Origin: SAR86 cluster bacterium
GTDB taxonomy: Bacteria > Pseudomonadota > Gammaproteobacteria > Magnimaribacterales > Magnimaribacteraceae
Assembly: GCA_029268615.1 (NCBI GenBank)
Contig: JAQWNM010000007.1
Coordinates: forward strand, 62,001-126,000
Length of the DNA: 64,000 nucleotides
Reading direction: 5' to 3'
Shown here piece after piece: positions 1 to 64,000 of the stretch. Below the pieces are notes generated by a model that saw only the letters and a list, made by a program, of their open reading frames with translations, searched no databases and was not told where the DNA came from. Each line of letters opens with the position of its first letter. Positions within the stretch are counted from its first letter, which is position 1. The position numbers and the translations under genes are program-made.

Positions 1-2816
1 CACATTAAATTTTTGTCACCATATACGTTATCAACTCTTCCGACAGGAGGCCAGTATTTATTCTCGATAAGATCTTTCATTGGGTAAGCAGCTATTTGAC
101 GTGAATAGGGCTGATCCCAGTTATCTCTAGTAACATAGTGAGCTGTATGAGGAGAATTTTTTAACATGTTATTTTCTTCATCAAATTCACCTGATTCTAT
201 CTTCATTATTTCTTGTCTTATAGAGATCATTGCATCGCAAAATCTATCTATTTCTTTTTTAGATTCACTTTCTGTTGGTTCAATCATTAGGGTTCCAGTA
301 ACAGGCCAAGACATTGTTGGTGCATGGAAACCATAATCAATTAATCTTTTAGCTATATCTTCTACTTCTATATTTGCACTCTCTTTTAGAGGCCTTACAT
401 CGATAATACATTCATGAGCTACTAAACCTGTATCACCCTTATAAAGGATTTCATAGAAATGTTGGAGTCTAGAAGCTATATAATTTGCATTGAGAATAGC
501 AATTTGTGAGGATCTTTTTAGCCCATCTGAACCCATCATCTTAATATACATCCAACTTATAGGGAGTAAGCTAGCACTTCCCCAGTCTGTAGCTGAAACA
601 GGACCTACTGGAGAATTAATCATATTATGATTACTTGGAAGAAAATCTACAAGTTTTTTCACAACACCGATAGGTCCAATACCAGGTCCTCCCCCTCCAT
701 GTGGGATACAGAATGTTTTATGTAAATTAAGATGCGAAACATCCCCTCCAAATTCTCCGGGGCAACATAATCCAACCATTGCATTGAAGTTTGCTCCATC
801 TATATAAACTAACCCTCCATATTCATGAACTAGAGAGCACACTTCTTTAACTGTTGTTTCAAAGACTCCATGAGTTGAGGGATAGGTTATCATTAAAGCT
901 GATAGATTCTTCGAATATAATTTTGTTTTTTCTGTTAAGTCTCTTATATCTATATTGCCCTTACTATCACATTCAATAGGAATAACCTTCATTCCTACCA
1001 TTTGCGCAGAAGCAGGATTGGTACCATGGGCTGATTTTGGAATAAGGCAGATATTTCGCGCTTCATCACCGCGATTTTTGTGATATGCATCTATAGCTAA
1101 AAGGCCTGAATATTCACCCTGTGATCCAGCATTAGGCTGTAGTGAAATAGCCGAATATCCTGTAATATCCTGAAGCATAATTTCTAATTCAGAAATTAGT
1201 TGCTGATAACCTTTTATTTGTGATGACGGGGCAAGTGGATGTATTGAAGAAAATTCAGGCCAACTCACAGGTAACATTTCAGACGTGGCATTTAGCTTCA
1301 TGGTACAAGACCCAAGAGGGATCATGGCTCTATCCAAGGCTATGTCTTTATCACAAAGTTTTCTTATATATCTCATCATTTCTGTTTCAGTGTGATACTT
1401 ATTAAAAACATTATGATTAAGATATTTTGATTTTCTTATTAGGTTTCTAGGAATTGAACTCTTTATTGCATTACCTTCTTGTTTTTCGAGTGCCTTAGAA
1501 AAAAGACTTGCTATATTCTGCATATCATCATGAGTAGTTGTTTCATCAAGAGATATGCCAAGATTATCTTCATTAATTCTTCTTAGATTAATTTTGTTAG
1601 TTAAAGCTTGATTAAAGATGTCTTGTGTTTTCTTTCCAGTCTTCACCACAACAGTGTCAAAGAAAGAATCTGATTCAAGATCAAAGCCACTTTTCTTAAT
1701 ATTATTTGCTAATAATCTTGTATATAAATTTATTCTTTCTGCAATATTTTTAAGACCAGCTGCGCCATGATAGATGGCATAGAAACCAGCCATAATAGCT
1801 AAAAGAGCCTGAGCAGTGCATATATTACTAGTCGCTTTTTCTCTTCTGATATGTTGTTCACGTGTTTGCAGAGCAAGCCTATAAGCTATATTTCCATGAT
1901 TATCTATAGAAGCTCCCACAATTCTACCTGGCAATGATCTTCTATAATCTTCTTTGGTAGCCATAAAAGCTGCATGAGGTCCTCCAAATCCCATAGGTAC
2001 TCCAAATCTTTGAGAAGATCCTATTGCTATGTCAGCTCCAAATTCTCCAGGCGGTTTAATTAAAGTTAAGGCTAAGAGATCAGTAGCAAAAATTGTTAAA
2101 GCTTTCTTTTCTTTGGCTTGAGAAACTATCGATGTATAGTCATTAAGGCCACCATTTCCTGCAGGATATTGAAGAATTATCCCAAAGTAATCATCAGATG
2201 AACTTTTATTTGGATCACCAATTTTTATATCAATACTTAGAGGTTTTGCTCTTGTTTTGAGGACATTAATTGTTTGAGGTAAGCATTGCTCATCAATAAA
2301 AAAGATATTTGATTTTGATTTAGCTATTCGTTTAGATAAGGTCATTGCTTCAGCTGCTGCTGTAGCTTCATCCAATAATGATGCGTTAGCTATTTCCATT
2401 GAGCTAAGATCGCATACCATTGTTTGGAAGTTAATCAAAGCTTCTAACCTGCCTTGAGAAATTTCAGGCTGATAAGGTGTGTAAGAGGTATACCATCCTG
2501 GGTTTTCAAATACATTTCTAAGTATCACGCTAGGTGTGATTGTATTGAAATACCCTTGGCCTATATAAGACTTATAAGATTCGTTTTTTTTGGCTATTTT
2601 TTTTAATTCAATTAATGCTTCTTGTTCAGTTTTTTCAGATCCTATGGATAGTCCAGAATTAGAAAAGATATCTTCGGGGACAACATTTTTGATGAATTCT
2701 TCAAGGCTTTTATAACCAACCTCCTTGAGCATTTCATGGATTTCAGAGTCATTCAAACCTATATGTCTCTTACTAAACAATTGTGAGTTAGGAGAATTAA
2801 TCTCTTTTTGGATCAT
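1..2816 (-). CDS. gcvP: Glycine dehydrogenase (decarboxylating), P-protein; 3' end cut by window edge
   Basis: PLP-dependent P-protein of the glycine cleavage system: it decarboxylates glycine and passes the aminomethyl group to the lipoyl arm of GcvH. The reading frame stays open from the ATG at 2816 down to base 1. It begins MIQKEINSP and soon reaches the RHIG motif typical of the N-terminus. The PLP site [18 protein letters not shown] is clear, with the Schiff-base lysine at about residue 700 (codon 717-719). About 938 residues are visible and the last ones, GDKNLM, match the family close to its end, so only some 15-20 C-terminal residues should lie outside the window. It is a single chain (not split into GcvPA/GcvPB) and sits 13 bases after gcvH as the last gene of gcvTHP. 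Confidence 0.96.
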
Positions 2817-2829
2817 TGATTTTTGAATT

Positions 2830-3216
2830 TTAATTTTTTCTAGAGTTGACGTATTCTTCTGATGAAAGCAATCCTTCTATGCTCTGAATATCATCCGGTT
2901 CCATTTTAAAGAACCAACCTTCCTCATAAGGAGAGTTATTCACTGCATCGGGTTCATTTAAAAGCTTATCATTAATTGCAATAACTTTTCCTCCAATTGG
3001 AGAGTAAACATCAGATGCAGCCTTAACAGATTCAACAATTGCTACTTCTTCTTCTGCACCAAGTCTTTGGCCAACCTCAGGTAGTTCAATAAATACAATG
3101 TCGCCAAGAAGATCCTGTGCATGGTCACTAATACCCACTGTCACAGTGCCATCTTCATCTAGTCTAATCCATTCATGACTTGCTAAATATTTTAGATTAT
3201 TTGGTGATTCACTCAT
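2830..3216 (-). CDS. gcvH: Glycine cleavage system H protein
   Basis: Lipoyl carrier shuttling the aminomethyl intermediate between GcvP, GcvT and lipoamide dehydrogenase. The 128-residue length is normal. The lipoylation motif ESVKAASD places the modified lysine at K65, and the N-terminal [15 protein letters not shown] and C-terminal [12 protein letters not shown] stretches are typical. It lies 10 bases after gcvT and 13 before gcvP, so the three genes are almost certainly co-transcribed. Lipoamide dehydrogenase (L protein) is not in the window. Confidence 0.97.
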
Positions 3217-3226
3217 GTTTTATTCC

Positions 3227-4312
3227 TTAAAATATAATTTTTCCTTGTTTAATGAAGCTAGGTTTGCCTATTTTAGCTTCTATAATTTTACCACGTACTT
3301 CTGCAAAGCAGACCTCTTTGTTTGATTTAGGAATTCTTGCAAGGGCAATAGATTTCTTTAATGTAGGAGAATAAGTACCACTTGTTACTATTCCATTCAA
3401 TGATCTATCTTTATCTAGAAAAATCTTTTGACCTGTCCTTATAATTGCTCTTTCTTCGAGCAGAATTCCTACTAGATGATGGTTATTTTTCTCCTTTTTC
3501 TTTTTTATGAAGGCCTCTTTTCCCATAAAATTTCTATCTTCATCCTTCAAAGAAACGGTCCACTCCATATTGCATTCCAAAGGAGATATTGTTTCATCCA
3601 TTTCAAAGCCATAAAGATTCATGCCTGCTTCCAGTCTAAGGGTATCTCTGGCAGCTAAGCCTATAGGCTTAGCACCTGCTGTTACTGCATTATCCCAAAG
3701 AAATCTAGCTTGCTCATTAGGTAGAATCACTTCAAATCCTAATTCTCCAGTATAGCCAGTTTTTGCCGCAAACATTTCTTTTTCAATCACCCCTTGTTGT
3801 CGTTTCTTTGTCTCCAAAGATCTAACCAAAGGAGCGGGGCATTTTGATAGTACTTCAATAGATTTTGGACCTTGTATAGCAAGCATGCATAGGTCTTTTC
3901 TTTCTGTCATGGAAACTTCAAATTTGTTTTTATGAGAAGTAATCCATTTAAGGTCCTCTCCCCTTGTAGCACAATTTACTACAAGTCTATAACCAAATGG
4001 CATTTTATAAGCAATAAGATCATCTATGACTCCACCTGAATCATTTAACATTGCAGAATAAAGCCCATCGCAATTTTCTTTTAGCTTGTTTATATCATTA
4101 GCTAGCAGGTACCTTAGAAATTTTTTAACCTCAAGACCCTCAAAATCTAGTATCGTCATATGAGAAACGTCAAAGATACCACAGTTATTTCTAACAGCTT
4201 CATGCTCAGAAATTTGCGAGCCATAGTTTATTGGCATATCCCAACCATGAAAATCAACAATTTTGGCTGATGACATCAAGTGTTTATTGTAGAGAGGCGT
4301 TTTTAAATTCAA
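3227..4312 (-). CDS. gcvT: Glycine cleavage system T protein (aminomethyltransferase)
   Basis: Tetrahydrofolate-dependent aminomethyltransferase that releases ammonia from the GcvH-bound intermediate and makes 5,10-methylene-THF. 361 residues, standard for the family. The N-terminus TPLYNKHLMSSAKIVDFHGW aligns with E. coli GcvT from the first residues, which fixes the start at the TTG codon 4312-4310; an in-frame stop lies only five codons upstream. Further markers are GIFDVSHM, IQGPKS and AKTGYTGELGFEV. First gene of gcvTHP. The 236-base spacer upstream separates it from a divergent aminotransferase. I saw neither a glycine riboswitch nor a strong Shine-Dalgarno there. Confidence 0.96.
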   Translation of the reverse strand: MNLKTPLYNKHLMSSAKIVDFHGWDMPINYGSQISEHEAVRNNCGIFDVSHMTILDFEGLEVKKFLRYLLANDINKLKENCDGLYSAMLNDSGGVIDDLIAYKMPFGYRLVVNCATRGEDLKWITSHKNKFEVSMTERKDLCMLAIQGPKSIEVLSKCPAPLVRSLETKKRQQGVIEKEMFAAKTGYTGELGFEVILPNEQARFLWDNAVTAGAKPIGLAARDTLRLEAGMNLYGFEMDETISPLECNMEWTVSLKDEDRNFMGKEAFIKKKKEKNNHHLVGILLEERAIIRTGQKIFLDKDRSLNGIVTSGTYSPTLKKSIALARIPKSNKEVCFAEVRGKIIEAKIGKPSFIKQGKIIF

Positions 4313-4375
4313 GATTAAATTAAGTTAAAGGTATTTTAACTAAATTTCAAAAAAAAAGGTTGCTAAATATGTAAC

Positions 4376-4384
4376 TTATCCACA
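4376..4384 (+). other. Perfect DnaA-box sequence in the longest intergenic spacer
   Basis: TTATCCACA is identical to the high-affinity DnaA box (TTATNCACA). A one-mismatch inverted box, TGTGTATGA, follows at 4402-4410. Three GATC sites occur by 4463, two of them in the short dyad TGATC-7 nt-GATCA at 4448-4464. The spacer 4313-4548 is the longest non-coding stretch in the window and separates divergent genes. It could be a promoter region where DnaA binds, a replication origin, or chance. The match is seen directly; any function is inference. Confidence 0.35.
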
Positions 4385-4548
4385 AGAAATGTTAATAACT
4401 ATGTGTATGAAATTTAGGATCTAGTTATCAGCTTGGTTTTAATTGATTGATCAAAAATCGATCAGTATGAAAATGCATAAATATTAGTTATTGATATTCT
4501 TTATTAAAGTAATTAAGGTCTGCATCTTACATAAATTTAATAGTAGTC

Positions 4549-5766
4549 ATGAATTTTTTAAATCTTAAAGAAGTACAAGCAAAGTATCAAGAAATCACTA
4601 AAAAAAGTTACTCTTTAGATTTGACTAGAGGGAAACCCCATTCCGATCAATTGTCTTTGTCTAACAAGGTTTTAGAATATAGTCCTGAGAATTTATTAAT
4701 AACAAATGAAGATATAAGGAATTATGGAGATATATTAGGTTTAACTGAATGTAGAAAGATTGGAGCAGAACTTCTGGAATGCAGTGAAGATCTAATAATA
4801 GCTGGGGGTAATAGCAGCCTCACTCTTATGTACCAGTACCTTGCAAGCCTTTTTTTTCATGGATATGGTAAAGAGCCTTGGTCTCATTTAGAGAGAGTTT
4901 CAATTTTGTGTCCTGTACCCGGCTACGATAGACATTTTAAGTTATGTGAAGAATTTGGGCTAAATATGGTTCAAGTCCCTTTGACTGGTTCTGGACCTAA
5001 TATGCAATTTGTTGAAGACTTAGTAATGAATGATGACTCCATCAAAGGTATTTGGTGTGTTCCTAAGCATTCGAATCCTACTGGAGAGATTTATTCAGAT
5101 GAATGTGTTGAGAAATTACTAGATATTGCAAAGTTAAAAGAAGGAGATTTTAGAATACTCTGGGACAACGCTTATTCAGTTCATGATTTTTCAGACTCAA
5201 AAGAGTTAATCAATATATTTGATTTAGCAAAAGAAAAAAATTGTTTAAACTCAGTTGTAGGTTTCGCATCTACTTCAAAAATCACTTTTGCAGGAGGAGG
5301 CATTGGTTTTTTAGCCCTATCTGAAGAGAATTTAAAAATCTTCTTGAAGCATTATGCTGCTATGGTGATTGGGCCAGATAAGATTAATCAACAAAGGCAC
5401 ATTAATTTTTTTAAAGACATAGGAGGAATTCAAAATCATATGTCTAAACATGCTGAAATTATAAGACCAAAATTTGAATGCGTTTTTGATTGGCTTTCAA
5501 AACAAGAACATGGAACATGGACAAAGCCAACAGGAGGTTATTTTGTTTCTTTTATGGCAAAAAAAGGATTAGCAAAAGAAATTATTTCATTAGCAGAATC
5601 GGCGGGCCTAAAACTTACACAGGCTGGCGCTACTTATCCTTACGGTATAGATTCGGGCGATAGTAATATCCGAATAGCACCTACAGCTTGTTCTCTTGAA
5701 GAACTTAATGTAGCAATGGAAATCTTTGTTGTTTGTCTGTCTTTAGCTACGCTAAAGAATTCTTAA
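4549..5766 (+). CDS. Aspartate aminotransferase-like enzyme, fold type I, subgroup Ic (PF12897 type)
   Basis: PLP-dependent aminotransferase of 405 residues resembling the actinobacterial AspT type (subgroup Ic) rather than the common AspC. Motifs in order: LDLTRGKPHSDQ near the N-terminus, CPVPGYDRHF at 121-130, HSNPTGE at 174-180, WDNAYSVHD at 205-213, the PLP lysine in ASTSKITFAGGG (K244) and the carboxylate-binding NIRIAPT near the C-terminus. The likely reaction is aspartate + 2-oxoglutarate to oxaloacetate + glutamate, but substrate cannot be settled from sequence. It is divergent from gcvT, and its 3' end overlaps hspQ tail-to-tail by four bases. Confidence 0.85.
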   Translation: MNFLNLKEVQAKYQEITKKSYSLDLTRGKPHSDQLSLSNKVLEYSPENLLITNEDIRNYGDILGLTECRKIGAELLECSEDLIIAGGNSSLTLMYQYLASLFFHGYGKEPWSHLERVSILCPVPGYDRHFKLCEEFGLNMVQVPLTGSGPNMQFVEDLVMNDDSIKGIWCVPKHSNPTGEIYSDECVEKLLDIAKLKEGDFRILWDNAYSVHDFSDSKELINIFDLAKEKNCLNSVVGFASTSKITFAGGGIGFLALSEENLKIFLKHYAAMVIGPDKINQQRHINFFKDIGGIQNHMSKHAEIIRPKFECVFDWLSKQEHGTWTKPTGGYFVSFMAKKGLAKEIISLAESAGLKLTQAGATYPYGIDSGDSNIRIAPTACSLEELNVAMEIFVVCLSLATLKNS

Positions 5767-6095
5767 TTTTTAGCCTGCTCCAATATTTTATAGCTTTTGC
5801 CATTAAATTCTCCGAAGAGTATTTCAACATCTGGATGCTCCACAGGAACTTCACTTTCGTCTTGTAAAAGATTCTGTTGAGAAACATAGGCCGTATAGTA
5901 GACCTGATCGTTTTCAGCAAATACATGATAAAAGGGCTGTTCTTTTATGGGTCTAATTGCTGCAGGTATAGATTTATACCATTCTTCAGTGTTATTAAAT
6001 TCAGGATCCACATCATAGATCACACCTCTAAAATCAAGGAATTTGTGCTTTACCACCTGTCCAATTGAGTATTCTGTTTCAACTACATTTTTCAT
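5763..6095 (-). CDS. hspQ: Heat shock protein HspQ (YccV family)
   Basis: Small protein of 110 residues with the YccV/HspQ fold, described in E. coli as a hemimethylated-DNA binder and an adaptor that stimulates Lon. Signature stretches are YSIGQVVKHKFLDFRGVIYD, the WYKSIPA..RP..EQPFYHV core and YTAYVSQQNL. The E. coli protein is about 105 residues, so this is full length. Its ATG overlaps the stop of the upstream FAD reductase gene (ATGA), so the two are translationally coupled despite no obvious functional link. Confidence 0.9.
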   Translation of the reverse strand: MKNVVETEYSIGQVVKHKFLDFRGVIYDVDPEFNNTEEWYKSIPAAIRPIKEQPFYHVFAENDQVYYTAYVSQQNLLQDESEVPVEHPDVEILFGEFNGKSYKILEQAKN

Positions 6096-7303
6096 AATAA
6101 ATTATTGAGATCTAAGGTTGGATCCTTTAGCTTATCTGAACTTATTTTTACTTTATTTGCAACAAGCTTTTTACAAATTAAGAATTCTTTTGGATTATTG
6201 ACAGCATCGCAAGCTATAAGTTCATCGTCTCTAAGATAAAAAATAGTGAAAGAAGTATTTTTGTCTGATTCTCTAGTCACTACTTCATTATGAGACCCTG
6301 ATAGGCCAACTATTTGTAATTTATGATCATATTGATCTGACCAAAACCAAGGAACTTGGTTATAAGCTGTTTTCTCTCCAATAATTGAGTTAGCTGTTGT
6401 TTTGGCTTGCTCTAAAGCATTATGAACTGATTCTAATCTAAGTCTTGTATTTAAAAGTTCATTTGGATGGTTAGTGCAATCACCACATGCATAAATATTT
6501 GAAATACTAGTCGCACAATACTTATCTACTAAAATCCCGTTATCACATTCTATGCCTGCACTTTCAGCAAGTTCTGTATTTGGAATAATACCAGCTCCTA
6601 TTATTACTACATTTGCTTCAAGATCAGCACCTTCTGAGCAGATCACCTTCTCAACTGATTTTGATCCTGTGAAGGATTGTAGGGAAGTATTTAAGAGTAT
6701 CTTTACTCCATAACTTTGATGTAGTTTATGATAGTAATCTGAAATTATAGGATCAACAGTTCTGTTCATGACTCTATCGGCCATTTCAATGACAGTAACA
6801 TCAGATTCCATTTGTGCACAAACAGACGCTACTTCAAGGCCTATATAGCCAGCACCAACAATTACGACTTTAGATTTTTTGGAAAGAATACCCTTTAAGT
6901 TCTCAACATCTTCAATATTCCTAAGATACCCTATATTATCTAGAGAACTTCCTAGAACATCTAATTTTCTGACTCTACTCCCAGTTGCGAGGATTAGATT
7001 CTTATAGGGTAGTTCTTGATTATCTCCAAAAAAAACTATTTTTTTATCTTTATCTATTAAATTAACTCTATTATTCAGTTTTAAAGTAATATTATTCTTG
7101 TTATAGAAATCATCTTTTTTTAAATAAACTCTCTCTATTCCAACTTCTCCAGATAAAAAACCCTTCGACAAAGGAGGTCTTTGATAAGGTGGATGAGTTT
7201 CTTCGCCAATTATTGTTATAGAGCCTTCGAACTTAGAGTTTCTGAGCGCAGCTGCACATTGACCACCTGCATGACCTGAACCAATAATAACTACATCACT
7301 CAT
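6092..7303 (-). CDS. FAD/NAD-dependent ferredoxin/rubredoxin reductase-like oxidoreductase
   Basis: 403-residue flavoprotein with two Rossmann motifs: FAD-binding GSGHAGG at 8-14 and NAD-binding VGAGYIGLE at 149-157. The second FAD motif, YACGDCTNHP, is near 271-280. The YQRPPLSKGFL stretch is diagnostic of the AlkT/CamA/rhodocoxin reductase group, and a C-terminal reductase domain follows. It has no ferredoxin domain, so it must pass electrons from NADH to a separate ferredoxin or rubredoxin. The rubredoxin at 24879 and the Rieske oxygenase at 10863 are candidate partners (inference). Overlaps hspQ by four bases. Confidence 0.88.
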   Translation of the reverse strand: MSDVVIIGSGHAGGQCAAALRNSKFEGSITIIGEETHPPYQRPPLSKGFLSGEVGIERVYLKKDDFYNKNNITLKLNNRVNLIDKDKKIVFFGDNQELPYKNLILATGSRVRKLDVLGSSLDNIGYLRNIEDVENLKGILSKKSKVVIVGAGYIGLEVASVCAQMESDVTVIEMADRVMNRTVDPIISDYYHKLHQSYGVKILLNTSLQSFTGSKSVEKVICSEGADLEANVVIIGAGIIPNTELAESAGIECDNGILVDKYCATSISNIYACGDCTNHPNELLNTRLRLESVHNALEQAKTTANSIIGEKTAYNQVPWFWSDQYDHKLQIVGLSGSHNEVVTRESDKNTSFTIFYLRDDELIACDAVNNPKEFLICKKLVANKVKISSDKLKDPTLDLNNLL

Positions 7304-7369
7304 TTTCTTTCTCGATTACTTCTAGAATATAATTTAGAGTGTCTATTTTACATTATAAAAGAGGTTAAG

Positions 7370-7654
7370 ATGATAGGAATTTTAGCGAAATTAACGATTA
7401 AGTCTGGAACTAATGAAGAGTTTGAAAAAGCTGTAAAGAAAATGTCTGAGGCAGTCAAGATAAATGAACCTGGAAATTTATATTACGATGTATATCGCGG
7501 CGAAGAAGAGGCAACATACATTGTAATGGAGAGATATGAATCACAAAGTGATTTAGATGCTCATAGTCAATATGATCATTTTAGAAATATAGGTGCTGAA
7601 ATGGGGCAATATATGTCAGAACCGCCGGAAGTAAAGATTCTTAAGTCTTTATAA
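7370..7654 (+). CDS. Antibiotic biosynthesis monooxygenase (ABM) domain protein
   Basis: 94-residue single-domain protein of the dimeric alpha/beta ABM barrel family (YgiN-like). It begins MIGILAKLTIKSGTNEEFE and ends in SDLDAHSQYDHFRNIGAEM, the conserved helix with the H..H/S..H pattern. Members are small quinol or aromatic monooxygenases, and some have unknown roles, so no substrate is claimed. It is divergent from the FAD reductase and ends two bases before the convergent zapE. Confidence 0.82.
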   Translation: MIGILAKLTIKSGTNEEFEKAVKKMSEAVKINEPGNLYYDVYRGEEEATYIVMERYESQSDLDAHSQYDHFRNIGAEMGQYMSEPPEVKILKSL

Positions 7655-7656
7655 TG

Positions 7657-8706
7657 CTATGGTATATGAGGCTTTGATAAGAATTCCTTACTTTGCATTT
7701 CTGTTAACCTACTAAGAGTTCTTTGAAAAATACTATTTAATTGAGTTCCCTTATAAAGATTCTTCAGTAAGTATTTTGAGGAGAGAATTACATTGACATT
7801 ACGTTCATAACATTCATCTATTAAGGCAATGAATCTTCTGGTTCCATCCTTATTTTGATCTATTAGGGCAGGGATGTTTGAAAGTAATATAGTGTGAAAT
7901 TCCTTAGTAAGCTCAATATAATCCTTTGTACTCCTTGGACCTAAACAAAGTTCAATAAAATCAAACCAAATGATTCCTGAAGACTTCTTTTTTGGTTTCA
8001 AAGATCTTCCAAGAATTGAAATTGGTTTATCATCCGCATTTTCTTCTCCTAAAAGAGAATTAAAAGAGTCTTCTAATATCCAAGAATCATTACTGACAAG
8101 ATACATAGGCATTTTAGTTAGAGTCCTTAATCTATAGTCTTGCTTAGAAGTGAGCTCAAAAATCTCGCAATGATTTTTTATGGCATCTATTGCTGGTAAA
8201 AATCTATTTCTTTGCAGTCCATTTATATATAAGTTTTCAGGTCTTATATTTGAAGTGGCAACTAAAGTTATTCCTGCTTCAAATGCTCTATTAAGGAATC
8301 TAGCTAACAACATTGCATCTCCAATATCTTCAACATAAAATTCATCAAAACATAAAATTCTTGCCTCATTTGCCATATTTCTTGCAATTTTAAGTATAGG
8401 GTCAACAGTCCCTGATACTTCTTTTAATTCATCATGTAACTTCTTCATAAAACGATGAAAGTGCAGACGAACTTTTTTATCAGAGTCTATACTTAGAAAA
8501 AATATATCCATCAATTTAGTTTTACCTCTTCCTACCTCTCCATAAATATAAAGTCCTTTTAAAGGTTTACTTCTAAACCATTTCCATGATTTAGTATTTA
8601 GGTTTGAAGATATGAGGTCTAATTTCTTTAAAACTTCAATTTGAAATCTATCTTCAGACAGTTCAGACCTTCTCACCAGGTCAGCATAAATGTCTGAAGG
8701 ATTCAT
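7657..8706 (-). CDS. zapE: Cell division protein ZapE (AFG1-family ATPase)
   Basis: AFG1/ZapE P-loop ATPase of 349 residues; E. coli ZapE acts on the FtsZ ring during constriction. Walker A is GEVGRGKTK (56-64), Walker B LCFDEF (118-123, with D121/E122), the HFHRFM motif is at 82-87 and the sensor-like VATSN follows. The C-terminal FIALIDECYERNVNVILSS stretch is typical. In many gammaproteobacteria zapE sits near rplM/rpsI; here it lies among accessory redox genes. Confidence 0.93.
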   Translation of the reverse strand: MNPSDIYADLVRRSELSEDRFQIEVLKKLDLISSNLNTKSWKWFRSKPLKGLYIYGEVGRGKTKLMDIFFLSIDSDKKVRLHFHRFMKKLHDELKEVSGTVDPILKIARNMANEARILCFDEFYVEDIGDAMLLARFLNRAFEAGITLVATSNIRPENLYINGLQRNRFLPAIDAIKNHCEIFELTSKQDYRLRTLTKMPMYLVSNDSWILEDSFNSLLGEENADDKPISILGRSLKPKKKSSGIIWFDFIELCLGPRSTKDYIELTKEFHTILLSNIPALIDQNKDGTRRFIALIDECYERNVNVILSSKYLLKNLYKGTQLNSIFQRTLSRLTEMQSKEFLSKPHIP

Positions 8707-8718
8707 GTGATGAAATTA

Positions 8719-9135
8719 TTATTCAGGATTACCTTTGAAGCTTGGTTTTGTATTATCTACGGGAGACCATGCAGATTCAGAGGTATTCCAGAAGCTAGAG
8801 TCAATATTTACCCAAGATGCATCTTCTAGACTCCCAGCTTTAATAAAATTTATATGAGAAACTTCCTTAACAAAACTAATAATAGGAGAACCACAAATCG
8901 GACAAAAGCCTCTGTTAACATGGCTTCCATCTGTACCTTGGACTTCAAAGAATTTTAACTCACCTTCTTTTTTCAGTTCCTTTGCAGGCACCATAATAAT
9001 AGTAGCTTTTCCACTTCCGGTAGATTTTTGACAGTCTTTACAATGACAATGATGAGAAGAGATAATTGTTGAAATATTAAATTCATATTTAAAGGAACCG
9101 CATAAACAGCTACCTTTCGCTTTCTTTTTAACCAT
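8719..9135 (-). CDS. GFA/CENP-V family zinc-binding protein
   Basis: 138-residue protein of the glutathione-dependent formaldehyde-activating enzyme (Gfa)-like family. Zinc ligands are clear: C10-x-C12 (GSCLCGSFKYEF), C30-x-C32-xx-C35 (CHCKDC) and C78-xx-C81 (GFCPICG). Most members have no proven glutathione-formaldehyde activity, so only the fold is assigned. It lies 12 bases after the start of zapE in the same direction, with a membrane protein gene directly upstream. Confidence 0.85.
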   Translation of the reverse strand: MVKKKAKGSCLCGSFKYEFNISTIISSHHCHCKDCQKSTGSGKATIIMVPAKELKKEGELKFFEVQGTDGSHVNRGFCPICGSPIISFVKEVSHINFIKAGSLEDASWVNIDSSFWNTSESAWSPVDNTKPSFKGNPE

Positions 9136-9141
9136 TTTTGA

Positions 9142-10017
9142 TTATATTTTATTAAATTTTTTTATGGGGAATAATTTAGGCGTTGAATTAACATAGTTAA
9201 TGTAGTCTGGGTCTTTACCCCATTTCTTATCAGATCTAGCTTCAAGTATATTTATACCACTTACTTTAGTTAATAATATGTAAACAAATAAAGGAGATAT
9301 CAATGTAGCTAATTGCCAGCCTGACAACACAGGATAGGCAATTAAGGCAATTCCAAGCCAAAGTAATATTTCTCCTAAATAATTAGGATGTCTAGATAGC
9401 GTCCATAGGCCTTCATTAATAAATTTTTGAGTATTTCCTTCTACAGACTTAAATTTTGTTTTTTGTCTATCCGCTAAAACCTCAATACTAAATCCAAGTA
9501 TCCAAAGTGACAAACCAATGAAGCCAAAAAAACTGAAGGGGGCTGTATTTTCTGAGGTTATAGCTGCAAGAGCACTAGCCATGGTGATGAAGACCCATAA
9601 TCCTCCAATAGTCCAAGTCATTAAGAACCACCAAAATTTTGTTTTCATTATAGTAAATCTATTATCTTTTCCGTCTTTCTTGACTCGCAAGAATAGAAAA
9701 GAGCCCAGTCTAACTGCCCAAATAACTACCAAGAAGCAAATTAAGAATGCCCTAAAGTCTTGTTCCGGTTTATTGATTAAAGCAAAAATGATAATAGAAA
9801 GGTATGAAATGGAGCCAGTCAGATCAAAATAGTGTTCAGTTTGATAAATGTATGAAGGAATAAATATCATCCAATGGAGAATAAATCCTATGGAAGCACA
9901 TACTAAAAACAAAGGTAATTCGTTGATGATTACACTTCCTTGACTTCCTGCAGTCATCATTAATGCAGCTATTATCAAGGATATAAGAATTGATAGTATT
10001 GAACCTGAATTAGTCAT
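9142..10017 (-). CDS. DUF1295 / steroid 5-alpha-reductase-like integral membrane protein
   Basis: 291-residue polytopic membrane protein, largely hydrophobic with roughly eight likely helices. The C-terminal part has LSRHPNYLGEILLWLGIAL, the conserved NADPH/cofactor-binding motif of the isoprenylcysteine methyltransferase / 5-alpha-reductase superfamily. The central WAVRLGSFLFLRVKKDGKDN is characteristic of DUF1295. The substrate is unknown; hydrophobic ones such as sterols, polyprenols or fatty chains are plausible. Same strand and 6 bases upstream of the GFA gene. Confidence 0.8.
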   Translation of the reverse strand: MTNSGSILSILISLIIAALMMTAGSQGSVIINELPLFLVCASIGFILHWMIFIPSYIYQTEHYFDLTGSISYLSIIIFALINKPEQDFRAFLICFLVVIWAVRLGSFLFLRVKKDGKDNRFTIMKTKFWWFLMTWTIGGLWVFITMASALAAITSENTAPFSFFGFIGLSLWILGFSIEVLADRQKTKFKSVEGNTQKFINEGLWTLSRHPNYLGEILLWLGIALIAYPVLSGWQLATLISPLFVYILLTKVSGINILEARSDKKWGKDPDYINYVNSTPKLFPIKKFNKI

Positions 10018-10084
10018 ATTATTTATTCAATTTATAAATAAGATTGTTCTATAATTTGTATCCTTTATAACATATCTATTTAAG

Positions 10085-10861
10085 ATGTTACATACACTTA
10101 CAACTTCTGAATCTTCTCAATATAGCAATGATGGATATTTCATAAGAAATAAGGTTTTCATTAAAAATGAATTAAGCTTTATTAGAGAGGCAGTTGAAGA
10201 TTCTGTAAAAAAGGCTAAAGAGCTTAGTGAAAAAGGAAATACTTATTGGCTAGATGGAAAGAGATTTGTAGATATAGGAAAACTAACAGTCCAATTTGAA
10301 TCAAAAGATGATAGTAAGATAATTAAAGTAATTGAGCCTGCTAACTTACTTAATAAATCACTTGATGACTTAATTCGTGACAAGAGATTAGTGGAACCCA
10401 TTAAAGGCATAATTGGAACCGACAGAGTATCTCTTTGGACTAATAAACTGAACCTTAAAAGGCCTAGAGAAGGTTCCGGTTTTGGTTGGCATCAAGACTC
10501 TCCTTATTGGATTCATGATTGTAGTCACGTAAATCTTCTTCCCAATGTTTATGTAGCTTTAGATGATTCATATCAAAGTAATGGATGTTTTAGAGTCATA
10601 AAAGGCAGTCATAAAGATGGATGCCTTATAGGAAGGAATGATGGAACACAACTCGGTGGTTTTTATACTAACCCTGAATTATTTGATTTATCGAATCAAG
10701 TACCCATGGAAGTAAATGAAGGTTCAGTTATCTTTTTTAACCCTCACATAGTCCATGGCTCCGATCCGAATGTTTCTGATAATCCTAGGCGTGCTTTTAT
10801 AATTACCTATCAACCTGCAGATTATCCTGCGCTTAAAACGGGCGAAGTTAATAATATCTAG
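10085..10861 (+). CDS. Phytanoyl-CoA dioxygenase (PhyH) family protein
   Basis: Fe(II)/2-oxoglutarate dioxygenase of 258 residues. The metal triad is visible: H136-x-D138 in GWHQDSPYW and H224 in HIVHGSDPN. R235/R236 (NPRRAFIITYQ) is placed to bind 2-oxoglutarate. Marine bacterial PhyH homologues hydroxylate varied substrates, so phytanoyl-CoA itself is not implied. Its stop codon is two bases from the convergent Rieske oxygenase, another oxygen-dependent hydroxylase. Confidence 0.88.
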   Translation: MLHTLTTSESSQYSNDGYFIRNKVFIKNELSFIREAVEDSVKKAKELSEKGNTYWLDGKRFVDIGKLTVQFESKDDSKIIKVIEPANLLNKSLDDLIRDKRLVEPIKGIIGTDRVSLWTNKLNLKRPREGSGFGWHQDSPYWIHDCSHVNLLPNVYVALDDSYQSNGCFRVIKGSHKDGCLIGRNDGTQLGGFYTNPELFDLSNQVPMEVNEGSVIFFNPHIVHGSDPNVSDNPRRAFIITYQPADYPALKTGEVNNI

Positions 10862-10862
10862 G

Positions 10863-12236
10863 TTATTTTATATTGCTTACCTTTTTCCAAAGGCTCTCAT
10901 CACTCAACCAATTATCTATCCAATTATGGAAATGCTGGACTCTGCCTTCATCATTATTAAGTAACGCTTCATTAAACCCTCTTGAATGCATGCCAGCCTG
11001 CATATCATTCAAATAATGGATATCTTGATCTATTGTTACAGTTAAAGACTGACGACCTTCTATAACATCTTCTCTAGTAAATATTTCGTGCTCAGCTCTA
11101 ATATCAGGATATTCATACATTGATGATCCAGGTAATAACTCTATACCTTTTTTAGAATCTATAATTTTTTCTTTGGGTATTTGAAAGCTTAATTTTGTAA
11201 AAGTACATTTATTAGGATCCGATAAATGAGGTTTAGGACCATATAGCCACATCCTTTCGGGATGAATAGTCATAAATATATTAGGAAAAATATCATATTG
11301 GTAAACATCTGATACTTGATCATTGGTAAATTTAGAGTAGTCAAACCCTAACTCATTTCCTATGGTTCTTTTTTGTTCCTGTATTGCTTGTCTTATTTCT
11401 GAAACTTTACCTTTAAAATCATCTGGATTTAATCTAAGACCTTTAAGGTAATTACTCATAAATTCAGGAGGTTGAGTAGGAGTTTCATATCTTGGATTTA
11501 TCACAGGACTCTCTACAGAGGTTCTGGAGTGGCCAAAAGGCCACATGTCGTTATCAGCATCACAGCAATCAACGAAACTTGCATGTTGCGGATGGATAAA
11601 ATCCACATGATATTGTTCTAAAAAATTATCTCTAACTGTTTTCCAATTAGCTTCTAGTTCTAATGATTGATGTTTTACTAGAATCATTTCTTCAAAATGA
11701 TAATGATCTAGCTGAGAAATAATTGTTCCTAGAAATGTTTCAAGACTAGCTGAACCTTTATCCATATTTATGAATATCAATCCTGACCAAGTTGAGACTT
11801 GGACAGGTTTTAATGATCTTTGATCGCAAGATACTCCATCCTTAAAAAGTTCCCTATCAGGTACAAATTGTAATTTACCTTCTAAGTTGTAAGTCCATCC
11901 ATGATAGGGGCAGGATATCTTCTTTACAGATCCAGTTTCTATAGATAGTAATTTATTTCCTCTGTGTTGACATACATTATAAAAGGCAGACAAGCCTTTC
12001 TCAGCATTCCTTGTAATAATAATCGACTCCCTTCCAATATCATAAACAAAGAAATCACCTATCTCTTCAAGATCTGATTCTAGGCCAGCAAATAACCATG
12101 TTTTGGTCCAAATATTATCCCATTCAAGCTTCATAAAATCTGGAGTTGTATATCTATCAGTCGAAAGACTAGCTTCTTTGTGGGGTTCAGCTCTAATTGA
12201 GCTCGAGAAGTCAATGAAGTTAAAACGTTGTGGCAT
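10863..12236 (-). CDS. Rieske non-haem iron oxygenase, alpha subunit
   Basis: 457-residue ring-hydroxylating-type oxygenase. The N-terminal Rieske centre has CQHRG (C89, H91) and CPYHGW (C109, H112). The mononuclear iron site lies in NFLEQYHVDFIHPQH (H210, H215); I did not pin the third, carboxylate ligand. The residue that normally bridges Rieske and iron sites between subunits (Asp205 in naphthalene dioxygenase) appears to be Glu207, as in carnitine monooxygenase CntA. No beta subunit, ferredoxin or dedicated reductase is adjacent. Substrate unknown: aromatic, sterol or quaternary amine are all possible. Confidence 0.9.
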   Translation of the reverse strand: MPQRFNFIDFSSSIRAEPHKEASLSTDRYTTPDFMKLEWDNIWTKTWLFAGLESDLEEIGDFFVYDIGRESIIITRNAEKGLSAFYNVCQHRGNKLLSIETGSVKKISCPYHGWTYNLEGKLQFVPDRELFKDGVSCDQRSLKPVQVSTWSGLIFINMDKGSASLETFLGTIISQLDHYHFEEMILVKHQSLELEANWKTVRDNFLEQYHVDFIHPQHASFVDCCDADNDMWPFGHSRTSVESPVINPRYETPTQPPEFMSNYLKGLRLNPDDFKGKVSEIRQAIQEQKRTIGNELGFDYSKFTNDQVSDVYQYDIFPNIFMTIHPERMWLYGPKPHLSDPNKCTFTKLSFQIPKEKIIDSKKGIELLPGSSMYEYPDIRAEHEIFTREDVIEGRQSLTVTIDQDIHYLNDMQAGMHSRGFNEALLNNDEGRVQHFHNWIDNWLSDESLWKKVSNIK

Positions 12237-12302
12237 CTTACAAAAATAATAACATGTTATACTTTTAGTTAGCTATTATTTTTTTGTTAGAATTATAAAT
12301 AG

Positions 12303-12378
12303 TGGTGCCCAGAGGTGGAATCGAACCACCGACACAAGGATTTTCAGTCCTTTGCTCTACCGACTGAGCTATCTGGGC
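12303..12378 (-). tRNA. tRNA-Phe (anticodon GAA), CCA encoded
   Basis: On the minus strand a full cloverleaf folds: acceptor GCCCAGA/TCTGGGC, D arm GCTC-AGTCGGTA-GAGC, anticodon arm AAGGA-CTGAAAA-TCCTT with GAA at 12345-12343, and T arm GGTGG-TTCGATT-CCACC. The terminal CCA is genome-encoded (12305-12303). The body closely resembles E. coli tRNA-Phe. A TACAAT box at 12399-12394 could be the -10 element. It is a single gene between yggX and the Rieske oxygenase. Confidence 0.97.
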
Positions 12379-12425
12379 AAAATTGAATGACGGATTGTAT
12401 ACAAATATTAGTTTGTGTAGAAGTA

Positions 12426-12698
12426 TTAAGATTTAGGAGGAATAAACCCTTTAGGTCTAGCATAGTCCTCTCCAGAAAAAAAAAGTTCCATTTGCTCCTT
12501 TAGCCAATTTCTTGATTCCTTATCTTGAAGGTTCAATTGGTTTTCATTAATTAACATTTTTTGATTTTCTAGCCATTCGTCCCAGGCTTTCTTTGAGAGG
12601 GTGTCAAATATTTCTTCACCCTTAGGCCCAGGGTGTGGAGGTTTATCTAAACCTTCAAGATCCTTTTTATATTTTTTGCAAAAAATAATTCTTGTCAT
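12426..12698 (-). CDS. yggX: Probable Fe(2+)-trafficking protein YggX
   Basis: 90-residue YggX family protein linked to iron-sulfur cluster protection and oxidative stress resistance. It opens MTRIIFCKKYKKDLEGLDKP with the conserved Cys7 and ends in the typical GFIPP. Its start overlaps the mutY stop by four bases. The mutY-yggX pair is conserved across gammaproteobacteria, which fits MutY carrying a [4Fe-4S] cluster and both proteins serving oxidative-damage defence. Confidence 0.95.
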   Translation of the reverse strand: MTRIIFCKKYKKDLEGLDKPPHPGPKGEEIFDTLSKKAWDEWLENQKMLINENQLNLQDKESRNWLKEQMELFFSGEDYARPKGFIPPKS

Positions 12699-13735
12699 AT
12701 ACGTGATAATTTTACTATGGTTTTTTTAATAGGTGAAGGTAGGCCAATGGAATTAATATTCTTTGCTCCAAGCCATATTAACTCTTTAGGTAATTTAGTT
12801 CTATAAGGGGCCAAGCATATGTTGATCGGTATAGCTTCTAAATTATAGTGACTAAAGGTATGTTTTATAGGCTTTTTCTTTAAGTAACTTTTTATCTCTA
12901 GATTAAACATTTCTTTACTTATATTTTTAGTTTCTTCAAAGCTATTAAATTCTAGAAAGGACCAAAGACCAGGCCATATACCTTCCCCAGGTCTTTTTTT
13001 TAAGAGGTATTCTCCTTTTTTATTATTTACGATTAACCAGTAGACTTTTTTAATTGGCTTGAGTTTTCTTTCCTTTTTTTTTGGAATTGAATTAATAAGG
13101 TTATTATTATTTGCTATACACTTTTTATTTATTGGACATAAAGTACATTCAGGCTCTTTTATTGAACAAATTGTTGCACCCAAGTCCATAATTGCTTGGG
13201 TATAAATAGAAATGTCTTTAGTTGGCAAAAGTTTTTCCGCAAGCTGCCAAAGTTTTTTATTATTTTTTGAATTCAATAAATCTCCTTCTATAGCTTGATA
13301 ACGTGAAATAACTCTCCTTACGTTCGCATCTAAAATTGGTGCAATTTTATTAAAACCTAATGCGAGAATAGCACCAGCTGTCGATTTACCAATACCAGGA
13401 AGATATTCGAGCTTTTCTAAGGAGTTCGGGAAGTTTCCATCAAATTCTTGAATAATTATATTCGCAGATTTATGAATATTTTTAGCTCTTGAATAATATC
13501 CAAGTCCAGACCAATATTTTAGAATTTCATCTTCATTACTTTCTGATAAGGTTTTCAAATTAGGGAACCTTTTGATAAATCTAATGAAATAAGGTGAAGC
13601 TGTGCTAACTTGAGTTTGTTGAAGCATTATCTCAGATATCCAAACTGTATAAGGAGTTCTATTTTTTTGCCATGGCAGATCCTTTCTACCATTTTTTTTA
13701 TGCCAATTTATTAATGAACTGCTGAATGAAACCAT
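12695..13735 (-). CDS. mutY: A/G-specific adenine DNA glycosylase MutY
   Basis: Removes adenine mispaired with 8-oxoguanine. 346 residues, full length. The N-terminal catalytic region has PWQKNRTPYTVWISEIMLQQTQV. The helix-hairpin-helix LPGIGKSTAGAILA is followed by DANVRRV with the catalytic Asp. The [4Fe-4S] ligands show the exact C-x6-C-x2-C-x5-C spacing (CSIKEPECTLCPINKKC). A C-terminal NUDIX-like domain (GEGIWPGLW) recognises 8-oxoG. Divergent from hisB across 93 bases. Confidence 0.96.
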   Translation of the reverse strand: MVSFSSSLINWHKKNGRKDLPWQKNRTPYTVWISEIMLQQTQVSTASPYFIRFIKRFPNLKTLSESNEDEILKYWSGLGYYSRAKNIHKSANIIIQEFDGNFPNSLEKLEYLPGIGKSTAGAILALGFNKIAPILDANVRRVISRYQAIEGDLLNSKNNKKLWQLAEKLLPTKDISIYTQAIMDLGATICSIKEPECTLCPINKKCIANNNNLINSIPKKKERKLKPIKKVYWLIVNNKKGEYLLKKRPGEGIWPGLWSFLEFNSFEETKNISKEMFNLEIKSYLKKKPIKHTFSHYNLEAIPINICLAPYRTKLPKELIWLGAKNINSIGLPSPIKKTIVKLSRI

Positions 13736-13788
13736 TGTTTAGTATTCAATTCTATCTTACTCTAGCTGGTGTGCTTAGTATTATTAGA

Positions 13789-13794
13789 TATAAT
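13789..13794 (+). promoter_or_regulatory. Consensus -10 box upstream of hisBHAF
   Basis: TATAAT lies 34 bases before the hisB ATG in the mutY-hisB divergent spacer. No convincing -35 hexamer is seen at 16-18 bases (the sequence there is CTGGTG-like). The predicted transcript would start near 13801 with a leader under 30 bases, leaving no room for a classical his attenuator. AT-rich background makes chance matches common. Confidence 0.4.
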
Positions 13795-13828
13795 GCGCTT
13801 CCTAAATTAAAGGGACAAAATATAGATA

Positions 13829-14416
13829 ATGAGAATCTCAGAAATTAATAGAAAAACTTCGGAAACTGAAGTTTTTATAAAGATAAATTTAGATGGTAAG
13901 GGATCTAGCTCTCTATCAACTGGCTTACCTTTCTTGGAGCATATGTTAGATCAAATAGCGAGACATGGTGTTATAGATCTTGATATTAAGGCTAAAGGAG
14001 ATTTGCAGATAGATGATCATCATACTATAGAAGACATAGGTATCACTTTAGGGCAAGCATTCTCAAAAGCTTTAGAAGACAAGAAAGGAATTAGAAGATA
14101 TGGTTTTTCTTATGTCCCTTTAGATGAAGCTTTATCAAGAGTCGTACTAGATTTTTCTGGAAGGCCTGGTTTATTTATGAATGTTAAGTTTTCAAAAGAG
14201 ACTGTAGGAGGTATGGATGTAAGTATGTTTGAGCATTTCTTTCAGTCTTTTTGTAATCATGCTCATGTAACTTTACATATACATAATTTAAGTGGTGAAA
14301 ATACACATCATCAAATAGAAACAATTTTTAAGGCATTTGGAAAGGCTTTAAGGATGGCTATTGAATTAGACCCTAGATCAGAAGGTGTTATACCTTCTAC
14401 GAAAGGTTCGCTTTAA
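13829..14416 (+). CDS. hisB: Imidazoleglycerol-phosphate dehydratase
   Basis: Dehydrates imidazole glycerol phosphate to imidazole acetol phosphate (histidine pathway). 195 residues, monofunctional: the N-terminal histidinol-phosphatase domain of E. coli HisB is absent, as in most bacteria. The duplicated metal motifs are present: [10 protein letters not shown] (H64, H65, E68) and [15 protein letters not shown] (H160, H161, E164). First of four his genes; hisG, hisD, hisC and hisI are not in the window. Confidence 0.97.
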
Positions 14417-14439
14417 AATAGTCTTTATATAGAGTATAA

Positions 14440-15072
14440 ATGAAAAAAATAGCTATTGTTGATTACGGCATGGGTAATTTACATTCAGTAAAAAAGGCTT
14501 TAGAAAGATCTGCGCCTAAATCACAGATTGTTGTTACTAGCTCTTCATCAGAAATAGATGAATCAGATAAAATTGTTTTACCAGGAGTTGGAGCTATAGG
14601 CGATTGTGTTAAAGCTTTAAGGGATTCCAATCTGGATAAAGCTATTATAAATAATGTGGGCATTAAACCTTTGTTAGCTATATGTGTTGGAATGCAACTT
14701 CTTTTAGATTTTAGTCAGGAGAATAATCTTACACAAGGTCTAGGCTTAATAAAGGGTAATGTTAAGAAATTTAGAAGAGATAAAGAGAATTTAGATATCA
14801 AGATCCCTCACATGGGGTGGAATACTGTTAAACAGTCCAAAAAACACTTCATGTGGTCTGGAATTCCTGATGATAGTTATTTTTATTTTGTACATAGTTA
14901 TGCATGTGAGTTATTAGATTCAACTCAAGGCATTTCTCAACATGGGATAGACTTTAGTGCCGCAATAGCTGGAAGAAATATTTTTGGAGTGCAATTTCAT
15001 CCAGAAAAAAGTCAACAGATAGGGCTCAAAATTTACGAAAACTTTTCAAAATGGGAAGGTGATGAATCATGA
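14440..15072 (+). CDS. hisH: Imidazole glycerol phosphate synthase, glutaminase subunit
   Basis: Class I glutamine amidotransferase subunit supplying ammonia to HisF. 210 residues. The catalytic triad is visible as C82 in ICVGMQLL, and H187 and E189 in GVQFHPEKSQ. The oxyanion region LPGVGAIGDC is also typical. Its stop overlaps the hisA start by four bases, indicating translational coupling. Confidence 0.97.
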   Translation: MKKIAIVDYGMGNLHSVKKALERSAPKSQIVVTSSSSEIDESDKIVLPGVGAIGDCVKALRDSNLDKAIINNVGIKPLLAICVGMQLLLDFSQENNLTQGLGLIKGNVKKFRRDKENLDIKIPHMGWNTVKQSKKHFMWSGIPDDSYFYFVHSYACELLDSTQGISQHGIDFSAAIAGRNIFGVQFHPEKSQQIGLKIYENFSKWEGDES

Positions 15073-15815
15073 TAGTTATCCCAGCTATAGACTTAAAAGG
15101 AGGAAAGTGTGTTCGACTTAGAGAAGGTAAAATGAATGATGAGACTATTTTTTCAAATAATCCAATTGAAGTGGCTAATTCATGGCATGCTCAAGGGGCA
15201 GAATTACTTCATATCGTAGATCTGGATGGAGCTGTTAATGGTGTTCCTATAAATAAATCTCTTATCAAAGATATCGTAAATAAAAATGATACTTTATCAA
15301 TTCAAGTTGGTGGAGGAATTCGAAATTTCGAAACAGCTAAAGAGTATCTAGATTCAGGAGTAGAAAGAGTTGTATTTGGAACTCATGCAGTTAAAGAGCC
15401 TGAATTAATAAGAGATTTGTGTGAAGAGTTTCCAAATCAAGTTGTTTTAGGTATTGATTCAAGGTATGGATATGTAAAGACTGATGGATGGCTAGAGGAT
15501 TCTAAAATTACTCCTAAAGATTTAGTTGAAATATATGAAGGACTTGCGATTAGTGCAATTATTTTTACTGACATTAAAAGAGATGGCATGATGAAAGGAT
15601 TGAATATACATGAAACTTTAAGTTTGGCTGCTATTACCTCAATCCCAGTAATAGCTTCAGGCGGGATATCTAGTCTTGAAGATATTCAGAATTTAGTTAG
15701 CGCTTCAAAAGAAGGAAATAAAATAGGAATTGATGGTGTCATTTGTGGAAGGTCGTTATATGAAGAAAAGTTTACTTTAAAAGAGGCTATGGAATTAGCC
15801 AAACAACTAATATGA
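15069..15815 (+). CDS. hisA: ProFAR isomerase (phosphoribosyl-formimino-AICAR ribotide isomerase)
   Basis: TIM-barrel isomerase acting before HisHF. 248 residues. The catalytic aspartates are D8 ([14 protein letters not shown]) and D130 (LGIDSRYG). Phosphate-binding loops QVGGGIR and ASGGISS are present. The start codon overlaps hisH and the stop overlaps hisF, so the enzymes of consecutive steps are made from one coupled message. Confidence 0.97.
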
Positions 15816-16579
15816 GTGTAGCGGCTAGGATTATACCTTGTCTTGACGTTGATAAAGGTAGGGTAGTTAAAGGAGTTAATTTTTTAGATATTAAAGACGC
15901 CGGAAATCCCGTAGAAATTGCTAAGCGTTATGACAGAGATGGCGCAGACGAAATAACTATGCTAGATATAACAGCTAGTAACGAATATCGAGATACCACA
16001 TATAAAACAGTTGAGGATATTGCCGGAGAAGTTTTTATTCCTTTAACTGTTGGCGGGGGAGTCAGAACAATAGAAGATATAAGAAACCTGTTGTTACATG
16101 GAGCAGACAAAGTATCTATCAACACAGCGGCAGTTGAAGATCCTGATTTTATAAGATCAGCTGCCAATAAGTTTGGTTCTCAGTGTATCGTTGTTGCTAT
16201 AGACGTAAAAACGAAAGATTCCACTAAAAATAAATGGGAAGTTGTAACCTATGGAGGAAGAAAGAAAACAAATCTGGATGCAATTCAATGGGCTAAGAAA
16301 GTTTGTGAATTGGGAGCAGGAGAATTACTTGTAACAAGTATGGATAGAGATGGAACAAGAAAAGGTTTTGATATTAATCTATATCATACTTTATCACAGG
16401 AAATTAATGTGCCTTTAATTGCTTCCGGGGGGGTAGGTAGTTTAGATCATTTAGTTGAAGGAATAATTTTAGGCAAAGCAGATGCTGTGTTAGCTGCCAG
16501 CATATTTCATTTTTCTGAATTTTCTATACCAGAAGCTAAAAAAGTCTTAGAAAGATCAGGCGTACATGTGAGAAGATAA
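15812..16579 (+). CDS. hisF: Imidazole glycerol phosphate synthase, cyclase subunit
   Basis: Cyclase that uses HisH-derived ammonia to form imidazole glycerol phosphate and AICAR. 255 residues, TIM barrel homologous to HisA. The general acid/base residues are D12 ([15 protein letters not shown]) and D131 (VVAIDVKT). Phosphate loops LTVGGGVRT and IASGGVGS are clear. Last gene of the four-gene his cluster. Confidence 0.97.
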
Positions 16580-16626
16580 TTCTAAATATTTTATTAAATA
16601 GTTTATTAATGATGAGGAGAAAGTCT

Positions 16627-16899
16627 ATGAAAAAAATTATATTCATATTTGGTGCTTTGTTTGTTTTTCCAATGTCGTCTGCAGAACCAGACATAGAAAC
16701 ATGGAGATTAGTTTCAGAAGGTGATCCTGCATTGGGTATTATTCATTCTGTTTGCATAGAGGGATACAAATTTGCTATTTATAGGAGTAGAGTTACAAGC
16801 AGAAGTCAAGATGGGACTTATCTTGGAGAAAGCCAATCTGGAAGTTTATCTCAAATAATAAATGATAAAGGCCGAGGCATAAAATGCTCCTTAGATTAG
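16627..16899 (+). CDS. Small secreted protein of unknown function
   Basis: I do not recognise a family. The ATG at 16627 is preferred over the in-frame ATG at 16609 because AGGAG (16615-16619) sits seven bases before it; this gives 90 residues. The product starts with a classical signal peptide (MKKIIFIFGALFVFPMSSAEP, cleavage likely after the SSA), leaving about 70 mature residues. Two mature cysteines, in SVCIEGYKF and near the end in KCSLD, could form a disulfide. It follows hisF by 47 bases and converges with gpmA. Probably periplasmic. Confidence 0.65.
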   Translation: MKKIIFIFGALFVFPMSSAEPDIETWRLVSEGDPALGIIHSVCIEGYKFAIYRSRVTSRSQDGTYLGESQSGSLSQIINDKGRGIKCSLD

Positions 16900-16903
16900 G
16901 CTA

Positions 16904-17527
16904 TTAATTTTTTAATGTAGTTTCTTCAATTTCTCCAAAAGACTTCATAGAGAAAGCAATGGGTTGTCCCGTTGCTATTTCTAATTTAACAACTTCATCT
17001 GGTGTTAAGGATTTAAGTTTCATAATAAGTGCTCTTAATGAATTTCCATGAGCAGTTACAAGAACATTTTTTTCTTCAACAATTAAGGGTAGTATCTTTT
17101 CTTCAAAGTATGGAATGACTCTTTCTGAAGTATTAAGAAGGCTTTCACCTCCTGGTGGAGGGACATCAAAAGACCTTCTCCAGATATGAACTTGCTCATT
17201 TCCCCATCTTTTTCTTGCTTCATCTTTATTGAGACCAGCTAGATCTCCATAGTTCCTCTCGTTAAGAGCTTTATCTTTTATAGTCTCTAGATTATCTTGA
17301 TTAAGTTGCTCAAGAATTATTTGTCCAGTCTTTTGTGCTCTTTTTAACGCTGATGTAAACATTACATCAAATAATAACTTTTTCCTTTTAAGTAAAACTC
17401 CAGTTTCTTTAGCTTCTTTTATTCCCTTTAAGGTTAGATCTGGGTCCTTCCATCCAGTAAAGAGATTTTTCTCATTCCAAGCACTTTGACCATGCCTAAC
17501 AAGAACTAAGAGACCTTTATTATTCAT
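16904..17527 (-). CDS. gpmA: 2,3-bisphosphoglycerate-dependent phosphoglycerate mutase
   Basis: Histidine-phosphatase-fold glycolytic mutase interconverting 3- and 2-phosphoglycerate. 207 residues. The phosphohistidine is H12 in [19 protein letters not shown]90 ([12 protein letters not shown]) is the acid, and H160 ([10 protein letters not shown]) the second histidine. It is slightly shorter than E. coli GpmA (about 250), as in alphaproteobacterial forms. Divergent from the rhodanese gene. Confidence 0.93.
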
Positions 17528-17593
17528 AAATAGAATCTAAATATTAACTAAAGGCGCATTTTACATTACGAATCTATATAATCACCATCCGAA

Positions 17594-18007
17594 ATGGAAA
17601 ACTTATTACTTTTTTTAGCACAAAATATTTTTGCTTTTTTTGTTCTTATTTTTTTAGTTTTCTTTTTAATCTTTTACGAGGGAAAAAAGGGCGGCAAGAG
17701 AGTTGATAATACAGAAGCTACCCGATTGATAAATAAAGAAAATTGTCTCGTTCTAGACTTAAGGCCAGCTCATGAATTTAATATTGGCCATTTATCTAAC
17801 GCAGTAAATTTATTAATTGAAGATGTTGGAGATCAGATAAATACTTTACAAAAAGATAAGGAAAAACCTCTGTTATTAGTTTGTCAAACAGGATCTGTTT
17901 CTAAGAAAGCAGGCATTTCTTTGAAGAAATCTGGGTATGAAAATTTATACATACTATCAGGAGGAATGATGGGTTGGCAGAATGCTGGACTTCCTACTAT
18001 TAAGTAA
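17594..18007 (+). CDS. Membrane-anchored rhodanese-like protein (YibN type)
   Basis: 137 residues: one N-terminal transmembrane helix (about 4-28) followed by a cytoplasmic rhodanese domain. The domain shows LVLDLRPAHEFNIGHL, the active-site cysteine C97 in LLVCQTGS and SGGMMGWQNAGLP. YibN-type proteins are often beside a phosphoglycerate mutase and secB/grx genes; here gpmA is adjacent but divergent. Sulfurtransferase function is inferred from the intact cysteine. Confidence 0.87.
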   Translation: MENLLLFLAQNIFAFFVLIFLVFFLIFYEGKKGGKRVDNTEATRLINKENCLVLDLRPAHEFNIGHLSNAVNLLIEDVGDQINTLQKDKEKPLLLVCQTGSVSKKAGISLKKSGYENLYILSGGMMGWQNAGLPTIK

Positions 18008-18016
18008 AAGAAGGTG

Positions 18017-19399
18017 TTACAAAATATCTAGTTCTTTTATTTTTCTAGAAAGTGTATTTCTTCCCCAGCCAAGAAGTTTTGCTGCTTCATTTTTTCTACC
18101 TTTTGTTCTATTTAGCGCAGCTTTGATCATTGTTTTCTCGAACATAGGGAGCGCATCCCTCAAAATATCTTGATTACCGCTGAGTAATAGAGAATCAGCC
18201 CAGGAATTAAGAGAATCAGTCCATTTTTCCTCTTGAATAGAAGTTTCTTCTAACAATTCTTTAGGCAGATCTTCCAATCTAATTTCTCTACTTGGAGACA
18301 TCACAGTTAGCCATTTGCAGGTATTTTCTAGTTGCCTGACATTTCCTGGCCATAATAAACCTTTGAAGTGCTCTTCAGTTTCTTTAGATAAATACTTTGC
18401 TTCTGTATCCATTTCAATGGAAGATGCCTTAAGAAAATGTTTACTCAAAGATGGGATATCTTCTTGTCTTTGATTTAATTTAGGTAAATCTATTTTTATT
18501 ACATTTAATCTATGAAATAAGTCTTCTCTAAAAGTACCTTCAGATACTTGTTTAGTTAGATTTTGGTGAGTAGCTGCAATAACCCTCACATTTATAGATA
18601 TAGGTTTATGACCTCCAACTCTATAAAATTCTCCATTTGAAAGGACTCTAAGAAGCCTTGTTTGAGTTTCAAGAGGCATGTCACCAATCTCATCTAAGAA
18701 AAGTGTTCCATTATTTGCCTGCTCAAATCTCCCCAATCTTTTTTCGTCTGCTCCAGTAAAGGCACCTTTTTCATGACCGAACAGTTCATCCTCTAAAAGA
18801 TCTTTAGGTATATCTGCCATATTGAGACCTATAAAAGGTTCTTTCTTTCTTGGGCTATGTTGAAATAAAGCTCTAGCTACTAATTCCTTGCCGGTGCCTG
18901 TTTCTCCAGTGAGAAGAACAGTAGAATGTGAATTACTTAGTTTTCCTATTGCTCTAAAAACATCCTGCATTGCAGGAGCTTCTCCAATAATCTCAGAACC
19001 AATCTCAATACTACTTTCAATATGACTTTCTTGTACTATTGCTCTTTGAACTGTTTCAATGGCATGTTCAATATCAAATGGTTTAGGTAAATAGTCCCAA
19101 GCACCCTTTTCAAAAGATGAAGTTGCGCTTTCAAGATCAGAATGAGCAGTCATTATGATTATAGGAATTTTTGAGTATTCTGATTGCATTATTTCAAGTA
19201 ATTCCAAACCGCTTTTTCCTGGCATTTTTATATCACTTAATATGGCAGAAGGAGTTTCTTTTTTTAGCAGCTTTAGTGCCGCATCTGCATTTGAAAAAGT
19301 TATTACTTCTAGTTTACTCTGAGTTAAACCTTTTTCTAGAACCCACCTTATAGACTCATCATCATCTATAACCCAGACTTTATTTAAAGTATTTTGCAT
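18017..19399 (-). CDS. ntrC: Nitrogen regulation response regulator NtrC
   Basis: Sigma-54 enhancer-binding activator. 460 residues. Receiver domain with D11-D14 acidic patch and phosphorylation site D56 (SDIKMPG). AAA+ domain has Walker A GETGTGKE (165-172), the sigma-54-contacting GAFTGA (212-217) and LFLDEIGDMP. A Fis-type helix-turn-helix ends the protein (AAKLLGWGRNTLSRKIKEL). It overlaps the 3' end of ntrB by 20 bases. rpoN is not in the window. Confidence 0.95.
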   Translation of the reverse strand: MQNTLNKVWVIDDDESIRWVLEKGLTQSKLEVITFSNADAALKLLKKETPSAILSDIKMPGKSGLELLEIMQSEYSKIPIIIMTAHSDLESATSSFEKGAWDYLPKPFDIEHAIETVQRAIVQESHIESSIEIGSEIIGEAPAMQDVFRAIGKLSNSHSTVLLTGETGTGKELVARALFQHSPRKKEPFIGLNMADIPKDLLEDELFGHEKGAFTGADEKRLGRFEQANNGTLFLDEIGDMPLETQTRLLRVLSNGEFYRVGGHKPISINVRVIAATHQNLTKQVSEGTFREDLFHRLNVIKIDLPKLNQRQEDIPSLSKHFLKASSIEMDTEAKYLSKETEEHFKGLLWPGNVRQLENTCKWLTVMSPSREIRLEDLPKELLEETSIQEEKWTDSLNSWADSLLLSGNQDILRDALPMFEKTMIKAALNRTKGRKNEAAKLLGWGRNTLSRKIKELDIL

Positions 19400-20489
19400 A
19401 AATTAATTCTTTTTGGTTATTTTCATCTATATCATTTTTTTCTATTGGAAGCATAAGAGTAAATGTAGTTTTATGCTGGCTGCTATTAAAGGTAACAGTA
19501 CCATTATGCTGAGATAGTATGCCTTGCGTTATTGCTAAACCCAAGCCATTTCCACCTTCTTTACCAGATATCATTGGAAAAAATATTGAGTCATGAATTT
19601 CTTGAGGTATGCCTTGCCCGTTGTCTTCAATTATGATCTTGCATATAGTGCCAAAACGTTTTTTTCCTATATATTCTTGGTGACCTACTCTAGTTGTAAC
19701 CTTAATATAAGATTCACTCGCTTTTTTAAATAAAGCATCTCGAGCATTTTTGAGAATGTTTAAAAGAGCTTGCTCCATTAGAGAAAGATCAAAAGAAATT
19801 TCTGGAATACTAGGATCGAAGTCTTTTATTATTTTTATTTCCTTGAGCGTCTCAACTTCTATCAAAGCCAACATTTTTTCAATAGGGAAATGAATATTTT
19901 GTAATTCAAAGATGGGTTTAGTATTCGGGCCTAAGATATTATCAACAAGTCTAGAGAGTCTTTCTGTTTGTTGTATAACAATCTTTGTATATTCTTTGAG
20001 TTCATCTTTATCCAGTTGTTTTTCTAGCAACTGAGCTGCGCCCTTAATTCCACTTAAAGGATTTTTTATTTCATGTGCCATTCCTCTAGCAAATTGACTT
20101 GTAACTTTTTGGTTATTAATTAAAGTGACATTTTGCTTAATTTTAGAAGCAAATTCTTTCTTATTAATCTCGAATATTAATTTTTCTGAATTTTTTCCTA
20201 AATTTATATAGCAAGCTTGATAATCGCATACAACTGTTTTTCCTTCTCTTAAGTACAGAACAGCATCATGCTTAGTAAGCTGTATCTTTTTTTTAAAAAC
20301 TTGTTTCAATCCATTTAAATTATCTAGCTCTTCATAGAAGAGATCAGATATATTTTTACCTAAGCAAGAGGTTTTGCTTACTGAGAAAATATCTTCGGCA
20401 GATGCATTCATATACTCTACTCTCAGATCTTTAGAAAAAACTATTAATGCAGTTTGTAATCCGGTCAGTAATTTGTCTAAATGATCCAT
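19380..20489 (-). CDS. ntrB: Nitrogen regulation sensor histidine kinase NtrB
   Basis: Soluble sensor kinase/phosphatase partner of NtrC. 369 residues with an N-terminal PAS domain (about 5-60, LIVFSKDLRVEYMNASAE). The dimerisation/phosphoacceptor motif MAHEIKNPLSGIKG carries H139. The ATPase N box LLNILKNARDAL and G boxes DNGQGIP and GNGLGLA follow. No transmembrane segments. AAGGA (20492-20496 region) serves as the ribosome-binding site just after the glnA-ntrB hairpin. Confidence 0.94.
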   Translation of the reverse strand: MDHLDKLLTGLQTALIVFSKDLRVEYMNASAEDIFSVSKTSCLGKNISDLFYEELDNLNGLKQVFKKKIQLTKHDAVLYLREGKTVVCDYQACYINLGKNSEKLIFEINKKEFASKIKQNVTLINNQKVTSQFARGMAHEIKNPLSGIKGAAQLLEKQLDKDELKEYTKIVIQQTERLSRLVDNILGPNTKPIFELQNIHFPIEKMLALIEVETLKEIKIIKDFDPSIPEISFDLSLMEQALLNILKNARDALFKKASESYIKVTTRVGHQEYIGKKRFGTICKIIIEDNGQGIPQEIHDSIFFPMISGKEGGNGLGLAITQGILSQHNGTVTFNSSQHKTTFTLMLPIEKNDIDENNQKELIYAKYFK

Positions 20490-20497
20490 GGTTCCTT

Positions 20498-20537
20498 ATA
20501 AGCTCCAGAAAAGGATTAACTCTGTTCTGGAGCTTAT
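20498..20537 (-). terminator. Perfect 13-bp hairpin between glnA and ntrB (attenuator or mRNA 3' stabiliser)
   Basis: Arms 20498-20510 (ATAAGCTCCAGAA) and 20525-20537 (TTCTGGAGCTTAT) are perfectly complementary around a 14-base loop. On the transcribed minus strand the hairpin begins about four bases after the glnA stop, and no U-run follows; the ntrB Shine-Dalgarno does. It probably acts as a partial terminator or processing/stability element that makes glnA message exceed ntrBC, as the glnA-glnL terminator does in enterics (known precedent; function here inferred). Confidence 0.7.
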
Positions 20538-20541
20538 TATT

Positions 20542-21525
20542 TTAATTTATAAGGGTTCCAACAATATGGGTTATTATTTTATATGGATCTGCATTTGAAG
20601 CTGGTCTTCTATCTTCCAAATAACCGTTCCAGTTATGCTCCACAGTATAAATAGGAATTCTTATACTGGCTCCTCTATCACTAATACCATAAGAGAATTG
20701 ATCAATATTTTGAGTTTCATGAAGTCCTGTTAGCCTTTTATCATTATCAGATCCATACGAAGCTATACCTTCTGAATGAACTTCTCCTAATTTTTCACAA
20801 AATACTGAAAAAAGCTCTTCAGAGCCTCTTGTTCTCATCTCGCCATTTGAAAAATTTGTATGCATTCCTGATCCATTCCAATCACCTTCTTTTGGCTTAG
20901 GATGAAGATTAACAGAAACCCCAAATTCTTCAGCAACTTTAAAGAGTAAGTACCTACTAACCCATAAATCATCACCTGCTTTTATCCCTTTACCTAAAAC
21001 TTGATATTCCCATTGACCTAATGCAACTTCTGCATTAGTGCCCGTTAATTCAATCCCTGCATCTAGACATGCATCCATATGAGCTTCTGAAATTTCTCTG
21101 CCTTGAACATTATTAGCTCCTACTCCGCAGTAGTAGTCTCCTTGAGGAGCTGGTGTTCCATCTTCCCATCCTAGTGGATTACCTTCTTTGTCGGTTAAGA
21201 AAAATTCTTGTTCAAAACCAAACCACCAATCATCTGTAACTACTTTATCTGCAGCAGCTCTTGTATTGGAAGGATGCACTTCATGTTCTCCAGTCTCAAC
21301 CTGGCACATTATTAAAGACCCATCACTTAGGGGGTTTTCATATTGTTGTACAGGAATTAGTAAGCAGTCAGAACTCCCACCTTCAGCTTGTTGAGTCGAA
21401 GAGCCATCAAAAGACCAGTCAGGCGCCTTTCTATCAGTTGAAACTTTTACCTTACTTCTTAGTGATGGTTCAGGTTTAAAGCCATCTAACCAAATATATT
21501 CGTATTTGTTCATATCTTTTGACAT
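20542..21525 (-). CDS. glnII: Glutamine synthetase type II (eukaryotic-type GSII)
   Basis: ATP-dependent ammonia assimilation into glutamine. Only 327 residues, against about 470 for GSI. The eukaryotic-like motifs are WSFDGSSTQQAEG (38-50), GFEQEFFL (103-110, with metal ligands E105 and E107), GTNAEVALGQWEYQ and RPASNADPY. There is no GSI-type adenylylation loop. The start at 21525 is supported by GGAG seven bases upstream. It leads glnII-ntrB-ntrC, the position GSI glnA takes in enterics. The pairing is unusual and may reflect gene replacement. Confidence 0.93.
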   Translation of the reverse strand: MSKDMNKYEYIWLDGFKPEPSLRSKVKVSTDRKAPDWSFDGSSTQQAEGGSSDCLLIPVQQYENPLSDGSLIMCQVETGEHEVHPSNTRAAADKVVTDDWWFGFEQEFFLTDKEGNPLGWEDGTPAPQGDYYCGVGANNVQGREISEAHMDACLDAGIELTGTNAEVALGQWEYQVLGKGIKAGDDLWVSRYLLFKVAEEFGVSVNLHPKPKEGDWNGSGMHTNFSNGEMRTRGSEELFSVFCEKLGEVHSEGIASYGSDNDKRLTGLHETQNIDQFSYGISDRGASIRIPIYTVEHNWNGYLEDRRPASNADPYKIITHIVGTLIN

Positions 21526-21572
21526 AGTTTTCTCCGTTTATGAATTAATAAAATGTTATATAGATTGACTAT

Positions 21573-21601
21573 AACATAGCATATGATCATCAAAGGTGCA
21601 A
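21573..21601 (-). promoter_or_regulatory. Sigma-70-type promoter upstream of glnII-ntrBC
   Basis: On the minus strand TTGCAC (21601-21596) and TATGTT (21578-21573) are separated by exactly 17 bases. The -35 overlaps one arm of an inverted repeat, AGGTGCA at 21594-21600 and TGCACTT at 21627-21633, that resembles NtrC half-sites (TGCACC-like). I found no acceptable GG-N10-GC sigma-54 core here. NtrC control is therefore possible but not shown. Confidence 0.45.
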
Positions 21602-21664
21602 TTTTTTGAATAAAATTCTTTTAAAATGCACTTAAATAGAACAAATGCTCTATAATAGATAAAC

Positions 21665-22123
21665 TTAATAAGTTATTTTTAAATCTTGGCTTGATAAACC
21701 TTCTTTTTTTGAGAAACTTAACCATTCTGCTAAATATAGATTCCATTGAAACTTTTCATCTTTACTTAACATTTTGAGGTTCGGATATTTATTTAGGAGC
21801 CAGAACTGCTTCTTTCCATTAAATTTTATAACTTCTGCCATTTTTGCATCGTGATATATGGCAACTTCTATCTTACTGTCCCGCAAACCAAAGGTGCTGA
21901 AATGCCCATGCTTTATTTGCAATAAATCAGTGTGTTGCGAGAGAGATTTAATTACCATTGAAACTTCACTTTTAAAAGTGCCTTCTGGAAGAAAAAAAGA
22001 AAGATCTTTTTTAATTCTATTTTCAGAAAAGAGTTCTTTATATTTTATGTAATTAGTTTCAAAAAGAGAGATTAATAATCTAGTCTTAGATATATTTTTT
22101 TTTGATTTAAAACTTGTATACAA
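21665..22123 (-). CDS. yqiB: DUF1249 family protein (YqiB-like)
   Basis: Conserved gammaproteobacterial protein of unknown role. The C-terminal half carries the family signature: AIYHDAKMAEV, then NKYPNLKMLSKDEKFQWN and LAEWLSF, which parallel E. coli YqiB. 152 residues, similar to the 140 of E. coli. The start is a TTG at 22123 supported by GAGG five bases upstream; no in-frame ATG exists there. It follows the alkA-like gene by 15 bases in the same direction. Confidence 0.8.
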   Translation of the reverse strand: MYTSFKSKKNISKTRLLISLFETNYIKYKELFSENRIKKDLSFFLPEGTFKSEVSMVIKSLSQHTDLLQIKHGHFSTFGLRDSKIEVAIYHDAKMAEVIKFNGKKQFWLLNKYPNLKMLSKDEKFQWNLYLAEWLSFSKKEGLSSQDLKITY

Positions 22124-22138
22124 GATAACCTCATTCTT

Positions 22139-22756
22139 TTATATATCATAAGTAGACCATAATATTATTGCTGCTACACCTCTAAAAGGTTTCCAAGCTT
22201 CAGCTATCTCAGAAGTTGTCAATACATTTGGTCTTTTTTCTAAATTTTTAATTCTTTGAATGGCTACTTGTAAACCTAGATCAGAGCTAGGCCAGGCATC
22301 AACTCTTTTTAAGCAAGCTAAAAGATAACAATTAGCAGTCCAGTCCCCAATGCCTTTAAATTGGGTTAGATAATTTATAACTTCGTCGTTATTCATAGAT
22401 TTTATTTTATTTAGATTCATGCTTCCATCCATGCATGCTCTAGCTATAACTTTACAGTAAGATATTTTTTGTCTACTCAGCCCTATCTCAGATAGTTCTA
22501 GATCAGTAATTTTCTGTACATTTTCAGGATTAATATTTTTAAGTAGTTTTTTCAATCTTTTGTAGATAGCTTTGGCAGAAGCAACTGATAATTGCTGTTC
22601 TATTATCAGATTTATGAGTCCTGCAAATCCAGGAGTCCTGTTAAAAGAAGCAATCTCTCCTTTTGAAAAATCTAAAATTTTCTTTAAATCAGGATCTTTA
22701 TTTTTTAAATAAAAAATCCCTTCCTGGAAATGCTCTTTATCTAATATTGAATCCAT
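22139..22756 (-). CDS. DNA-3-methyladenine glycosylase II (AlkA-like, HhH-GPD)
   Basis: Base-excision glycosylase for alkylated purines. 205 residues, comprising the HhH-GPD core without the AlkA N-terminal domain. LIIEQQLSVASAKAIYKRL is the family hallmark. The helix-hairpin-helix is FKGIGDWTANCYLL (GIGDWTA at 135-141), and the catalytic Asp is D159 in WPSSDLGLQ. It has no iron-sulfur cysteines, unlike MutY/Nth. Overlaps the DUF482 gene by about 20 bases. Confidence 0.9.
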   Translation of the reverse strand: MDSILDKEHFQEGIFYLKNKDPDLKKILDFSKGEIASFNRTPGFAGLINLIIEQQLSVASAKAIYKRLKKLLKNINPENVQKITDLELSEIGLSRQKISYCKVIARACMDGSMNLNKIKSMNNDEVINYLTQFKGIGDWTANCYLLACLKRVDAWPSSDLGLQVAIQRIKNLEKRPNVLTTSEIAEAWKPFRGVAAIILWSTYDI

Positions 22757-23912
22757 CTTTATAAATCTCTTTAATTAAATCTTCTTTAAAGGGAAGTTGT
22801 TTTATACAAGCTTGATTATAAGATGTTATATGTTGTTTTTCTTCCAAAAGAAAATTATAGATAGGTTCTTTAAATCTCTCATCTTTTATCCAATGAAATG
22901 AATAAGTTTCTATAGGACAGAAACCTCTTTTAATCTTATGCTCCCCTTGAACTCCAGGATCAAATTTTGAAATATTATTTTCAATGCAAAAATCTATACC
23001 CTGATAATAACAAGTTTCAAAATGTAAGGCATCATAATCCTCTATGGATCCCCAATATCTTCCAAAGAGAGTTTTTGTATCAAAAAAATTTAATGCCCCC
23101 GCTATGTATTCATTAGATTCATTCTTACACATAACCAGTAATAGAGAATTGGGCATTAATTCTCCGATTATCTTAAAAAATTCTAAGTTCAGGTATCCAC
23201 CACTTCCCCTTATTCCATTGGTTCTTTTATAAAATAGATAAAAAATATCCCACATTTCTTCTGTAATATCAGGGCCTAGAAATCTGACCATGGTTAGGCC
23301 TTGTTTTTTAATTTTATCCCTCTCTTTTTTAACGTTTTTTCTTTGTCTTGACGTAAAGTCGTCTAAGAAATTTTCAAACTTTTTATAACCTTTATTGAAC
23401 CAGTGAAAAGAATTATTAGTTCTAAGGCTTAACTCAGAATTTTTAAATGCTGTTTTTTCTTTCGGGTCGGGATAAAGAATATGAAAGCTTGATATTTCTA
23501 ATTGTACTGAAAGTTGTTTAATTTCCGACATAATTAATCTAATTGTTTCAGACTTATTTAGATTTTTTTTTAAACATAATCTTGGACCAGATGCAGGTGT
23601 AAATGGGATGGAGCTAACTAATTTTGGATAATATTGCATACCATTCCTATAAAATGCATCTGCCCATGACCAGTCAAATATGAATTCACCAGAAGAATTA
23701 GTTTTAAGAAATAAAGGCATCAGTCCTACTAACTCTTTATTTTCATATAGAAGTAAATAAAAAGGCATCCATCCGGTATTAGGTCCTATACATTTAGATC
23801 TTTCTAAAGCTGTGAAAAATGAATGTTTTAAAAATGGGTAATCTGTTTCTATTAAATTATCCCATTCACTTTCAGATATGGAATCAATGGACTCTATAAA
23901 ATTAATTTCCAC
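22737..23912 (-). CDS. DUF482 / PF04339 GNAT-fold protein (peptidoglycan-related, FemAB-like)
   Basis: 391-residue protein of the family annotated as peptidoglycan biosynthesis/recognition, with a double-GNAT, FemAB-like fold. Markers: FDWSWADAFYRNGMQYYPKL, FTPASGPRL, FTSRQRKNVKKERDKIKKQGL and FDPGVQGEHKIKRGF. The start is a GTG at 23912 that directly follows the ubiA stop codon. Biochemistry of the family is not settled; aminoacyl or acyl transfer is plausible. Confidence 0.8.
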   Translation of the reverse strand: MEINFIESIDSISESEWDNLIETDYPFLKHSFFTALERSKCIGPNTGWMPFYLLLYENKELVGLMPLFLKTNSSGEFIFDWSWADAFYRNGMQYYPKLVSSIPFTPASGPRLCLKKNLNKSETIRLIMSEIKQLSVQLEISSFHILYPDPKEKTAFKNSELSLRTNNSFHWFNKGYKKFENFLDDFTSRQRKNVKKERDKIKKQGLTMVRFLGPDITEEMWDIFYLFYKRTNGIRGSGGYLNLEFFKIIGELMPNSLLLVMCKNESNEYIAGALNFFDTKTLFGRYWGSIEDYDALHFETCYYQGIDFCIENNISKFDPGVQGEHKIKRGFCPIETYSFHWIKDERFKEPIYNFLLEEKQHITSYNQACIKQLPFKEDLIKEIYKDGFNIR

Positions 23913-24773
23913 TTAGATAGTTCCTAAAAAAGAACCAATAAAAATTGATAGACCTATCCAATTGTTATTAGTAAATGCTGCAAAGCATTTATCTTTCTCC
24001 CTTTCTTTAATTAATTCTTTTTGGTAAAAACTTAGGAGAACTGCTAAAAATAGTGCTATATAAAAAACTATGCTTACCTTGGCAAGGATTCCAGATATTG
24101 CCCAAAAAAATGTTGAAGATAGATGACAAATTAAAATAATATTTAGCTCTTTATCACCAAAACTAATGGCTGAAGAATTAATTCCTATTTTTAAATCATC
24201 TTCTTTATCTACCAATGCGTAAATAGTGTCATAGGCTATTATCCAAAGAAAGCAGGCCAAAAACATAATCCATGCATTAATAGTTATTTGATTAAGTTCA
24301 GCAGCGGAAACCATAATTATTCCCCAGGAAAAGGCTAGACCTAAGAAAAATTGAGGAATTGAAAAAAACCTTTTGGTTAAGGGATATAAAATTGCTAAGC
24401 CTAACCCTATAAGCGCCATATATAAAGAGAGTTTATTTAAAAAGAACAAAAGAAATCCAGATAAGCATATTAATATTACGAAAGCAAATAATGCTTCTTT
24501 TACTGTTATTTCTTTAGTGACCAAAGGTCTTGTCTTAGTTCTCAAAACTTCCTTGTCAAATTCTCTATCAAATATATCATTAATGATACATCCAGCAGAT
24601 CTCATTAAGAAAGTTCCTAAAATAAAAATTAAGATTAAATTTAAAGAAGGGTTTCCATACGTAAGGAGACAGAATGATGAAAGTGTTGGCCATAGAAGTA
24701 AAAGAGTACCTATAGGTTTATCTATTCTTGCTAACAAGCTTAAAGCTTTAATTTTTTTTAGAAGATTTTCCAT
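23913..24773 (-). CDS. ubiA: 4-hydroxybenzoate polyprenyltransferase
   Basis: Integral membrane enzyme attaching the polyprenyl tail to 4-hydroxybenzoate in ubiquinone synthesis. 286 residues with about eight to nine helices. The two Asp-rich motifs are NDIFDREFDKE (65-75, D66, D69 and D73) and YDTIYALVDKEDD (181-193). RTKTRPLVTKEI is diagnostic of UbiA proper. ubiC is not adjacent. Divergent from the rubredoxin gene; in pseudomonads ubiA also lies near rubredoxin genes. Confidence 0.95.
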   Translation of the reverse strand: MENLLKKIKALSLLARIDKPIGTLLLLWPTLSSFCLLTYGNPSLNLILIFILGTFLMRSAGCIINDIFDREFDKEVLRTKTRPLVTKEITVKEALFAFVILICLSGFLLFFLNKLSLYMALIGLGLAILYPLTKRFFSIPQFFLGLAFSWGIIMVSAAELNQITINAWIMFLACFLWIIAYDTIYALVDKEDDLKIGINSSAISFGDKELNIILICHLSSTFFWAISGILAKVSIVFYIALFLAVLLSFYQKELIKEREKDKCFAAFTNNNWIGLSIFIGSFLGTI

Positions 24774-24800
24774 GCTGTATATTAGCCTTTATTTTAAAAA

Positions 24801-24829
24801 TTGGTTGTTAAAGTCTAGGTACTTATAAA
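24801..24829 (+). promoter_or_regulatory. Candidate sigma-70 promoter for rubredoxin
   Basis: TTGGTT (24801-24806) and TATAAA (24824-24829) are spaced by 17 bases in the ubiA-rubredoxin divergent region. The rubredoxin gene has AAGGAG at 24867-24872. The -35 is weak and the region AT-rich, so chance is not excluded. Confidence 0.35.
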
Positions 24830-24878
24830 AGTTAATGTAGAATATTTAAACTTTTATTCAGAATTTAAGGAGAAATAA

Positions 24879-25046
24879 ATGAAAAAATGGGAGTGCATAG
24901 TCTGCGGACTAATATATGATGAGGCCGAAGGTTGGCCTGATGATGGGATAGCTCCTGGCACAGCTTGGGATGATGTTCCTGAAGATTGGCTATGTCCTGA
25001 TTGTGGCGTAGGGAAAGAAGATTTTGAAATGATTGAAATAGATTAA
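24879..25046 (+). CDS. rubA: Rubredoxin
   Basis: Small iron electron carrier with one Fe in four cysteines. Translation of 24879-25046 gives 55 residues beginning [18 protein letters not shown]. The ligands are C6-xx-C9-G and C39-P-x-C42-G ([13 protein letters not shown]). [19 protein letters not shown] is the canonical middle segment. The AAGGAG at 24867-24872, six bases upstream, is one of the best ribosome sites in the window. A likely donor is the AlkT/rubredoxin-reductase-like flavoprotein at 6092-7303 (inference). Acceptors such as an alkane hydroxylase are not seen here. Confidence 0.95.
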
Positions 25047-25058
25047 CTTTCTGATTTT

Positions 25059-26324
25059 ATGTCCTTAACTTCTAAGATAGTTTTCTCGATGTTTTTGGGA
25101 ATCTTTATTGGATCGTTAATAAAGTTCTCTAACGACATGGGGATGCTTAATTCTATATTTTATTTTATTTTCTATGACATTCTAGCCAATGGAATTTTTG
25201 ATGTAATAGGTAAAGTATTTATAGCTTCTTTGAGGCTAGCTGTTGTGCCACTAGTTTTTATTTCATTGGTTTGTGGAGTTGCTTCAATTTCGTCAAATTC
25301 ACAATTAAGGAGTATCTCCTTTAAAACATTTTCTTTATATTTATTTACAACAGCTATAGCTATAAGTTTAGCTTTGATCTTTGCTTTATTAATTGGTCCA
25401 GGCTTAAATCTAGACATGTCTCTGCCGCAATCTTTTACCCCTAAAGAGTCTCCCGGTTTAAAAGAAGTCATAATTAATATTTTTCCAATCAACCCTGTAG
25501 CTGCTATGGCAGAAGGTAATATGCTCCAGATAATAGTTTTTGCTATTTTGTTTGGTCTAGCTCTAAAAGCAACTGGAGATTCAGCAAAGAATCTTAAGAT
25601 GAGCTTCGAGAGATTAAATGAGGTTGTTTTGAAACTAGTAACTATGTTAATAAATCTAGCTCCTTACGGTGTATTTTCTTTACTTCTAACTATTTTTGCC
25701 GTTGAAGGTTTAGGTATAGTTGGGAATTTAGCAAAGTATTTTCTCTTAGTATTGATTGTTTTGGTTTTTCATGGTCTTGTAACCTATGGAATTATTTTTA
25801 CTACTTTTACTAAGTTGAGTTTTTTAACATTCTTAACAAAAGTAAGATCTTTGGCAGTTTTTGCTTTTAGTACTTCTTCAAGTAGTGCAACTATGCCAGT
25901 CACTATTGATACAGTACAAAATAAATTAGGTGTTAATTCCTCAATCTCATCTCTTACAGTTCCTTTAGGGGCAACTATTAATATGGATGGAACAGCTATA
26001 ATGCAAGGAGTTGCTACAGTTTTCATAGCTCAAGCCTACAATGTAGATATAACATTAACGGGCTACCTTATGGTTATTATTACAGCCACACTTGCATCTA
26101 TAGGAACAGCTGGCGTTCCAGGAGTTGGATTAATTATGTTAGCGATGGTTTTGCAACAAGTAGGCTTGCCGGTTGAAGGTATAGCTCTAATAATAGGAGT
26201 AGATAGGTTATTGGATATGACCAGAACAGCTGTTAATGTTTGTGGTGATGCCATGATATCCACGGTGGTCGCAAAGTCTGAAGATGAGTTCAGTGAATCT
26301 ATATTCGAGAATAATTCTAAATAA
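25059..26324 (+). CDS. Dicarboxylate/amino acid:cation symporter (DAACS, GltP/DctA family)
   Basis: Secondary transporter for glutamate, aspartate or C4-dicarboxylates driven by H+ or Na+. 421 residues with about eight helices and two re-entrant loops. The family signatures are the serine-rich FAFSTSSSSATMPVT hairpin and NMDGTAIMQGVATVFIAQ in TM7. DRLLDMTRTAVNVCGD in TM8 carries substrate-binding Asp, Arg and Asn. Starts 13 bases after the rubredoxin stop. Confidence 0.92.
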   Translation: MSLTSKIVFSMFLGIFIGSLIKFSNDMGMLNSIFYFIFYDILANGIFDVIGKVFIASLRLAVVPLVFISLVCGVASISSNSQLRSISFKTFSLYLFTTAIAISLALIFALLIGPGLNLDMSLPQSFTPKESPGLKEVIINIFPINPVAAMAEGNMLQIIVFAILFGLALKATGDSAKNLKMSFERLNEVVLKLVTMLINLAPYGVFSLLLTIFAVEGLGIVGNLAKYFLLVLIVLVFHGLVTYGIIFTTFTKLSFLTFLTKVRSLAVFAFSTSSSSATMPVTIDTVQNKLGVNSSISSLTVPLGATINMDGTAIMQGVATVFIAQAYNVDITLTGYLMVIITATLASIGTAGVPGVGLIMLAMVLQQVGLPVEGIALIIGVDRLLDMTRTAVNVCGDAMISTVVAKSEDEFSESIFENNSK

Positions 26325-26404
26325 ATACATATTTAAATTTAAAGCCTATTCTTGTAGACTGCAAACCATAAATAAGTCTTCTTTTAAAAATGCATGGAGA
26401 AATA

Positions 26405-28399
26405 ATGATAGAAAGTTATTTGGCTATACCGCCTATATTAGGTGTTTTAGGTCTTTTAGTGGCTTTGGGGATTTACATTATTGTAAATAGATTCCCTGAA
26501 GGTGATGATAAAGTAAAGAAAATAGGAGACCAAATTCACTTAGGTGCTATGGTCTTTATGAAAAGAGAATATACATATCTTTTGGGCTTTGCATCAGTAG
26601 TAATTATTTTGGTTGCTATATCACCTTTAGGCCAAGCAACAGCTCTAGCTGTGTTTTCTGGCGCAGTATCTTCTGCAATCGCTGGATGGTTGGGTATGTA
26701 TTCTGCTACTAAAGCCAATGTTAGAACGGCAACGGCAGCCTCTGATTCTGGTGCCGAGGCAGCACTTTCTGTAGCTTTTTATGGAGGCTCTATTATGGGC
26801 CTTTGCGTTGCTTCCTTAGGTCTAATAGGTTTAGGTTCTTTATATTATATTTTAAGTGGGGATGCTCATTCTATAGAAGGCTTTGGAATGGGAGCTTCAA
26901 TAGTTGCATTATTTTCAAGAGTTGGCGGAGGTATATTCACAAAAAGCGCTGATGTAGGAGCTGATTTAGTAGGAAAGATAGAAGCTGGAATACCAGAAGA
27001 TGATCCAAGAAATCCGGGCGTAATAGCAGATAATGTAGGGGATAATGTAGGGGATATTGCTGGAATGGGTTCAGATATTTTTGAGTCTTATTGCGGATCC
27101 ATGATTGCTTGCATAGCAATAGGTGCAACTTTAACTGTAGCAAAAGAAGGCATGATGTTTTTACCTCTAGCTCTAGCTTCTATAGGTTTAATCTCTTCAA
27201 TTATAGGAATTATAATTGTCCGTATTTTTTCTAACCTTTCTCCTGCTTTGGCAATGAGAATAGGAACCATTGGTGCTCCAATTGTTTTTATTTCGGCAGC
27301 GTATTTTTTAACAAATCATTTACTAGAAGGAGCAGGAGATAATGTTTGGTTAGCTGTTGTATGTGGTTCTGTTGGAGGCATAGCAATAGGTCTTATCACA
27401 GAGTATTACACAGGGTCAAAGCCGGTGGTTAAAATAGCTGAATCGGGTCAAACTGGGCCAGCAACAGTCATGATTACAGGATTATCAGTAGGTATGCAGT
27501 CGGTTGTACTGCCTATAGCTTGCATAGCTACTATAATTTACATATCTACTGAACTTACTGGTTTATATGGAGTAGGTATAGCTGCTGTAGGAATGCTTTC
27601 AACTGTAGGTATAACTATGGCAATAGATGCTTACGGACCTGTGGCAGACAATGCTGGAGGTATAGCAGAAATGGCTGGGATGCCTGCAGAAACAAGAAAG
27701 ATAACTGATGAATTAGATGAACAAGGAAATACAACTGCTGCTATAGGGAAGGGTTTCGCTATAGGTGCGGCTGCATTGGCTGCATTGGCCATTATTGCTG
27801 CTTTTGTTTCAACAGTAGCCAATAATCCAGGAAGAGAAGAATCATTTATTTTGCTACTTAATGATCCTATGGTGTTGATTGGTCTCTTTATTGGAGGAGC
27901 TATTCCTTTTCTTATAGCATCTATAACAATGACCGCAGTCGGTGATGCTGCATTTGAGATGATTAATGAAATACGAAGACAATTTAAAGAAATACCAGGC
28001 TTATTAGAAGGTAATGCAGAACCTGACACAGAAAAATGTGTAGATATAGCAACTACTGCTGCTTTAAAAAAGATGCTTTTACCAGGAATAATCGCTGTGG
28101 GAGCACCTCCTGTAGTAGGTTTTTGGCTGGGAGCTGAATCTTTAGGAGGTATGTTAGCTGGAGGTTTGTTGGCTTGTGTATTGATGGCTCTATTTATGGC
28201 TAATGCTGGCGGTGCTTGGGATAATGCAAAAAAATACGTTGAAAAAGGTAACTTAGGAGGCAAGGGGACAGATACTCATGCAGCTACTGTGGTTGGAGAT
28301 ACTGTAGGTGATCCATTTAAGGATACTTCCGGTCCAGCTATGAATATCTTAATTAATGTAATGGCAATAGTAAGTCTAGTGATAGCCCCATTAATCTAA
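26405..28399 (+). CDS. hppA: Membrane-bound ion-pumping pyrophosphatase, K+-dependent type
   Basis: Hydrolyses PPi and pumps H+ (or Na+) across the inner membrane. 664 residues from the ATG at 26405, chosen because GGAG (26396-26399) precedes it; an in-frame ATG at 26390 is upstream of that site. About 16 helices. Catalytic motifs are [24 protein letters not shown] and [14 protein letters not shown]. The potassium determinant reads [10 protein letters not shown] (A445, G448), the K+-dependent pattern; K+-independent enzymes have Lys and Thr there. Overlaps the convergent GNAT gene by nine bases. Confidence 0.96.
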
Positions 28400-28837
28400 T
28401 AAAGATATTTCTTTTTCCATTCTAGTATGAGGTATTCCGGTGTCTGATTCATATGGCCCTGTTTCTATATATTTAAGAGATCTATAAAAATCTAGAGCAT
28501 TATTCCTAGCATTTAGAATTATTTTATGAACATTATGATTCTCAGCTTCCTTCTCTAATTCAGCAAGGATTTTTGATCCTAGGCCTGTTCTTCTATAATC
28601 TTCAGAAACAGCCATGTATCTAATTTGAGCTTCATATTTATTAATTAAATGAATTCTACCAGTTCCAATTATTTTTAACTCATTAGTCATAGCTATTAAA
28701 TGGAACCCTTGATCTTCAAATTGATCTTTTAAAGAATCTAATGGCATATTCCAAGGTTTACGTAATAATTCCCATCTAAATGAAAAATATTTACTCCATT
28801 CTTGTTTTGTTTCTGGCGACTTGATGATGTAATTCAT
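28391..28837 (-). CDS. GNAT family N-acetyltransferase
   Basis: 148-residue acetyltransferase. The acetyl-CoA loop is RRTGLG at 82-87 ([16 protein letters not shown]), and the C-terminal [17 protein letters not shown] motif is the usual beta5-alpha4 segment. The N-terminal [14 protein letters not shown] suggests the ElaA/YjcF-like subgroup. The substrate is unknown. It lies between hppA (convergent) and cmoA (divergent, 19 bases). Confidence 0.83.
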
Positions 28838-28856
28838 TTAATTAATATCAATAAAT

Positions 28857-29585
28857 ATGATGAGTGAACGCGATAATATTTATATTTCCGATAAAGTAAA
28901 GGATATTCCTTTTGCTTTTAATGAGGAAGTAACCAAAGTTTTTGAAGACATGATTAATAGGTCTGTTCCTGGATATCAGTCTTCTCTAAAATTAGTCCGG
29001 GAATTTGGAAGGAAATATATTAGACCCGATACCAATATATATGATCTAGGTTGTTCATTAGGAGCTGCCACAGAGTCTCTTTTATTAGTGCCTATGATAA
29101 ATAATAAGATTTTAGCAGTTGATAATTCGAGGCACATGATAAGAATGTGTAAAGAAAGGTTTCTTAAGAGTGCAGAAAATACTCAAGTAGAGTTTATATT
29201 AAGTGATGTTAGGGAAGTGGTTTTATCAAATGCATCATTGGTTATAGTGAACTACTTAATGCAATTTCTAGCTATTAAAGAACGTAAAGATTTGATTCGT
29301 ATAATTTATGAATCATTAGTAGATGAAGGGGCGTGCATAATTTCTGAAAAAATACATTTTAAGTCCATAATGAGAACTAATTTAATAAGGGACATCCATC
29401 ATAGTTTTAAATTAGAAAATGGTTATTCTGATCTTGAGGTTGCCAGGAAAAGAGATGCCTTAGATGGTGTTTTGATAACAGAAACAGAGCAAGACCACAT
29501 TAAAAGAATTAAATCAATTGGCTTTAAAAGGGTTATGAAGATTATGAGTAATTTAAATTTTATTACATTACTATGTGTTAAATAG
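28857..29585 (+). CDS. cmoA: Carboxy-S-adenosyl-L-methionine synthase
   Basis: Converts SAM and prephenate to carboxy-SAM, the donor used by CmoB. 242 residues. The N-terminal DKVKDIPFAFNEEVTKVFED motif is specific to CmoA, and the SAM loop is YDLGCSLGAAT. Its stop codon is immediately followed by the cmoB ATG. Two Met codons begin the frame (28857 and 28860); either could be used. Confidence 0.96.
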   Translation: MMSERDNIYISDKVKDIPFAFNEEVTKVFEDMINRSVPGYQSSLKLVREFGRKYIRPDTNIYDLGCSLGAATESLLLVPMINNKILAVDNSRHMIRMCKERFLKSAENTQVEFILSDVREVVLSNASLVIVNYLMQFLAIKERKDLIRIIYESLVDEGACIISEKIHFKSIMRTNLIRDIHHSFKLENGYSDLEVARKRDALDGVLITETEQDHIKRIKSIGFKRVMKIMSNLNFITLLCVK

Positions 29586-30512
29586 ATGGGAAGATTAAAT
29601 CCGGCCTGGAAGGAATTAATAAATAGCTATGATCTAAATCCTTATTTAAATAAAAAGGATAAAAGAATAGATAGTTGGGTAAAGTTACTATCTGATTTAC
29701 CTCATATGCAGCCTTCTAAGATAAATTTAGATAAGTCTGTTTCTATAGCTGGCGACTGGCAAGAAGAAGATAGAGAATTAACTAAGAACCTTCTTTTAAA
29801 TTTAATTCCATGGCGGAAAGGGCCTTTTGATATTCAAGGAATTTTTATAGACAGCGAGTGGAATTCAGACCTGAAATGGAAAAGGTTTTTAGAGTTAGAT
29901 GTAGATTTAAACTCTAGTAATATTTTAGATGTAGGATCTGGTAACGGATATTATGGTTTTAGGATGTTAGGCTCAGGTGCTAATTTAGTGGTCTGTCTAG
30001 AACCAAACTTGAATCATTTCACTCAGTTCCTTGCAATTAATAAATTCATTAAATCAGATAGAATTAACATGATACCTTCAAGAATAGAGGAATTAGGTTT
30101 TATCAGTAATTGTTTTGATATTGTTTTTAGTATGGGGCTTCTTTATCATCAAAGAGACCCATTACAACATTTAAAAGATCTTAAAGCCCATTTGAAACCA
30201 GGAGGGAGAATAGTTTTAGAGACAATAATTGCGCCTGATTGTTATGGAGAAGTTTTGGTCCCTAAAGGTAAATATTCCAACATGCCTAATGTTTGGTTTC
30301 TTCATACTATTTTAGGTATAGAGAAACTTGTTAAAAAAGTAAATCTATCTATAGATAATGTTTCTAAATCTTTAATAACAAGCATAGATGAGCAAAGTTC
30401 ATCAGATTGGATGCCATTTAGATCATTAAAAGATGGATTAGATCCTGATTCAACTCTTAAGACCATAGAGGGATATCCAAGACCAGAAAGAATTTTCTTT
30501 ATATTGAGTTAA
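29586..30512 (+). CDS. cmoB: tRNA U34 carboxymethyltransferase
   Basis: Uses carboxy-SAM from CmoA to turn 5-hydroxyuridine-34 into cmo5U in wobble positions. 308 residues (E. coli 323). Shows LPHMQPSKINLD, GDWQEEDRELTKNLL, WRKGPF, the methyltransferase loop ILDVGSGNGYYG and the MGLLYHQRDPLQHL segment. The cmoAB pair is the usual gammaproteobacterial unit. The gene ends four bases from convergent recG. Confidence 0.96.
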   Translation: MGRLNPAWKELINSYDLNPYLNKKDKRIDSWVKLLSDLPHMQPSKINLDKSVSIAGDWQEEDRELTKNLLLNLIPWRKGPFDIQGIFIDSEWNSDLKWKRFLELDVDLNSSNILDVGSGNGYYGFRMLGSGANLVVCLEPNLNHFTQFLAINKFIKSDRINMIPSRIEELGFISNCFDIVFSMGLLYHQRDPLQHLKDLKAHLKPGGRIVLETIIAPDCYGEVLVPKGKYSNMPNVWFLHTILGIEKLVKKVNLSIDNVSKSLITSIDEQSSSDWMPFRSLKDGLDPDSTLKTIEGYPRPERIFFILS

Positions 30513-30516
30513 AATT

Positions 30517-32601
30517 TTATGAATCTGAGTAATCAACTACCTTACCTACCCATCTATCTACAAGTAAATAAGCTAATTGACTATTATTCTTAGACATTTC
30601 TATTGCTTCTATTTGTGCCTGTTCTAAGAGTTCTGAATCTCTTATAGGATCTGCTATTTTTAGATCCATCATCCCAGACTGTCTTGTTCCATATATCTCG
30701 CCAGCTCCTCTAAGTTCCAAATCCTTTTCGGCAATTGCAAAACCATCATTATTAGTTTCCATAATTTCAATTCTTTCTTTAGCAATAACACTTAAAGGTT
30801 CTTTGTATAATAGTAGGCAGTGAGATCTAGAATTAGCTTTTCTGCCTACTCTCCCCCTGAGCTGATGGAGTTGAGATAGACCTAGTCTCTCAGCATTTTC
30901 TATAATCATTAGATTAGCTTCTGGAACATCTACACCAACTTCTATCACTGTAGTACAAACTAATAGTTGGATTTTCCCATCTCTGAAATTATTAATTACT
31001 TGATCTTTTTCTTTCTTCTTTAATTTACCATGAACTAGACCTATTTTAATTTCTGGTAAAGTCATCAATAGTTCTTTGAACAAATCTTCTGCAGATTGAG
31101 CTTCTAATTCCTCTGATTCATCTATAAGAGTACAAACCCAGTAAACCTTTTGCCCTTCACTACATACTTCTTGTATTCTCTTTGAGATCTTATCCCTCAT
31201 CGAATTAGGTCTGGCACTTGTTTCTATTGGTATTCGTCCTGGAGGCATTTCATCAATTGTAGAAACCTCTAACGAACCATAGACAGTCATTGCTAAGGTC
31301 CGTGGTATAGGTGTGGCAGTCATGATAAGTTGATGTGAGCTATTTTCTTTAGAACCACCTTTTTGTAATAAAGAGAATCTTTGATGAACACCGAACCTTT
31401 GTTGCTCATCTATTAGAGTTAGGCCAAGTTTATGAAAAATAACATCTGGTTGAAATAATGCATGAGTTCCTATTAGGATATCTATATCACCTTCATAGAG
31501 TTTTTTGACAATCTGTTTCCTTTTTACACTGGTTGTAGACCCTGTTAATAAAGACACTTTGATACCAAGGTCATTAAACCAATTAGCAAGATTTGCATGA
31601 TGTTGTTCGGCTAGTATTTCTGTTGGGCACATTAAGGCAGTCTGGAATTTATTTTCTGAAGCATGCAAAGCTGCTAAAGCGCCTACAACTGTCTTTCCAG
31701 AGCCTACATCACCTTGAAGGAGCCTCCTCATAGGTGATTTACCTTTTAGATCATTTAGAATTTCAGACCAAGAATTTTTCTGACTAGAAGTTAGATTAAA
31801 GCCTAGTTTATTTAAGAAGGAGTCTTCTTTTTTTGAATTCAAGGGCAATGCTGGACCATTTCTAGCATCATTTTCTTTTTTTAAGATCCCTGAACATAGC
31901 ATATGAGCTATGAGCTCTTGATAAATTAATTGTCTTTGAGCCGGATGCTTACCTAGAGAAAGTATCCCAATATCAGTATCTGCTGGAGGGTTGTGAATAA
32001 ATAATAAGGCGTCAAGTATAGAGCCATATTGAGTGAATTTTTTTGTTTCCCAATGCTGATTTAGTAAATTATATTTCTCTGCATAAGAAAGACCATTTCT
32101 TATGAGGTTTCTAAGTCTACCTTGTTTTAAATTATCAGTTGTTGGGTAAATTGGAGTAAAACTATTCTCAATGTTTGGAATGTAATCTTTATTAAAGACT
32201 TGATAGGTTGGGTGTATCAATTCTTTTCCATTAGGTCTATGGTGTAAGGTTCCGTAACATCTAACTATCTTACCTATTGAAAGATTATTCTTCTGTGCCA
32301 TTGCAAAATGGAACATTCTTATTTTAAATGAGCCCGTACCGTCATAAAGTTCAACAATTAACATTCTTCTGCCTCGAAATACAATTTGGCAAGAAGTTAT
32401 TTCACCTTGAAATAATCCGGTCACCCCTTCTAGTGCATCTGCAACATATGTTATTTTTGTTCTGTCTTCGTATCTATAGGGAAGGTGGAATAAGGCATCT
32501 TCAATAGTTTGAATATTTAGCCTTAATAATGATTCATAAACCTTAGGACCTACTCCTTTTAGTTTTGATATAGAGCTAAGAGAATTTCTCCCAGAGGTCA
32601 T
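30517..32601 (-). CDS. recG: ATP-dependent DNA helicase RecG
   Basis: Fork-reversing superfamily 2 helicase. 694 residues, full length. The N-terminal wedge/OB domain is followed by Walker A QGDVGSGKT (296-304), DEQQRFGVHQRF (motif II), TATPIPRTLAMT (motif III) and GRVGRKANSRSHC (motif VI). The C-terminal TRQSGMMDL is the RecG tail. Last gene of gmk-rpoZ-spoT-ridA-recG; its ATG overlaps the ridA stop by one base. Confidence 0.97.
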   Translation of the reverse strand: MTSGRNSLSSISKLKGVGPKVYESLLRLNIQTIEDALFHLPYRYEDRTKITYVADALEGVTGLFQGEITSCQIVFRGRRMLIVELYDGTGSFKIRMFHFAMAQKNNLSIGKIVRCYGTLHHRPNGKELIHPTYQVFNKDYIPNIENSFTPIYPTTDNLKQGRLRNLIRNGLSYAEKYNLLNQHWETKKFTQYGSILDALLFIHNPPADTDIGILSLGKHPAQRQLIYQELIAHMLCSGILKKENDARNGPALPLNSKKEDSFLNKLGFNLTSSQKNSWSEILNDLKGKSPMRRLLQGDVGSGKTVVGALAALHASENKFQTALMCPTEILAEQHHANLANWFNDLGIKVSLLTGSTTSVKRKQIVKKLYEGDIDILIGTHALFQPDVIFHKLGLTLIDEQQRFGVHQRFSLLQKGGSKENSSHQLIMTATPIPRTLAMTVYGSLEVSTIDEMPPGRIPIETSARPNSMRDKISKRIQEVCSEGQKVYWVCTLIDESEELEAQSAEDLFKELLMTLPEIKIGLVHGKLKKKEKDQVINNFRDGKIQLLVCTTVIEVGVDVPEANLMIIENAERLGLSQLHQLRGRVGRKANSRSHCLLLYKEPLSVIAKERIEIMETNNDGFAIAEKDLELRGAGEIYGTRQSGMMDLKIADPIRDSELLEQAQIEAIEMSKNNSQLAYLLVDRWVGKVVDYSDS

Positions 32602-32999
32602 TAGAAGCTATATGTGCTGTCTTTAATAATCACTCCTTCAACTTCTATTAAAGCATCCAAAGGCAATTTAGAAACCTCTATCGCAGCTCTGGCTGGATAA
32701 GGCTCTTTAAATAATAAAGTCATTATTTCATTTACTAAAGGGTAGATAGCTAAATCTTTTAAGTAAATATTAATTTTTACTATGTCATCAAATGTTGAAT
32801 CAGCTGCTTTACAAACTGCTTCAAGATTTTTAAAAACTTGTTTGATCTGGGCCTCTTCACCTTGGACTAGTTTCATTGTTTTTGGATCCAAGGGTATTTG
32901 CCCAGATAGATAAACAATATTTCCCATCGCTATTGCCTGTGAATAAGGTCCTATTGCTTTTGGGGCATCCGAGCTTTCAATTTTTTTTCTGTTAACCAT
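32601..32999 (-). CDS. ridA: RidA family 2-iminobutanoate/2-iminopropanoate deaminase
   Basis: Trimeric deaminase that clears reactive enamine/imine intermediates from PLP enzymes. 132 residues. Motifs are AIGPYSQAIAMGNIVYLSGQIPLDP and YPARAAIEVSKLP, whose Arg binds the substrate carboxylate. It occupies the position trmH takes in the E. coli rpoZ-spoT-trmH-recG operon; pseudomonads also have a RidA gene next to spoT. Confidence 0.95.
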   Translation of the reverse strand: MVNRKKIESSDAPKAIGPYSQAIAMGNIVYLSGQIPLDPKTMKLVQGEEAQIKQVFKNLEAVCKAADSTFDDIVKINIYLKDLAIYPLVNEIMTLLFKEPYPARAAIEVSKLPLDALIEVEGVIIKDSTYSF

Positions 33000-33010
33000 T
33001 TTTTATAGAA

Positions 33011-35152
33011 TTAGTGAATAGTACTAATATTTCTCATTTCTTGAGAGTGCACTCTAGTTACTGAATGCACAGCTCTTAACGATCTAATTTTCCTCATAAT
33101 TTTTGCAAGGTGAATTCTATTCAACACTTCTATTGTAAGAAAGAATTCAATTTCCTCCAAAGATTTTGCAAGACTCTGGATAGATTCTATATTGGTATCC
33201 GAGTTTGAGATAGCCGAAGCAATAGTTGCTAAGAGAGCTGTTTCATCTATTGCGAGGATTCTTATTTCAGCAGAAAATCCTTTTTTAAGTTCTGGTTGCC
33301 AGTTAACAGGAAAGCATTGAGTAGGATCTTCTCTTATAGATAAAATATTTTTACATCTTTCTTGGTGGACAACCATTCCCCTTTCTGTAGTGAAATGAGC
33401 TATGACAGAATCTCCCGGTATAGGTTTGCAACAAGTACCATAGTTAACAACTAAACCCTCTGAACCTGTTATCTCCATCGGAATTGTTTCTTCAGTAAGC
33501 GAATTAGATTTGCCAAGTCTAGCTAGCATTTGGTGTGTCACAACATTTACAGTTCTTTCTCCAAGTCCTATTTCTTCAAGAAGCTTATTTAAGGAGCTAA
33601 CTCCTATATGATCTAGCGCTGCTCTTAAATCAAGCTTAGTTATGCTTTTAAGTTTTATATTAGACGACTCAAGAGATTGTTCCAAAAGCTTCTTGCCGAA
33701 TATCTTAGCCTCAGAGGTTTTTAAGTTTTTTAAGTAGTGTTTTATACTCGTCCTTGCTCTTGCAGTTCTAGCAAAATTTAGCCATGCAGGATTTGTTTGT
33801 GATAAATTATCTCTTATTATTTCTATAGTTTGTCCACTCTCTAAAGGGACACTAAGAGGGGCTAGTCTTTTATTAATTCTGCAAGATTGGCAGTGATGGC
33901 CTATGTCAGTGTGAACAGCAAAAGCAAAATCAATGGGAGTAGAACCTTCTGGCATTTCAATAATATCTCCTTCAGGCGTAAAAACATAAATATCTTTTGG
34001 GAATAAATCAGATTTAATTGTTTCAACAAACTCTTTTGAATCATTGGTAGCTTCTCTCATCTCAAGAAGTTCCGCAACCCATCTCCGGGCTTTATTTTGA
34101 GGAATAGAATCTTGTTTTTCACCAGACTTATAAAGCCAATGAGAAGCTATGCCATTTTGCGCTAAATCATCCATTTCTTTAGTTTTTATTTGAATTTCAA
34201 TAGGCTGACCTTCTAGTCCAAAAATACCAGTATGAACAGATTGATATCCATTAGATTTAGGTATTGCAATATAGTCTTTAAATCTCCCCTCTATGGGCTT
34301 GTACAAGGCATGTATTAACCCTAATGTCTTATAACAATCCGAAATTTCTTCAACAATTATTTTTATGGCATAAGTATCCATTATTTCCTGGAAAGATCTT
34401 CTTCTTTCTTTCATCTTTCTATAGATGCTATACAAGTGTTTTTCCCTTCCTTCAACAATAGCTAAGATATCTTGATCATTTAGTTTTTTTTCGATAGCTT
34501 TTAACATTCTATTTACTAGTCTCTTTTTGCCACCTACATTTTTCTTGACAGTTCTTTGTAACCTTTTAGCTCTAGTAGGATAGATACTCTTAAAAGCTAA
34601 ATCTTCTAGCTCTCGGTAAACATTATTCATGCCAATTCTGTGTGCGATAGGTGCATAGATTTCTAAAGTTTCTTTAGCTATCCTTAATTGTTTCTCTTTA
34701 TTGAGATATTCGATAGTTCTCATGTTATGAAGTCTATCTGCTAGTTTTACAACAATAACTCTGATATCGCTAGCCATAGCTAGAATCATTTTTTGAAGAT
34801 TTTCAGCTTGAGCTTCTTGTCTTGATGAAGTTTGCAGTTTGTCTAATTTGCTAACACCATCTACAAGAGTTGCTACATTTTTATTAAATTCTTTTTCTAT
34901 AACATTTTTTGGAGTGCCAGAGTCTTCCATGACATCATGAAGCATTGCAGCTGAAATACTGTCTTGATCCATTTGGAAGGAGCTAAGAATATTTGCTACT
35001 GCGATAGGATGAGAGACATAAGGATCTCCGCTACTTCTATATTGCCCAGTATGAGCTTGAGAGGCAAAATTATAGGCTTTCTTTACTAATTCTATTTCTT
35101 TAGCCTTTAAATAAGAGCCTAATTTCTCAGTTAAAGCGTCTATTGATTCCAT
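33011..35152 (-). CDS. spoT: Bifunctional (p)ppGpp synthetase/hydrolase SpoT
   Basis: Stringent-response enzyme. The start is set at the ATG 35152 (MESIDALTEKLGSYL) because this aligns with E. coli SpoT from its first residues; a frame extension to a GTG at 35179 adds nine residues that do not fit. The HD hydrolase domain has YRSSGDPYVSHP, LHDVMEDS and ADRLHNMRT. The synthetase core has KSNGYQSVHTG. TGS (VFTPEGDIIEMP) and a C-terminal ACT domain follow. The intact HD motif argues for SpoT over RelA. No Shine-Dalgarno is seen. Confidence 0.95.
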   Translation of the reverse strand: MESIDALTEKLGSYLKAKEIELVKKAYNFASQAHTGQYRSSGDPYVSHPIAVANILSSFQMDQDSISAAMLHDVMEDSGTPKNVIEKEFNKNVATLVDGVSKLDKLQTSSRQEAQAENLQKMILAMASDIRVIVVKLADRLHNMRTIEYLNKEKQLRIAKETLEIYAPIAHRIGMNNVYRELEDLAFKSIYPTRAKRLQRTVKKNVGGKKRLVNRMLKAIEKKLNDQDILAIVEGREKHLYSIYRKMKERRRSFQEIMDTYAIKIIVEEISDCYKTLGLIHALYKPIEGRFKDYIAIPKSNGYQSVHTGIFGLEGQPIEIQIKTKEMDDLAQNGIASHWLYKSGEKQDSIPQNKARRWVAELLEMREATNDSKEFVETIKSDLFPKDIYVFTPEGDIIEMPEGSTPIDFAFAVHTDIGHHCQSCRINKRLAPLSVPLESGQTIEIIRDNLSQTNPAWLNFARTARARTSIKHYLKNLKTSEAKIFGKKLLEQSLESSNIKLKSITKLDLRAALDHIGVSSLNKLLEEIGLGERTVNVVTHQMLARLGKSNSLTEETIPMEITGSEGLVVNYGTCCKPIPGDSVIAHFTTERGMVVHQERCKNILSIREDPTQCFPVNWQPELKKGFSAEIRILAIDETALLATIASAISNSDTNIESIQSLAKSLEEIEFFLTIEVLNRIHLAKIMRKIRSLRAVHSVTRVHSQEMRNISTIH

Positions 35153-35172
35153 ACTAAAATATATTATAGGAC

Positions 35173-35193
35173 AAAACACCCATTTTCCGGGTG
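35173..35193 (-). terminator. Small GC stem with T-tract between rpoZ and spoT
   Basis: On the minus strand CACCC (35193-35189), a seven-base loop, GGGTG (35181-35177) and TTTT form a short intrinsic-terminator-like hairpin, 26 bases after the rpoZ stop. The 5-bp stem is weak, so partial readthrough into spoT is expected. It could set rpoZ:spoT stoichiometry. Confidence 0.3.
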
Positions 35194-35218
35194 CATAAGT
35201 AAGAAATCAAAAAAAGAA

Positions 35219-35494
35219 TTACTTAATGTCTATAGAAGGCTTTTCAGAAAGTTGTTGAGTGAATTCTTCTTCAAGGTCTGCAATATCAACTTTAAGCTCA
35301 TTGATATTTTGAGGAGATACTAATCCAGCTTCTATTTCTCTTAAAGCTGTGACCGTAGCTTTATCACCATCTGTTTCAAGAGTTGATCTTCTTCTCCCAG
35401 AGGTAAGTTGTCTTGCTCTTTTAGCCGCAAGCAGGATTAATTCGTATCTAGTATTTACTTTATCTAGGCAATCTTCAACTGTTATTCTAGCCAT
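35219..35494 (-). CDS. rpoZ: DNA-directed RNA polymerase omega subunit
   Basis: 91-residue omega subunit that assists beta-prime assembly. MARITVEDCLDKVNTRYELILLAAKRARQL is essentially the family signature, followed by KATVTALREIEAG. It sits 46 bases after gmk and upstream of spoT, the conserved order. The link is functional too, since ppGpp binds RNA polymerase partly through omega in E. coli. Confidence 0.96.
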   Translation of the reverse strand: MARITVEDCLDKVNTRYELILLAAKRARQLTSGRRRSTLETDGDKATVTALREIEAGLVSPQNINELKVDIADLEEEFTQQLSEKPSIDIK

Positions 35495-35540
35495 GCTCTT
35501 TTATATAAATTGATTAGGGATGCGTACTGTACTCTAAAAC

Positions 35541-36158
35541 TTAACTATCTTCCATAAGAAGTTTAAGAGTCTTTTTAGCACTAAGCATTCTTTCTTTTTT
35601 TTGTATATTTTTCAGGGAGATTATGTCTATTAGGTCTTCTAATGATTCCTTAAAATTATCATTTACAATTATGTGATCAAAATTATGTGAATAATTGATC
35701 TCTTTTTTTGCTTCAGATAACCTTTTTTCTATAGATTCATTAGAATCTAAATCTCTGTCCTTTAGTCTTTTTTTTAAGGCATAAAATGATGGAGGCAGTA
35801 TAAAAACTAAGACAGCATTTTTATAAATATTCTTAACTTGAAGGGCGCCCTGATAATCCAACTCAAGAATTAAGTCTTTACCTAGATTCATCTGAGAATC
35901 AACCCATTCTTTGCTTGTGCCATAGAGGTTTTCATACACCTCTGCATGTTCTAGAAATAATGCTTTTTCAAGCATGGTTGTAAATTTCTTCTTTTCTATA
36001 AAGAAATAGTCTTTGCCTTCTCTCTCATTTAGTCTTTTTTTTCTAGTAGTAAATGAGATACCTAGCTTTAGATTGTTTATTTCCTGAGCTAAAAGGGCTT
36101 TAATCAGGCTAGTTTTTCCCGTCCCTGAGGGTGCTGCTATAACAAATAATTTAGACAT
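35541..36158 (-). CDS. gmk: Guanylate kinase
   Basis: Phosphorylates GMP to GDP. 205 residues. The P-loop is APSGTGKTSL (8-17), and GMP-binding motifs FTTRKKRLNEREGKDYFFI and the YGTSKEWVD segment are present. First gene of the gmk-rpoZ-spoT-ridA-recG run, which joins GTP supply to ppGpp metabolism. Divergent from pyrE across 88 bases; no strong promoter seen. Confidence 0.96.
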   Translation of the reverse strand: MSKLFVIAAPSGTGKTSLIKALLAQEINNLKLGISFTTRKKRLNEREGKDYFFIEKKKFTTMLEKALFLEHAEVYENLYGTSKEWVDSQMNLGKDLILELDYQGALQVKNIYKNAVLVFILPPSFYALKKRLKDRDLDSNESIEKRLSEAKKEINYSHNFDHIIVNDNFKESLEDLIDIISLKNIQKKERMLSAKKTLKLLMEDS

Positions 36159-36246
36159 GTGTAGAAATTAAAATCATATTTTACGACAATGTTGCATGTA
36201 ATTGTTAAAGTAGGTTCTAAATATTTAAATAAAGTTTATAAATCTT

Positions 36247-36882
36247 TTGTCTGAATTTTCTAATAGTAATAAATTCTTTTCTCTTTCTCTAGAGTTAGGA
36301 GCCTTAATTTTTGGAGATTTTAAGCTCAAATCAGGTTTAAATAGTCCTTATTTCTTTAATATGTCAGCTTTATTTGGCGGTGGAGCCATATATGAACTGG
36401 CTGATTTATATTCGAACCTGATTCTTGAAAAGGAAATAGATTTTGATATTATTTTTGGACCTGCATATAAGGGAATTCCTTTAGCTTCGGCTATAAGTTC
36501 TATTTTATATAACAAAACAAAAAAACGAATTCCAATATGTTTTGATAGAAAAGAGCTAAAAGATCATGGTGAAGGGGGTAATTTTATTGGTGCAGAGCTC
36601 GATGGAAGAGTTCTGATAGTTGATGATGTTTTGACAGTAGGAACTGCACTTAGGAGCAGTGTTAAAAAGACTTTAGATTCAGGAGGAATGATAGAAGCTG
36701 CAATTATAGGCTTGGATAGAGAAGAGATAATCACAGACTTGCCAGTAAAGAAAACGCTTATAAGAGACTTGGGCTTTCCTATTTATTCGATAGCAAAAGT
36801 TTCAGATCTTTTAAGATTCTTAGAGGAAGATAAACAATATTCCGAACAAGCTGCTTTGCTAAAATCAAGCCTTAAAATTTAG
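36247..36882 (+). CDS. pyrE: Orotate phosphoribosyltransferase
   Basis: Makes OMP from orotate and PRPP in pyrimidine synthesis. 211 residues. LKSGLNSPYFFN and the PRPP-binding loop VLIVDDVLTVGTA (122-134) are clear, as is the flexible-loop stretch KELKDHGEGG. The start is TTG at 36247: an in-frame stop lies at 36223, no ATG or GTG is available, and the distance to the conserved core matches E. coli PyrE. Two bases separate it from ribE. Confidence 0.94.
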   Translation: MSEFSNSNKFFSLSLELGALIFGDFKLKSGLNSPYFFNMSALFGGGAIYELADLYSNLILEKEIDFDIIFGPAYKGIPLASAISSILYNKTKKRIPICFDRKELKDHGEGGNFIGAELDGRVLIVDDVLTVGTALRSSVKKTLDSGGMIEAAIIGLDREEIITDLPVKKTLIRDLGFPIYSIAKVSDLLRFLEEDKQYSEQAALLKSSLKI

Positions 36883-36884
36883 TT

Positions 36885-37499
36885 ATGTTTTCAGGAATAA
36901 TTCAAGAAATAGGAAAGGTAAAAGAATTTGCAGAAGAAATATCTGGGTTTAAACTAGGTTTAGAAGTTAAATCTCAATTTCTTTCAAGATTAACAAAAGG
37001 AGATAGTATTTCAGTTAATGGTACTTGTCTTACAGTCGTTAACTTAAGTTACCGGACTGTATATTTTGATGTAATTCATGAAACACTAAGAGCAACAAAT
37101 TTAAAAGACCTAGAAATGGGCTCTTTAGTTAATTTAGAAAGATCCTTAAAATACGGAGGTGAAATAGGAGGGCATTTGCTCTCAGGTCATATATATGGAG
37201 TCTCTTTTGCTTCAATACTAAATTCAGGGAATGAAATAGAATTAGTCATAGAAAAGCCTGCAGAACTATCAAAATATATATTCAATAAGGGATATATAGC
37301 TATTAATGGAGCAAGTCTAACAATAGCAAAGAATGGAAAAGATTCTTTATCTATTTTTTTAATTCCAGAAACAATAAATTCTACGAATTTAGGTAAGAAT
37401 AAAGAACCTTTTTTAGTTAATATAGAGGTTGATTCTCAGACTGTAGCTATTGTTGATACAACAGAGAGGATAAACAGGGAAAAAAGAATAGTTGAATAG
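36885..37499 (+). CDS. ribE: Riboflavin synthase alpha subunit
   Basis: Dismutates two 6,7-dimethyl-8-ribityllumazines to riboflavin. 204 residues with the duplicated lumazine-binding domains. The first begins MFSGIIQEIGKV and contains SVNGTCLTV; the second has GHLLSGHIYG and INGASLTIA. It starts two bases after pyrE. Other riboflavin genes are not in the window. The call is firm; the symbol follows the E. coli ribE(ribC) usage. Confidence 0.95.
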   Translation: MFSGIIQEIGKVKEFAEEISGFKLGLEVKSQFLSRLTKGDSISVNGTCLTVVNLSYRTVYFDVIHETLRATNLKDLEMGSLVNLERSLKYGGEIGGHLLSGHIYGVSFASILNSGNEIELVIEKPAELSKYIFNKGYIAINGASLTIAKNGKDSLSIFLIPETINSTNLGKNKEPFLVNIEVDSQTVAIVDTTERINREKRIVE

Positions 37500-37511
37500 A
37501 GATAATAATTT

Positions 37512-38864
37512 ATGAAAAAGTACTTTCTTCTAATAATATTTTTTGCGTTACTTAGTTGCTCAGAAGATCATGACTCAAGACAAGGAGATTTTGAAGTATT
37601 TAAAAGTACTTATGTTCCTGAAAAGAATGTTGATTTTATTATAAAGGGAGCTCGAATCCTAACAGGCACTGGTAAGGAAATTTTAGATGGTTTTATTTGG
37701 GTCTCAGAAAATAAAATAAAAGATATCGGAGAGACCAATGATATGCCAGAAGGTATTAGAGTAATATCAGGCGAAGGTAAATGGGTAACACCGGGGATAA
37801 TAGATATCCATTCACATATGGGGGTATATCCTTCTCCTTCCTTGAAAGGTAACTCAGATGGAAATGAGGCAACGAATCCAGTGACTTCTCATGTTTGGGC
37901 TGAACATTCTGTATGGACTCAGGATCCTCAAATGCCTTTAGCACTCAAAGGAGGCATCACTACTTTTCATGTTTTGCCAGGTTCTGCTAATTTATTCGGC
38001 GGGAGAGGAGTTACTCTAAAAAATGTTTGGTCTACAACTGTTCAAGGGATGAAATTTCCTGGAGCGCCATATACTTTAAAGATGGCCTGTGGAGAAAACC
38101 CAAAAAGAGTTTACGGAAGGAGAAAAGGTACTGAGCCTTCAACTAGGATGGGAAATGTTGCAGGTTACAGGAATGCTTGGATAGATGCTGTTAATTACTC
38201 GGATAAAACCAATTTAAAAAGAGATTTAAAATTAGATACTTTAGCAGGCGTTTTAAATGGAGAGATTTTAGTTCAGAATCATTGCTATAGAGCTGAAGAG
38301 ATGGCTATTATGTTAGACATATCTAAGGAATTTGGCTATAAAGTTACAGCTTTCCATCATGCAATAGAAGCTTATAAGGTAGCAAATTTATTGTCAGAAA
38401 ATGATGTTTGTGCAGCAATGTGGGCAGACTGGTGGGGTTTTAAAAATGAAGCTTTTGATATGGTTTGGGAGAATGTTGCAATAGTAGATCAGGCAAATGA
38501 AGGAAAAGGTTGCGCTATTGTTCATTCAGATTCTGCAATAGGAATTCAAAGATTAAATCAAGAAGCTGCAAAGGCAATGGCAGCAGGTAGAAGAGCTGGA
38601 CTAGATATACCTAGATCAAGAGCTATTCAGTGGATTACTAGGAATCCAGCCAAGGCTTTAGGTATTCTTGATAGAGTCGGTACTATTGAAAAAGGCAAGA
38701 TGGCAGATTTAGTTCTTTGGGATAGTGATCCTTTTAGCGTCTATAGTAAAACAGAGAGGGTATTTATCGATGGAATTCAAAGATATTTTATATCAGATTC
38801 TTTAACTCCAAAGTCAACAGACTTTGAGTTAGGAATAATTCAACCTGACAAAAATAGATTATGA
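37512..38864 (+). CDS. Amidohydrolase-superfamily lipoprotein with intact metal site
   Basis: 450 residues. The signal peptide ends in the lipobox LLSC (C16), so the protein is probably a lipoprotein. The metal-dependent hydrolase barrel carries H100-x-H102 (IIDIHSHMG), H257 (QNHCYR), H282/H283 (AFHHAIEA) and D340 (VHSDSAIG). ITRNPAKALGI and KGKMADLVLWDSDPF close the barrel as in imidazolonepropionase-like enzymes. Substrate unknown; a cyclic amide or dipeptide outside the cytoplasm is plausible. Its stop overlaps the next, paralogous gene (ATGA). Confidence 0.85.
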   Translation: MKKYFLLIIFFALLSCSEDHDSRQGDFEVFKSTYVPEKNVDFIIKGARILTGTGKEILDGFIWVSENKIKDIGETNDMPEGIRVISGEGKWVTPGIIDIHSHMGVYPSPSLKGNSDGNEATNPVTSHVWAEHSVWTQDPQMPLALKGGITTFHVLPGSANLFGGRGVTLKNVWSTTVQGMKFPGAPYTLKMACGENPKRVYGRRKGTEPSTRMGNVAGYRNAWIDAVNYSDKTNLKRDLKLDTLAGVLNGEILVQNHCYRAEEMAIMLDISKEFGYKVTAFHHAIEAYKVANLLSENDVCAAMWADWWGFKNEAFDMVWENVAIVDQANEGKGCAIVHSDSAIGIQRLNQEAAKAMAAGRRAGLDIPRSRAIQWITRNPAKALGILDRVGTIEKGKMADLVLWDSDPFSVYSKTERVFIDGIQRYFISDSLTPKSTDFELGIIQPDKNRL

Positions 38865-40078
38865 TATTGAAGATATTTATCAATATTCTGCTTTATTTAA
38901 TTATTAGCTGTTCTTTACAAGCTTCAGAATTTCTTATAAAAAATGCAAAGATTCATACTACTTCTCTAGGTTTTATTGAAGGAGCTGATTTACATATTAA
39001 AGAAGGAAAAATTATTAATATTTCTAAAAATATAATAGTATCTGGAATTGATAAAATAGATGCGGAAGGTAACTTTTTAACCCCAGGTTTTCTAGCTCCA
39101 CTAACGCAAATAGGACTTGTAGAAATTGAGTTAGAACCAAACACTAGAGATGATAGCTCTAAGTATTATTCTTCAGGCCTAGGTATTTCTAAGGCCTATA
39201 ATCCATCTTCCTCTTTAATACCCTACAACCTTAGAGGCGGAATAACCACTTCTTTATCGTCACCAAGTTTTGGAAAGAATTTGTTTTCAGGCTTAATATC
39301 AGCTTTTTCTCTAACAAGCTCTTTAGAGAAAAGTTTAATAAAAAGAGATATAGGATTAATAGCTAGGATTGGTGGCGGAGAAGATTCTAGAGCTGCTAAT
39401 ATTTTAATGTTAGAAGATTCTTTTCTTCAGGCAAAGAAATACATACTTTCTGGTAAATTAGAAGAACATTTTAAACCAGATAAAATATCTTTTTCAACTA
39501 GAGATATTAAATCTATATCTAGAGTTCTCTCTAGAGAAATACCTTTGATTGTCCATGCAAATAGAGCCTCAGATATATTAGCTTTGATTGATTTATCAAA
39601 AGAATTTGAAATTAATTTAATAATAGCTGGAGCAAAAGAAGGATGGAGAGTAGCTGAGAGTTTAATGAAAGCAAAAGTACCTGTAATCATCCAACCAATA
39701 GATAACTTGCCAAGTTCTTTTGATGAGATAGCAGCTTCTTTAGATAATGCAGCAAAACTGCACGAAGCGGGTGTTAAGATTCTTATCTCTTCTCATGAAA
39801 CACATAATGCTTATTTAAGTAGACAGGGAGCAGGGATAGCAGTTTCATATGGGTTACCTTGGCATGTGGCGATAGATGCGCTATCTAAAAATATTGCTGA
39901 ATCTTTCTCATTAAATTCTATAGGTTCAATAGAAATTGGTAAAACAGCTGACTTTATAATATGGAGTGAAGATCCTCTAGAGGTGACTGCGTTTGCTGAA
40001 CGTATTTTTATTTCAGGAAATGAGATGCCTGTTATGACTCGTTCATTAAGGCTAAGAGATAGGTATTTAAAGGAATAA
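38861..40078 (+). CDS. Amidohydrolase paralogue with degenerate metal site
   Basis: 405 residues, paralogous to its upstream neighbour and coupled by a four-base overlap. The signal peptide has a possible lipobox (IISC, C17). The shared barrel features remain: FLTPGF at 72-77, GGITTSL, SRQGAGIAVSYGLPW and IGKTADFIIWSEDPL. The metal ligands do not: H-x-H has become L81-x-Q83, only H232 (VHANR) is kept, the second His position reads GAKEGW, and the Asp region reads SHETHN. Probably a non-catalytic partner or pseudoenzyme (inference). Confidence 0.82.
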   Translation: MILKIFINILLYLIISCSLQASEFLIKNAKIHTTSLGFIEGADLHIKEGKIINISKNIIVSGIDKIDAEGNFLTPGFLAPLTQIGLVEIELEPNTRDDSSKYYSSGLGISKAYNPSSSLIPYNLRGGITTSLSSPSFGKNLFSGLISAFSLTSSLEKSLIKRDIGLIARIGGGEDSRAANILMLEDSFLQAKKYILSGKLEEHFKPDKISFSTRDIKSISRVLSREIPLIVHANRASDILALIDLSKEFEINLIIAGAKEGWRVAESLMKAKVPVIIQPIDNLPSSFDEIAASLDNAAKLHEAGVKILISSHETHNAYLSRQGAGIAVSYGLPWHVAIDALSKNIAESFSLNSIGSIEIGKTADFIIWSEDPLEVTAFAERIFISGNEMPVMTRSLRLRDRYLKE

Positions 40079-40083
40079 GATAC

Positions 40084-40536
40084 TTAACTCAAAGATTCTT
40101 TAACTAAATTACTTACTTTTGACATGTCAGCTTTGCCATGTAAATTCTCTTTTAAGATGCCCATAACTTTTCCCATATCCTTTAGAGATTTAGATGAAGT
40201 AGATTCAATTGTATCAAGGATCTCTAATTTTAATTCATCATCATTAAGTTGCTTAGGCATATATTCCTTTAAAGTTTCTATTTCTTCTAATTCTTTGTTA
40301 GAGAGTTCTTCTCTGCCAGCATTAGAAAATTGAACCGCGGATTCTTTTCTTTGTTTTATCATTCTTTGTATTACACTTAAAGACTGGTCAATCGATAGTT
40401 CTGACTTCTGCTCTATCTTTAATAGGTTCATTTCAGACTTAAGCATTCTCAATGTGGATAGTCTATTTTTTTGGCCATTTTTCATGGCTATTTTTATATT
40501 TTCTTCTATCTGAAGAATTATGGAGTTATTTTCCAC
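40084..40536 (-). CDS. yqeY: GatB/YqeY domain protein
   Basis: 150-residue YqeY family protein, resembling the C-terminal tail domain of GatB. Signature segments are LRMLKSEMNLLKIE, KQRKESAVQFSNAGREEL and LKDMGKVMGILK. Start is GTG at 40536. It follows rpsU by 17 bases, a very common pairing in which dnaG and rpoD normally come next; here the convergent amidohydrolase ends six bases away and no dnaG follows. Role unknown, possibly tRNA-related. Confidence 0.92.
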   Translation of the reverse strand: MENNSIILQIEENIKIAMKNGQKNRLSTLRMLKSEMNLLKIEQKSELSIDQSLSVIQRMIKQRKESAVQFSNAGREELSNKELEEIETLKEYMPKQLNDDELKLEILDTIESTSSKSLKDMGKVMGILKENLHGKADMSKVSNLVKESLS

Positions 40537-40553
40537 TAAATATGACTGAAAGA

Positions 40554-40769
40554 TTAGTACCTTGGCGGTCTATTCAATCTATTTTTTCTTTGAACTTTTT
40601 GTTCTCTTTTAACGGCTGCAGCAGCTTTTCTTTTTCTAACAGATGTGGGTTTTTCATAGAATTCACGTTTTTTTATTTCCGTGACTATTCCTGCTTTTTC
40701 AACAGCCCTTTTAAATTTTCTTAAACCTATGTCGAAGGCTTCCTTATCTCTTATTTTAATTGATGGCAT
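40554..40769 (-). CDS. rpsU: 30S ribosomal protein bS21
   Basis: 71-residue, highly basic ribosomal protein. It starts [27 protein letters not shown] and ends in the Lys/Arg-rich [20 protein letters not shown] tail. It heads an rpsU-yqeY unit and is divergent from tsaD, as in the enteric rpsU/tsaD arrangement. Confidence 0.97.
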
Positions 40770-40797
40770 ATAATCTGTATCTTTACAAAGACGGGCA

Positions 40798-40826
40798 ATT
40801 CTATAGAGGGATTAGTTTCTTTGCAA
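40798..40826 (-). promoter_or_regulatory. Sigma-70 promoter for rpsU-yqeY
   Basis: On the minus strand TTGCAA (40826-40821) is followed after exactly 17 bases by TAGAAT (40803-40798), about 30 bases before the rpsU ATG. This is the best full promoter match in the window and fits a strongly expressed ribosomal-protein gene. Confidence 0.6.
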
Positions 40827-40878
40827 AGAATTTCTTTATAGATTCTTTTTTAAATTTGTTATTAACTTATGATTAATT

Positions 40879-41883
40879 ATGAAAATTTTAGGAATTGAGA
40901 CATCATGTGATGAGACAGGAGTGGCTATATATGATAGCTCCGTAAATTCTATAATAGCTGAAGAGATCTATAGCCAAACTAAATTGCATGCTAAATTTGG
41001 TGGAGTTGTCCCTGAATTAGCTTCTAGGGATCACGTATTAAAGTTGCTACCTTTAATTAAAGCTACATTGAGTTCCTCTGAAGTTAACTATAATTCTATT
41101 AACGGTATAGCTTATACATCGGGCCCAGGACTTAAAGGGCCCCTTATAGTCGGTGCGTCAATAGCTAAAGCTTTATCATTAGGATGGGGAATCCCTTCGA
41201 TAGGTATTCACCATATGGAAGCTCACCTTTTAATAAATCTTTTAGAAGAAAATCCACCATCTTTTCCATTTATCACACTATTAATCTCAGGAGGCCACTG
41301 TCTCCTTATAAGATCTGATGAAGTAGGGCATTATAAAATCATAGGGCAAACGTTAGATGATGCTGTTGGAGAAGCTTTTGATAAAGTAGCAAGGTTATTA
41401 AATTTACCTTACCCCGGGGGTCCAAATATAGAAAAATTAGCCAGGCTTGGAAAGCCAAACTTTATTAAACTGCCAAGACCGATGACTTCAAAACGCTCTT
41501 TAGATTTCAGTTTTAGCGGATTAAAAACAGCAGTTTTATACAATTTAAGAAATAAAAAAAATATAAGTGAATCATATAGAGCAAATATATCAGCTTCTTT
41601 TCAAGAAGCTGTTGCTGATACTTTGTTGATTAAATGCAAATGGGCTTTGGAGGATGAAAATTTAAAACAACTTGTGATTGGTGGAGGGGTAGCATCAAAT
41701 ATTTATATTAGACGAAGGTTGGTAAATGGATTACAAGGGCATGATATTTTTTTTCCTCAATCAGATAGGTGCACAGATAATGGTGCTATGGTTGCCTATG
41801 CAGGATATCATAAGTTGTTAGAAGGTATTATAGAGCCAAATAAATTGATAGTGAATCCTAGATGGAGTTTAGAAGAAATATAA
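40879..41883 (+). CDS. tsaD: tRNA threonylcarbamoyladenosine synthase subunit TsaD
   Basis: Catalytic subunit for t6A37 formation in ANN-decoding tRNAs. 334 residues. ILGIETSCDETGVAIYD opens the ASKHA fold, the metal site is HHMEAHLL, and LISGGHCLL, GEAFDKVARLL and GGGVASN follow. First of tsaD-folB-folK (spacings 3 and -1). The tsaD/rpsU divergence is the classic arrangement. Confidence 0.97.
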   Translation: MKILGIETSCDETGVAIYDSSVNSIIAEEIYSQTKLHAKFGGVVPELASRDHVLKLLPLIKATLSSSEVNYNSINGIAYTSGPGLKGPLIVGASIAKALSLGWGIPSIGIHHMEAHLLINLLEENPPSFPFITLLISGGHCLLIRSDEVGHYKIIGQTLDDAVGEAFDKVARLLNLPYPGGPNIEKLARLGKPNFIKLPRPMTSKRSLDFSFSGLKTAVLYNLRNKKNISESYRANISASFQEAVADTLLIKCKWALEDENLKQLVIGGGVASNIYIRRRLVNGLQGHDIFFPQSDRCTDNGAMVAYAGYHKLLEGIIEPNKLIVNPRWSLEEI

Positions 41884-41886
41884 TTT

Positions 41887-42237
41887 ATGGATATTATAAG
41901 AATAGAAGAATTAGAGATTGAAGCAGTCATTGGTATTTTTGATTGGGAGAGGGAGGTTCGTCAATTAATAAGTATTGATATGGAAATGCACTATGATTGC
42001 AGTAAGCCAGGTTCTTCGGATGATATATCTGATGCTTTAGATTATAAGGCAGTCTCCAAAATGATAATTAGTTTAACTAAAGAAACTAAAAGTAAACTCA
42101 TTGAGCATTTAGCAGAAAAAATTTCTTCAAGAATATTAGAAGAGTTTCCTGTAAGTAGTTTAAAGTTAACTTTAAAGAAACCGGGAGCTTTGAGAGGTTC
42201 TAAGGCTGTAGGCCTAACAATATATAGATCAAAATAA
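41887..42237 (+). CDS. folB: Dihydroneopterin aldolase
   Basis: Converts dihydroneopterin to 6-hydroxymethyl-dihydropterin. 116 residues. The start IRIEELEIEAVIGIFDWERE and DALDYKAVSKMI are characteristic, and the final KKPGALRGSKAVGLTI carries the catalytic Lys. It overlaps folK, the next pathway enzyme, by one base. The tsaD-folB-folK order matches many gammaproteobacteria. Confidence 0.95.
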   Translation: MDIIRIEELEIEAVIGIFDWEREVRQLISIDMEMHYDCSKPGSSDDISDALDYKAVSKMIISLTKETKSKLIEHLAEKISSRILEEFPVSSLKLTLKKPGALRGSKAVGLTIYRSK

Positions 42238-42683
42238 TGACTTTAGTAATCATAAGCATTGGAAGTAATATAGATCCTGAACTCAATATATTTAAAGCTA
42301 AAGATTTACTCCTTAAAGCATTTAATTCATGTAAATTTTCTTCTATATATAAATCTCCAGCCGAAGGCTTCGAAGGGCCTGAATTCCATAATCTTGCCTT
42401 AAGCATAGTCACTGAACTTAATCCAGGTCAATTGAATATTCTTTTAAAAGTTTTAGAAAAGAAATTAGGCAGAGATGAAACCCAAAGAAAATTTGTTAAT
42501 AGAGTTATTGATTTAGATTTAATTATGTATGACGATTTAATTTATTCAGAAAACGGCTTAGAGCTTCCTAGTTCAGATATACTGGAGTATCTTTTTGTCC
42601 TTAAGCCCGTGCATGAAATAGCAGGAGATTTGAGGCATCCCATTTCAAAAAAAACCTTTACTCAGATTTTAGAAGAATTTTAG
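42237..42683 (+). CDS. folK: 2-amino-4-hydroxy-6-hydroxymethyldihydropteridine pyrophosphokinase
   Basis: HPPK transfers pyrophosphate to the FolB product. 148 residues. SIGSNIDPELN opens the protein, and RVIDLDLIMYDDL holds the two metal-binding aspartates. LEKKLGRDETQR is the ATP-binding loop. It overlaps the convergent MFS gene by four bases at the stop. Confidence 0.95.
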   Translation: MTLVIISIGSNIDPELNIFKAKDLLLKAFNSCKFSSIYKSPAEGFEGPEFHNLALSIVTELNPGQLNILLKVLEKKLGRDETQRKFVNRVIDLDLIMYDDLIYSENGLELPSSDILEYLFVLKPVHEIAGDLRHPISKKTFTQILEEF

Positions 42684-44251
42684 AATATTTCACCCAAAGA
42701 TTTAGCTTTAGATAAAAGTGACCGCTCTTCTTTTGCTAAATATTTGCCTGCAAAAGATAATGCAATTATGGTTATCACTAAGATTACTAGAGATGAAGCA
42801 AGTGCAAATTTTAGAGACTCACCATCATTCATTCCCTGATCTTGTAAAGTATTACTTATAAAACCAACCGAATAAGGGCCTAAAGCTAGACCAATCATTG
42901 ATACAATTAGTAGATAAAATGCCCCTGCAAGAGCTCTCATTCTCGGCAATACTAAATCAGATACAGTTGCTGGCCCAATGCCCACCCATAATGGCGTGAC
43001 TATATGAAATAGGAAGTTGCATATGTAGGAAACATATAAATTTTCGGCATATAAAAGACCCAAACATAATGGAATTGTAAGAATTACAACTATATAACCT
43101 ATATATAAACGTCCATTTGGGTAATTTCTCTTAAGTAAGTCTCCTAAGATACCTCCAGATATTGTACCAATTATGCCTCCTATTGCCGCTGTAAGACCTA
43201 AGACTGTTCCTGCTTCAGCTTCGCTTATTCCGTGATTTCTTATATAAAAAGACGGGACCCAGGCACTAATAGAATAAGTTACAAAGGCTATTGACCCAAA
43301 GCCAATGCTAGAAGCTATCAATGCTTTACTCTTAAAGATGATTTGATAGACACCTAAATCTCTATGTTTCATTCCTTGAATCCAACAACTTAATAAATAT
43401 AGACCAATCCCAAAAGCAATCCATTGAACTCTATCGCCAGTGAAAATAATAAGAGCAAACATGCTATAAAAGATTGTTAATCCTATAAATAGATTAACTA
43501 AAATTTCTTTTATTAAGTTAGGGGATGCTAAAAGACCAAAAGGAGTAATGCCAATAAACTCTTTTAGCATCTCACGAAAAGGAGAGAGCGATTCAGGAGA
43601 GCTTATATTTTCACTTAGACCTCTAGGCGGCTCTTTTATCTGCCAGGTAAAAAAGGCAAGAATAATACCTGGTATACCAACAGCCATGAAAGCAACTTGC
43701 CATCCTCTTAACCCAAAAGGAGCTAAAGAAATATCAGGAAAAGCATTATTCCATAAATCTACAATCCAGCCGCCTAGAAAGATTCCTATTCCAGCACCTA
43801 TATATAGACCGCTAGCATAAATAGCCAACACAGTGCTCCTTACTTTTGGAGAGAAATAATCAGATAACATTGAATATGTAGCTGGGCTAGCACTTGATTC
43901 CCCTATACCTACTCCAAATCTAAATATAGCTAAAGAGGTAAAAGATCTTGCCGTTCCAGAAAGTGCAGTCATCAAACTCCAAGTTCCTAGACCAAGACTG
44001 ATTATTTTTCTTCTAGACCAAACATCAGATAATTTTCCAAGAGGGATTCCAAAAACTGAGTAAAAGATTGCAAAGGCCGTACCAAAAAGAAAACCAATAT
44101 CACTATCTGAAATATTAAGATCCATTTTAATATCTTCAGCAAGGACAGATAAGATTTGTCTGTCTATGAAATTAAAAACATAAACCAACACTAAAAGTAT
44201 TAAAGTAATTTTTGCTTGTCTACCTCCGACCAAGCTTTCTTTGTCTAACAT
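42680..44251 (-). CDS. MFS transporter (Spinster-like / organic anion type)
   Basis: 523-residue major facilitator protein with about 12 helices. The start VYVFNFIDRQILSVLAEDIK and the loop GKLSDVWSRRKIISLG (A-motif) are typical of Spinster-related carriers, as is FRFGVGIGESSASPATYSMLSDYF. Substrate unknown. It is the last gene of a minus-strand set (kinase, two hydratase subunits, transporter) with spacings of 8-10 bases, so it probably imports or exports the compound that set handles. Confidence 0.88.
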   Translation of the reverse strand: MLDKESLVGGRQAKITLILLVLVYVFNFIDRQILSVLAEDIKMDLNISDSDIGFLFGTAFAIFYSVFGIPLGKLSDVWSRRKIISLGLGTWSLMTALSGTARSFTSLAIFRFGVGIGESSASPATYSMLSDYFSPKVRSTVLAIYASGLYIGAGIGIFLGGWIVDLWNNAFPDISLAPFGLRGWQVAFMAVGIPGIILAFFTWQIKEPPRGLSENISSPESLSPFREMLKEFIGITPFGLLASPNLIKEILVNLFIGLTIFYSMFALIIFTGDRVQWIAFGIGLYLLSCWIQGMKHRDLGVYQIIFKSKALIASSIGFGSIAFVTYSISAWVPSFYIRNHGISEAEAGTVLGLTAAIGGIIGTISGGILGDLLKRNYPNGRLYIGYIVVILTIPLCLGLLYAENLYVSYICNFLFHIVTPLWVGIGPATVSDLVLPRMRALAGAFYLLIVSMIGLALGPYSVGFISNTLQDQGMNDGESLKFALASSLVILVITIIALSFAGKYLAKEERSLLSKAKSLGEIF

Positions 44252-44260
44252 AGTCGAAAA

Positions 44261-44680
44261 TTACTTACTTACTTTTGCTGTAGCAGTACCTGAGATTACT
44301 GTGACTCCTTCTTGATTGGTTGTTACTATTTCTAAGTCAATTAAATTTATCCCATTTTCTTCTCGAATAGCAGTTATTTTTGCCTCACTCTCTAAAGTAT
44401 CTCCAGGCCAAACTTGGTTAGTAAACCTTACTCCATATTTAGTAAGAGTTCCATCACCTACATAATTTGTAATCATCTTCCCCGTCATCCCCATAGTTAG
44501 CATGCCGTGGGCAAAGACACTAGGGTAACCAGCAACTTGAGTGGTGAATATTTCATCAGTGTGCAAAGGATTATAGTCTCCTGAGGCACCTGCATATTGG
44601 ACTATTTGAGTTCTTTTTAAATCTTCTACCAGAGTTTCTTTGTAAGAATCTCCAATTTTTATTTCATTTAATTTAAGCAT
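44261..44680 (-). CDS. MaoC-family (R)-specific enoyl-CoA hydratase, catalytic hot-dog subunit
   Basis: 139-residue single hot-dog domain. The hydratase-2 motif YAGASGDYNPLHTDE supplies the catalytic pair D35 and H40, followed by YPSVFAHGMLTMG. It is nine bases after a second, non-canonical hot-dog gene. Small paired subunits of this kind form heteromers in mycobacterial HadAB and ChsH1/H2 (known). The acyl-CoA substrate here is not identifiable. Confidence 0.88.
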   Translation of the reverse strand: MLKLNEIKIGDSYKETLVEDLKRTQIVQYAGASGDYNPLHTDEIFTTQVAGYPSVFAHGMLTMGMTGKMITNYVGDGTLTKYGVRFTNQVWPGDTLESEAKITAIREENGINLIDLEIVTTNQEGVTVISGTATAKVSK

Positions 44681-44689
44681 AAGTATTTT

Positions 44690-45199
44690 TTAACTCCCCA
44701 CTGGTTTCTCAGTTTGTACACCTATCCCTCTTGCAGTTATCACAAGCTCTCCATCTTGATTTCTGTATTCTGTAATGCCTTCACTAAATTTTAGTTTTCC
44801 TGCTCTTTTACTATCTTTTTCCCAGCTTTCTCCAGGTTTGATAGAAGCCGTAAGTATGTCTCCTGCAAGGACAGGTTTATGATATTCAAAATGCTGCTCT
44901 GCATGTAATCCCATTGCTACTCCTCCATCTTCTTTCTTGTCATCTTTAGGCTCTTTTTTTGGTTTAAGGCCTGTGGCCTCTTTTCCAGATCCAAACCATT
45001 CTTCACCTATTTTTGGACGTAATCCATACTCAGGATCAAATTGTGCACTAGCCTGTGGAAAAGTAGGAGGTGGTATGATGCCTTTACAATCTGTATTTTT
45101 TGCGTACTCTTCATCGTAATAAATTGGATTTGGGTCACCTACTGATCTTGCAAACATCATGATATGACTTGCTTCTATTAAAAATTTACCTATGGCCAT
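44690..45199 (-). CDS. FAS1-type dehydratase/MaoC N-terminal hot-dog subunit, probably non-catalytic
   Basis: 169 residues of the PF13452-like hot-dog family. The motif region reads FARSVGDPNPIYYDEEY, keeping D22 and N24 but with Tyr27 where the catalytic His should be. GIIPPPTFPQA and HAEQHFEYHKPVLAGD are typical. A charged KPKKEPKDDKKEDGG insert (about 79-93) sits mid-domain. Likely the structural or substrate-binding partner of the catalytic subunit encoded directly downstream. Confidence 0.83.
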   Translation of the reverse strand: MAIGKFLIEASHIMMFARSVGDPNPIYYDEEYAKNTDCKGIIPPPTFPQASAQFDPEYGLRPKIGEEWFGSGKEATGLKPKKEPKDDKKEDGGVAMGLHAEQHFEYHKPVLAGDILTASIKPGESWEKDSKRAGKLKFSEGITEYRNQDGELVITARGIGVQTEKPVGS

Positions 45200-45207
45200 C
45201 TTTTCTC

Positions 45208-46266
45208 CTATTTAAAGTGTTTTTCAATTAATTCCCACCCAGCATCAGCTAATCCTCTTGCACCACTCGCTCTTTCTGCTGCTTGTTTACTCGCTGCCGT
45301 TCCATCTCTTACTCTTCCCATTATTCCCTGTAGAATACCTGCAAGTTTAAAAAGATTATATGCAGTATATAGATTCCACTCCTCTGATAAGTCTATTCCC
45401 ATCTTTTCGCTATACATCTTTACATAATCTTGAATAGCTGGGATTCCTTTTTCTTTACAATATTTTGAGTCAGCTAACTTATCATTTAAAGTAAATTGAA
45501 GGCAGTGATAATTAAAATCAGCACAAGGGTCTCCTAAAGTTGAAAGTTCCCAATCAAGTATAGCGATCACATTAGGATCAGTTTTTCCTACCATAACATT
45601 GCTTATACTGTAGTCTCCATGGACAATACTAGTCTGTTTCTCAACTGGAAGGTGATCGGGAAGCCATTTAATTAAATTATTCATAGATTCAATATTTTCT
45701 GTCTCGGAATCAATATATTGTTTAGACCATCTGGATACCTGTCTTCCAACATAATTTCCTGGCTTACCAAAATTTTCTAGACCTACTTCTTTTGGAATTA
45801 CTTTATGAAGTAAAACTAATGATTCATTCATTGATCGATAGACCTCAAACGCTTCATCTGAGTTTGAATCTTCCATTGCTGGATCCCATAAAACTCTTCC
45901 ATCTTTAAATTCCATGATATAAAAGGAAGTTCCAATAATATTCTCATCTTCACAAAGGAAATAACTTTTAGGTACAGGCACTTCTGTTTTATTTAAGGCA
46001 GATATAACTTTGTATTCTCGATCTACTGCGTGAGCTGATTTCAGTAAAGTTCCAGGAGGTTTTCTTCTCAAAACATAAGATTTATCTTGTGAGGTAATTT
46101 TATAAGTAGGATTAGATTGCCCTCCTTTAAATTCTTCTAAAAATATAGGCCCTTTGAATCCATCAATATTTTCTTTCATACAACCTTCTATGGCACTTAC
46201 ATCTATTTTATGCTTTTCTAAAACTTCCATAGTTCCGGTTTGTTGGTCTTGGTCTTTAGATAACAT
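45208..46266 (-). CDS. APH-fold acyl-CoA kinase-like phosphotransferase (ACAD10 / LvaA type)
   Basis: 352 residues. Kinase-fold motifs are GGQSNPTYKI (nucleotide loop), YVLRRKPPGTLLKSAHAVDR, the catalytic HGDYSISNVMV (H216, D218) and the metal-binding AILDWELSTLGDP (D238). This subgroup groups with the N-terminal kinase of ACAD10/11 and LvaA, which phosphorylate 4-hydroxyacyl-CoAs, rather than aminoglycoside resistance enzymes. First gene of the hydratase/MFS set. A start at Met13 (46230) is an alternative. Confidence 0.85.
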   Translation of the reverse strand: MLSKDQDQQTGTMEVLEKHKIDVSAIEGCMKENIDGFKGPIFLEEFKGGQSNPTYKITSQDKSYVLRRKPPGTLLKSAHAVDREYKVISALNKTEVPVPKSYFLCEDENIIGTSFYIMEFKDGRVLWDPAMEDSNSDEAFEVYRSMNESLVLLHKVIPKEVGLENFGKPGNYVGRQVSRWSKQYIDSETENIESMNNLIKWLPDHLPVEKQTSIVHGDYSISNVMVGKTDPNVIAILDWELSTLGDPCADFNYHCLQFTLNDKLADSKYCKEKGIPAIQDYVKMYSEKMGIDLSEEWNLYTAYNLFKLAGILQGIMGRVRDGTAASKQAAERASGARGLADAGWELIEKHFK

Positions 46267-46366
46267 AATTATTTACGATTTATTTTTTCCATATAACAGT
46301 GCGTTTAGGCAATGTTATATTGATTGTTTACCAAAAAAAACCCTTTTAGGCAAAACCAATTTTTTT

Positions 46367-46375
46367 TGATACTAT
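46367..46375 (+). promoter_or_regulatory. Extended -10 element upstream of the TonB receptor gene
   Basis: TGATACTAT matches the extended -10 form (TG-n-TATAAT-like) 42 bases before the receptor ATG; no good -35 is seen 17 bases upstream. The gene has GGGGAG at 46403-46408 as ribosome-binding site. I found no recognisable Fur box in the 150-base divergent spacer. Confidence 0.35.
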
Positions 46376-46416
46376 AAAACTATATATTTTATAGAAATTC
46401 TTGGGGAGAAAGTCAT

Positions 46417-48738
46417 ATGTATTTAAAATCTTTTGTGCGCTTACCTTTGGTGCTTGTTTTAATAACCACTGGTATAAGTTTTACAAGCGTGTCTTTTGGA
46501 GCGGAAGAAGACGATGTAGAGGAAATAATGGTTACAAGCAGAAGGATTTCTGAGAATTTGCAAGAAGTGCCAGTGGCAGTGACTGCATTCAATGAAACAG
46601 CTCTAGAAAGAATGCAAGTAACCACTATTAGAGATCTAGATACCATGGTACCTAATCTATTTATAGGAATGAATACGGCTGGGCCAAGTGCTGGTGCTAT
46701 TTTTATGAGAGGCCAGGGTTATGGAGGTATTGAAAAAACGCAAACTTCACCGGTTGGAGTTGCTATAGATGGTGTTTTTATGGGTTCAACTACAGGAATG
46801 TTGTTAGATACCTTTGATGTTCAGCAAATTGAAGTTAATAGAGGTCCTCAAGGAGTTCTGTTTGGAAAGAATACTTCAGCTGGAACAATCCAACTAAGAA
46901 GAACTGATCCTACGGGAGTTCTTGGTACTAAGGTATCTGTGAAAGTTGGAGATTATGGTAATAAAGTTTATAGAGCTATTCAAAATCTTCCTGGTGATAC
47001 TGTGAAAGTAAAATTAGGTCTTACTTCTAAAAAAATGGATGGCTATTGGACAAATACCTTTAAAGGAGAAGATACTGGCGCAATTGATTATGAAGCTAAA
47101 TTACTTCAAGTTCTTTGGGAGCCGACGGATACTTTTAGTGCTCACTTGAGATATGACTCAATTAGAGATAATTCAGATATACCTCCTCAAGACCCTAGGT
47201 CTGATGGACCTGATCCATTTGAAAATAGAGCTGATACCGACGAGTTTGTTCAGTATATGGTAGATAACACTTCATTAACTTTAGAATGGGATACCAGTTA
47301 TGGTTCTTTAACTTACATAGTAGCTAATTCAAATAGTTATGACAGAGTTAAGCAAGATTTTGATGGCATGTCTTTTACTGATGCAAGCATTGGTTTCGCT
47401 CAGTTACATACCGATAGAAGGCAGAATTTTGATGTATTTACTCAAGAACTTCGTTTATCTGGAGAGAGTGGACCTTTATCCTATCAAATAGGGGCTTATT
47501 TGTATGAAGATGAAATTGATTTCTGGCAGTCTTCAAATAATTTCTTAAATTTCCCAGTTGATGCTACTTCTAGTTTTTTAGGTTTTTTGCCTCCTGATGT
47601 GGCTTGTGCAGCTTTGGGGTCTACACCTAATCCTGGATGGTTAGCTAAAGGAATAACAAAATGTTATTTTCCTCTAGCACCTACTTTTGCAATTAATGAG
47701 CAGAACACTGATTCCAAGTCCTTTTTTGCAAACTTTATTTGGGCAGTTAATGACAAATTAGATATCGGGATTGGCGCAAGAAAAATAGATGAAGATAAGT
47801 ACTTTAATACTCGTCTCGATTTGCAAGCTGGTGGAAGCTCAGTTCCTTTTCAAGAATTAGGTGACAGCTGGGGTGATACAGTCACAAGGTTGAGTGCAGA
47901 TTATCAAGTTTCGGATGATATCTTGGTATATGTTTCTAGATCAGAAGGTTTTAGGTCAGGCGGTTACAGTATGAGAGGTGTTAGGGCTAAATTTACTTTT
48001 GAACCAGAACTTGTTGAACAGACAGAGTTTGGAGCAAAAATGCAGTTTATGGATGGAAGGGCAACCCTAAATATAGCAGCTTTTGATACTACGGTAGAAG
48101 GTCGTCAGTTCCAAACAATTGTGAGTGTAGCTTATCCTCCTGGTACTGACACGGTAATAAACAACCATGCTGAGACAGAAATAGATGGTGTTGAAGTTGA
48201 ATATTCTTTTGAATTAGGTAATGGATTCTCATTAATGGGTACATATGCCCATCAAGAGGGCGAAACTACTAAATCAGTTCAAAGCAGTTTATTGGTTCCA
48301 ATTGGTCCTGACTGTATATATGGAACAGCTGATGATGGCTTGTGGTGTACTGATGATCCAGATGGAACAGTAAGTTTTGGAGGCCTTCCTACTGGAAGAA
48401 CTCCTGAAGATACTTTTTCTGTTGGACTTTTACATGAAACACAAATAGGACAAGGGTCATTAACAACCTACATATCTCATAAACAGATGGATGAATTCTA
48501 TATTGTAGATAAGGCTGTAGGTGGTACTGGAGTTATTGAGCCTAAATATGATATTACTGATATCAGTATTGCGTATGTTTGGTCAGATGCAAATGCTAGA
48601 TATTCAGTTACAGCTTCTGGTAAGAATTTATCAGATACTGAGTATCATGAACAAACACTTCAGTTATTTGGAGCTGGTGGTTTCCAGGGTTGGGGAGCTC
48701 CTCAAACTTGGGGTTTAGAATTTATGGCTGAATTCTAG
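46417..48738 (+). CDS. TonB-dependent outer-membrane receptor
   Basis: 773-residue beta-barrel importer energised by TonB. A signal peptide (to about residue 28, ending SVSFGA) is followed by the TonB-box region EEIMVTSRR and the plug domain (VPVAVTAFNE, RGPQGVLFGKNTSAG). The 22-strand barrel ends in LEFMAEF with the terminal Phe that BamA needs. Of the iron-complex-receptor-like clade common in marine bacteria for non-iron ligands. Divergent from the kinase/hydratase/MFS genes across 150 bases. Confidence 0.92.
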   Translation: MYLKSFVRLPLVLVLITTGISFTSVSFGAEEDDVEEIMVTSRRISENLQEVPVAVTAFNETALERMQVTTIRDLDTMVPNLFIGMNTAGPSAGAIFMRGQGYGGIEKTQTSPVGVAIDGVFMGSTTGMLLDTFDVQQIEVNRGPQGVLFGKNTSAGTIQLRRTDPTGVLGTKVSVKVGDYGNKVYRAIQNLPGDTVKVKLGLTSKKMDGYWTNTFKGEDTGAIDYEAKLLQVLWEPTDTFSAHLRYDSIRDNSDIPPQDPRSDGPDPFENRADTDEFVQYMVDNTSLTLEWDTSYGSLTYIVANSNSYDRVKQDFDGMSFTDASIGFAQLHTDRRQNFDVFTQELRLSGESGPLSYQIGAYLYEDEIDFWQSSNNFLNFPVDATSSFLGFLPPDVACAALGSTPNPGWLAKGITKCYFPLAPTFAINEQNTDSKSFFANFIWAVNDKLDIGIGARKIDEDKYFNTRLDLQAGGSSVPFQELGDSWGDTVTRLSADYQVSDDILVYVSRSEGFRSGGYSMRGVRAKFTFEPELVEQTEFGAKMQFMDGRATLNIAAFDTTVEGRQFQTIVSVAYPPGTDTVINNHAETEIDGVEVEYSFELGNGFSLMGTYAHQEGETTKSVQSSLLVPIGPDCIYGTADDGLWCTDDPDGTVSFGGLPTGRTPEDTFSVGLLHETQIGQGSLTTYISHKQMDEFYIVDKAVGGTGVIEPKYDITDISIAYVWSDANARYSVTASGKNLSDTEYHEQTLQLFGAGGFQGWGAPQTWGLEFMAEF

Positions 48739-48755
48739 AATTTATTACAAATACT

Positions 48756-48788
48756 AAAAACGGCCAGTTTTATCTGGCCGTTTTTTTT
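48756..48788. terminator. Bidirectional rho-independent terminator
   Basis: AAAAACGGCCAG (48756-48767), a six-base loop, CTGGCCGTTTTT (48774-48785) and further T residues form a textbook hairpin 18 bases after the TonB-receptor stop. The A-tract on the other side makes it work for the convergent pteridine-reductase gene as well, whose TAA (48787-48789) lies at its edge. It is the clearest terminator in the window. Confidence 0.9.
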
Positions 48789-49524
48789 ATGAAAGAGATC
48801 TTCCTCCATCAATATTTATCACTTGACCAGTCATATACTTAGATTGAGAAATAAAATAAGCTGCAGAGGCTATATCAGCTGCTTCACCTGTTCTGCCAAG
48901 AGGGATGGTTTTTAGAATAGTTTCTCTTTCTAAAGAGCCTTCATTATTTTTTAATTCAGGCCACAACATAGCTCCAGGGGCAATTGCGTTTACCCTAATT
49001 TTTGGACTCAATTCTTTAGCAAAAGATTTTGTAATAGCTTCCAATCCAGATTTAGCAGCAGAATAAAGACTAAACTGGTCAATACCTTTTTTGGCCATAG
49101 CATCAGAAATATTAATAATACAACCTTCATTTTTTTTCAGTAGGTCTTTTAGACCCTTTATCAATATGAAAGGAGAGATTAGGTTGGTGAATGATAAGTC
49201 ATACCAATCTTCCAAGTTTGCTTTATTTATAGGCGTAGGATAAAAACTAGACGCATTGTTAATTAAAATATGAAGGTTTTTATTTTCTTTTTTTATTTCT
49301 TTTAATAAATTAGTTACAGAATCAGTTTCAGTAAGATCAGCTTGGTATATTTTACAAGAATTATTTCTTAACTTATTCAAGTTAATTGATAATTCTTCCG
49401 CTTCTTTAGAAGAATTATTGTAATGAATAGCTACATCATAATTCTTCTTATGAAAGTATTCAGATAAGCTCTTCCCAATTCTTTTTGCCCCTCCGGTCAC
49501 CAAAACAACCTTGTTGTTATTCAA
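48787..49524 (-). CDS. Pteridine reductase-like short-chain dehydrogenase (FolM type)
   Basis: 245-residue SDR. The cofactor loop is TGGAKRIG, with basic residues that suit NADPH. The active site Y154-xxx-K158 lies in LYSAAKSG, and [10 protein letters not shown] is diagnostic of pteridine reductases, which regenerate tetrahydro- or dihydropterins and folates. The start is TTG at 49524, overlapping the cca stop by eight bases; no in-frame ATG is available. folB/folK lie 6 kb away, so a folate role is reasonable (inference). Confidence 0.85.
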
Positions 49525-50608
49525 CTCTTAGAACCTCCTTTATTAGTATTAACCTTTTTTCTGCTAAATTTTTACTAATATTTTTTCCAGATTTATTCAT
49601 ATAGTTTTTATCAGGTACTATTTCTATAGATCTAATCAGTAACTCTTCCCAATTTATTTTTGGGTATTTATAATAAATAGAAAGTTTTTCTAAGGCCGGC
49701 AATAATGCTTGAGCTCTTTCTGGCCTTCTCAAGGCATCACATTTTAAAAGAACTTTAAGAATATTTTCTGGAGTTACTTCTTTTTTTTCTAGAAAACTTA
49801 GCAGATTACTTAATACTTCAGCCGATTCAATAAATTTCTTTGGAGCCTTGAAGGATTTACTAATTCTTTCAACAGAGCCAGAGTAGCTACAAAATACTGA
49901 CCAAACTATTTCAGGAGAAAATTTATATTTTGTAATTATTTTTAGAGCTCCTTTTGATTTTTGATATCCTTCGGAAGCTTCTGTGCTTATTTCTCGAAGA
50001 GCATCACAAGAGTTAAGAACTTCAAAAAATTCTTCTGGATTCTCTTCACTTAAAGCTTTAATAGTTTCTTGCCATATTCTTTCTTTAGAGAGGGTGTTGA
50101 TTTCACCTGAAGAAGAGATTGATTTCATGGTTTTCAAAGTTTCATCTTCTATGAAGAAATCTAAGTGAGCAAGTTTTGCTTTGAATCTAGCAACTCTCAA
50201 TACTCTTAAAGGATCCTCTGAAAATGCCGAAGATACTTTTTTGAGTATTTTATTTTTTATATCATTTATGCCTCCATAAGGATCAATAAGATCATTATTT
50301 TCTACGTTCTGAGCTATTGCATTTATAGTTAAGTCTCTTCTAATTAAATCTTCTTCTAGGCTAACACTAGAATCGCTATAAAAAGTAAATCCTTTATGGC
50401 CTAGTCCAGTTTTTCTTTCTTTTCTTGCTAAGGCATACTCTTCTTTAGTCTTAGGATGCAAGAAAACAGGAAAATCCTTTCCTATAAGCTTAAAACCCAA
50501 TTTTTCCATTTCAACAGGTGAGGCACCTACAACTACCCAATCCTTTTCCTTTGAGGGTATTTCAAGGATTAAATCTCTTACAGCACCGCCTACAAGGTAA
50601 ATTTTCAT
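49517..50608 (-). CDS. cca: CCA tRNA nucleotidyltransferase
   Basis: Class II CCA-adding enzyme repairing tRNA 3' ends. 363 residues. [12 protein letters not shown] is the nucleotidyltransferase G motif, [10 protein letters not shown] carries the metal-binding acidic residue, and ARKERKTG and [15 protein letters not shown] (motif B region) follow. It is shorter than E. coli Cca (412) and ends without the HD domain. Four bases separate it from apaH. Confidence 0.94.
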
Positions 50609-50612
50609 TTGT

Positions 50613-51449
50613 CTAATTTACAACATTAGAATTAAATTCTCGACCATCTTCTAGTCGTAAGGCTTTAAGGGGGTTACCCCATACACAACCTGTATCCAAG
50701 GCAGAGATATTTTTTTTATCTATTTTACCTTTCAAGGATGACCAATGCCCAAATAAAATATGTCTGTTACCTTTTAATATTTTAAGATTATGCTTAAACC
50801 AAGGAAGAAAACCTCTAGGAGAATCATTAGCAGGACCTTTACAAGTTAAATTTAGTCCATTCTCTTCGGAGAAGAATCTCATTCTAGTCAAGTAATTAGT
50901 ATTTAATCGAAGAATCTCCAAATAAGAAATTTCTGGATATTCTTTAGGGGGTAAATTACTAAAAATACAAGATAAATAAAGCTTTCTATCTTTAGAATTT
51001 TTTAACATTTTTTCAATAGATAAAGATGCATTCAAGGCTTCGTCCAAGTCCCAATGAGGTGGAATTCCTGCATGCGACATAATAAATTCTCTTTGACCAA
51101 TTGAAGTTTCTAAAGGCTCTACATGTACCAGTGGGATTTTTGAGATCCAATCTATGTAAAGGTTTTTTTTATCTGTCTTCAAAATTTGCTCAAGAGTATC
51201 TTCCTTGCGCATTTGTCTTACTTCTTCAAGAATTGCTAACAAGTGAAGATCATGGTTTCCAAGAACAATATTACAATTATTCTTTATAGAATAAATAAGG
51301 TCTAAACATTCAAGCGAATTAGGTCCAACATTTACAAGATCTCCAGTTAGCCATAACTTATCAGTAGAAGTGTCAAATGAAATTAACTCAAGAATAGATG
51401 AAAACTCGTTATAACATCCTTGTATATCACCAATTGCATAGTTTGCCAT
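50613..51449 (-). CDS. apaH: Diadenosine tetraphosphatase (symmetrical)
   Basis: Metallophosphoesterase hydrolysing Ap4A to two ADP. 278 residues. Starts [16 protein letters not shown]. Metal motifs [24 protein letters not shown] and FGHWSSLKG are in order. In enterics apaG lies between rsmA and apaH; here only two bases separate rsmA and apaH, so apaG is missing. Confidence 0.96.
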
Positions 51450-51451
51450 AT

Positions 51452-52234
51452 TTATAAAGAGTTTATCATTTCAGAAAGCTTTACAAACTTTTCTACGCTT
51501 AATTCTTCTGGTCTTTGAGATGGTTTTATCTCTAAAAGATCTAATTTTCTTAGAGGTAAAAAACTTTGTAAAGATTTTCCTATCATCTTCCTTCGTTTAG
51601 AAAATAAAATATTTGTCAATTTTTGGAGTGTTTTACAGGTCTCAGAATTAAATGAAACATTCCTAATTGGTTTAATTTGAATAATAGAGCTATCAACGTC
51701 AGGGATAGGTCTGAAGCATTCTGAAGACACAGAAAATAATAAGTTTATTTCATTTAAATATTGGGAAATAATACTTAACCTTCCATAAGATTTACTTCCA
51801 GGTTTTGCTATTAATCTTTCAGCAAATTCTTTTTGAAACATAAAGTGACAATCTTTTATATATTGACCATAGTTATAAGCCCAAAAAAGAATAGGAGAAG
51901 ATATATTATATGGAAGGTTTCCCACCATTCTAATTAATGAATTATTCTTATTTAATAGAATTTTTTTTAGATCAAATTTAAGGATATCTTCATTAAAGAC
52001 CCTAAAATCTTTATTAATTTTCTTTAAATGATCCAAAGAATTTATTAGGTCATTATCAATTTCAACGGCGTCTAAAAAGCCAGCAAGATTTATGATCTCA
52101 GATGTTAATGCTCCTCGACCTGGTCCAATTTCTAGAAAATGTTCTTTAGGGCTTGGATTTATATTCTTAATAATTTTATTAATAATATTCTTATCTACTA
52201 AGAAATTTTGGCCTAAATGTTTTTTTATTCTCAC
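51452..52234 (-). CDS. rsmA: 16S rRNA dimethyladenosine transferase (KsgA)
   Basis: Dimethylates A1518/A1519 in helix 45 of 16S rRNA. 260 residues. KKHLGQNFLVDKNI and FLEIGPGRGALT (SAM loop) open the protein. The catalytic NLPYNISSPILFW motif follows, and VDSSIIQI and FSKRRKMIG lie C-terminal. The start is GTG at 52234 (MRIKKHLG), matching the usual length. Five bases after pdxA. Confidence 0.96.
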   Translation of the reverse strand: MRIKKHLGQNFLVDKNIINKIIKNINPSPKEHFLEIGPGRGALTSEIINLAGFLDAVEIDNDLINSLDHLKKINKDFRVFNEDILKFDLKKILLNKNNSLIRMVGNLPYNISSPILFWAYNYGQYIKDCHFMFQKEFAERLIAKPGSKSYGRLSIISQYLNEINLLFSVSSECFRPIPDVDSSIIQIKPIRNVSFNSETCKTLQKLTNILFSKRRKMIGKSLQSFLPLRKLDLLEIKPSQRPEELSVEKFVKLSEMINSL

Positions 52235-52239
52235 AAATA

Positions 52240-53217
52240 TTAATTTAAGCTCATTGAGTAGGCTAGATTTGAAGCATTCAAAATGCTATTTTCATTAGCT
52301 TTTCCTGAACCAGCAAGATCATAAGCTGTCCCATGATCTACAGAAGTCCTGATGAATGGAAGTCCAAGAGTAATATTAATTATGTTTCCAAATCCACTAG
52401 ATTTAATTACAGGCAGTCCTTGATCGTGGTACATAGCAAGTATGGCATCTACTCCTTTCATGTTATCTTTTACGAACGCTGTATCTGCAGAATCTGGACC
52501 TATGATCTTATACTTTAAACCTCTTAATTTTTTAATTAATGGAATGAGTATATCTTTCTCCTCTTGTCCTAAGAATCCTCCATCTCCTGCATGAGGGTTC
52601 AGACCTAGGACTTTAATAACAGGATTATTTATCATCCATTTGGTTTGAAGGTCTTTTCTTATAATATTAATACATTGCTCTATATTTTCTTCAGTTATCA
52701 TTTTAGAGACTTTATTTAAAGGCACATGAGTAGTAGCAAGAGCAACCTTTAAAGAGTCATTTACTAACATCATTACTACTTTTGGAGTATTTGATAAATT
52801 AGCTAGAAATTCTGTATGACCGAGAAAATCTATTCCACCTTGATTAATTATTTGCTTATTAATAGGTCCAGTTACTAAAGCATCAAATTCTCCATTTAGT
52901 GTTCGGGTAGCAGATTCTTTTAGAATGGAAATAATGTAATGCGCATTTTTAGGATTAGATTCCCCAGTTATGATTTCTTCTGTCATATTTACTGGATGGA
53001 TAATCAAACAATCATCCTCTATATTTTCTTCATTACCAGAATATAATTTTATTTTGAGATTCTTTTTTAAATCTTTTGCTCTTTTTTCAAAAACATAGGG
53101 ATCTCCAAAAATAACAGGTAAATAATCTAATTGTCTTTGCGATGAAAATGCTTGGATACATATATCAGGTCCAATACCTGTGGGATCTCCTGGCGAGATT
53201 GCAAGCTTAACCTTCAT
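52240..53217 (-). CDS. pdxA: 4-hydroxythreonine-4-phosphate dehydrogenase
   Basis: NAD-dependent step of DXP-type pyridoxal phosphate synthesis. 325 residues. ISPGDPTGIGPDI opens the protein, GHTEFLA carries the first metal His, and LGLNPHAGDGGFLGQEE and AMYHDQGL the others. The start overlaps the surA stop by four bases. Conserved order surA-pdxA-rsmA. Confidence 0.96.
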   Translation of the reverse strand: MKVKLAISPGDPTGIGPDICIQAFSSQRQLDYLPVIFGDPYVFEKRAKDLKKNLKIKLYSGNEENIEDDCLIIHPVNMTEEIITGESNPKNAHYIISILKESATRTLNGEFDALVTGPINKQIINQGGIDFLGHTEFLANLSNTPKVVMMLVNDSLKVALATTHVPLNKVSKMITEENIEQCINIIRKDLQTKWMINNPVIKVLGLNPHAGDGGFLGQEEKDILIPLIKKLRGLKYKIIGPDSADTAFVKDNMKGVDAILAMYHDQGLPVIKSSGFGNIINITLGLPFIRTSVDHGTAYDLAGSGKANENSILNASNLAYSMSLN

Positions 53218-54536
53218 AGGCTAATTTTTATATCAACATATGCTTCAGATCTTAACTCTATTAAGGTTCTTTGAAGCTCTTCTTCATATTTTCTTCCATA
53301 AATTAATTGAAAAGCTCTATTTTTTCTTACCTCTTCACTAACGTCCTCATTTCTCCTGTCTAGGACTTCTAGAATATGCCACCCAAAGGATGACTCAAAC
53401 GGTTCACTGGTTTCTCCTATGTTTGTTGAGTCTAAGATCTTTGCAAATACTGGATCATATACTCCAGATACATTCCATCCTAAATTTCCTCCATCCATCT
53501 TACTTCCTGGATCTTCAGAAAACTCTTTAGCTAACTTAGAAAAGTCACCTTCATTTTTTAGCTGATCAGAAATAGTAGAGATTAATTGTTCAGTTTGTTT
53601 TTTTGTTCTTATTTCTGAAGGTTTAACTAGAATATGACGAGCTAATGTTTGATCTTCAAATTTTATTGAGTCGCCTCTTTTTTCAACTAGTCTCAGAATA
53701 TGAAGGCCGGCTCCGCTCCTTAAAGGTGTAGATAAAGAATTCAGAGATAAGTTTTTTACTATAGGCTCGAAAAGTGTAGGAAGTTCTACTAATTTTTTCC
53801 AGCCCATTTCTCCTCCTTCAAGGGCGCTCTGATCTGCTGAATAAATTGCTGCTAATTTTTCAAATTCTTCTCCATCACTATATCTAGTTGATATCTCTGT
53901 AACTTTCTTTTCAGCTGTCTCTTTTTCTTTATTTGAAGCATTCTTTTTGAGAGGAATGAGGATCTGTTGTATTCTATATTCTTCAGATAGACGAACCTGA
54001 CCTTCTTCTGAATTCAGAAAGTTTTCAATTTCTTGCTCACTAATATCAACTCTGGCACCTACCTTGCCCCTTTGAACTCTTTGAATAATCATTTCTTTTT
54101 TTATAGTTTCTCTTAAATCTCTATATGATATATTTTTACCTTCTAATGATTTTCTAAATTCATCAATAGAGAGAGAGTTTTGAGATGCAATTGCATTTAA
54201 TGATTCGTTAAGTTCCGCATCACTTATTCTCACCCCAGCTTTATCTCCTATTTGAAGTTGTATTTCTTCAATAATCATTCTTTCTAAAATTTGCTCTGTT
54301 AAGATTTTTTCAGGAGGTAAGGGGGTCGAGGTTTCTCTTAGACGACCTATAATTTCTTTTGTTCTCTTATTTAACTCAGATTCCATAATAATCCCTGAAT
54401 CTACAATTACCGCTATCCTATCCAAAAGTTCTATTTTAGCTGAGATTTTTTGAGGACTTATTAAGAGCAGGCTTGAAAAGATAAAAAAACCAAGCAATTT
54501 AACTTGGAAATTTGATTTAATGATTTCATTGTTCAT
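53214..54536 (-). CDS. surA: Periplasmic chaperone / peptidyl-prolyl isomerase SurA
   Basis: Escorts outer-membrane proteins to BamA. 440 residues: a signal peptide (to about residue 33, ISAK), an N-terminal chaperone domain beginning LDRIAVIVDSGIIMESEL, two parvulin domains (EYRIQQILIP... and LARHILVKPSE...) and a C-terminal helix. Internal GEMGWKK and GGNLGWNVSG are the parvulin motifs. 27 bases downstream of lptD, whose product is a known SurA client. Confidence 0.96.
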   Translation of the reverse strand: MNNEIIKSNFQVKLLGFFIFSSLLLISPQKISAKIELLDRIAVIVDSGIIMESELNKRTKEIIGRLRETSTPLPPEKILTEQILERMIIEEIQLQIGDKAGVRISDAELNESLNAIASQNSLSIDEFRKSLEGKNISYRDLRETIKKEMIIQRVQRGKVGARVDISEQEIENFLNSEEGQVRLSEEYRIQQILIPLKKNASNKEKETAEKKVTEISTRYSDGEEFEKLAAIYSADQSALEGGEMGWKKLVELPTLFEPIVKNLSLNSLSTPLRSGAGLHILRLVEKRGDSIKFEDQTLARHILVKPSEIRTKKQTEQLISTISDQLKNEGDFSKLAKEFSEDPGSKMDGGNLGWNVSGVYDPVFAKILDSTNIGETSEPFESSFGWHILEVLDRRNEDVSEEVRKNRAFQLIYGRKYEEELQRTLIELRSEAYVDIKISL

Positions 54537-54563
54537 TTGTTTTTATATTTTACTACTTATTTC

Positions 54564-56780
54564 TTATAAACGTGAGGAGGATATAGCTTTCATAAAGTTT
54601 CTTCCAACTCTTCCTAAACCTAACAACTCAATTGTAATAAATAAACTATCCTTAGGTTTGATGACAGAATTTGATCTTATAAAGTTAAATTCATTCAATA
54701 AGAAATGTTCTGGTTGGTAAATGTAATCTATTTCTGCCCATCTTCTCTTCATAATACCAATTCTTAAGCAGCAACTACTAAATTTTAAACCATAAATCAT
54801 ATCAAGAGATTTATTATCTTTTAGGTCTTTTTGCCATCTACTAAATAATTTCCATGATTTACCAATAGGCATTTCTAAGATTCCTTCTAATTGTTTTTTT
54901 GGGATAATTAATTTAGAAGAATCTTGTTCAATCATGTAATTTTGATCTCTTCTAAAGATGGACCTAACTTCAGCTCTGTAAGAGTTTTTTTTGCTATAGC
55001 TCAAGGCTAAAAAGGCAGAGTTAACTTTCTTACTTTTATTATCCCATTCTAAGGACCCATAAGAGCTAAATTTTTTATCTGAAGATAAAGAATACTCAAT
55101 AATAAGAGGAGAATTCTCCTTTCTTTTTTCTATGAAACTATATGGATTATTATCTAAATAGAATGCTTTTCCTATAACTAGTTTTGCAAAAGAATTTCTT
55201 TTAATGGAACTATGCTCAAGCCCTAAAATAATATTATCTGCTCCACTTCTTCCGTCATAGCCAGAATAAACATTACCGTTCAGAAGATTACTGTAACTTA
55301 AAGGGAGTATTGCTGAGTCAATTCTTGTTAAGAAAGGATTATTACTTTCTTCAGAATAAACGTATCTTAATAACGGAGAAATAGACATAAAAGAAGATTC
55401 AGTCTTCTTGTCAAAAAAAATCTTACTTTCAAGTGTAAGCCATTTAAGGTTTTCTGATTTATTAGCAAAAGAGGATTTGTGATTTAAATAATCAAATCCT
55501 ATTTTTATAAAACTAGAAGAAAACGTGTTTTCTTTTTTATATTGGATTGAATTAGAAATAAAGGTTCTATCTAACTTATTAAATTCTCTACCTAGAATTT
55601 TTCTGGAGTTAGCTTCATATTTATTTAATAAAGTGTGCATAGAGTAATAAAAATTTTCTATTTTCCTGTCAACAGAAAGTTCTACTCTTGGATAAGACCT
55701 AAGTTCTTTTTGGGAAAAGGGGTTTAAGTTTTGATAATCTTTGAATCCTATAAGAAGTTGGGCATATTTATTTTTCCATTTAATCTCAGCTTCTTTTTTT
55801 AGATATGTAGTTTTGTCTTCTCCATATTGGTCATTGCCAATATCTTTAAAATAGTAGATATCACTTACTTTATTCAAATTAATCTTTCCAGACAGGCTAT
55901 CTAAGAATTGGCTTTCATGCTGCCATTTTACTATCCACCTATCTTGAGATCTACCGGTATCCTCTTCAAATTTCTTATCATCAAGGATTCCTGAAAAGAA
56001 TATATTTCCTTTGGAATGGGTTTTTAAATACCTAAAATCATTTGAAATACCATTCCCCCTTTCCTGAATTAGTCTAGGCGTCAGGGTGAGGTCAAAATTC
56101 TTAGCTAAGTTAAAATAATATGGCATTGATATATCCAAACCTTTGCTGCTTTTTTTTAGATCTGGAGCTAGAAATCCAGTCATTCTTTCATTGCCTATTG
56201 CAGTTCTCAAGATGGGTAAAGAGAATACCTTTTTCCCTTTTATCTTTAATGAAATCCCTTTGATGATTGCATTTTTTTGGTTTTTTAAGAGATTAATCTC
56301 TTTTGCAGATATCTCCCAGAAAGGGTCAGAAATATTACAGTTTATGTATGTAGCTCCTTCTAATTTAATATTACCATCTGCATTCAATGTAATGTTTGAA
56401 GCTATGCCCGATGCTCCTTTATTAAGAGTATATCTAGCATCTGTTGCAGAGAATAGTTGGTTTGAGAAATTAGCAATCATCTTTTCTCCTTCAACTTTAG
56501 TTCCAGAAGATGAAATAGAAATATTTCCATAAAGATTTAAGATTTCCTTCTCCTCATTGTATACAGCTTTGTTAGATGACAGCTCTAAGAAATTTGTTTT
56601 TACTTCAACAGATCCTGAGAAAATCAGGTCACCATTCTCATTACTGGTGATCTTTTCTGCATCAATGCTGTTTATCTCAACTATGTCATTTATTTCAGAA
56701 TTAATGACACTAATACGGAACAAACAAATAATAAGACATAGCCCCATTATTGATTGTTTTCTTATTACTTTAGATAACAT
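54564..56780 (-). CDS. lptD: LPS-assembly outer-membrane protein LptD
   Basis: Barrel of the LptDE translocon inserting LPS in the outer leaflet. 738 residues. After the signal peptide (to about residue 28) comes the OstA jellyroll (SIDAEKITSNENGDLIFSG...) and a large C-terminal barrel. The consecutive pair in FSSCCLRIG corresponds to E. coli C724/C725, and GATYINCNISDPFW to C173. The equivalent of E. coli C31 is absent: the only earlier cysteines are in the signal peptide. Heads lptD-surA-pdxA-rsmA-apaH-cca. Confidence 0.94.
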   Translation of the reverse strand: MLSKVIRKQSIMGLCLIICLFRISVINSEINDIVEINSIDAEKITSNENGDLIFSGSVEVKTNFLELSSNKAVYNEEKEILNLYGNISISSSGTKVEGEKMIANFSNQLFSATDARYTLNKGASGIASNITLNADGNIKLEGATYINCNISDPFWEISAKEINLLKNQKNAIIKGISLKIKGKKVFSLPILRTAIGNERMTGFLAPDLKKSSKGLDISMPYYFNLAKNFDLTLTPRLIQERGNGISNDFRYLKTHSKGNIFFSGILDDKKFEEDTGRSQDRWIVKWQHESQFLDSLSGKINLNKVSDIYYFKDIGNDQYGEDKTTYLKKEAEIKWKNKYAQLLIGFKDYQNLNPFSQKELRSYPRVELSVDRKIENFYYSMHTLLNKYEANSRKILGREFNKLDRTFISNSIQYKKENTFSSSFIKIGFDYLNHKSSFANKSENLKWLTLESKIFFDKKTESSFMSISPLLRYVYSEESNNPFLTRIDSAILPLSYSNLLNGNVYSGYDGRSGADNIILGLEHSSIKRNSFAKLVIGKAFYLDNNPYSFIEKRKENSPLIIEYSLSSDKKFSSYGSLEWDNKSKKVNSAFLALSYSKKNSYRAEVRSIFRRDQNYMIEQDSSKLIIPKKQLEGILEMPIGKSWKLFSRWQKDLKDNKSLDMIYGLKFSSCCLRIGIMKRRWAEIDYIYQPEHFLLNEFNFIRSNSVIKPKDSLFITIELLGLGRVGRNFMKAISSSRL

Positions 56781-56896
56781 AAGCTTTTTTAGATCATTAA
56801 TTACTATTATGGTTCATGTAATTATTTATTTTTTGGTGATAAATAATGCTCAGCGCGGTTAAAATACGATTAATTAAATATTAGAGTAGATTAGAT

Positions 56897-57757
56897 ATGT
56901 CAAATTTAAAAGGAAGAACGTTATTTATTTCAGGAGCAAGCAGAGGAATAGGTCTTGCAATAGCAAATAGAGCTGCTAAAGATGGAGCTAATATAATTCT
57001 AGCTGCAAAAACTGCTGAACCTCACCCAAAGCTACCTGGAACTATTTTTTCAGCAGCAAAGGAAGTAGAAGAGAATGGTGGAAAAGCTTTGCCTGTTCTA
57101 TGCGATATTAGATATGAAGATCAAGTAAGAAGCGCTGTTGATCAAGGGATTAAAGAGTTTGGAGGTATAGATATTTGTATAAATAATGCCAGCGCTATTC
57201 AGCTTACAAATACCCTTCAAACAGATATGAAAAGGTTTGATCTGATGCATCAAATCAACACAAGAGGAACCTTTTTAGTAAGTAAGGTATGTTTACCTCA
57301 CTTATTAAAATCAGATAATCCTCATATCTTAAACCTTTCTCCTCCTCTTGATATGAAGCCAAATTGGTTTGGTCCTCATGTTGCTTATACTATGGCTAAA
57401 TATGGAATGAGCCTATGCGTTTTAGGAATGGCAGAAGAGTTTAAAGAACAAGGAGTGGCTGTAAATGCACTATGGCCGCGTACGGCTATAGCCACAGCCG
57501 CAGTTAAGAATATACTTGGAGGCGAAGAAACAATAAATATTTCTAGGTATCCTTCTATTATGGCAGATGCTGCTCATGTAATTCTAATAAAGAATTCAAA
57601 AGAATTTACTGGACAATTTTGCTTGGATGATAATATTTTAGCTGAAAATGGTGTAGAAGATTTTTCTATCTATGCAGATGTTCCTTTCAATAAATTAGCT
57701 CCTGATTTTTTTGTTCCAGGTGACATTCCTCCTCCAAAAGGATCTCTTGATAGTTAA
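56897..57757 (+). CDS. Short-chain dehydrogenase, HSDL2-like
   Basis: 286 residues. SGASRGIGLA (12-21) is the nucleotide loop, CINNASA follows, and the catalytic set is S148, Y164 and K168 (HVAYTMAKYG). The long insertion AAKTAEPHPKLPGTIFSAAKEVE is characteristic of hydroxysteroid dehydrogenase-like protein 2, here without the C-terminal SCP2 domain. Substrate unknown, presumably a lipid-like alcohol or ketone. Its stop is immediately followed by the GTG of amgK. Confidence 0.87.
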   Translation: MSNLKGRTLFISGASRGIGLAIANRAAKDGANIILAAKTAEPHPKLPGTIFSAAKEVEENGGKALPVLCDIRYEDQVRSAVDQGIKEFGGIDICINNASAIQLTNTLQTDMKRFDLMHQINTRGTFLVSKVCLPHLLKSDNPHILNLSPPLDMKPNWFGPHVAYTMAKYGMSLCVLGMAEEFKEQGVAVNALWPRTAIATAAVKNILGGEETINISRYPSIMADAAHVILIKNSKEFTGQFCLDDNILAENGVEDFSIYADVPFNKLAPDFFVPGDIPPPKGSLDS

Positions 57758-58798
57758 GTGGAACCTAAAACTAAAGAACTACTAGAATGGGTAAACCAAG
57801 AAGCACAAAAAGTTGGTTTTTCTAAATTTAATGTCATTAAACCTTTGAGAATTGAAGCAAGCAAGAGAAGATATTATAGGGTGGAGAATGAGAGGGAATC
57901 TTTAATTGTTAATACCCTTAACCCAAAAGAAAATGATAATTCTAAATTTAATGAATTAAGTGCTATTTTTCTAAATGCAGGAGTAAAGGTTCCAAGAGTT
58001 TTTTCATTAGAAGAAGAAAAAGGTTTTTTATTGCAAGAAGATTTTGGTGATAGACTTTATCAGTATCATTTAAATACTTCTAATTCAGATAAGTTGCTAT
58101 CAGCCGCTATTGATGAAATTCTTATTATCCAGAATATACCTACTAATAGTTTGTCATTACCGGTGTTAAATGAAAGCAGGGCATTTTCTGAAATGGATCT
58201 TTTTAGAAGTTGGTTTTTGGAAAAGCTTTTGGTGATCTCTGTAAATGAAGAAAAAGAGTCTAATTCTTATAATGTTTTACAAGAGGCCTACGAGAATGTA
58301 TGGAAGAATTTAGAGATACAGCCAAAATCTATTTGTCATTTTGATTTTGAATCAAGAAATTTACTAGCTTTAGAAAATCCAGATGGAGAAGAAAGTACAG
58401 GCATTATTGATTTTCAAGATGCTCTAATAGGCCCTGTAAGTTTAGATTTAGTATCCTTATTAAAGGACCTTTATCATCCTTTAAGTGATGATAGAATCAT
58501 ATATTATGCAGATCTTTACCTCAGTAAAGGAATTGATAGTGGAGTTTTAAAAAATGTTAATCTGGAAGAATTTATCTCTTGGATTGAGTGGTCTGGTATT
58601 CAGAGGCAATTAAGAATAATGGGAGTGCTTTCAAGAATGTACATTTTAGATAAAAAGAAAAGTAGGCTTTTAGATCTAGAGACTACTATGAATTATTTAA
58701 TTAAGTCCTCTGAAGGTTTGCATGGAATGATAGATTTTTATAACTTCCTAGTAGATATCAAGCCTAAATTATTAGCATTTCTAGCTCCTTATAAATGA
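57758..58798 (+). CDS. amgK: N-acetylmuramate/N-acetylglucosamine kinase
   Basis: Anomeric sugar kinase of the cell-wall recycling route that makes UDP-MurNAc without GlmU. 346 residues of the APH fold: RRYYRVE nucleotide loop, catalytic CHFDFESRNLL and metal-binding IIDFQDALIGP. The start is GTG at 57758. It overlaps murU by four bases, and the amgK-murU pair next to lptD is the pseudomonad order, which supports the assignment over a generic phosphotransferase. Confidence 0.9.
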   Translation: MEPKTKELLEWVNQEAQKVGFSKFNVIKPLRIEASKRRYYRVENERESLIVNTLNPKENDNSKFNELSAIFLNAGVKVPRVFSLEEEKGFLLQEDFGDRLYQYHLNTSNSDKLLSAAIDEILIIQNIPTNSLSLPVLNESRAFSEMDLFRSWFLEKLLVISVNEEKESNSYNVLQEAYENVWKNLEIQPKSICHFDFESRNLLALENPDGEESTGIIDFQDALIGPVSLDLVSLLKDLYHPLSDDRIIYYADLYLSKGIDSGVLKNVNLEEFISWIEWSGIQRQLRIMGVLSRMYILDKKKSRLLDLETTMNYLIKSSEGLHGMIDFYNFLVDIKPKLLAFLAPYK

Positions 58799-59451
58799 AA
58801 GCTTTTCTATTAGCTGGCGGCAAAGGAGAAAGGCTTCAGCCCTTAACTCATAGTATTCCAAAACCTATGGTATTAATTCATGGGAAACCCTTAATTCAAT
58901 GGAATATTGAAACATTAAGAGAATCAGGAATTAAAGAAATAATTATTAATTTATTTTACTTAGGTAACAAGATAGAAGAATTTCTAGGTGATGGGTCTAA
59001 ATTAGGTGTTGAAATAAGATACTCAAGAGAAGAAAGTTTACTAGGAACAGGAGGAGCTATAGTAAATGCTTTGGATTTAATTGGAAACGAACCTTTCTTG
59101 TTGATGAGCAGTGATATCTGGACAAAGTTTCCTTTTAAAGATTTGTCGCTTCCAGTGGAATCCATTGCGCATTTAGTGTTAGTAGAACCCTTGGATGGCA
59201 AAGGGGATTTAAATTTGCAACTAGGTCTTGTAAATAACTTAGATGAAGGCCCTAGATATTCTTATTCGGGCATTTCAATTATAAATCCCTTGTTATTTTA
59301 TTCTTATGAAAAAAAGAATTTAGATTTATGGGAAACTTTTTTAAAACCAAATGTTGATAAAGGAAAGGTTACAGGACAGCTTTCTTCACATCAGATTATA
59401 AATGTTAATCAATTAGAAGATATTCAGAAAATAGACGACAATATATTCTAA
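58795..59451 (+). CDS. murU: N-acetylmuramate-1-phosphate uridylyltransferase
   Basis: Takes the AmgK product MurNAc-1-P to UDP-MurNAc. 218 residues. LAGGKGERLQPLTHSIPKPM is the nucleotidyltransferase signature, followed by LLGTGGAIV and SSDIWTKFPF. Coupled to amgK by a four-base overlap. Generic sugar nucleotidyltransferases look alike, so the specific call rests on the pairing. Confidence 0.88.
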   Translation: MKAFLLAGGKGERLQPLTHSIPKPMVLIHGKPLIQWNIETLRESGIKEIIINLFYLGNKIEEFLGDGSKLGVEIRYSREESLLGTGGAIVNALDLIGNEPFLLMSSDIWTKFPFKDLSLPVESIAHLVLVEPLDGKGDLNLQLGLVNNLDEGPRYSYSGISIINPLLFYSYEKKNLDLWETFLKPNVDKGKVTGQLSSHQIINVNQLEDIQKIDDNIF

Positions 59452-59484
59452 GGATTAGACTTCTAATATTTTAAGTAGAAAAGT

Positions 59485-60153
59485 ATGGCAAAAAAAGAAA
59501 AAATTATAGCCCCTTCAATATTATCAGCTAATTTTGCTAGATTGGGGGAAGAGGTTGGAGAAGTAATTAGCTCAGGTGCTGATTGGATTCATTTCGACGT
59601 TATGGACAATCATTTTGTACCCAATTTAACAATTGGACCCATGGTTTGTAAATCTTTAAGAGATTATGGAGTAAAAGCACCTATAGATGTTCATTTAATG
59701 GTAGAACCAGTGGATAGTTTAATTCAAACTTTTGGTGAAGCAGGAGCGACTTATATCACTTTCCATCCGGAGGCATCAAAAGATGTGAATCTATCTATTG
59801 AATCAATTGTTAAATTAGGCTGCAAGTCAGGCTTAGTATTAAACCCTGATATTGATTTAGAAGTCATAGAAGATTATATACCAAAGTTGGATATGATTTT
59901 ATTGATGTCTGTTTTTCCTGGTTTCGGAGGTCAAGAATTTATATCTTCTGTTCTTAGTAAGATAAAAGATCTCAGAAAATTAATAGATGATTCTGGTTTT
60001 GATATTAGATTAGAAGTAGACGGAGGAATAAAACTAAGCAATATAGAGGAGATATCTAAAGCTGGAGCTGATACTTTTGTTGCTGGATCTGCAATATTTG
60101 GTCATTCCAGTTATAAGGAAATTATTTCTAAAATGCGAAAACTTATCTCTTAA
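59485..60153 (+). CDS. rpe: Ribulose-phosphate 3-epimerase
   Basis: Pentose phosphate enzyme interconverting ribulose-5-P and xylulose-5-P. 222 residues, TIM barrel. [33 protein letters not shown] (metal His and Asp), [12 protein letters not shown] and LEVDGGI are all conserved. It lies 13 bases before trpE; in pseudomonads gph sits between them and is missing here. Confidence 0.96.
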
Positions 60154-60166
60154 ATAAGATCTCTAT

Positions 60167-61612
60167 ATGACGTCTACAAAGATACCCATCTCAATTGAAA
60201 TTTTAGCTGATATGGAGACGCCTCTGAGTGTTTACAAGAAACTAGCTAATAAACCTTTTTCATATTTATTTGAATCGGTAGAAGGCGGAGATAAATGGGC
60301 AAGATATTCTTTAATAGGTTTGCCAGCAAAAAGAATTATTAAGATTGAGGGTAATAAAGTTCTTATTATAGAGAATGGTAAAATTATAGAAGAAGTTATA
60401 TCTCCAGATCCTTTAAAATTTTTAGAGGATTTTCAAGATACTTTTCAAATTAAACACATTGAAAGTCTCCCTAAATTTATAGGAGGATTAGTAGGTTACT
60501 TTGGTTATGATTGTATTAGGTATATAGAGCCTAGGCTCAAAAATAAAGAACCTCCTGACCCTCTAGGAACTCCCGACGCTCTTTTTATGATCTCTGAGGA
60601 GGTAGCGGTTTTTGATAATCTGAATAATACACTTCATCTTATAGTGCTTTCAGATAGCGAATCTAAGCAAGACAAAGAGAAATCCAAGAAAAGACTTTTA
60701 GAGCTTTCAGAAAAACTAAAAAAACCTTTAATAGATAAAGAGCTAATCAAAGCTAATAATCCTATTTCCGAAGATGATTTTATCTCTAGTTTTGGAGAAA
60801 AAGAATTTAAAGAAACAGTGCTAAAGGTAAAAGAATATATAAAATCTGGTGATGTTATGCAGGTTGTCTGTTCCCAGAGACTTTCAGTGCCTTTTGAAGC
60901 TGATCCAACTGAACTATATAGATCTATAAGGCACTTAAATCCTTCTCCTTATCTTTACTGTTTAAATTTAGATGATTTTCATATTGTGGGTTCATCGCCA
61001 GAAATCTTAGCTACATTGGAAGAAGGAGAAGTAACTGTAAGGCCGATAGCAGGAACAAGAAGAAGGGGTAAAGATTCTTCTGATGATTTAGCTATGGAAA
61101 GGGATTTGGTAAATGATCCTAAAGAAATAGCAGAACATCTAATGCTCATTGATTTAGGAAGAAATGATATAGGCAAAATAGCAAAATCTGGTTCTGTAGA
61201 AGTAACAGAAAAATTTGGAGTAGAAAAATATAGTCATGTAATGCATATGGTGTCTAATGTAAAAGCTAGAATTAAAGATGGTCTGAAAGCTATGGATGTT
61301 TTCAAAGCAACTTTCCCAGCTGGAACTTTATCAGGAGCGCCTAAGATAAGGGCAATGGAGATAATTGATGAATTTGAGCCAGTAAAGAGAGGAGTTTACG
61401 GAGGGGCAGTGGGATACTTTTCTTGGAATGGTAATATGGATATGGCAATAGCAATTAGAACAGCTGTCATAAAAGATGGCATGCTATATATCCAGGCAGG
61501 GGGAGGATTTGTTGCTGATTCAGACCCAGAACTAGAATGGAAAGAATCCATGAATAAAGGTAGAGCTATTTTTAAAGCTGTAGAAATGGTTCAAGACAAG
61601 TTAAAAGGATAA
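60167..61612 (+). CDS. trpE: Anthranilate synthase component I
   Basis: Chorismate to anthranilate using ammonia from TrpG. 481 residues. The N-terminal FESVEGGDKWARYSLIG belongs to the tryptophan-feedback region. The catalytic C-terminus has GDVMQVVCSQRLS, PIAGTRRRGK, IDLGRNDIG, FPAGTLSGAPKIRAMEII and GAVGYFSWNGNMD. No leader peptide or attenuator fits in the 13-base rpe-trpE spacer, so the trp genes probably read through from rpe or further upstream. Confidence 0.96.
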   Translation: MTSTKIPISIEILADMETPLSVYKKLANKPFSYLFESVEGGDKWARYSLIGLPAKRIIKIEGNKVLIIENGKIIEEVISPDPLKFLEDFQDTFQIKHIESLPKFIGGLVGYFGYDCIRYIEPRLKNKEPPDPLGTPDALFMISEEVAVFDNLNNTLHLIVLSDSESKQDKEKSKKRLLELSEKLKKPLIDKELIKANNPISEDDFISSFGEKEFKETVLKVKEYIKSGDVMQVVCSQRLSVPFEADPTELYRSIRHLNPSPYLYCLNLDDFHIVGSSPEILATLEEGEVTVRPIAGTRRRGKDSSDDLAMERDLVNDPKEIAEHLMLIDLGRNDIGKIAKSGSVEVTEKFGVEKYSHVMHMVSNVKARIKDGLKAMDVFKATFPAGTLSGAPKIRAMEIIDEFEPVKRGVYGGAVGYFSWNGNMDMAIAIRTAVIKDGMLYIQAGGGFVADSDPELEWKESMNKGRAIFKAVEMVQDKLKG

Positions 61613-61614
61613 TA

Positions 61615-62178
61615 ATGTTATTGGTAATAGATAACTATGATTCATTTACATATAACTTAGTTCAATATTTTGAAATGTTAGGGCAAGAAGTTCATGTTCA
61701 TAGAAATGATAAGTTATCTTTAAAAGATATAGAAAAAAAATTACCAGATTATCTAGTGATTTCTCCTGGGCCCTGTACTCCTTCAGAGGCAGGTATTTCA
61801 GTTGATGCAATTAATTTCTTCAAAGGAAAAGTACCAATACTTGGTGTTTGCTTGGGTCATCAATGTATTGGTATGGCTTTTGGAGCTCAAATAATAAGAG
61901 CTCAAGAATTAATGCATGGAAAGGTTTCTAAAATTTTTCATGATTCGTCAGGAATCTTTAAAGATCTAAAGCAAGGTTTTGAAGCAACTAGATATCACTC
62001 CTTAGTTATTGATGAAAGTACTCTGGCAGAGGAACTAACTATTAATGCCAGAACAGAAGATAAAACAATCATGTCAATATCCCATAAAGAATACCCTTTA
62101 TTTGGTTTACAATTTCATCCAGAGTCATTATTAACCGAATCAGGAATTCAAATTTTGGAAAACTACCTAAGTATTTGA
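61615..62178 (+). CDS. trpG: Anthranilate synthase component II (glutamine amidotransferase)
   Basis: 187-residue class I glutaminase partner of TrpE. DNYDSFTYNLVQYFEMLG opens the protein. The active site is GVCLGHQCIG with the Cys nucleophile; the His/Glu pair is in GLQFHPESL. It may also serve aminodeoxychorismate synthase, since trpG/pabA are often shared (inference). Two bases after trpE. Confidence 0.96.
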   Translation: MLLVIDNYDSFTYNLVQYFEMLGQEVHVHRNDKLSLKDIEKKLPDYLVISPGPCTPSEAGISVDAINFFKGKVPILGVCLGHQCIGMAFGAQIIRAQELMHGKVSKIFHDSSGIFKDLKQGFEATRYHSLVIDESTLAEELTINARTEDKTIMSISHKEYPLFGLQFHPESLLTESGIQILENYLSI

Positions 62179-62183
62179 GGATT

Positions 62184-63206
62184 ATGGACATCAAATTAGC
62201 CGTCAAGAAACTCTCATATAAAGAAGATTTATCCTTTGATGAAATGTATTCTTTGATGATTAAAATTCTTTCAGGCGAGCTTACTGATGCCCAAATAGGT
62301 GCAGTTATGATGGGTTTAAGTGTAAAAGGTGAAACAATTGACGAAATAACCGCTTCAGCAAAAGCTATGAGAGTTTTGTCTCAGTCAGTCGAGTTAGATA
62401 ATGATCTTTTATTAGACACATGCGGCACAGGTGGAGCTTCATTAGGAATTTTTAATGTATCAACGGCTTCTGCAATTTTAGCAGCAGCCTGCGGGGTATC
62501 AGTTGCTAAACATGGAAATAGGACGGCTACGAGAAAGAGTGGAAGTGCAGATTTATTAGAAGAAGCGGGTATTAATATAAACCTATCTCCTAAATCTGTT
62601 AAAAAATGTATTAATAAGATAGGTATTGGTTTTATGTTTGCACCTTTGCACCATAGCGCAATGAAATATGCTATCGGTCCTAGGAAAGAACTTGGAATAA
62701 AATCTATTTTTAATATTTTAGGGCCATTAACTAATCCTGCACGAGCTTCTTATCAGATCATGGGGGTCTATAAGAAAGATCTTATATTGCCAATTACTCA
62801 AGTATTAAAGTCTTTAGGTACAAAAAGAGCAATGATAGTTCACTCAGAAGATGGTCTAGATGAAATAAGTGTGGTTAAAAAGACTTTTGTTTCAGAGTTG
62901 CATAACAATCAGATAAAATCTTACAAAATAGATCCTAAAGATTATGGGTTTAATTTTTCTTCGTTGGAAGAATTAAAGGTAGATTCTTCCACTGAAAGTC
63001 TTAAAAAAGTAAAGTCAGGCCTAAGTGGAGAAAATGAAATAGCCAGTTCAATCATTGCTTTAAATGCAGGCGCTGGAATTTATTTGGTTGGCTTGGCAGG
63101 ATCCCTAAAGGAAGGTATTGAAATTGCTCAAGATGCTATCTTAAATAAAAAAGGATTAGTAAAACTAGATGAATGGATTCAATTAAGTAAAAAACTTGAA
63201 AATTAA
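62184..63206 (+). CDS. trpD: Anthranilate phosphoribosyltransferase
   Basis: Joins anthranilate and PRPP. 340 residues from the ATG at 62184 (MDIKLAVKKLSYKEDLSF), which matches pseudomonad TrpD starts; a TTG at 62175 inside the trpG stop region would add three residues. DTCGTGGASLGIFNVST is the PRPP loop, with KHGNRTATRKSGSADLLE and LGPLTNPA following. GAGG three to seven bases upstream is a usable ribosome site. Confidence 0.95.
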   Translation: MDIKLAVKKLSYKEDLSFDEMYSLMIKILSGELTDAQIGAVMMGLSVKGETIDEITASAKAMRVLSQSVELDNDLLLDTCGTGGASLGIFNVSTASAILAAACGVSVAKHGNRTATRKSGSADLLEEAGININLSPKSVKKCINKIGIGFMFAPLHHSAMKYAIGPRKELGIKSIFNILGPLTNPARASYQIMGVYKKDLILPITQVLKSLGTKRAMIVHSEDGLDEISVVKKTFVSELHNNQIKSYKIDPKDYGFNFSSLEELKVDSSTESLKKVKSGLSGENEIASSIIALNAGAGIYLVGLAGSLKEGIEIAQDAILNKKGLVKLDEWIQLSKKLEN

Positions 63207-63208
63207 AA

Positions 63209-64000
63209 TTGAAAGAATCTTATTTAAATAGAATTTTAGAAAAAACTGCTGAAGAAATATTAGAGCAGAAATTATCCTCGTCCCTAGCAGACATGAAATC
63301 AGTAATTAAAGATCTTCCTCCTTCACTTCCATTTATTGATACTCTTTTACAAAAGATGGTAAGAGGAGAAAGTGCCATCATAGCTGAGATGAAAAAAGCA
63401 TCGCCTAGCAAGGGAGTTATTAGAAAGAACTTTCAACCAAGAGTAATAGCTAAAAGTTATGAAAATGGAGGAGCAGATTGCTTAAGTATTTTGACTAATG
63501 AACCTTTTTTTTATGGACACTTGAGCCATATAGGTGAAGTACGTTCGGTAGTCAATTTACCAATTTTAAGAAAAGATTTTATTATAGATGAATTTCAAAT
63601 TTATCAGAGCAGGCAAGCCTTAGCTGACTGCATCCTATTAATAGTTGCCGCTTTAAGTTTGACTCAATTAGAAGATTACTATGCTATAGCAGGGGAACTT
63701 GATCTTGATGTTCTCTTAGAAGTACATGACGAAATAGAACTTGAATTAGCCTTAAATTTAGAACCTAAATTAATTGGAGTAAATAATAGAGATTTAAGGA
63801 CTTTTGAAGTCAATTTAAGCACTAGTATTGAATTGAATAAGAAATTACAGCCCAACACTTTCTTAATTTCAGAAAGTGGTATCAATTCAGCTAAAGATAT
63901 AGCTTTATTAAAAGACAATAAAATCTTTGGCTATTTAATAGGGGAAGCTTTTATGAGAGAAGATGATCCAGGTTCAAAAATAAAAGAGATATTGATGTAA
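63209..64000 (+). CDS. trpC: Indole-3-glycerol phosphate synthase
   Basis: Closes the indole ring from CdRP. 263 residues, monofunctional (not fused to TrpF). EMKKASPSKGVIR has the catalytic Lys and substrate Ser, ILRKDFIIDEFQIYQSR the second Lys, and GVNNRDLRTFEV and LISESGI complete the barrel. The start is TTG at 63209, two bases after trpD. The stop codon is the last three bases of the window. trpF, trpB and trpA are not seen. Confidence 0.95.
   Translation: MKESYLNRILEKTAEEILEQKLSSSLADMKSVIKDLPPSLPFIDTLLQKMVRGESAIIAEMKKASPSKGVIRKNFQPRVIAKSYENGGADCLSILTNEPFFYGHLSHIGEVRSVVNLPILRKDFIIDEFQIYQSRQALADCILLIVAALSLTQLEDYYAIAGELDLDVLLEVHDEIELELALNLEPKLIGVNNRDLRTFEVNLSTSIELNKKLQPNTFLISESGINSAKDIALLKDNKIFGYLIGEAFMREDDPGSKIKEILM

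Follow-up and report, generated by a model that had tools for sequence, protein, structure and literature searches.

Two overlapping genes in the window, the 64,000-nucleotide stretch of a SAR86 cluster bacterium contig (JAQWNM010000007.1) analysed here, encode an exported amidohydrolase with an intact metal site (A) and an exported amidohydrolase barrel from which the metal site has been lost (B). Judging from comparisons of the sequences, we consider it probable (about 0.65) that B is a conserved non-catalytic subunit, acting as scaffold or activator of A in a periplasmic heteromer. This reading draws on the counts of metal ligands, dN/dS values, gene linkage, co-occurrence, the separation of A and B into distinct clades, and the existence of fusions, as well as on the finding that the old ligand columns are among the most variable in B while a B-specific C-terminal helix is conserved.

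An intact and a degenerate barrel

Gene A (37512..38864, + strand) encodes a lipoprotein amidohydrolase of 450 aa, with the N-terminus MKKYFLLIIFFALLSC and the lipobox LLSC. The protein matched PF01979 (Amidohydro_1; 8.4e-17, 61.9 bits against a curated cut-off of 25) and aligned over its full length with 3ooq, an amidohydrolase of Thermotoga that was its closest sequence (4.8e-61). Its ligands are H100-x-H102 on beta1 (37809..37817), H257 on beta5 (38280..38282), H283 on beta6 (38358..38360), and D340 on beta8 (38529..38531). In the joint alignment used for ligand counts (144 A sequences, 147 B sequences, and 3ooq), the two beta1 histidines were kept in 141-142 of 144 A sequences with gaps in the remainder, H257 and H283 in all 144, and the Asp in 143, the remaining one being X. 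All five ligands were present together in 140 of the A sequences; gaps or an X accounted for the remaining four. These results agree with the sequence-only reading, which had described the first protein as a lipoprotein with a complete HxH/H/H/D site. Among the matches listed for A, no curated NCBIfam function cut-off was reached, and the score for Xaa-Pro dipeptidase (NF051886) was 60 bits against a cut-off of 500. The structure model of A had a pLDDT of 68.8, was poor at residues 101-178, and was left out of the fold claims.

Gene B (38861..40078, + strand) encodes a 405-aa protein carrying a Sec-type signal at its N-terminus, as expected from the earlier claim that it is exported. It matched PF01979 more weakly than A did (2.1e-10, 40.9 bits against the cut-off of 25), and its closest sequence was also 3ooq, which it matched over its length (5.5e-32). 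An AlphaFold2 model of B built from 20 relatives had a mean pLDDT of 89.6, and 3ooq was the nearest solved fold (Z 44.9, rmsd 2.3 over 357 residues; next at Z 26) in a comparison that took in only chains ranked high by Foldseek. As modelled, B is a whole amidohydrolase barrel.

At the columns of the five A ligands (H100, H102, H257, H283, and D340), B has L81, Q83, H232, G257, and H312. The place of HxH is taken by L81-T-Q83 (39101..39109), where His was found in 4 and 9 of 147 B sequences at the two positions; at the beta6 His place, G257 (39629..39631) is Gly in 130 of 147 and His in 2; and the Asp place holds H312, followed by a B-specific T314-H315-N316 motif (39794..39808), with Asp in 8 of 147. 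The alignment with 3ooq thus confirms the replacement of HxH by L81-x-Q83 and the loss of the second His and the Asp that had been noticed at the outset. The further claim that B keeps only H232 (39554..39556, at the beta5 ligand column) was correct for this protein, in which it is the sole ligand match; it is not a conserved remnant, since His occurs there in just 14 of 147 B sequences, and a functional role for it as a remnant was rejected. The number of ligands kept per B sequence was none in 116, one in 25, two in 6, and three or more in 0, so that all 147 relatives have at most two of five and the degenerate site is shared across homologous pairs, a point that the sequence-only reading had proposed to check. 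Its other concern, a re-alignment in which different His or Asp residues restore the site, was not borne out: no cluster of other conserved His/Asp was seen in the B alignments. The B proteins of two loci (L112 and L091) retained an HxH-like motif, and the other three ligands were all absent from them.

In B, variability at four of the five old ligand positions was in the 90th-99th percentile, and the beta6 Gly was conserved. Conservation in B was found at E88, N114, P284, G325, G331, D371, L373, E374, and H315-N316, and in a C-terminal helix (40040..40066; R394...L398..R401-Y402), which is absent from A and is helical in the model. These patterns bear on two other roles for B. In the first, a hand-off role that the sequence-only reading had also put forward, B would bind substrate or product in its metal-free barrel and pass it to A. 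Both the retention of a full-length barrel and the conservation of two features close to the former site, the beta6 Gly and H315-N316, are consistent with this. However, of the 37 columns that are nearly invariant in A, B retains only 8, which would be unexpected for a pocket conserved for the same ligand, and hand-off is less favored for the old pocket because four of its five ligand columns vary freely. We therefore consider hand-off rather unlikely, and its operation via a different pocket of B possible. Alternatively, B might still be an enzyme of the same pathway as A with other or metal-free chemistry, for which the B-specific or B-conserved polar residues E88, D97, N114, H315, N316, D371, and E374 could be candidates. 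This appears improbable, as no conserved set of the typical metal-binding kind replaces the lost site in the alignments.

Selection on B and its linkage to A

Pairwise dN/dS values among close relatives (Nei-Gojobori, several pairs having high dS) were 0.05-0.18 for B and 0.03-0.12 for A. Purifying selection acts on B. Median identity was 38% for B versus 57% for A, B being the faster-evolving protein. In a tree of 107 domains, built by a quick method and with the root not fixed, A (35 rows) and B (35 rows) each lay on one side of a branch with SH-aLRT values of 99 and 100; the intact proteins that stand alone in Thermotoga, Bacillota, and an actinomycete grouped with A. Since A and B form separate clades, the degeneracy of the site is ancestral and predates the spread of B. 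Which came first, duplication or site loss, is inferred, because the tree has no fixed root.

The loss of the metal site and the faster evolution would both be expected if B were a decaying copy, a pseudogene in progress. Nevertheless, its dN/dS lies well under 1, its frames are open in the relatives that were read, where a frameshifted or deleted second gene had been named as a possible refutation, and the degeneracy is ancestral to the entire clade. On the low dN/dS and the separate degenerate clade, decay was rejected, and its probability is negligible. The original argument against simple decay is thus upheld by purifying selection and the ancestral degenerate clade, together with the strict linkage to an intact A and the fusions described below. 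In one locus (L043, G226:C11), A was split into two frames beside an intact B, which may be an assembly error.

The two genes, described at the outset as translationally coupled, share an ATGA overlap of 4 nt (38861..38864, + strand) formed by the B start (ATG, 38861-38863) and the A stop (TGA, 38862-38864). A start overlapping the A stop could be called in 127 of 142 related pairs, with exactly 4 nt in 97; this count is an upper estimate because the start nearest the A stop was chosen, and a gap of more than 20 nt was never needed. Of the B loci taken from named contigs and a single plasmid, 81 in all, 80 had A immediately upstream, and the remaining one began 22 bases from the contig edge. 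In the family and order to which the window belongs, 29 of 61 genomes carried both A and B and the rest had neither, apart from a single fragment of B where a contig ends. Across 274 genomes of the class, both genes were present in the same 14, other matches being weak, and among 398 genomes of the phylum a B-like gene scoring >210 bits was found in 62, of the short type in 54. Whole genera in the window's order (groups f1/g7 and f3) were without A and B, and therefore the pair is dispensable and was apparently lost together.

Fused forms and the proposed role of B

Matches at 1e-30 or better were found in 68 of 81 genomes sampled from the phylum of Gemmatimonadaceae and in 40 of 80 from that of Thermoanaerobaculum, and many of them were neighboring pairs. 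Sixteen single ORFs with two or three barrels were read, and all of them had an intact barrel followed by a degenerate barrel. In L208-L210, the alignment column misses the Asp, which is nonetheless present as QTD. A long type of about 1000-1100 aa, found in some genomes, has a degenerate N-terminal and an intact C-terminal barrel and is followed by a separate degenerate B. Although related to the pair in the window, the fused and paired forms of other groups are not in every case its orthologues. These active-dead fusions are the best evidence that both barrels work as one unit. Joint inheritance across many bacterial groups, together with fusions in some genomes, therefore makes B probably a partner subunit rather than a decaying copy. 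Solitary intact relatives occur in Thermotoga, Bacillota, and an actinomycete, and hence the fold as such needs no partner.

Several loci showed further arrangements. One (L208, G806:C4:10500-20500) contained, in order, an intact protein of 412 aa, a degenerate one of 419, an intact one of 416, a degenerate one of 441, and a fused intact-degenerate ORF of 835 aa, that is, three active/dead pairs in tandem, two separate and one fused. A 1419-aa frame in L213 (G841:C21:39500-45500) comprised three barrels in the order degenerate, intact, degenerate. In the fusion of L212 (G819:C10), the second, C-terminal barrel retained two His ligands, the first in HxH and that of beta6, but had lost the Asp; it may represent an intermediate in which erosion has gone less far. 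The second locus of G450 (L104) had a third type of pair, a distant one, in which an intact 478-aa frame preceded a degenerate one with HST for HxH.

The fusions also bear on whether B could have an unrelated periplasmic function and be simply co-transcribed with A. For mutual information between A and B, computed on 144 pairs (effective number 88), a within-clade shuffle reproduced the highest-scoring pairs except A344-B322, which exceeded it but was selected afterwards; covariation largely matched in this way would be compatible with unrelated functions. However, the strict linkage to A in several bacterial groups, the matching absences of the two genes, and the joining of active and degenerate barrels in one polypeptide argue against it, and we assign this explanation a low probability.

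In the subunit model, the favored reading, which corresponds to the catalytic/regulatory heterodimer suggested at the outset, the lipid anchor of A would tether it to its presumptive membrane of residence. There the metal centre would hydrolyse an amide-type substrate; a peptide or a derivative of an amino acid is probable. The pseudo-amidohydrolase encoded by the overlapping downstream gene would join A, and B could stabilise or allosterically activate it or shape its substrate entrance, a role that may be likened to that of the pseudo-dihydroorotase (pDHO) with the aspartate transcarbamoylase (ATCase) of Pseudomonas. The 29 upstream same-strand neighbors include four POT transporters, four SNF symporters, three M16 peptidases, and two M14 peptidases, and in Qipengyuania a peptide MFS transporter lies directly upstream of the pair. 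Unrelated genes, such as those for gyrase and a sigma-54 regulator, were also found. Because the neighbors are so mixed, the link to peptides is weak, and a peptide-type substrate for A is a guess with some support. For the wider family, there is an even chance that two-barrel amidohydrolases of several phyla form a large group, as yet without a name, in which an active barrel depends for its activity on a dead one and is obligately paired with it, in trans or fused.

Comparison with known systems

The uncharacterised 3ooq of Thermotoga maritima resembles A in its intact HHHHD site and is the closest fold for B, from which it differs in possessing the site that B lacks. In the fold comparison for B, COG1228-type peptidases (Xaa-Pro dipeptidase and the Cc2672 carboxypeptidase) ranked among the best after 3ooq (Z about 25), and they provided the best NCBIfam match for A. 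To our knowledge, neither of these two peptidases has a dead partner. In the open literature covered by our searches, we found no description of an active/dead pair within one amidohydrolase family, of its spread, or of its fusions, but only analogues.

Annotations treat tandem amidohydrolase genes as a pair of enzymes, and many are wrong if one member is a dead partner. In that case, assays run on only the active gene may be unsuccessful, and screening for substrates should be done with both genes. In addition, the overlapping genes, fusions, and triple fusions constitute a widely sampled natural set in which to study the route from a duplicated enzyme to an obligate non-catalytic subunit.

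A pseudoenzyme partner, even one of amidohydrolase fold, is already known as a kind. The class A2 ATCase of P. aeruginosa is inactive without its pDHO chain (PMC7053772), and the term "new architecture" used in the sequence-only reading was thus too strong in general. Like B as proposed here, pDHO is an inactive chain of amidohydrolase fold needed for the activity of its partner. B itself does not belong to the pDHO group, as the dihydroorotase models scored far below their cut-offs and its neighbor is an amidohydrolase. Furthermore, the partner of pDHO is a transcarbamoylase of another fold, whereas B is paired with an active enzyme from its own amidohydrolase family, both proteins being exported. 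In trypanosomes, AdoMetDC (with its prozyme) and deoxyhypusine synthase are partnered by dead paralogues whose activating effect has been shown (PMC5201418, PMC3663545). Both systems resemble A and B in combining an active enzyme with a dead paralogue, but they involve other folds and organisms, and for A and B the activation is a prediction.
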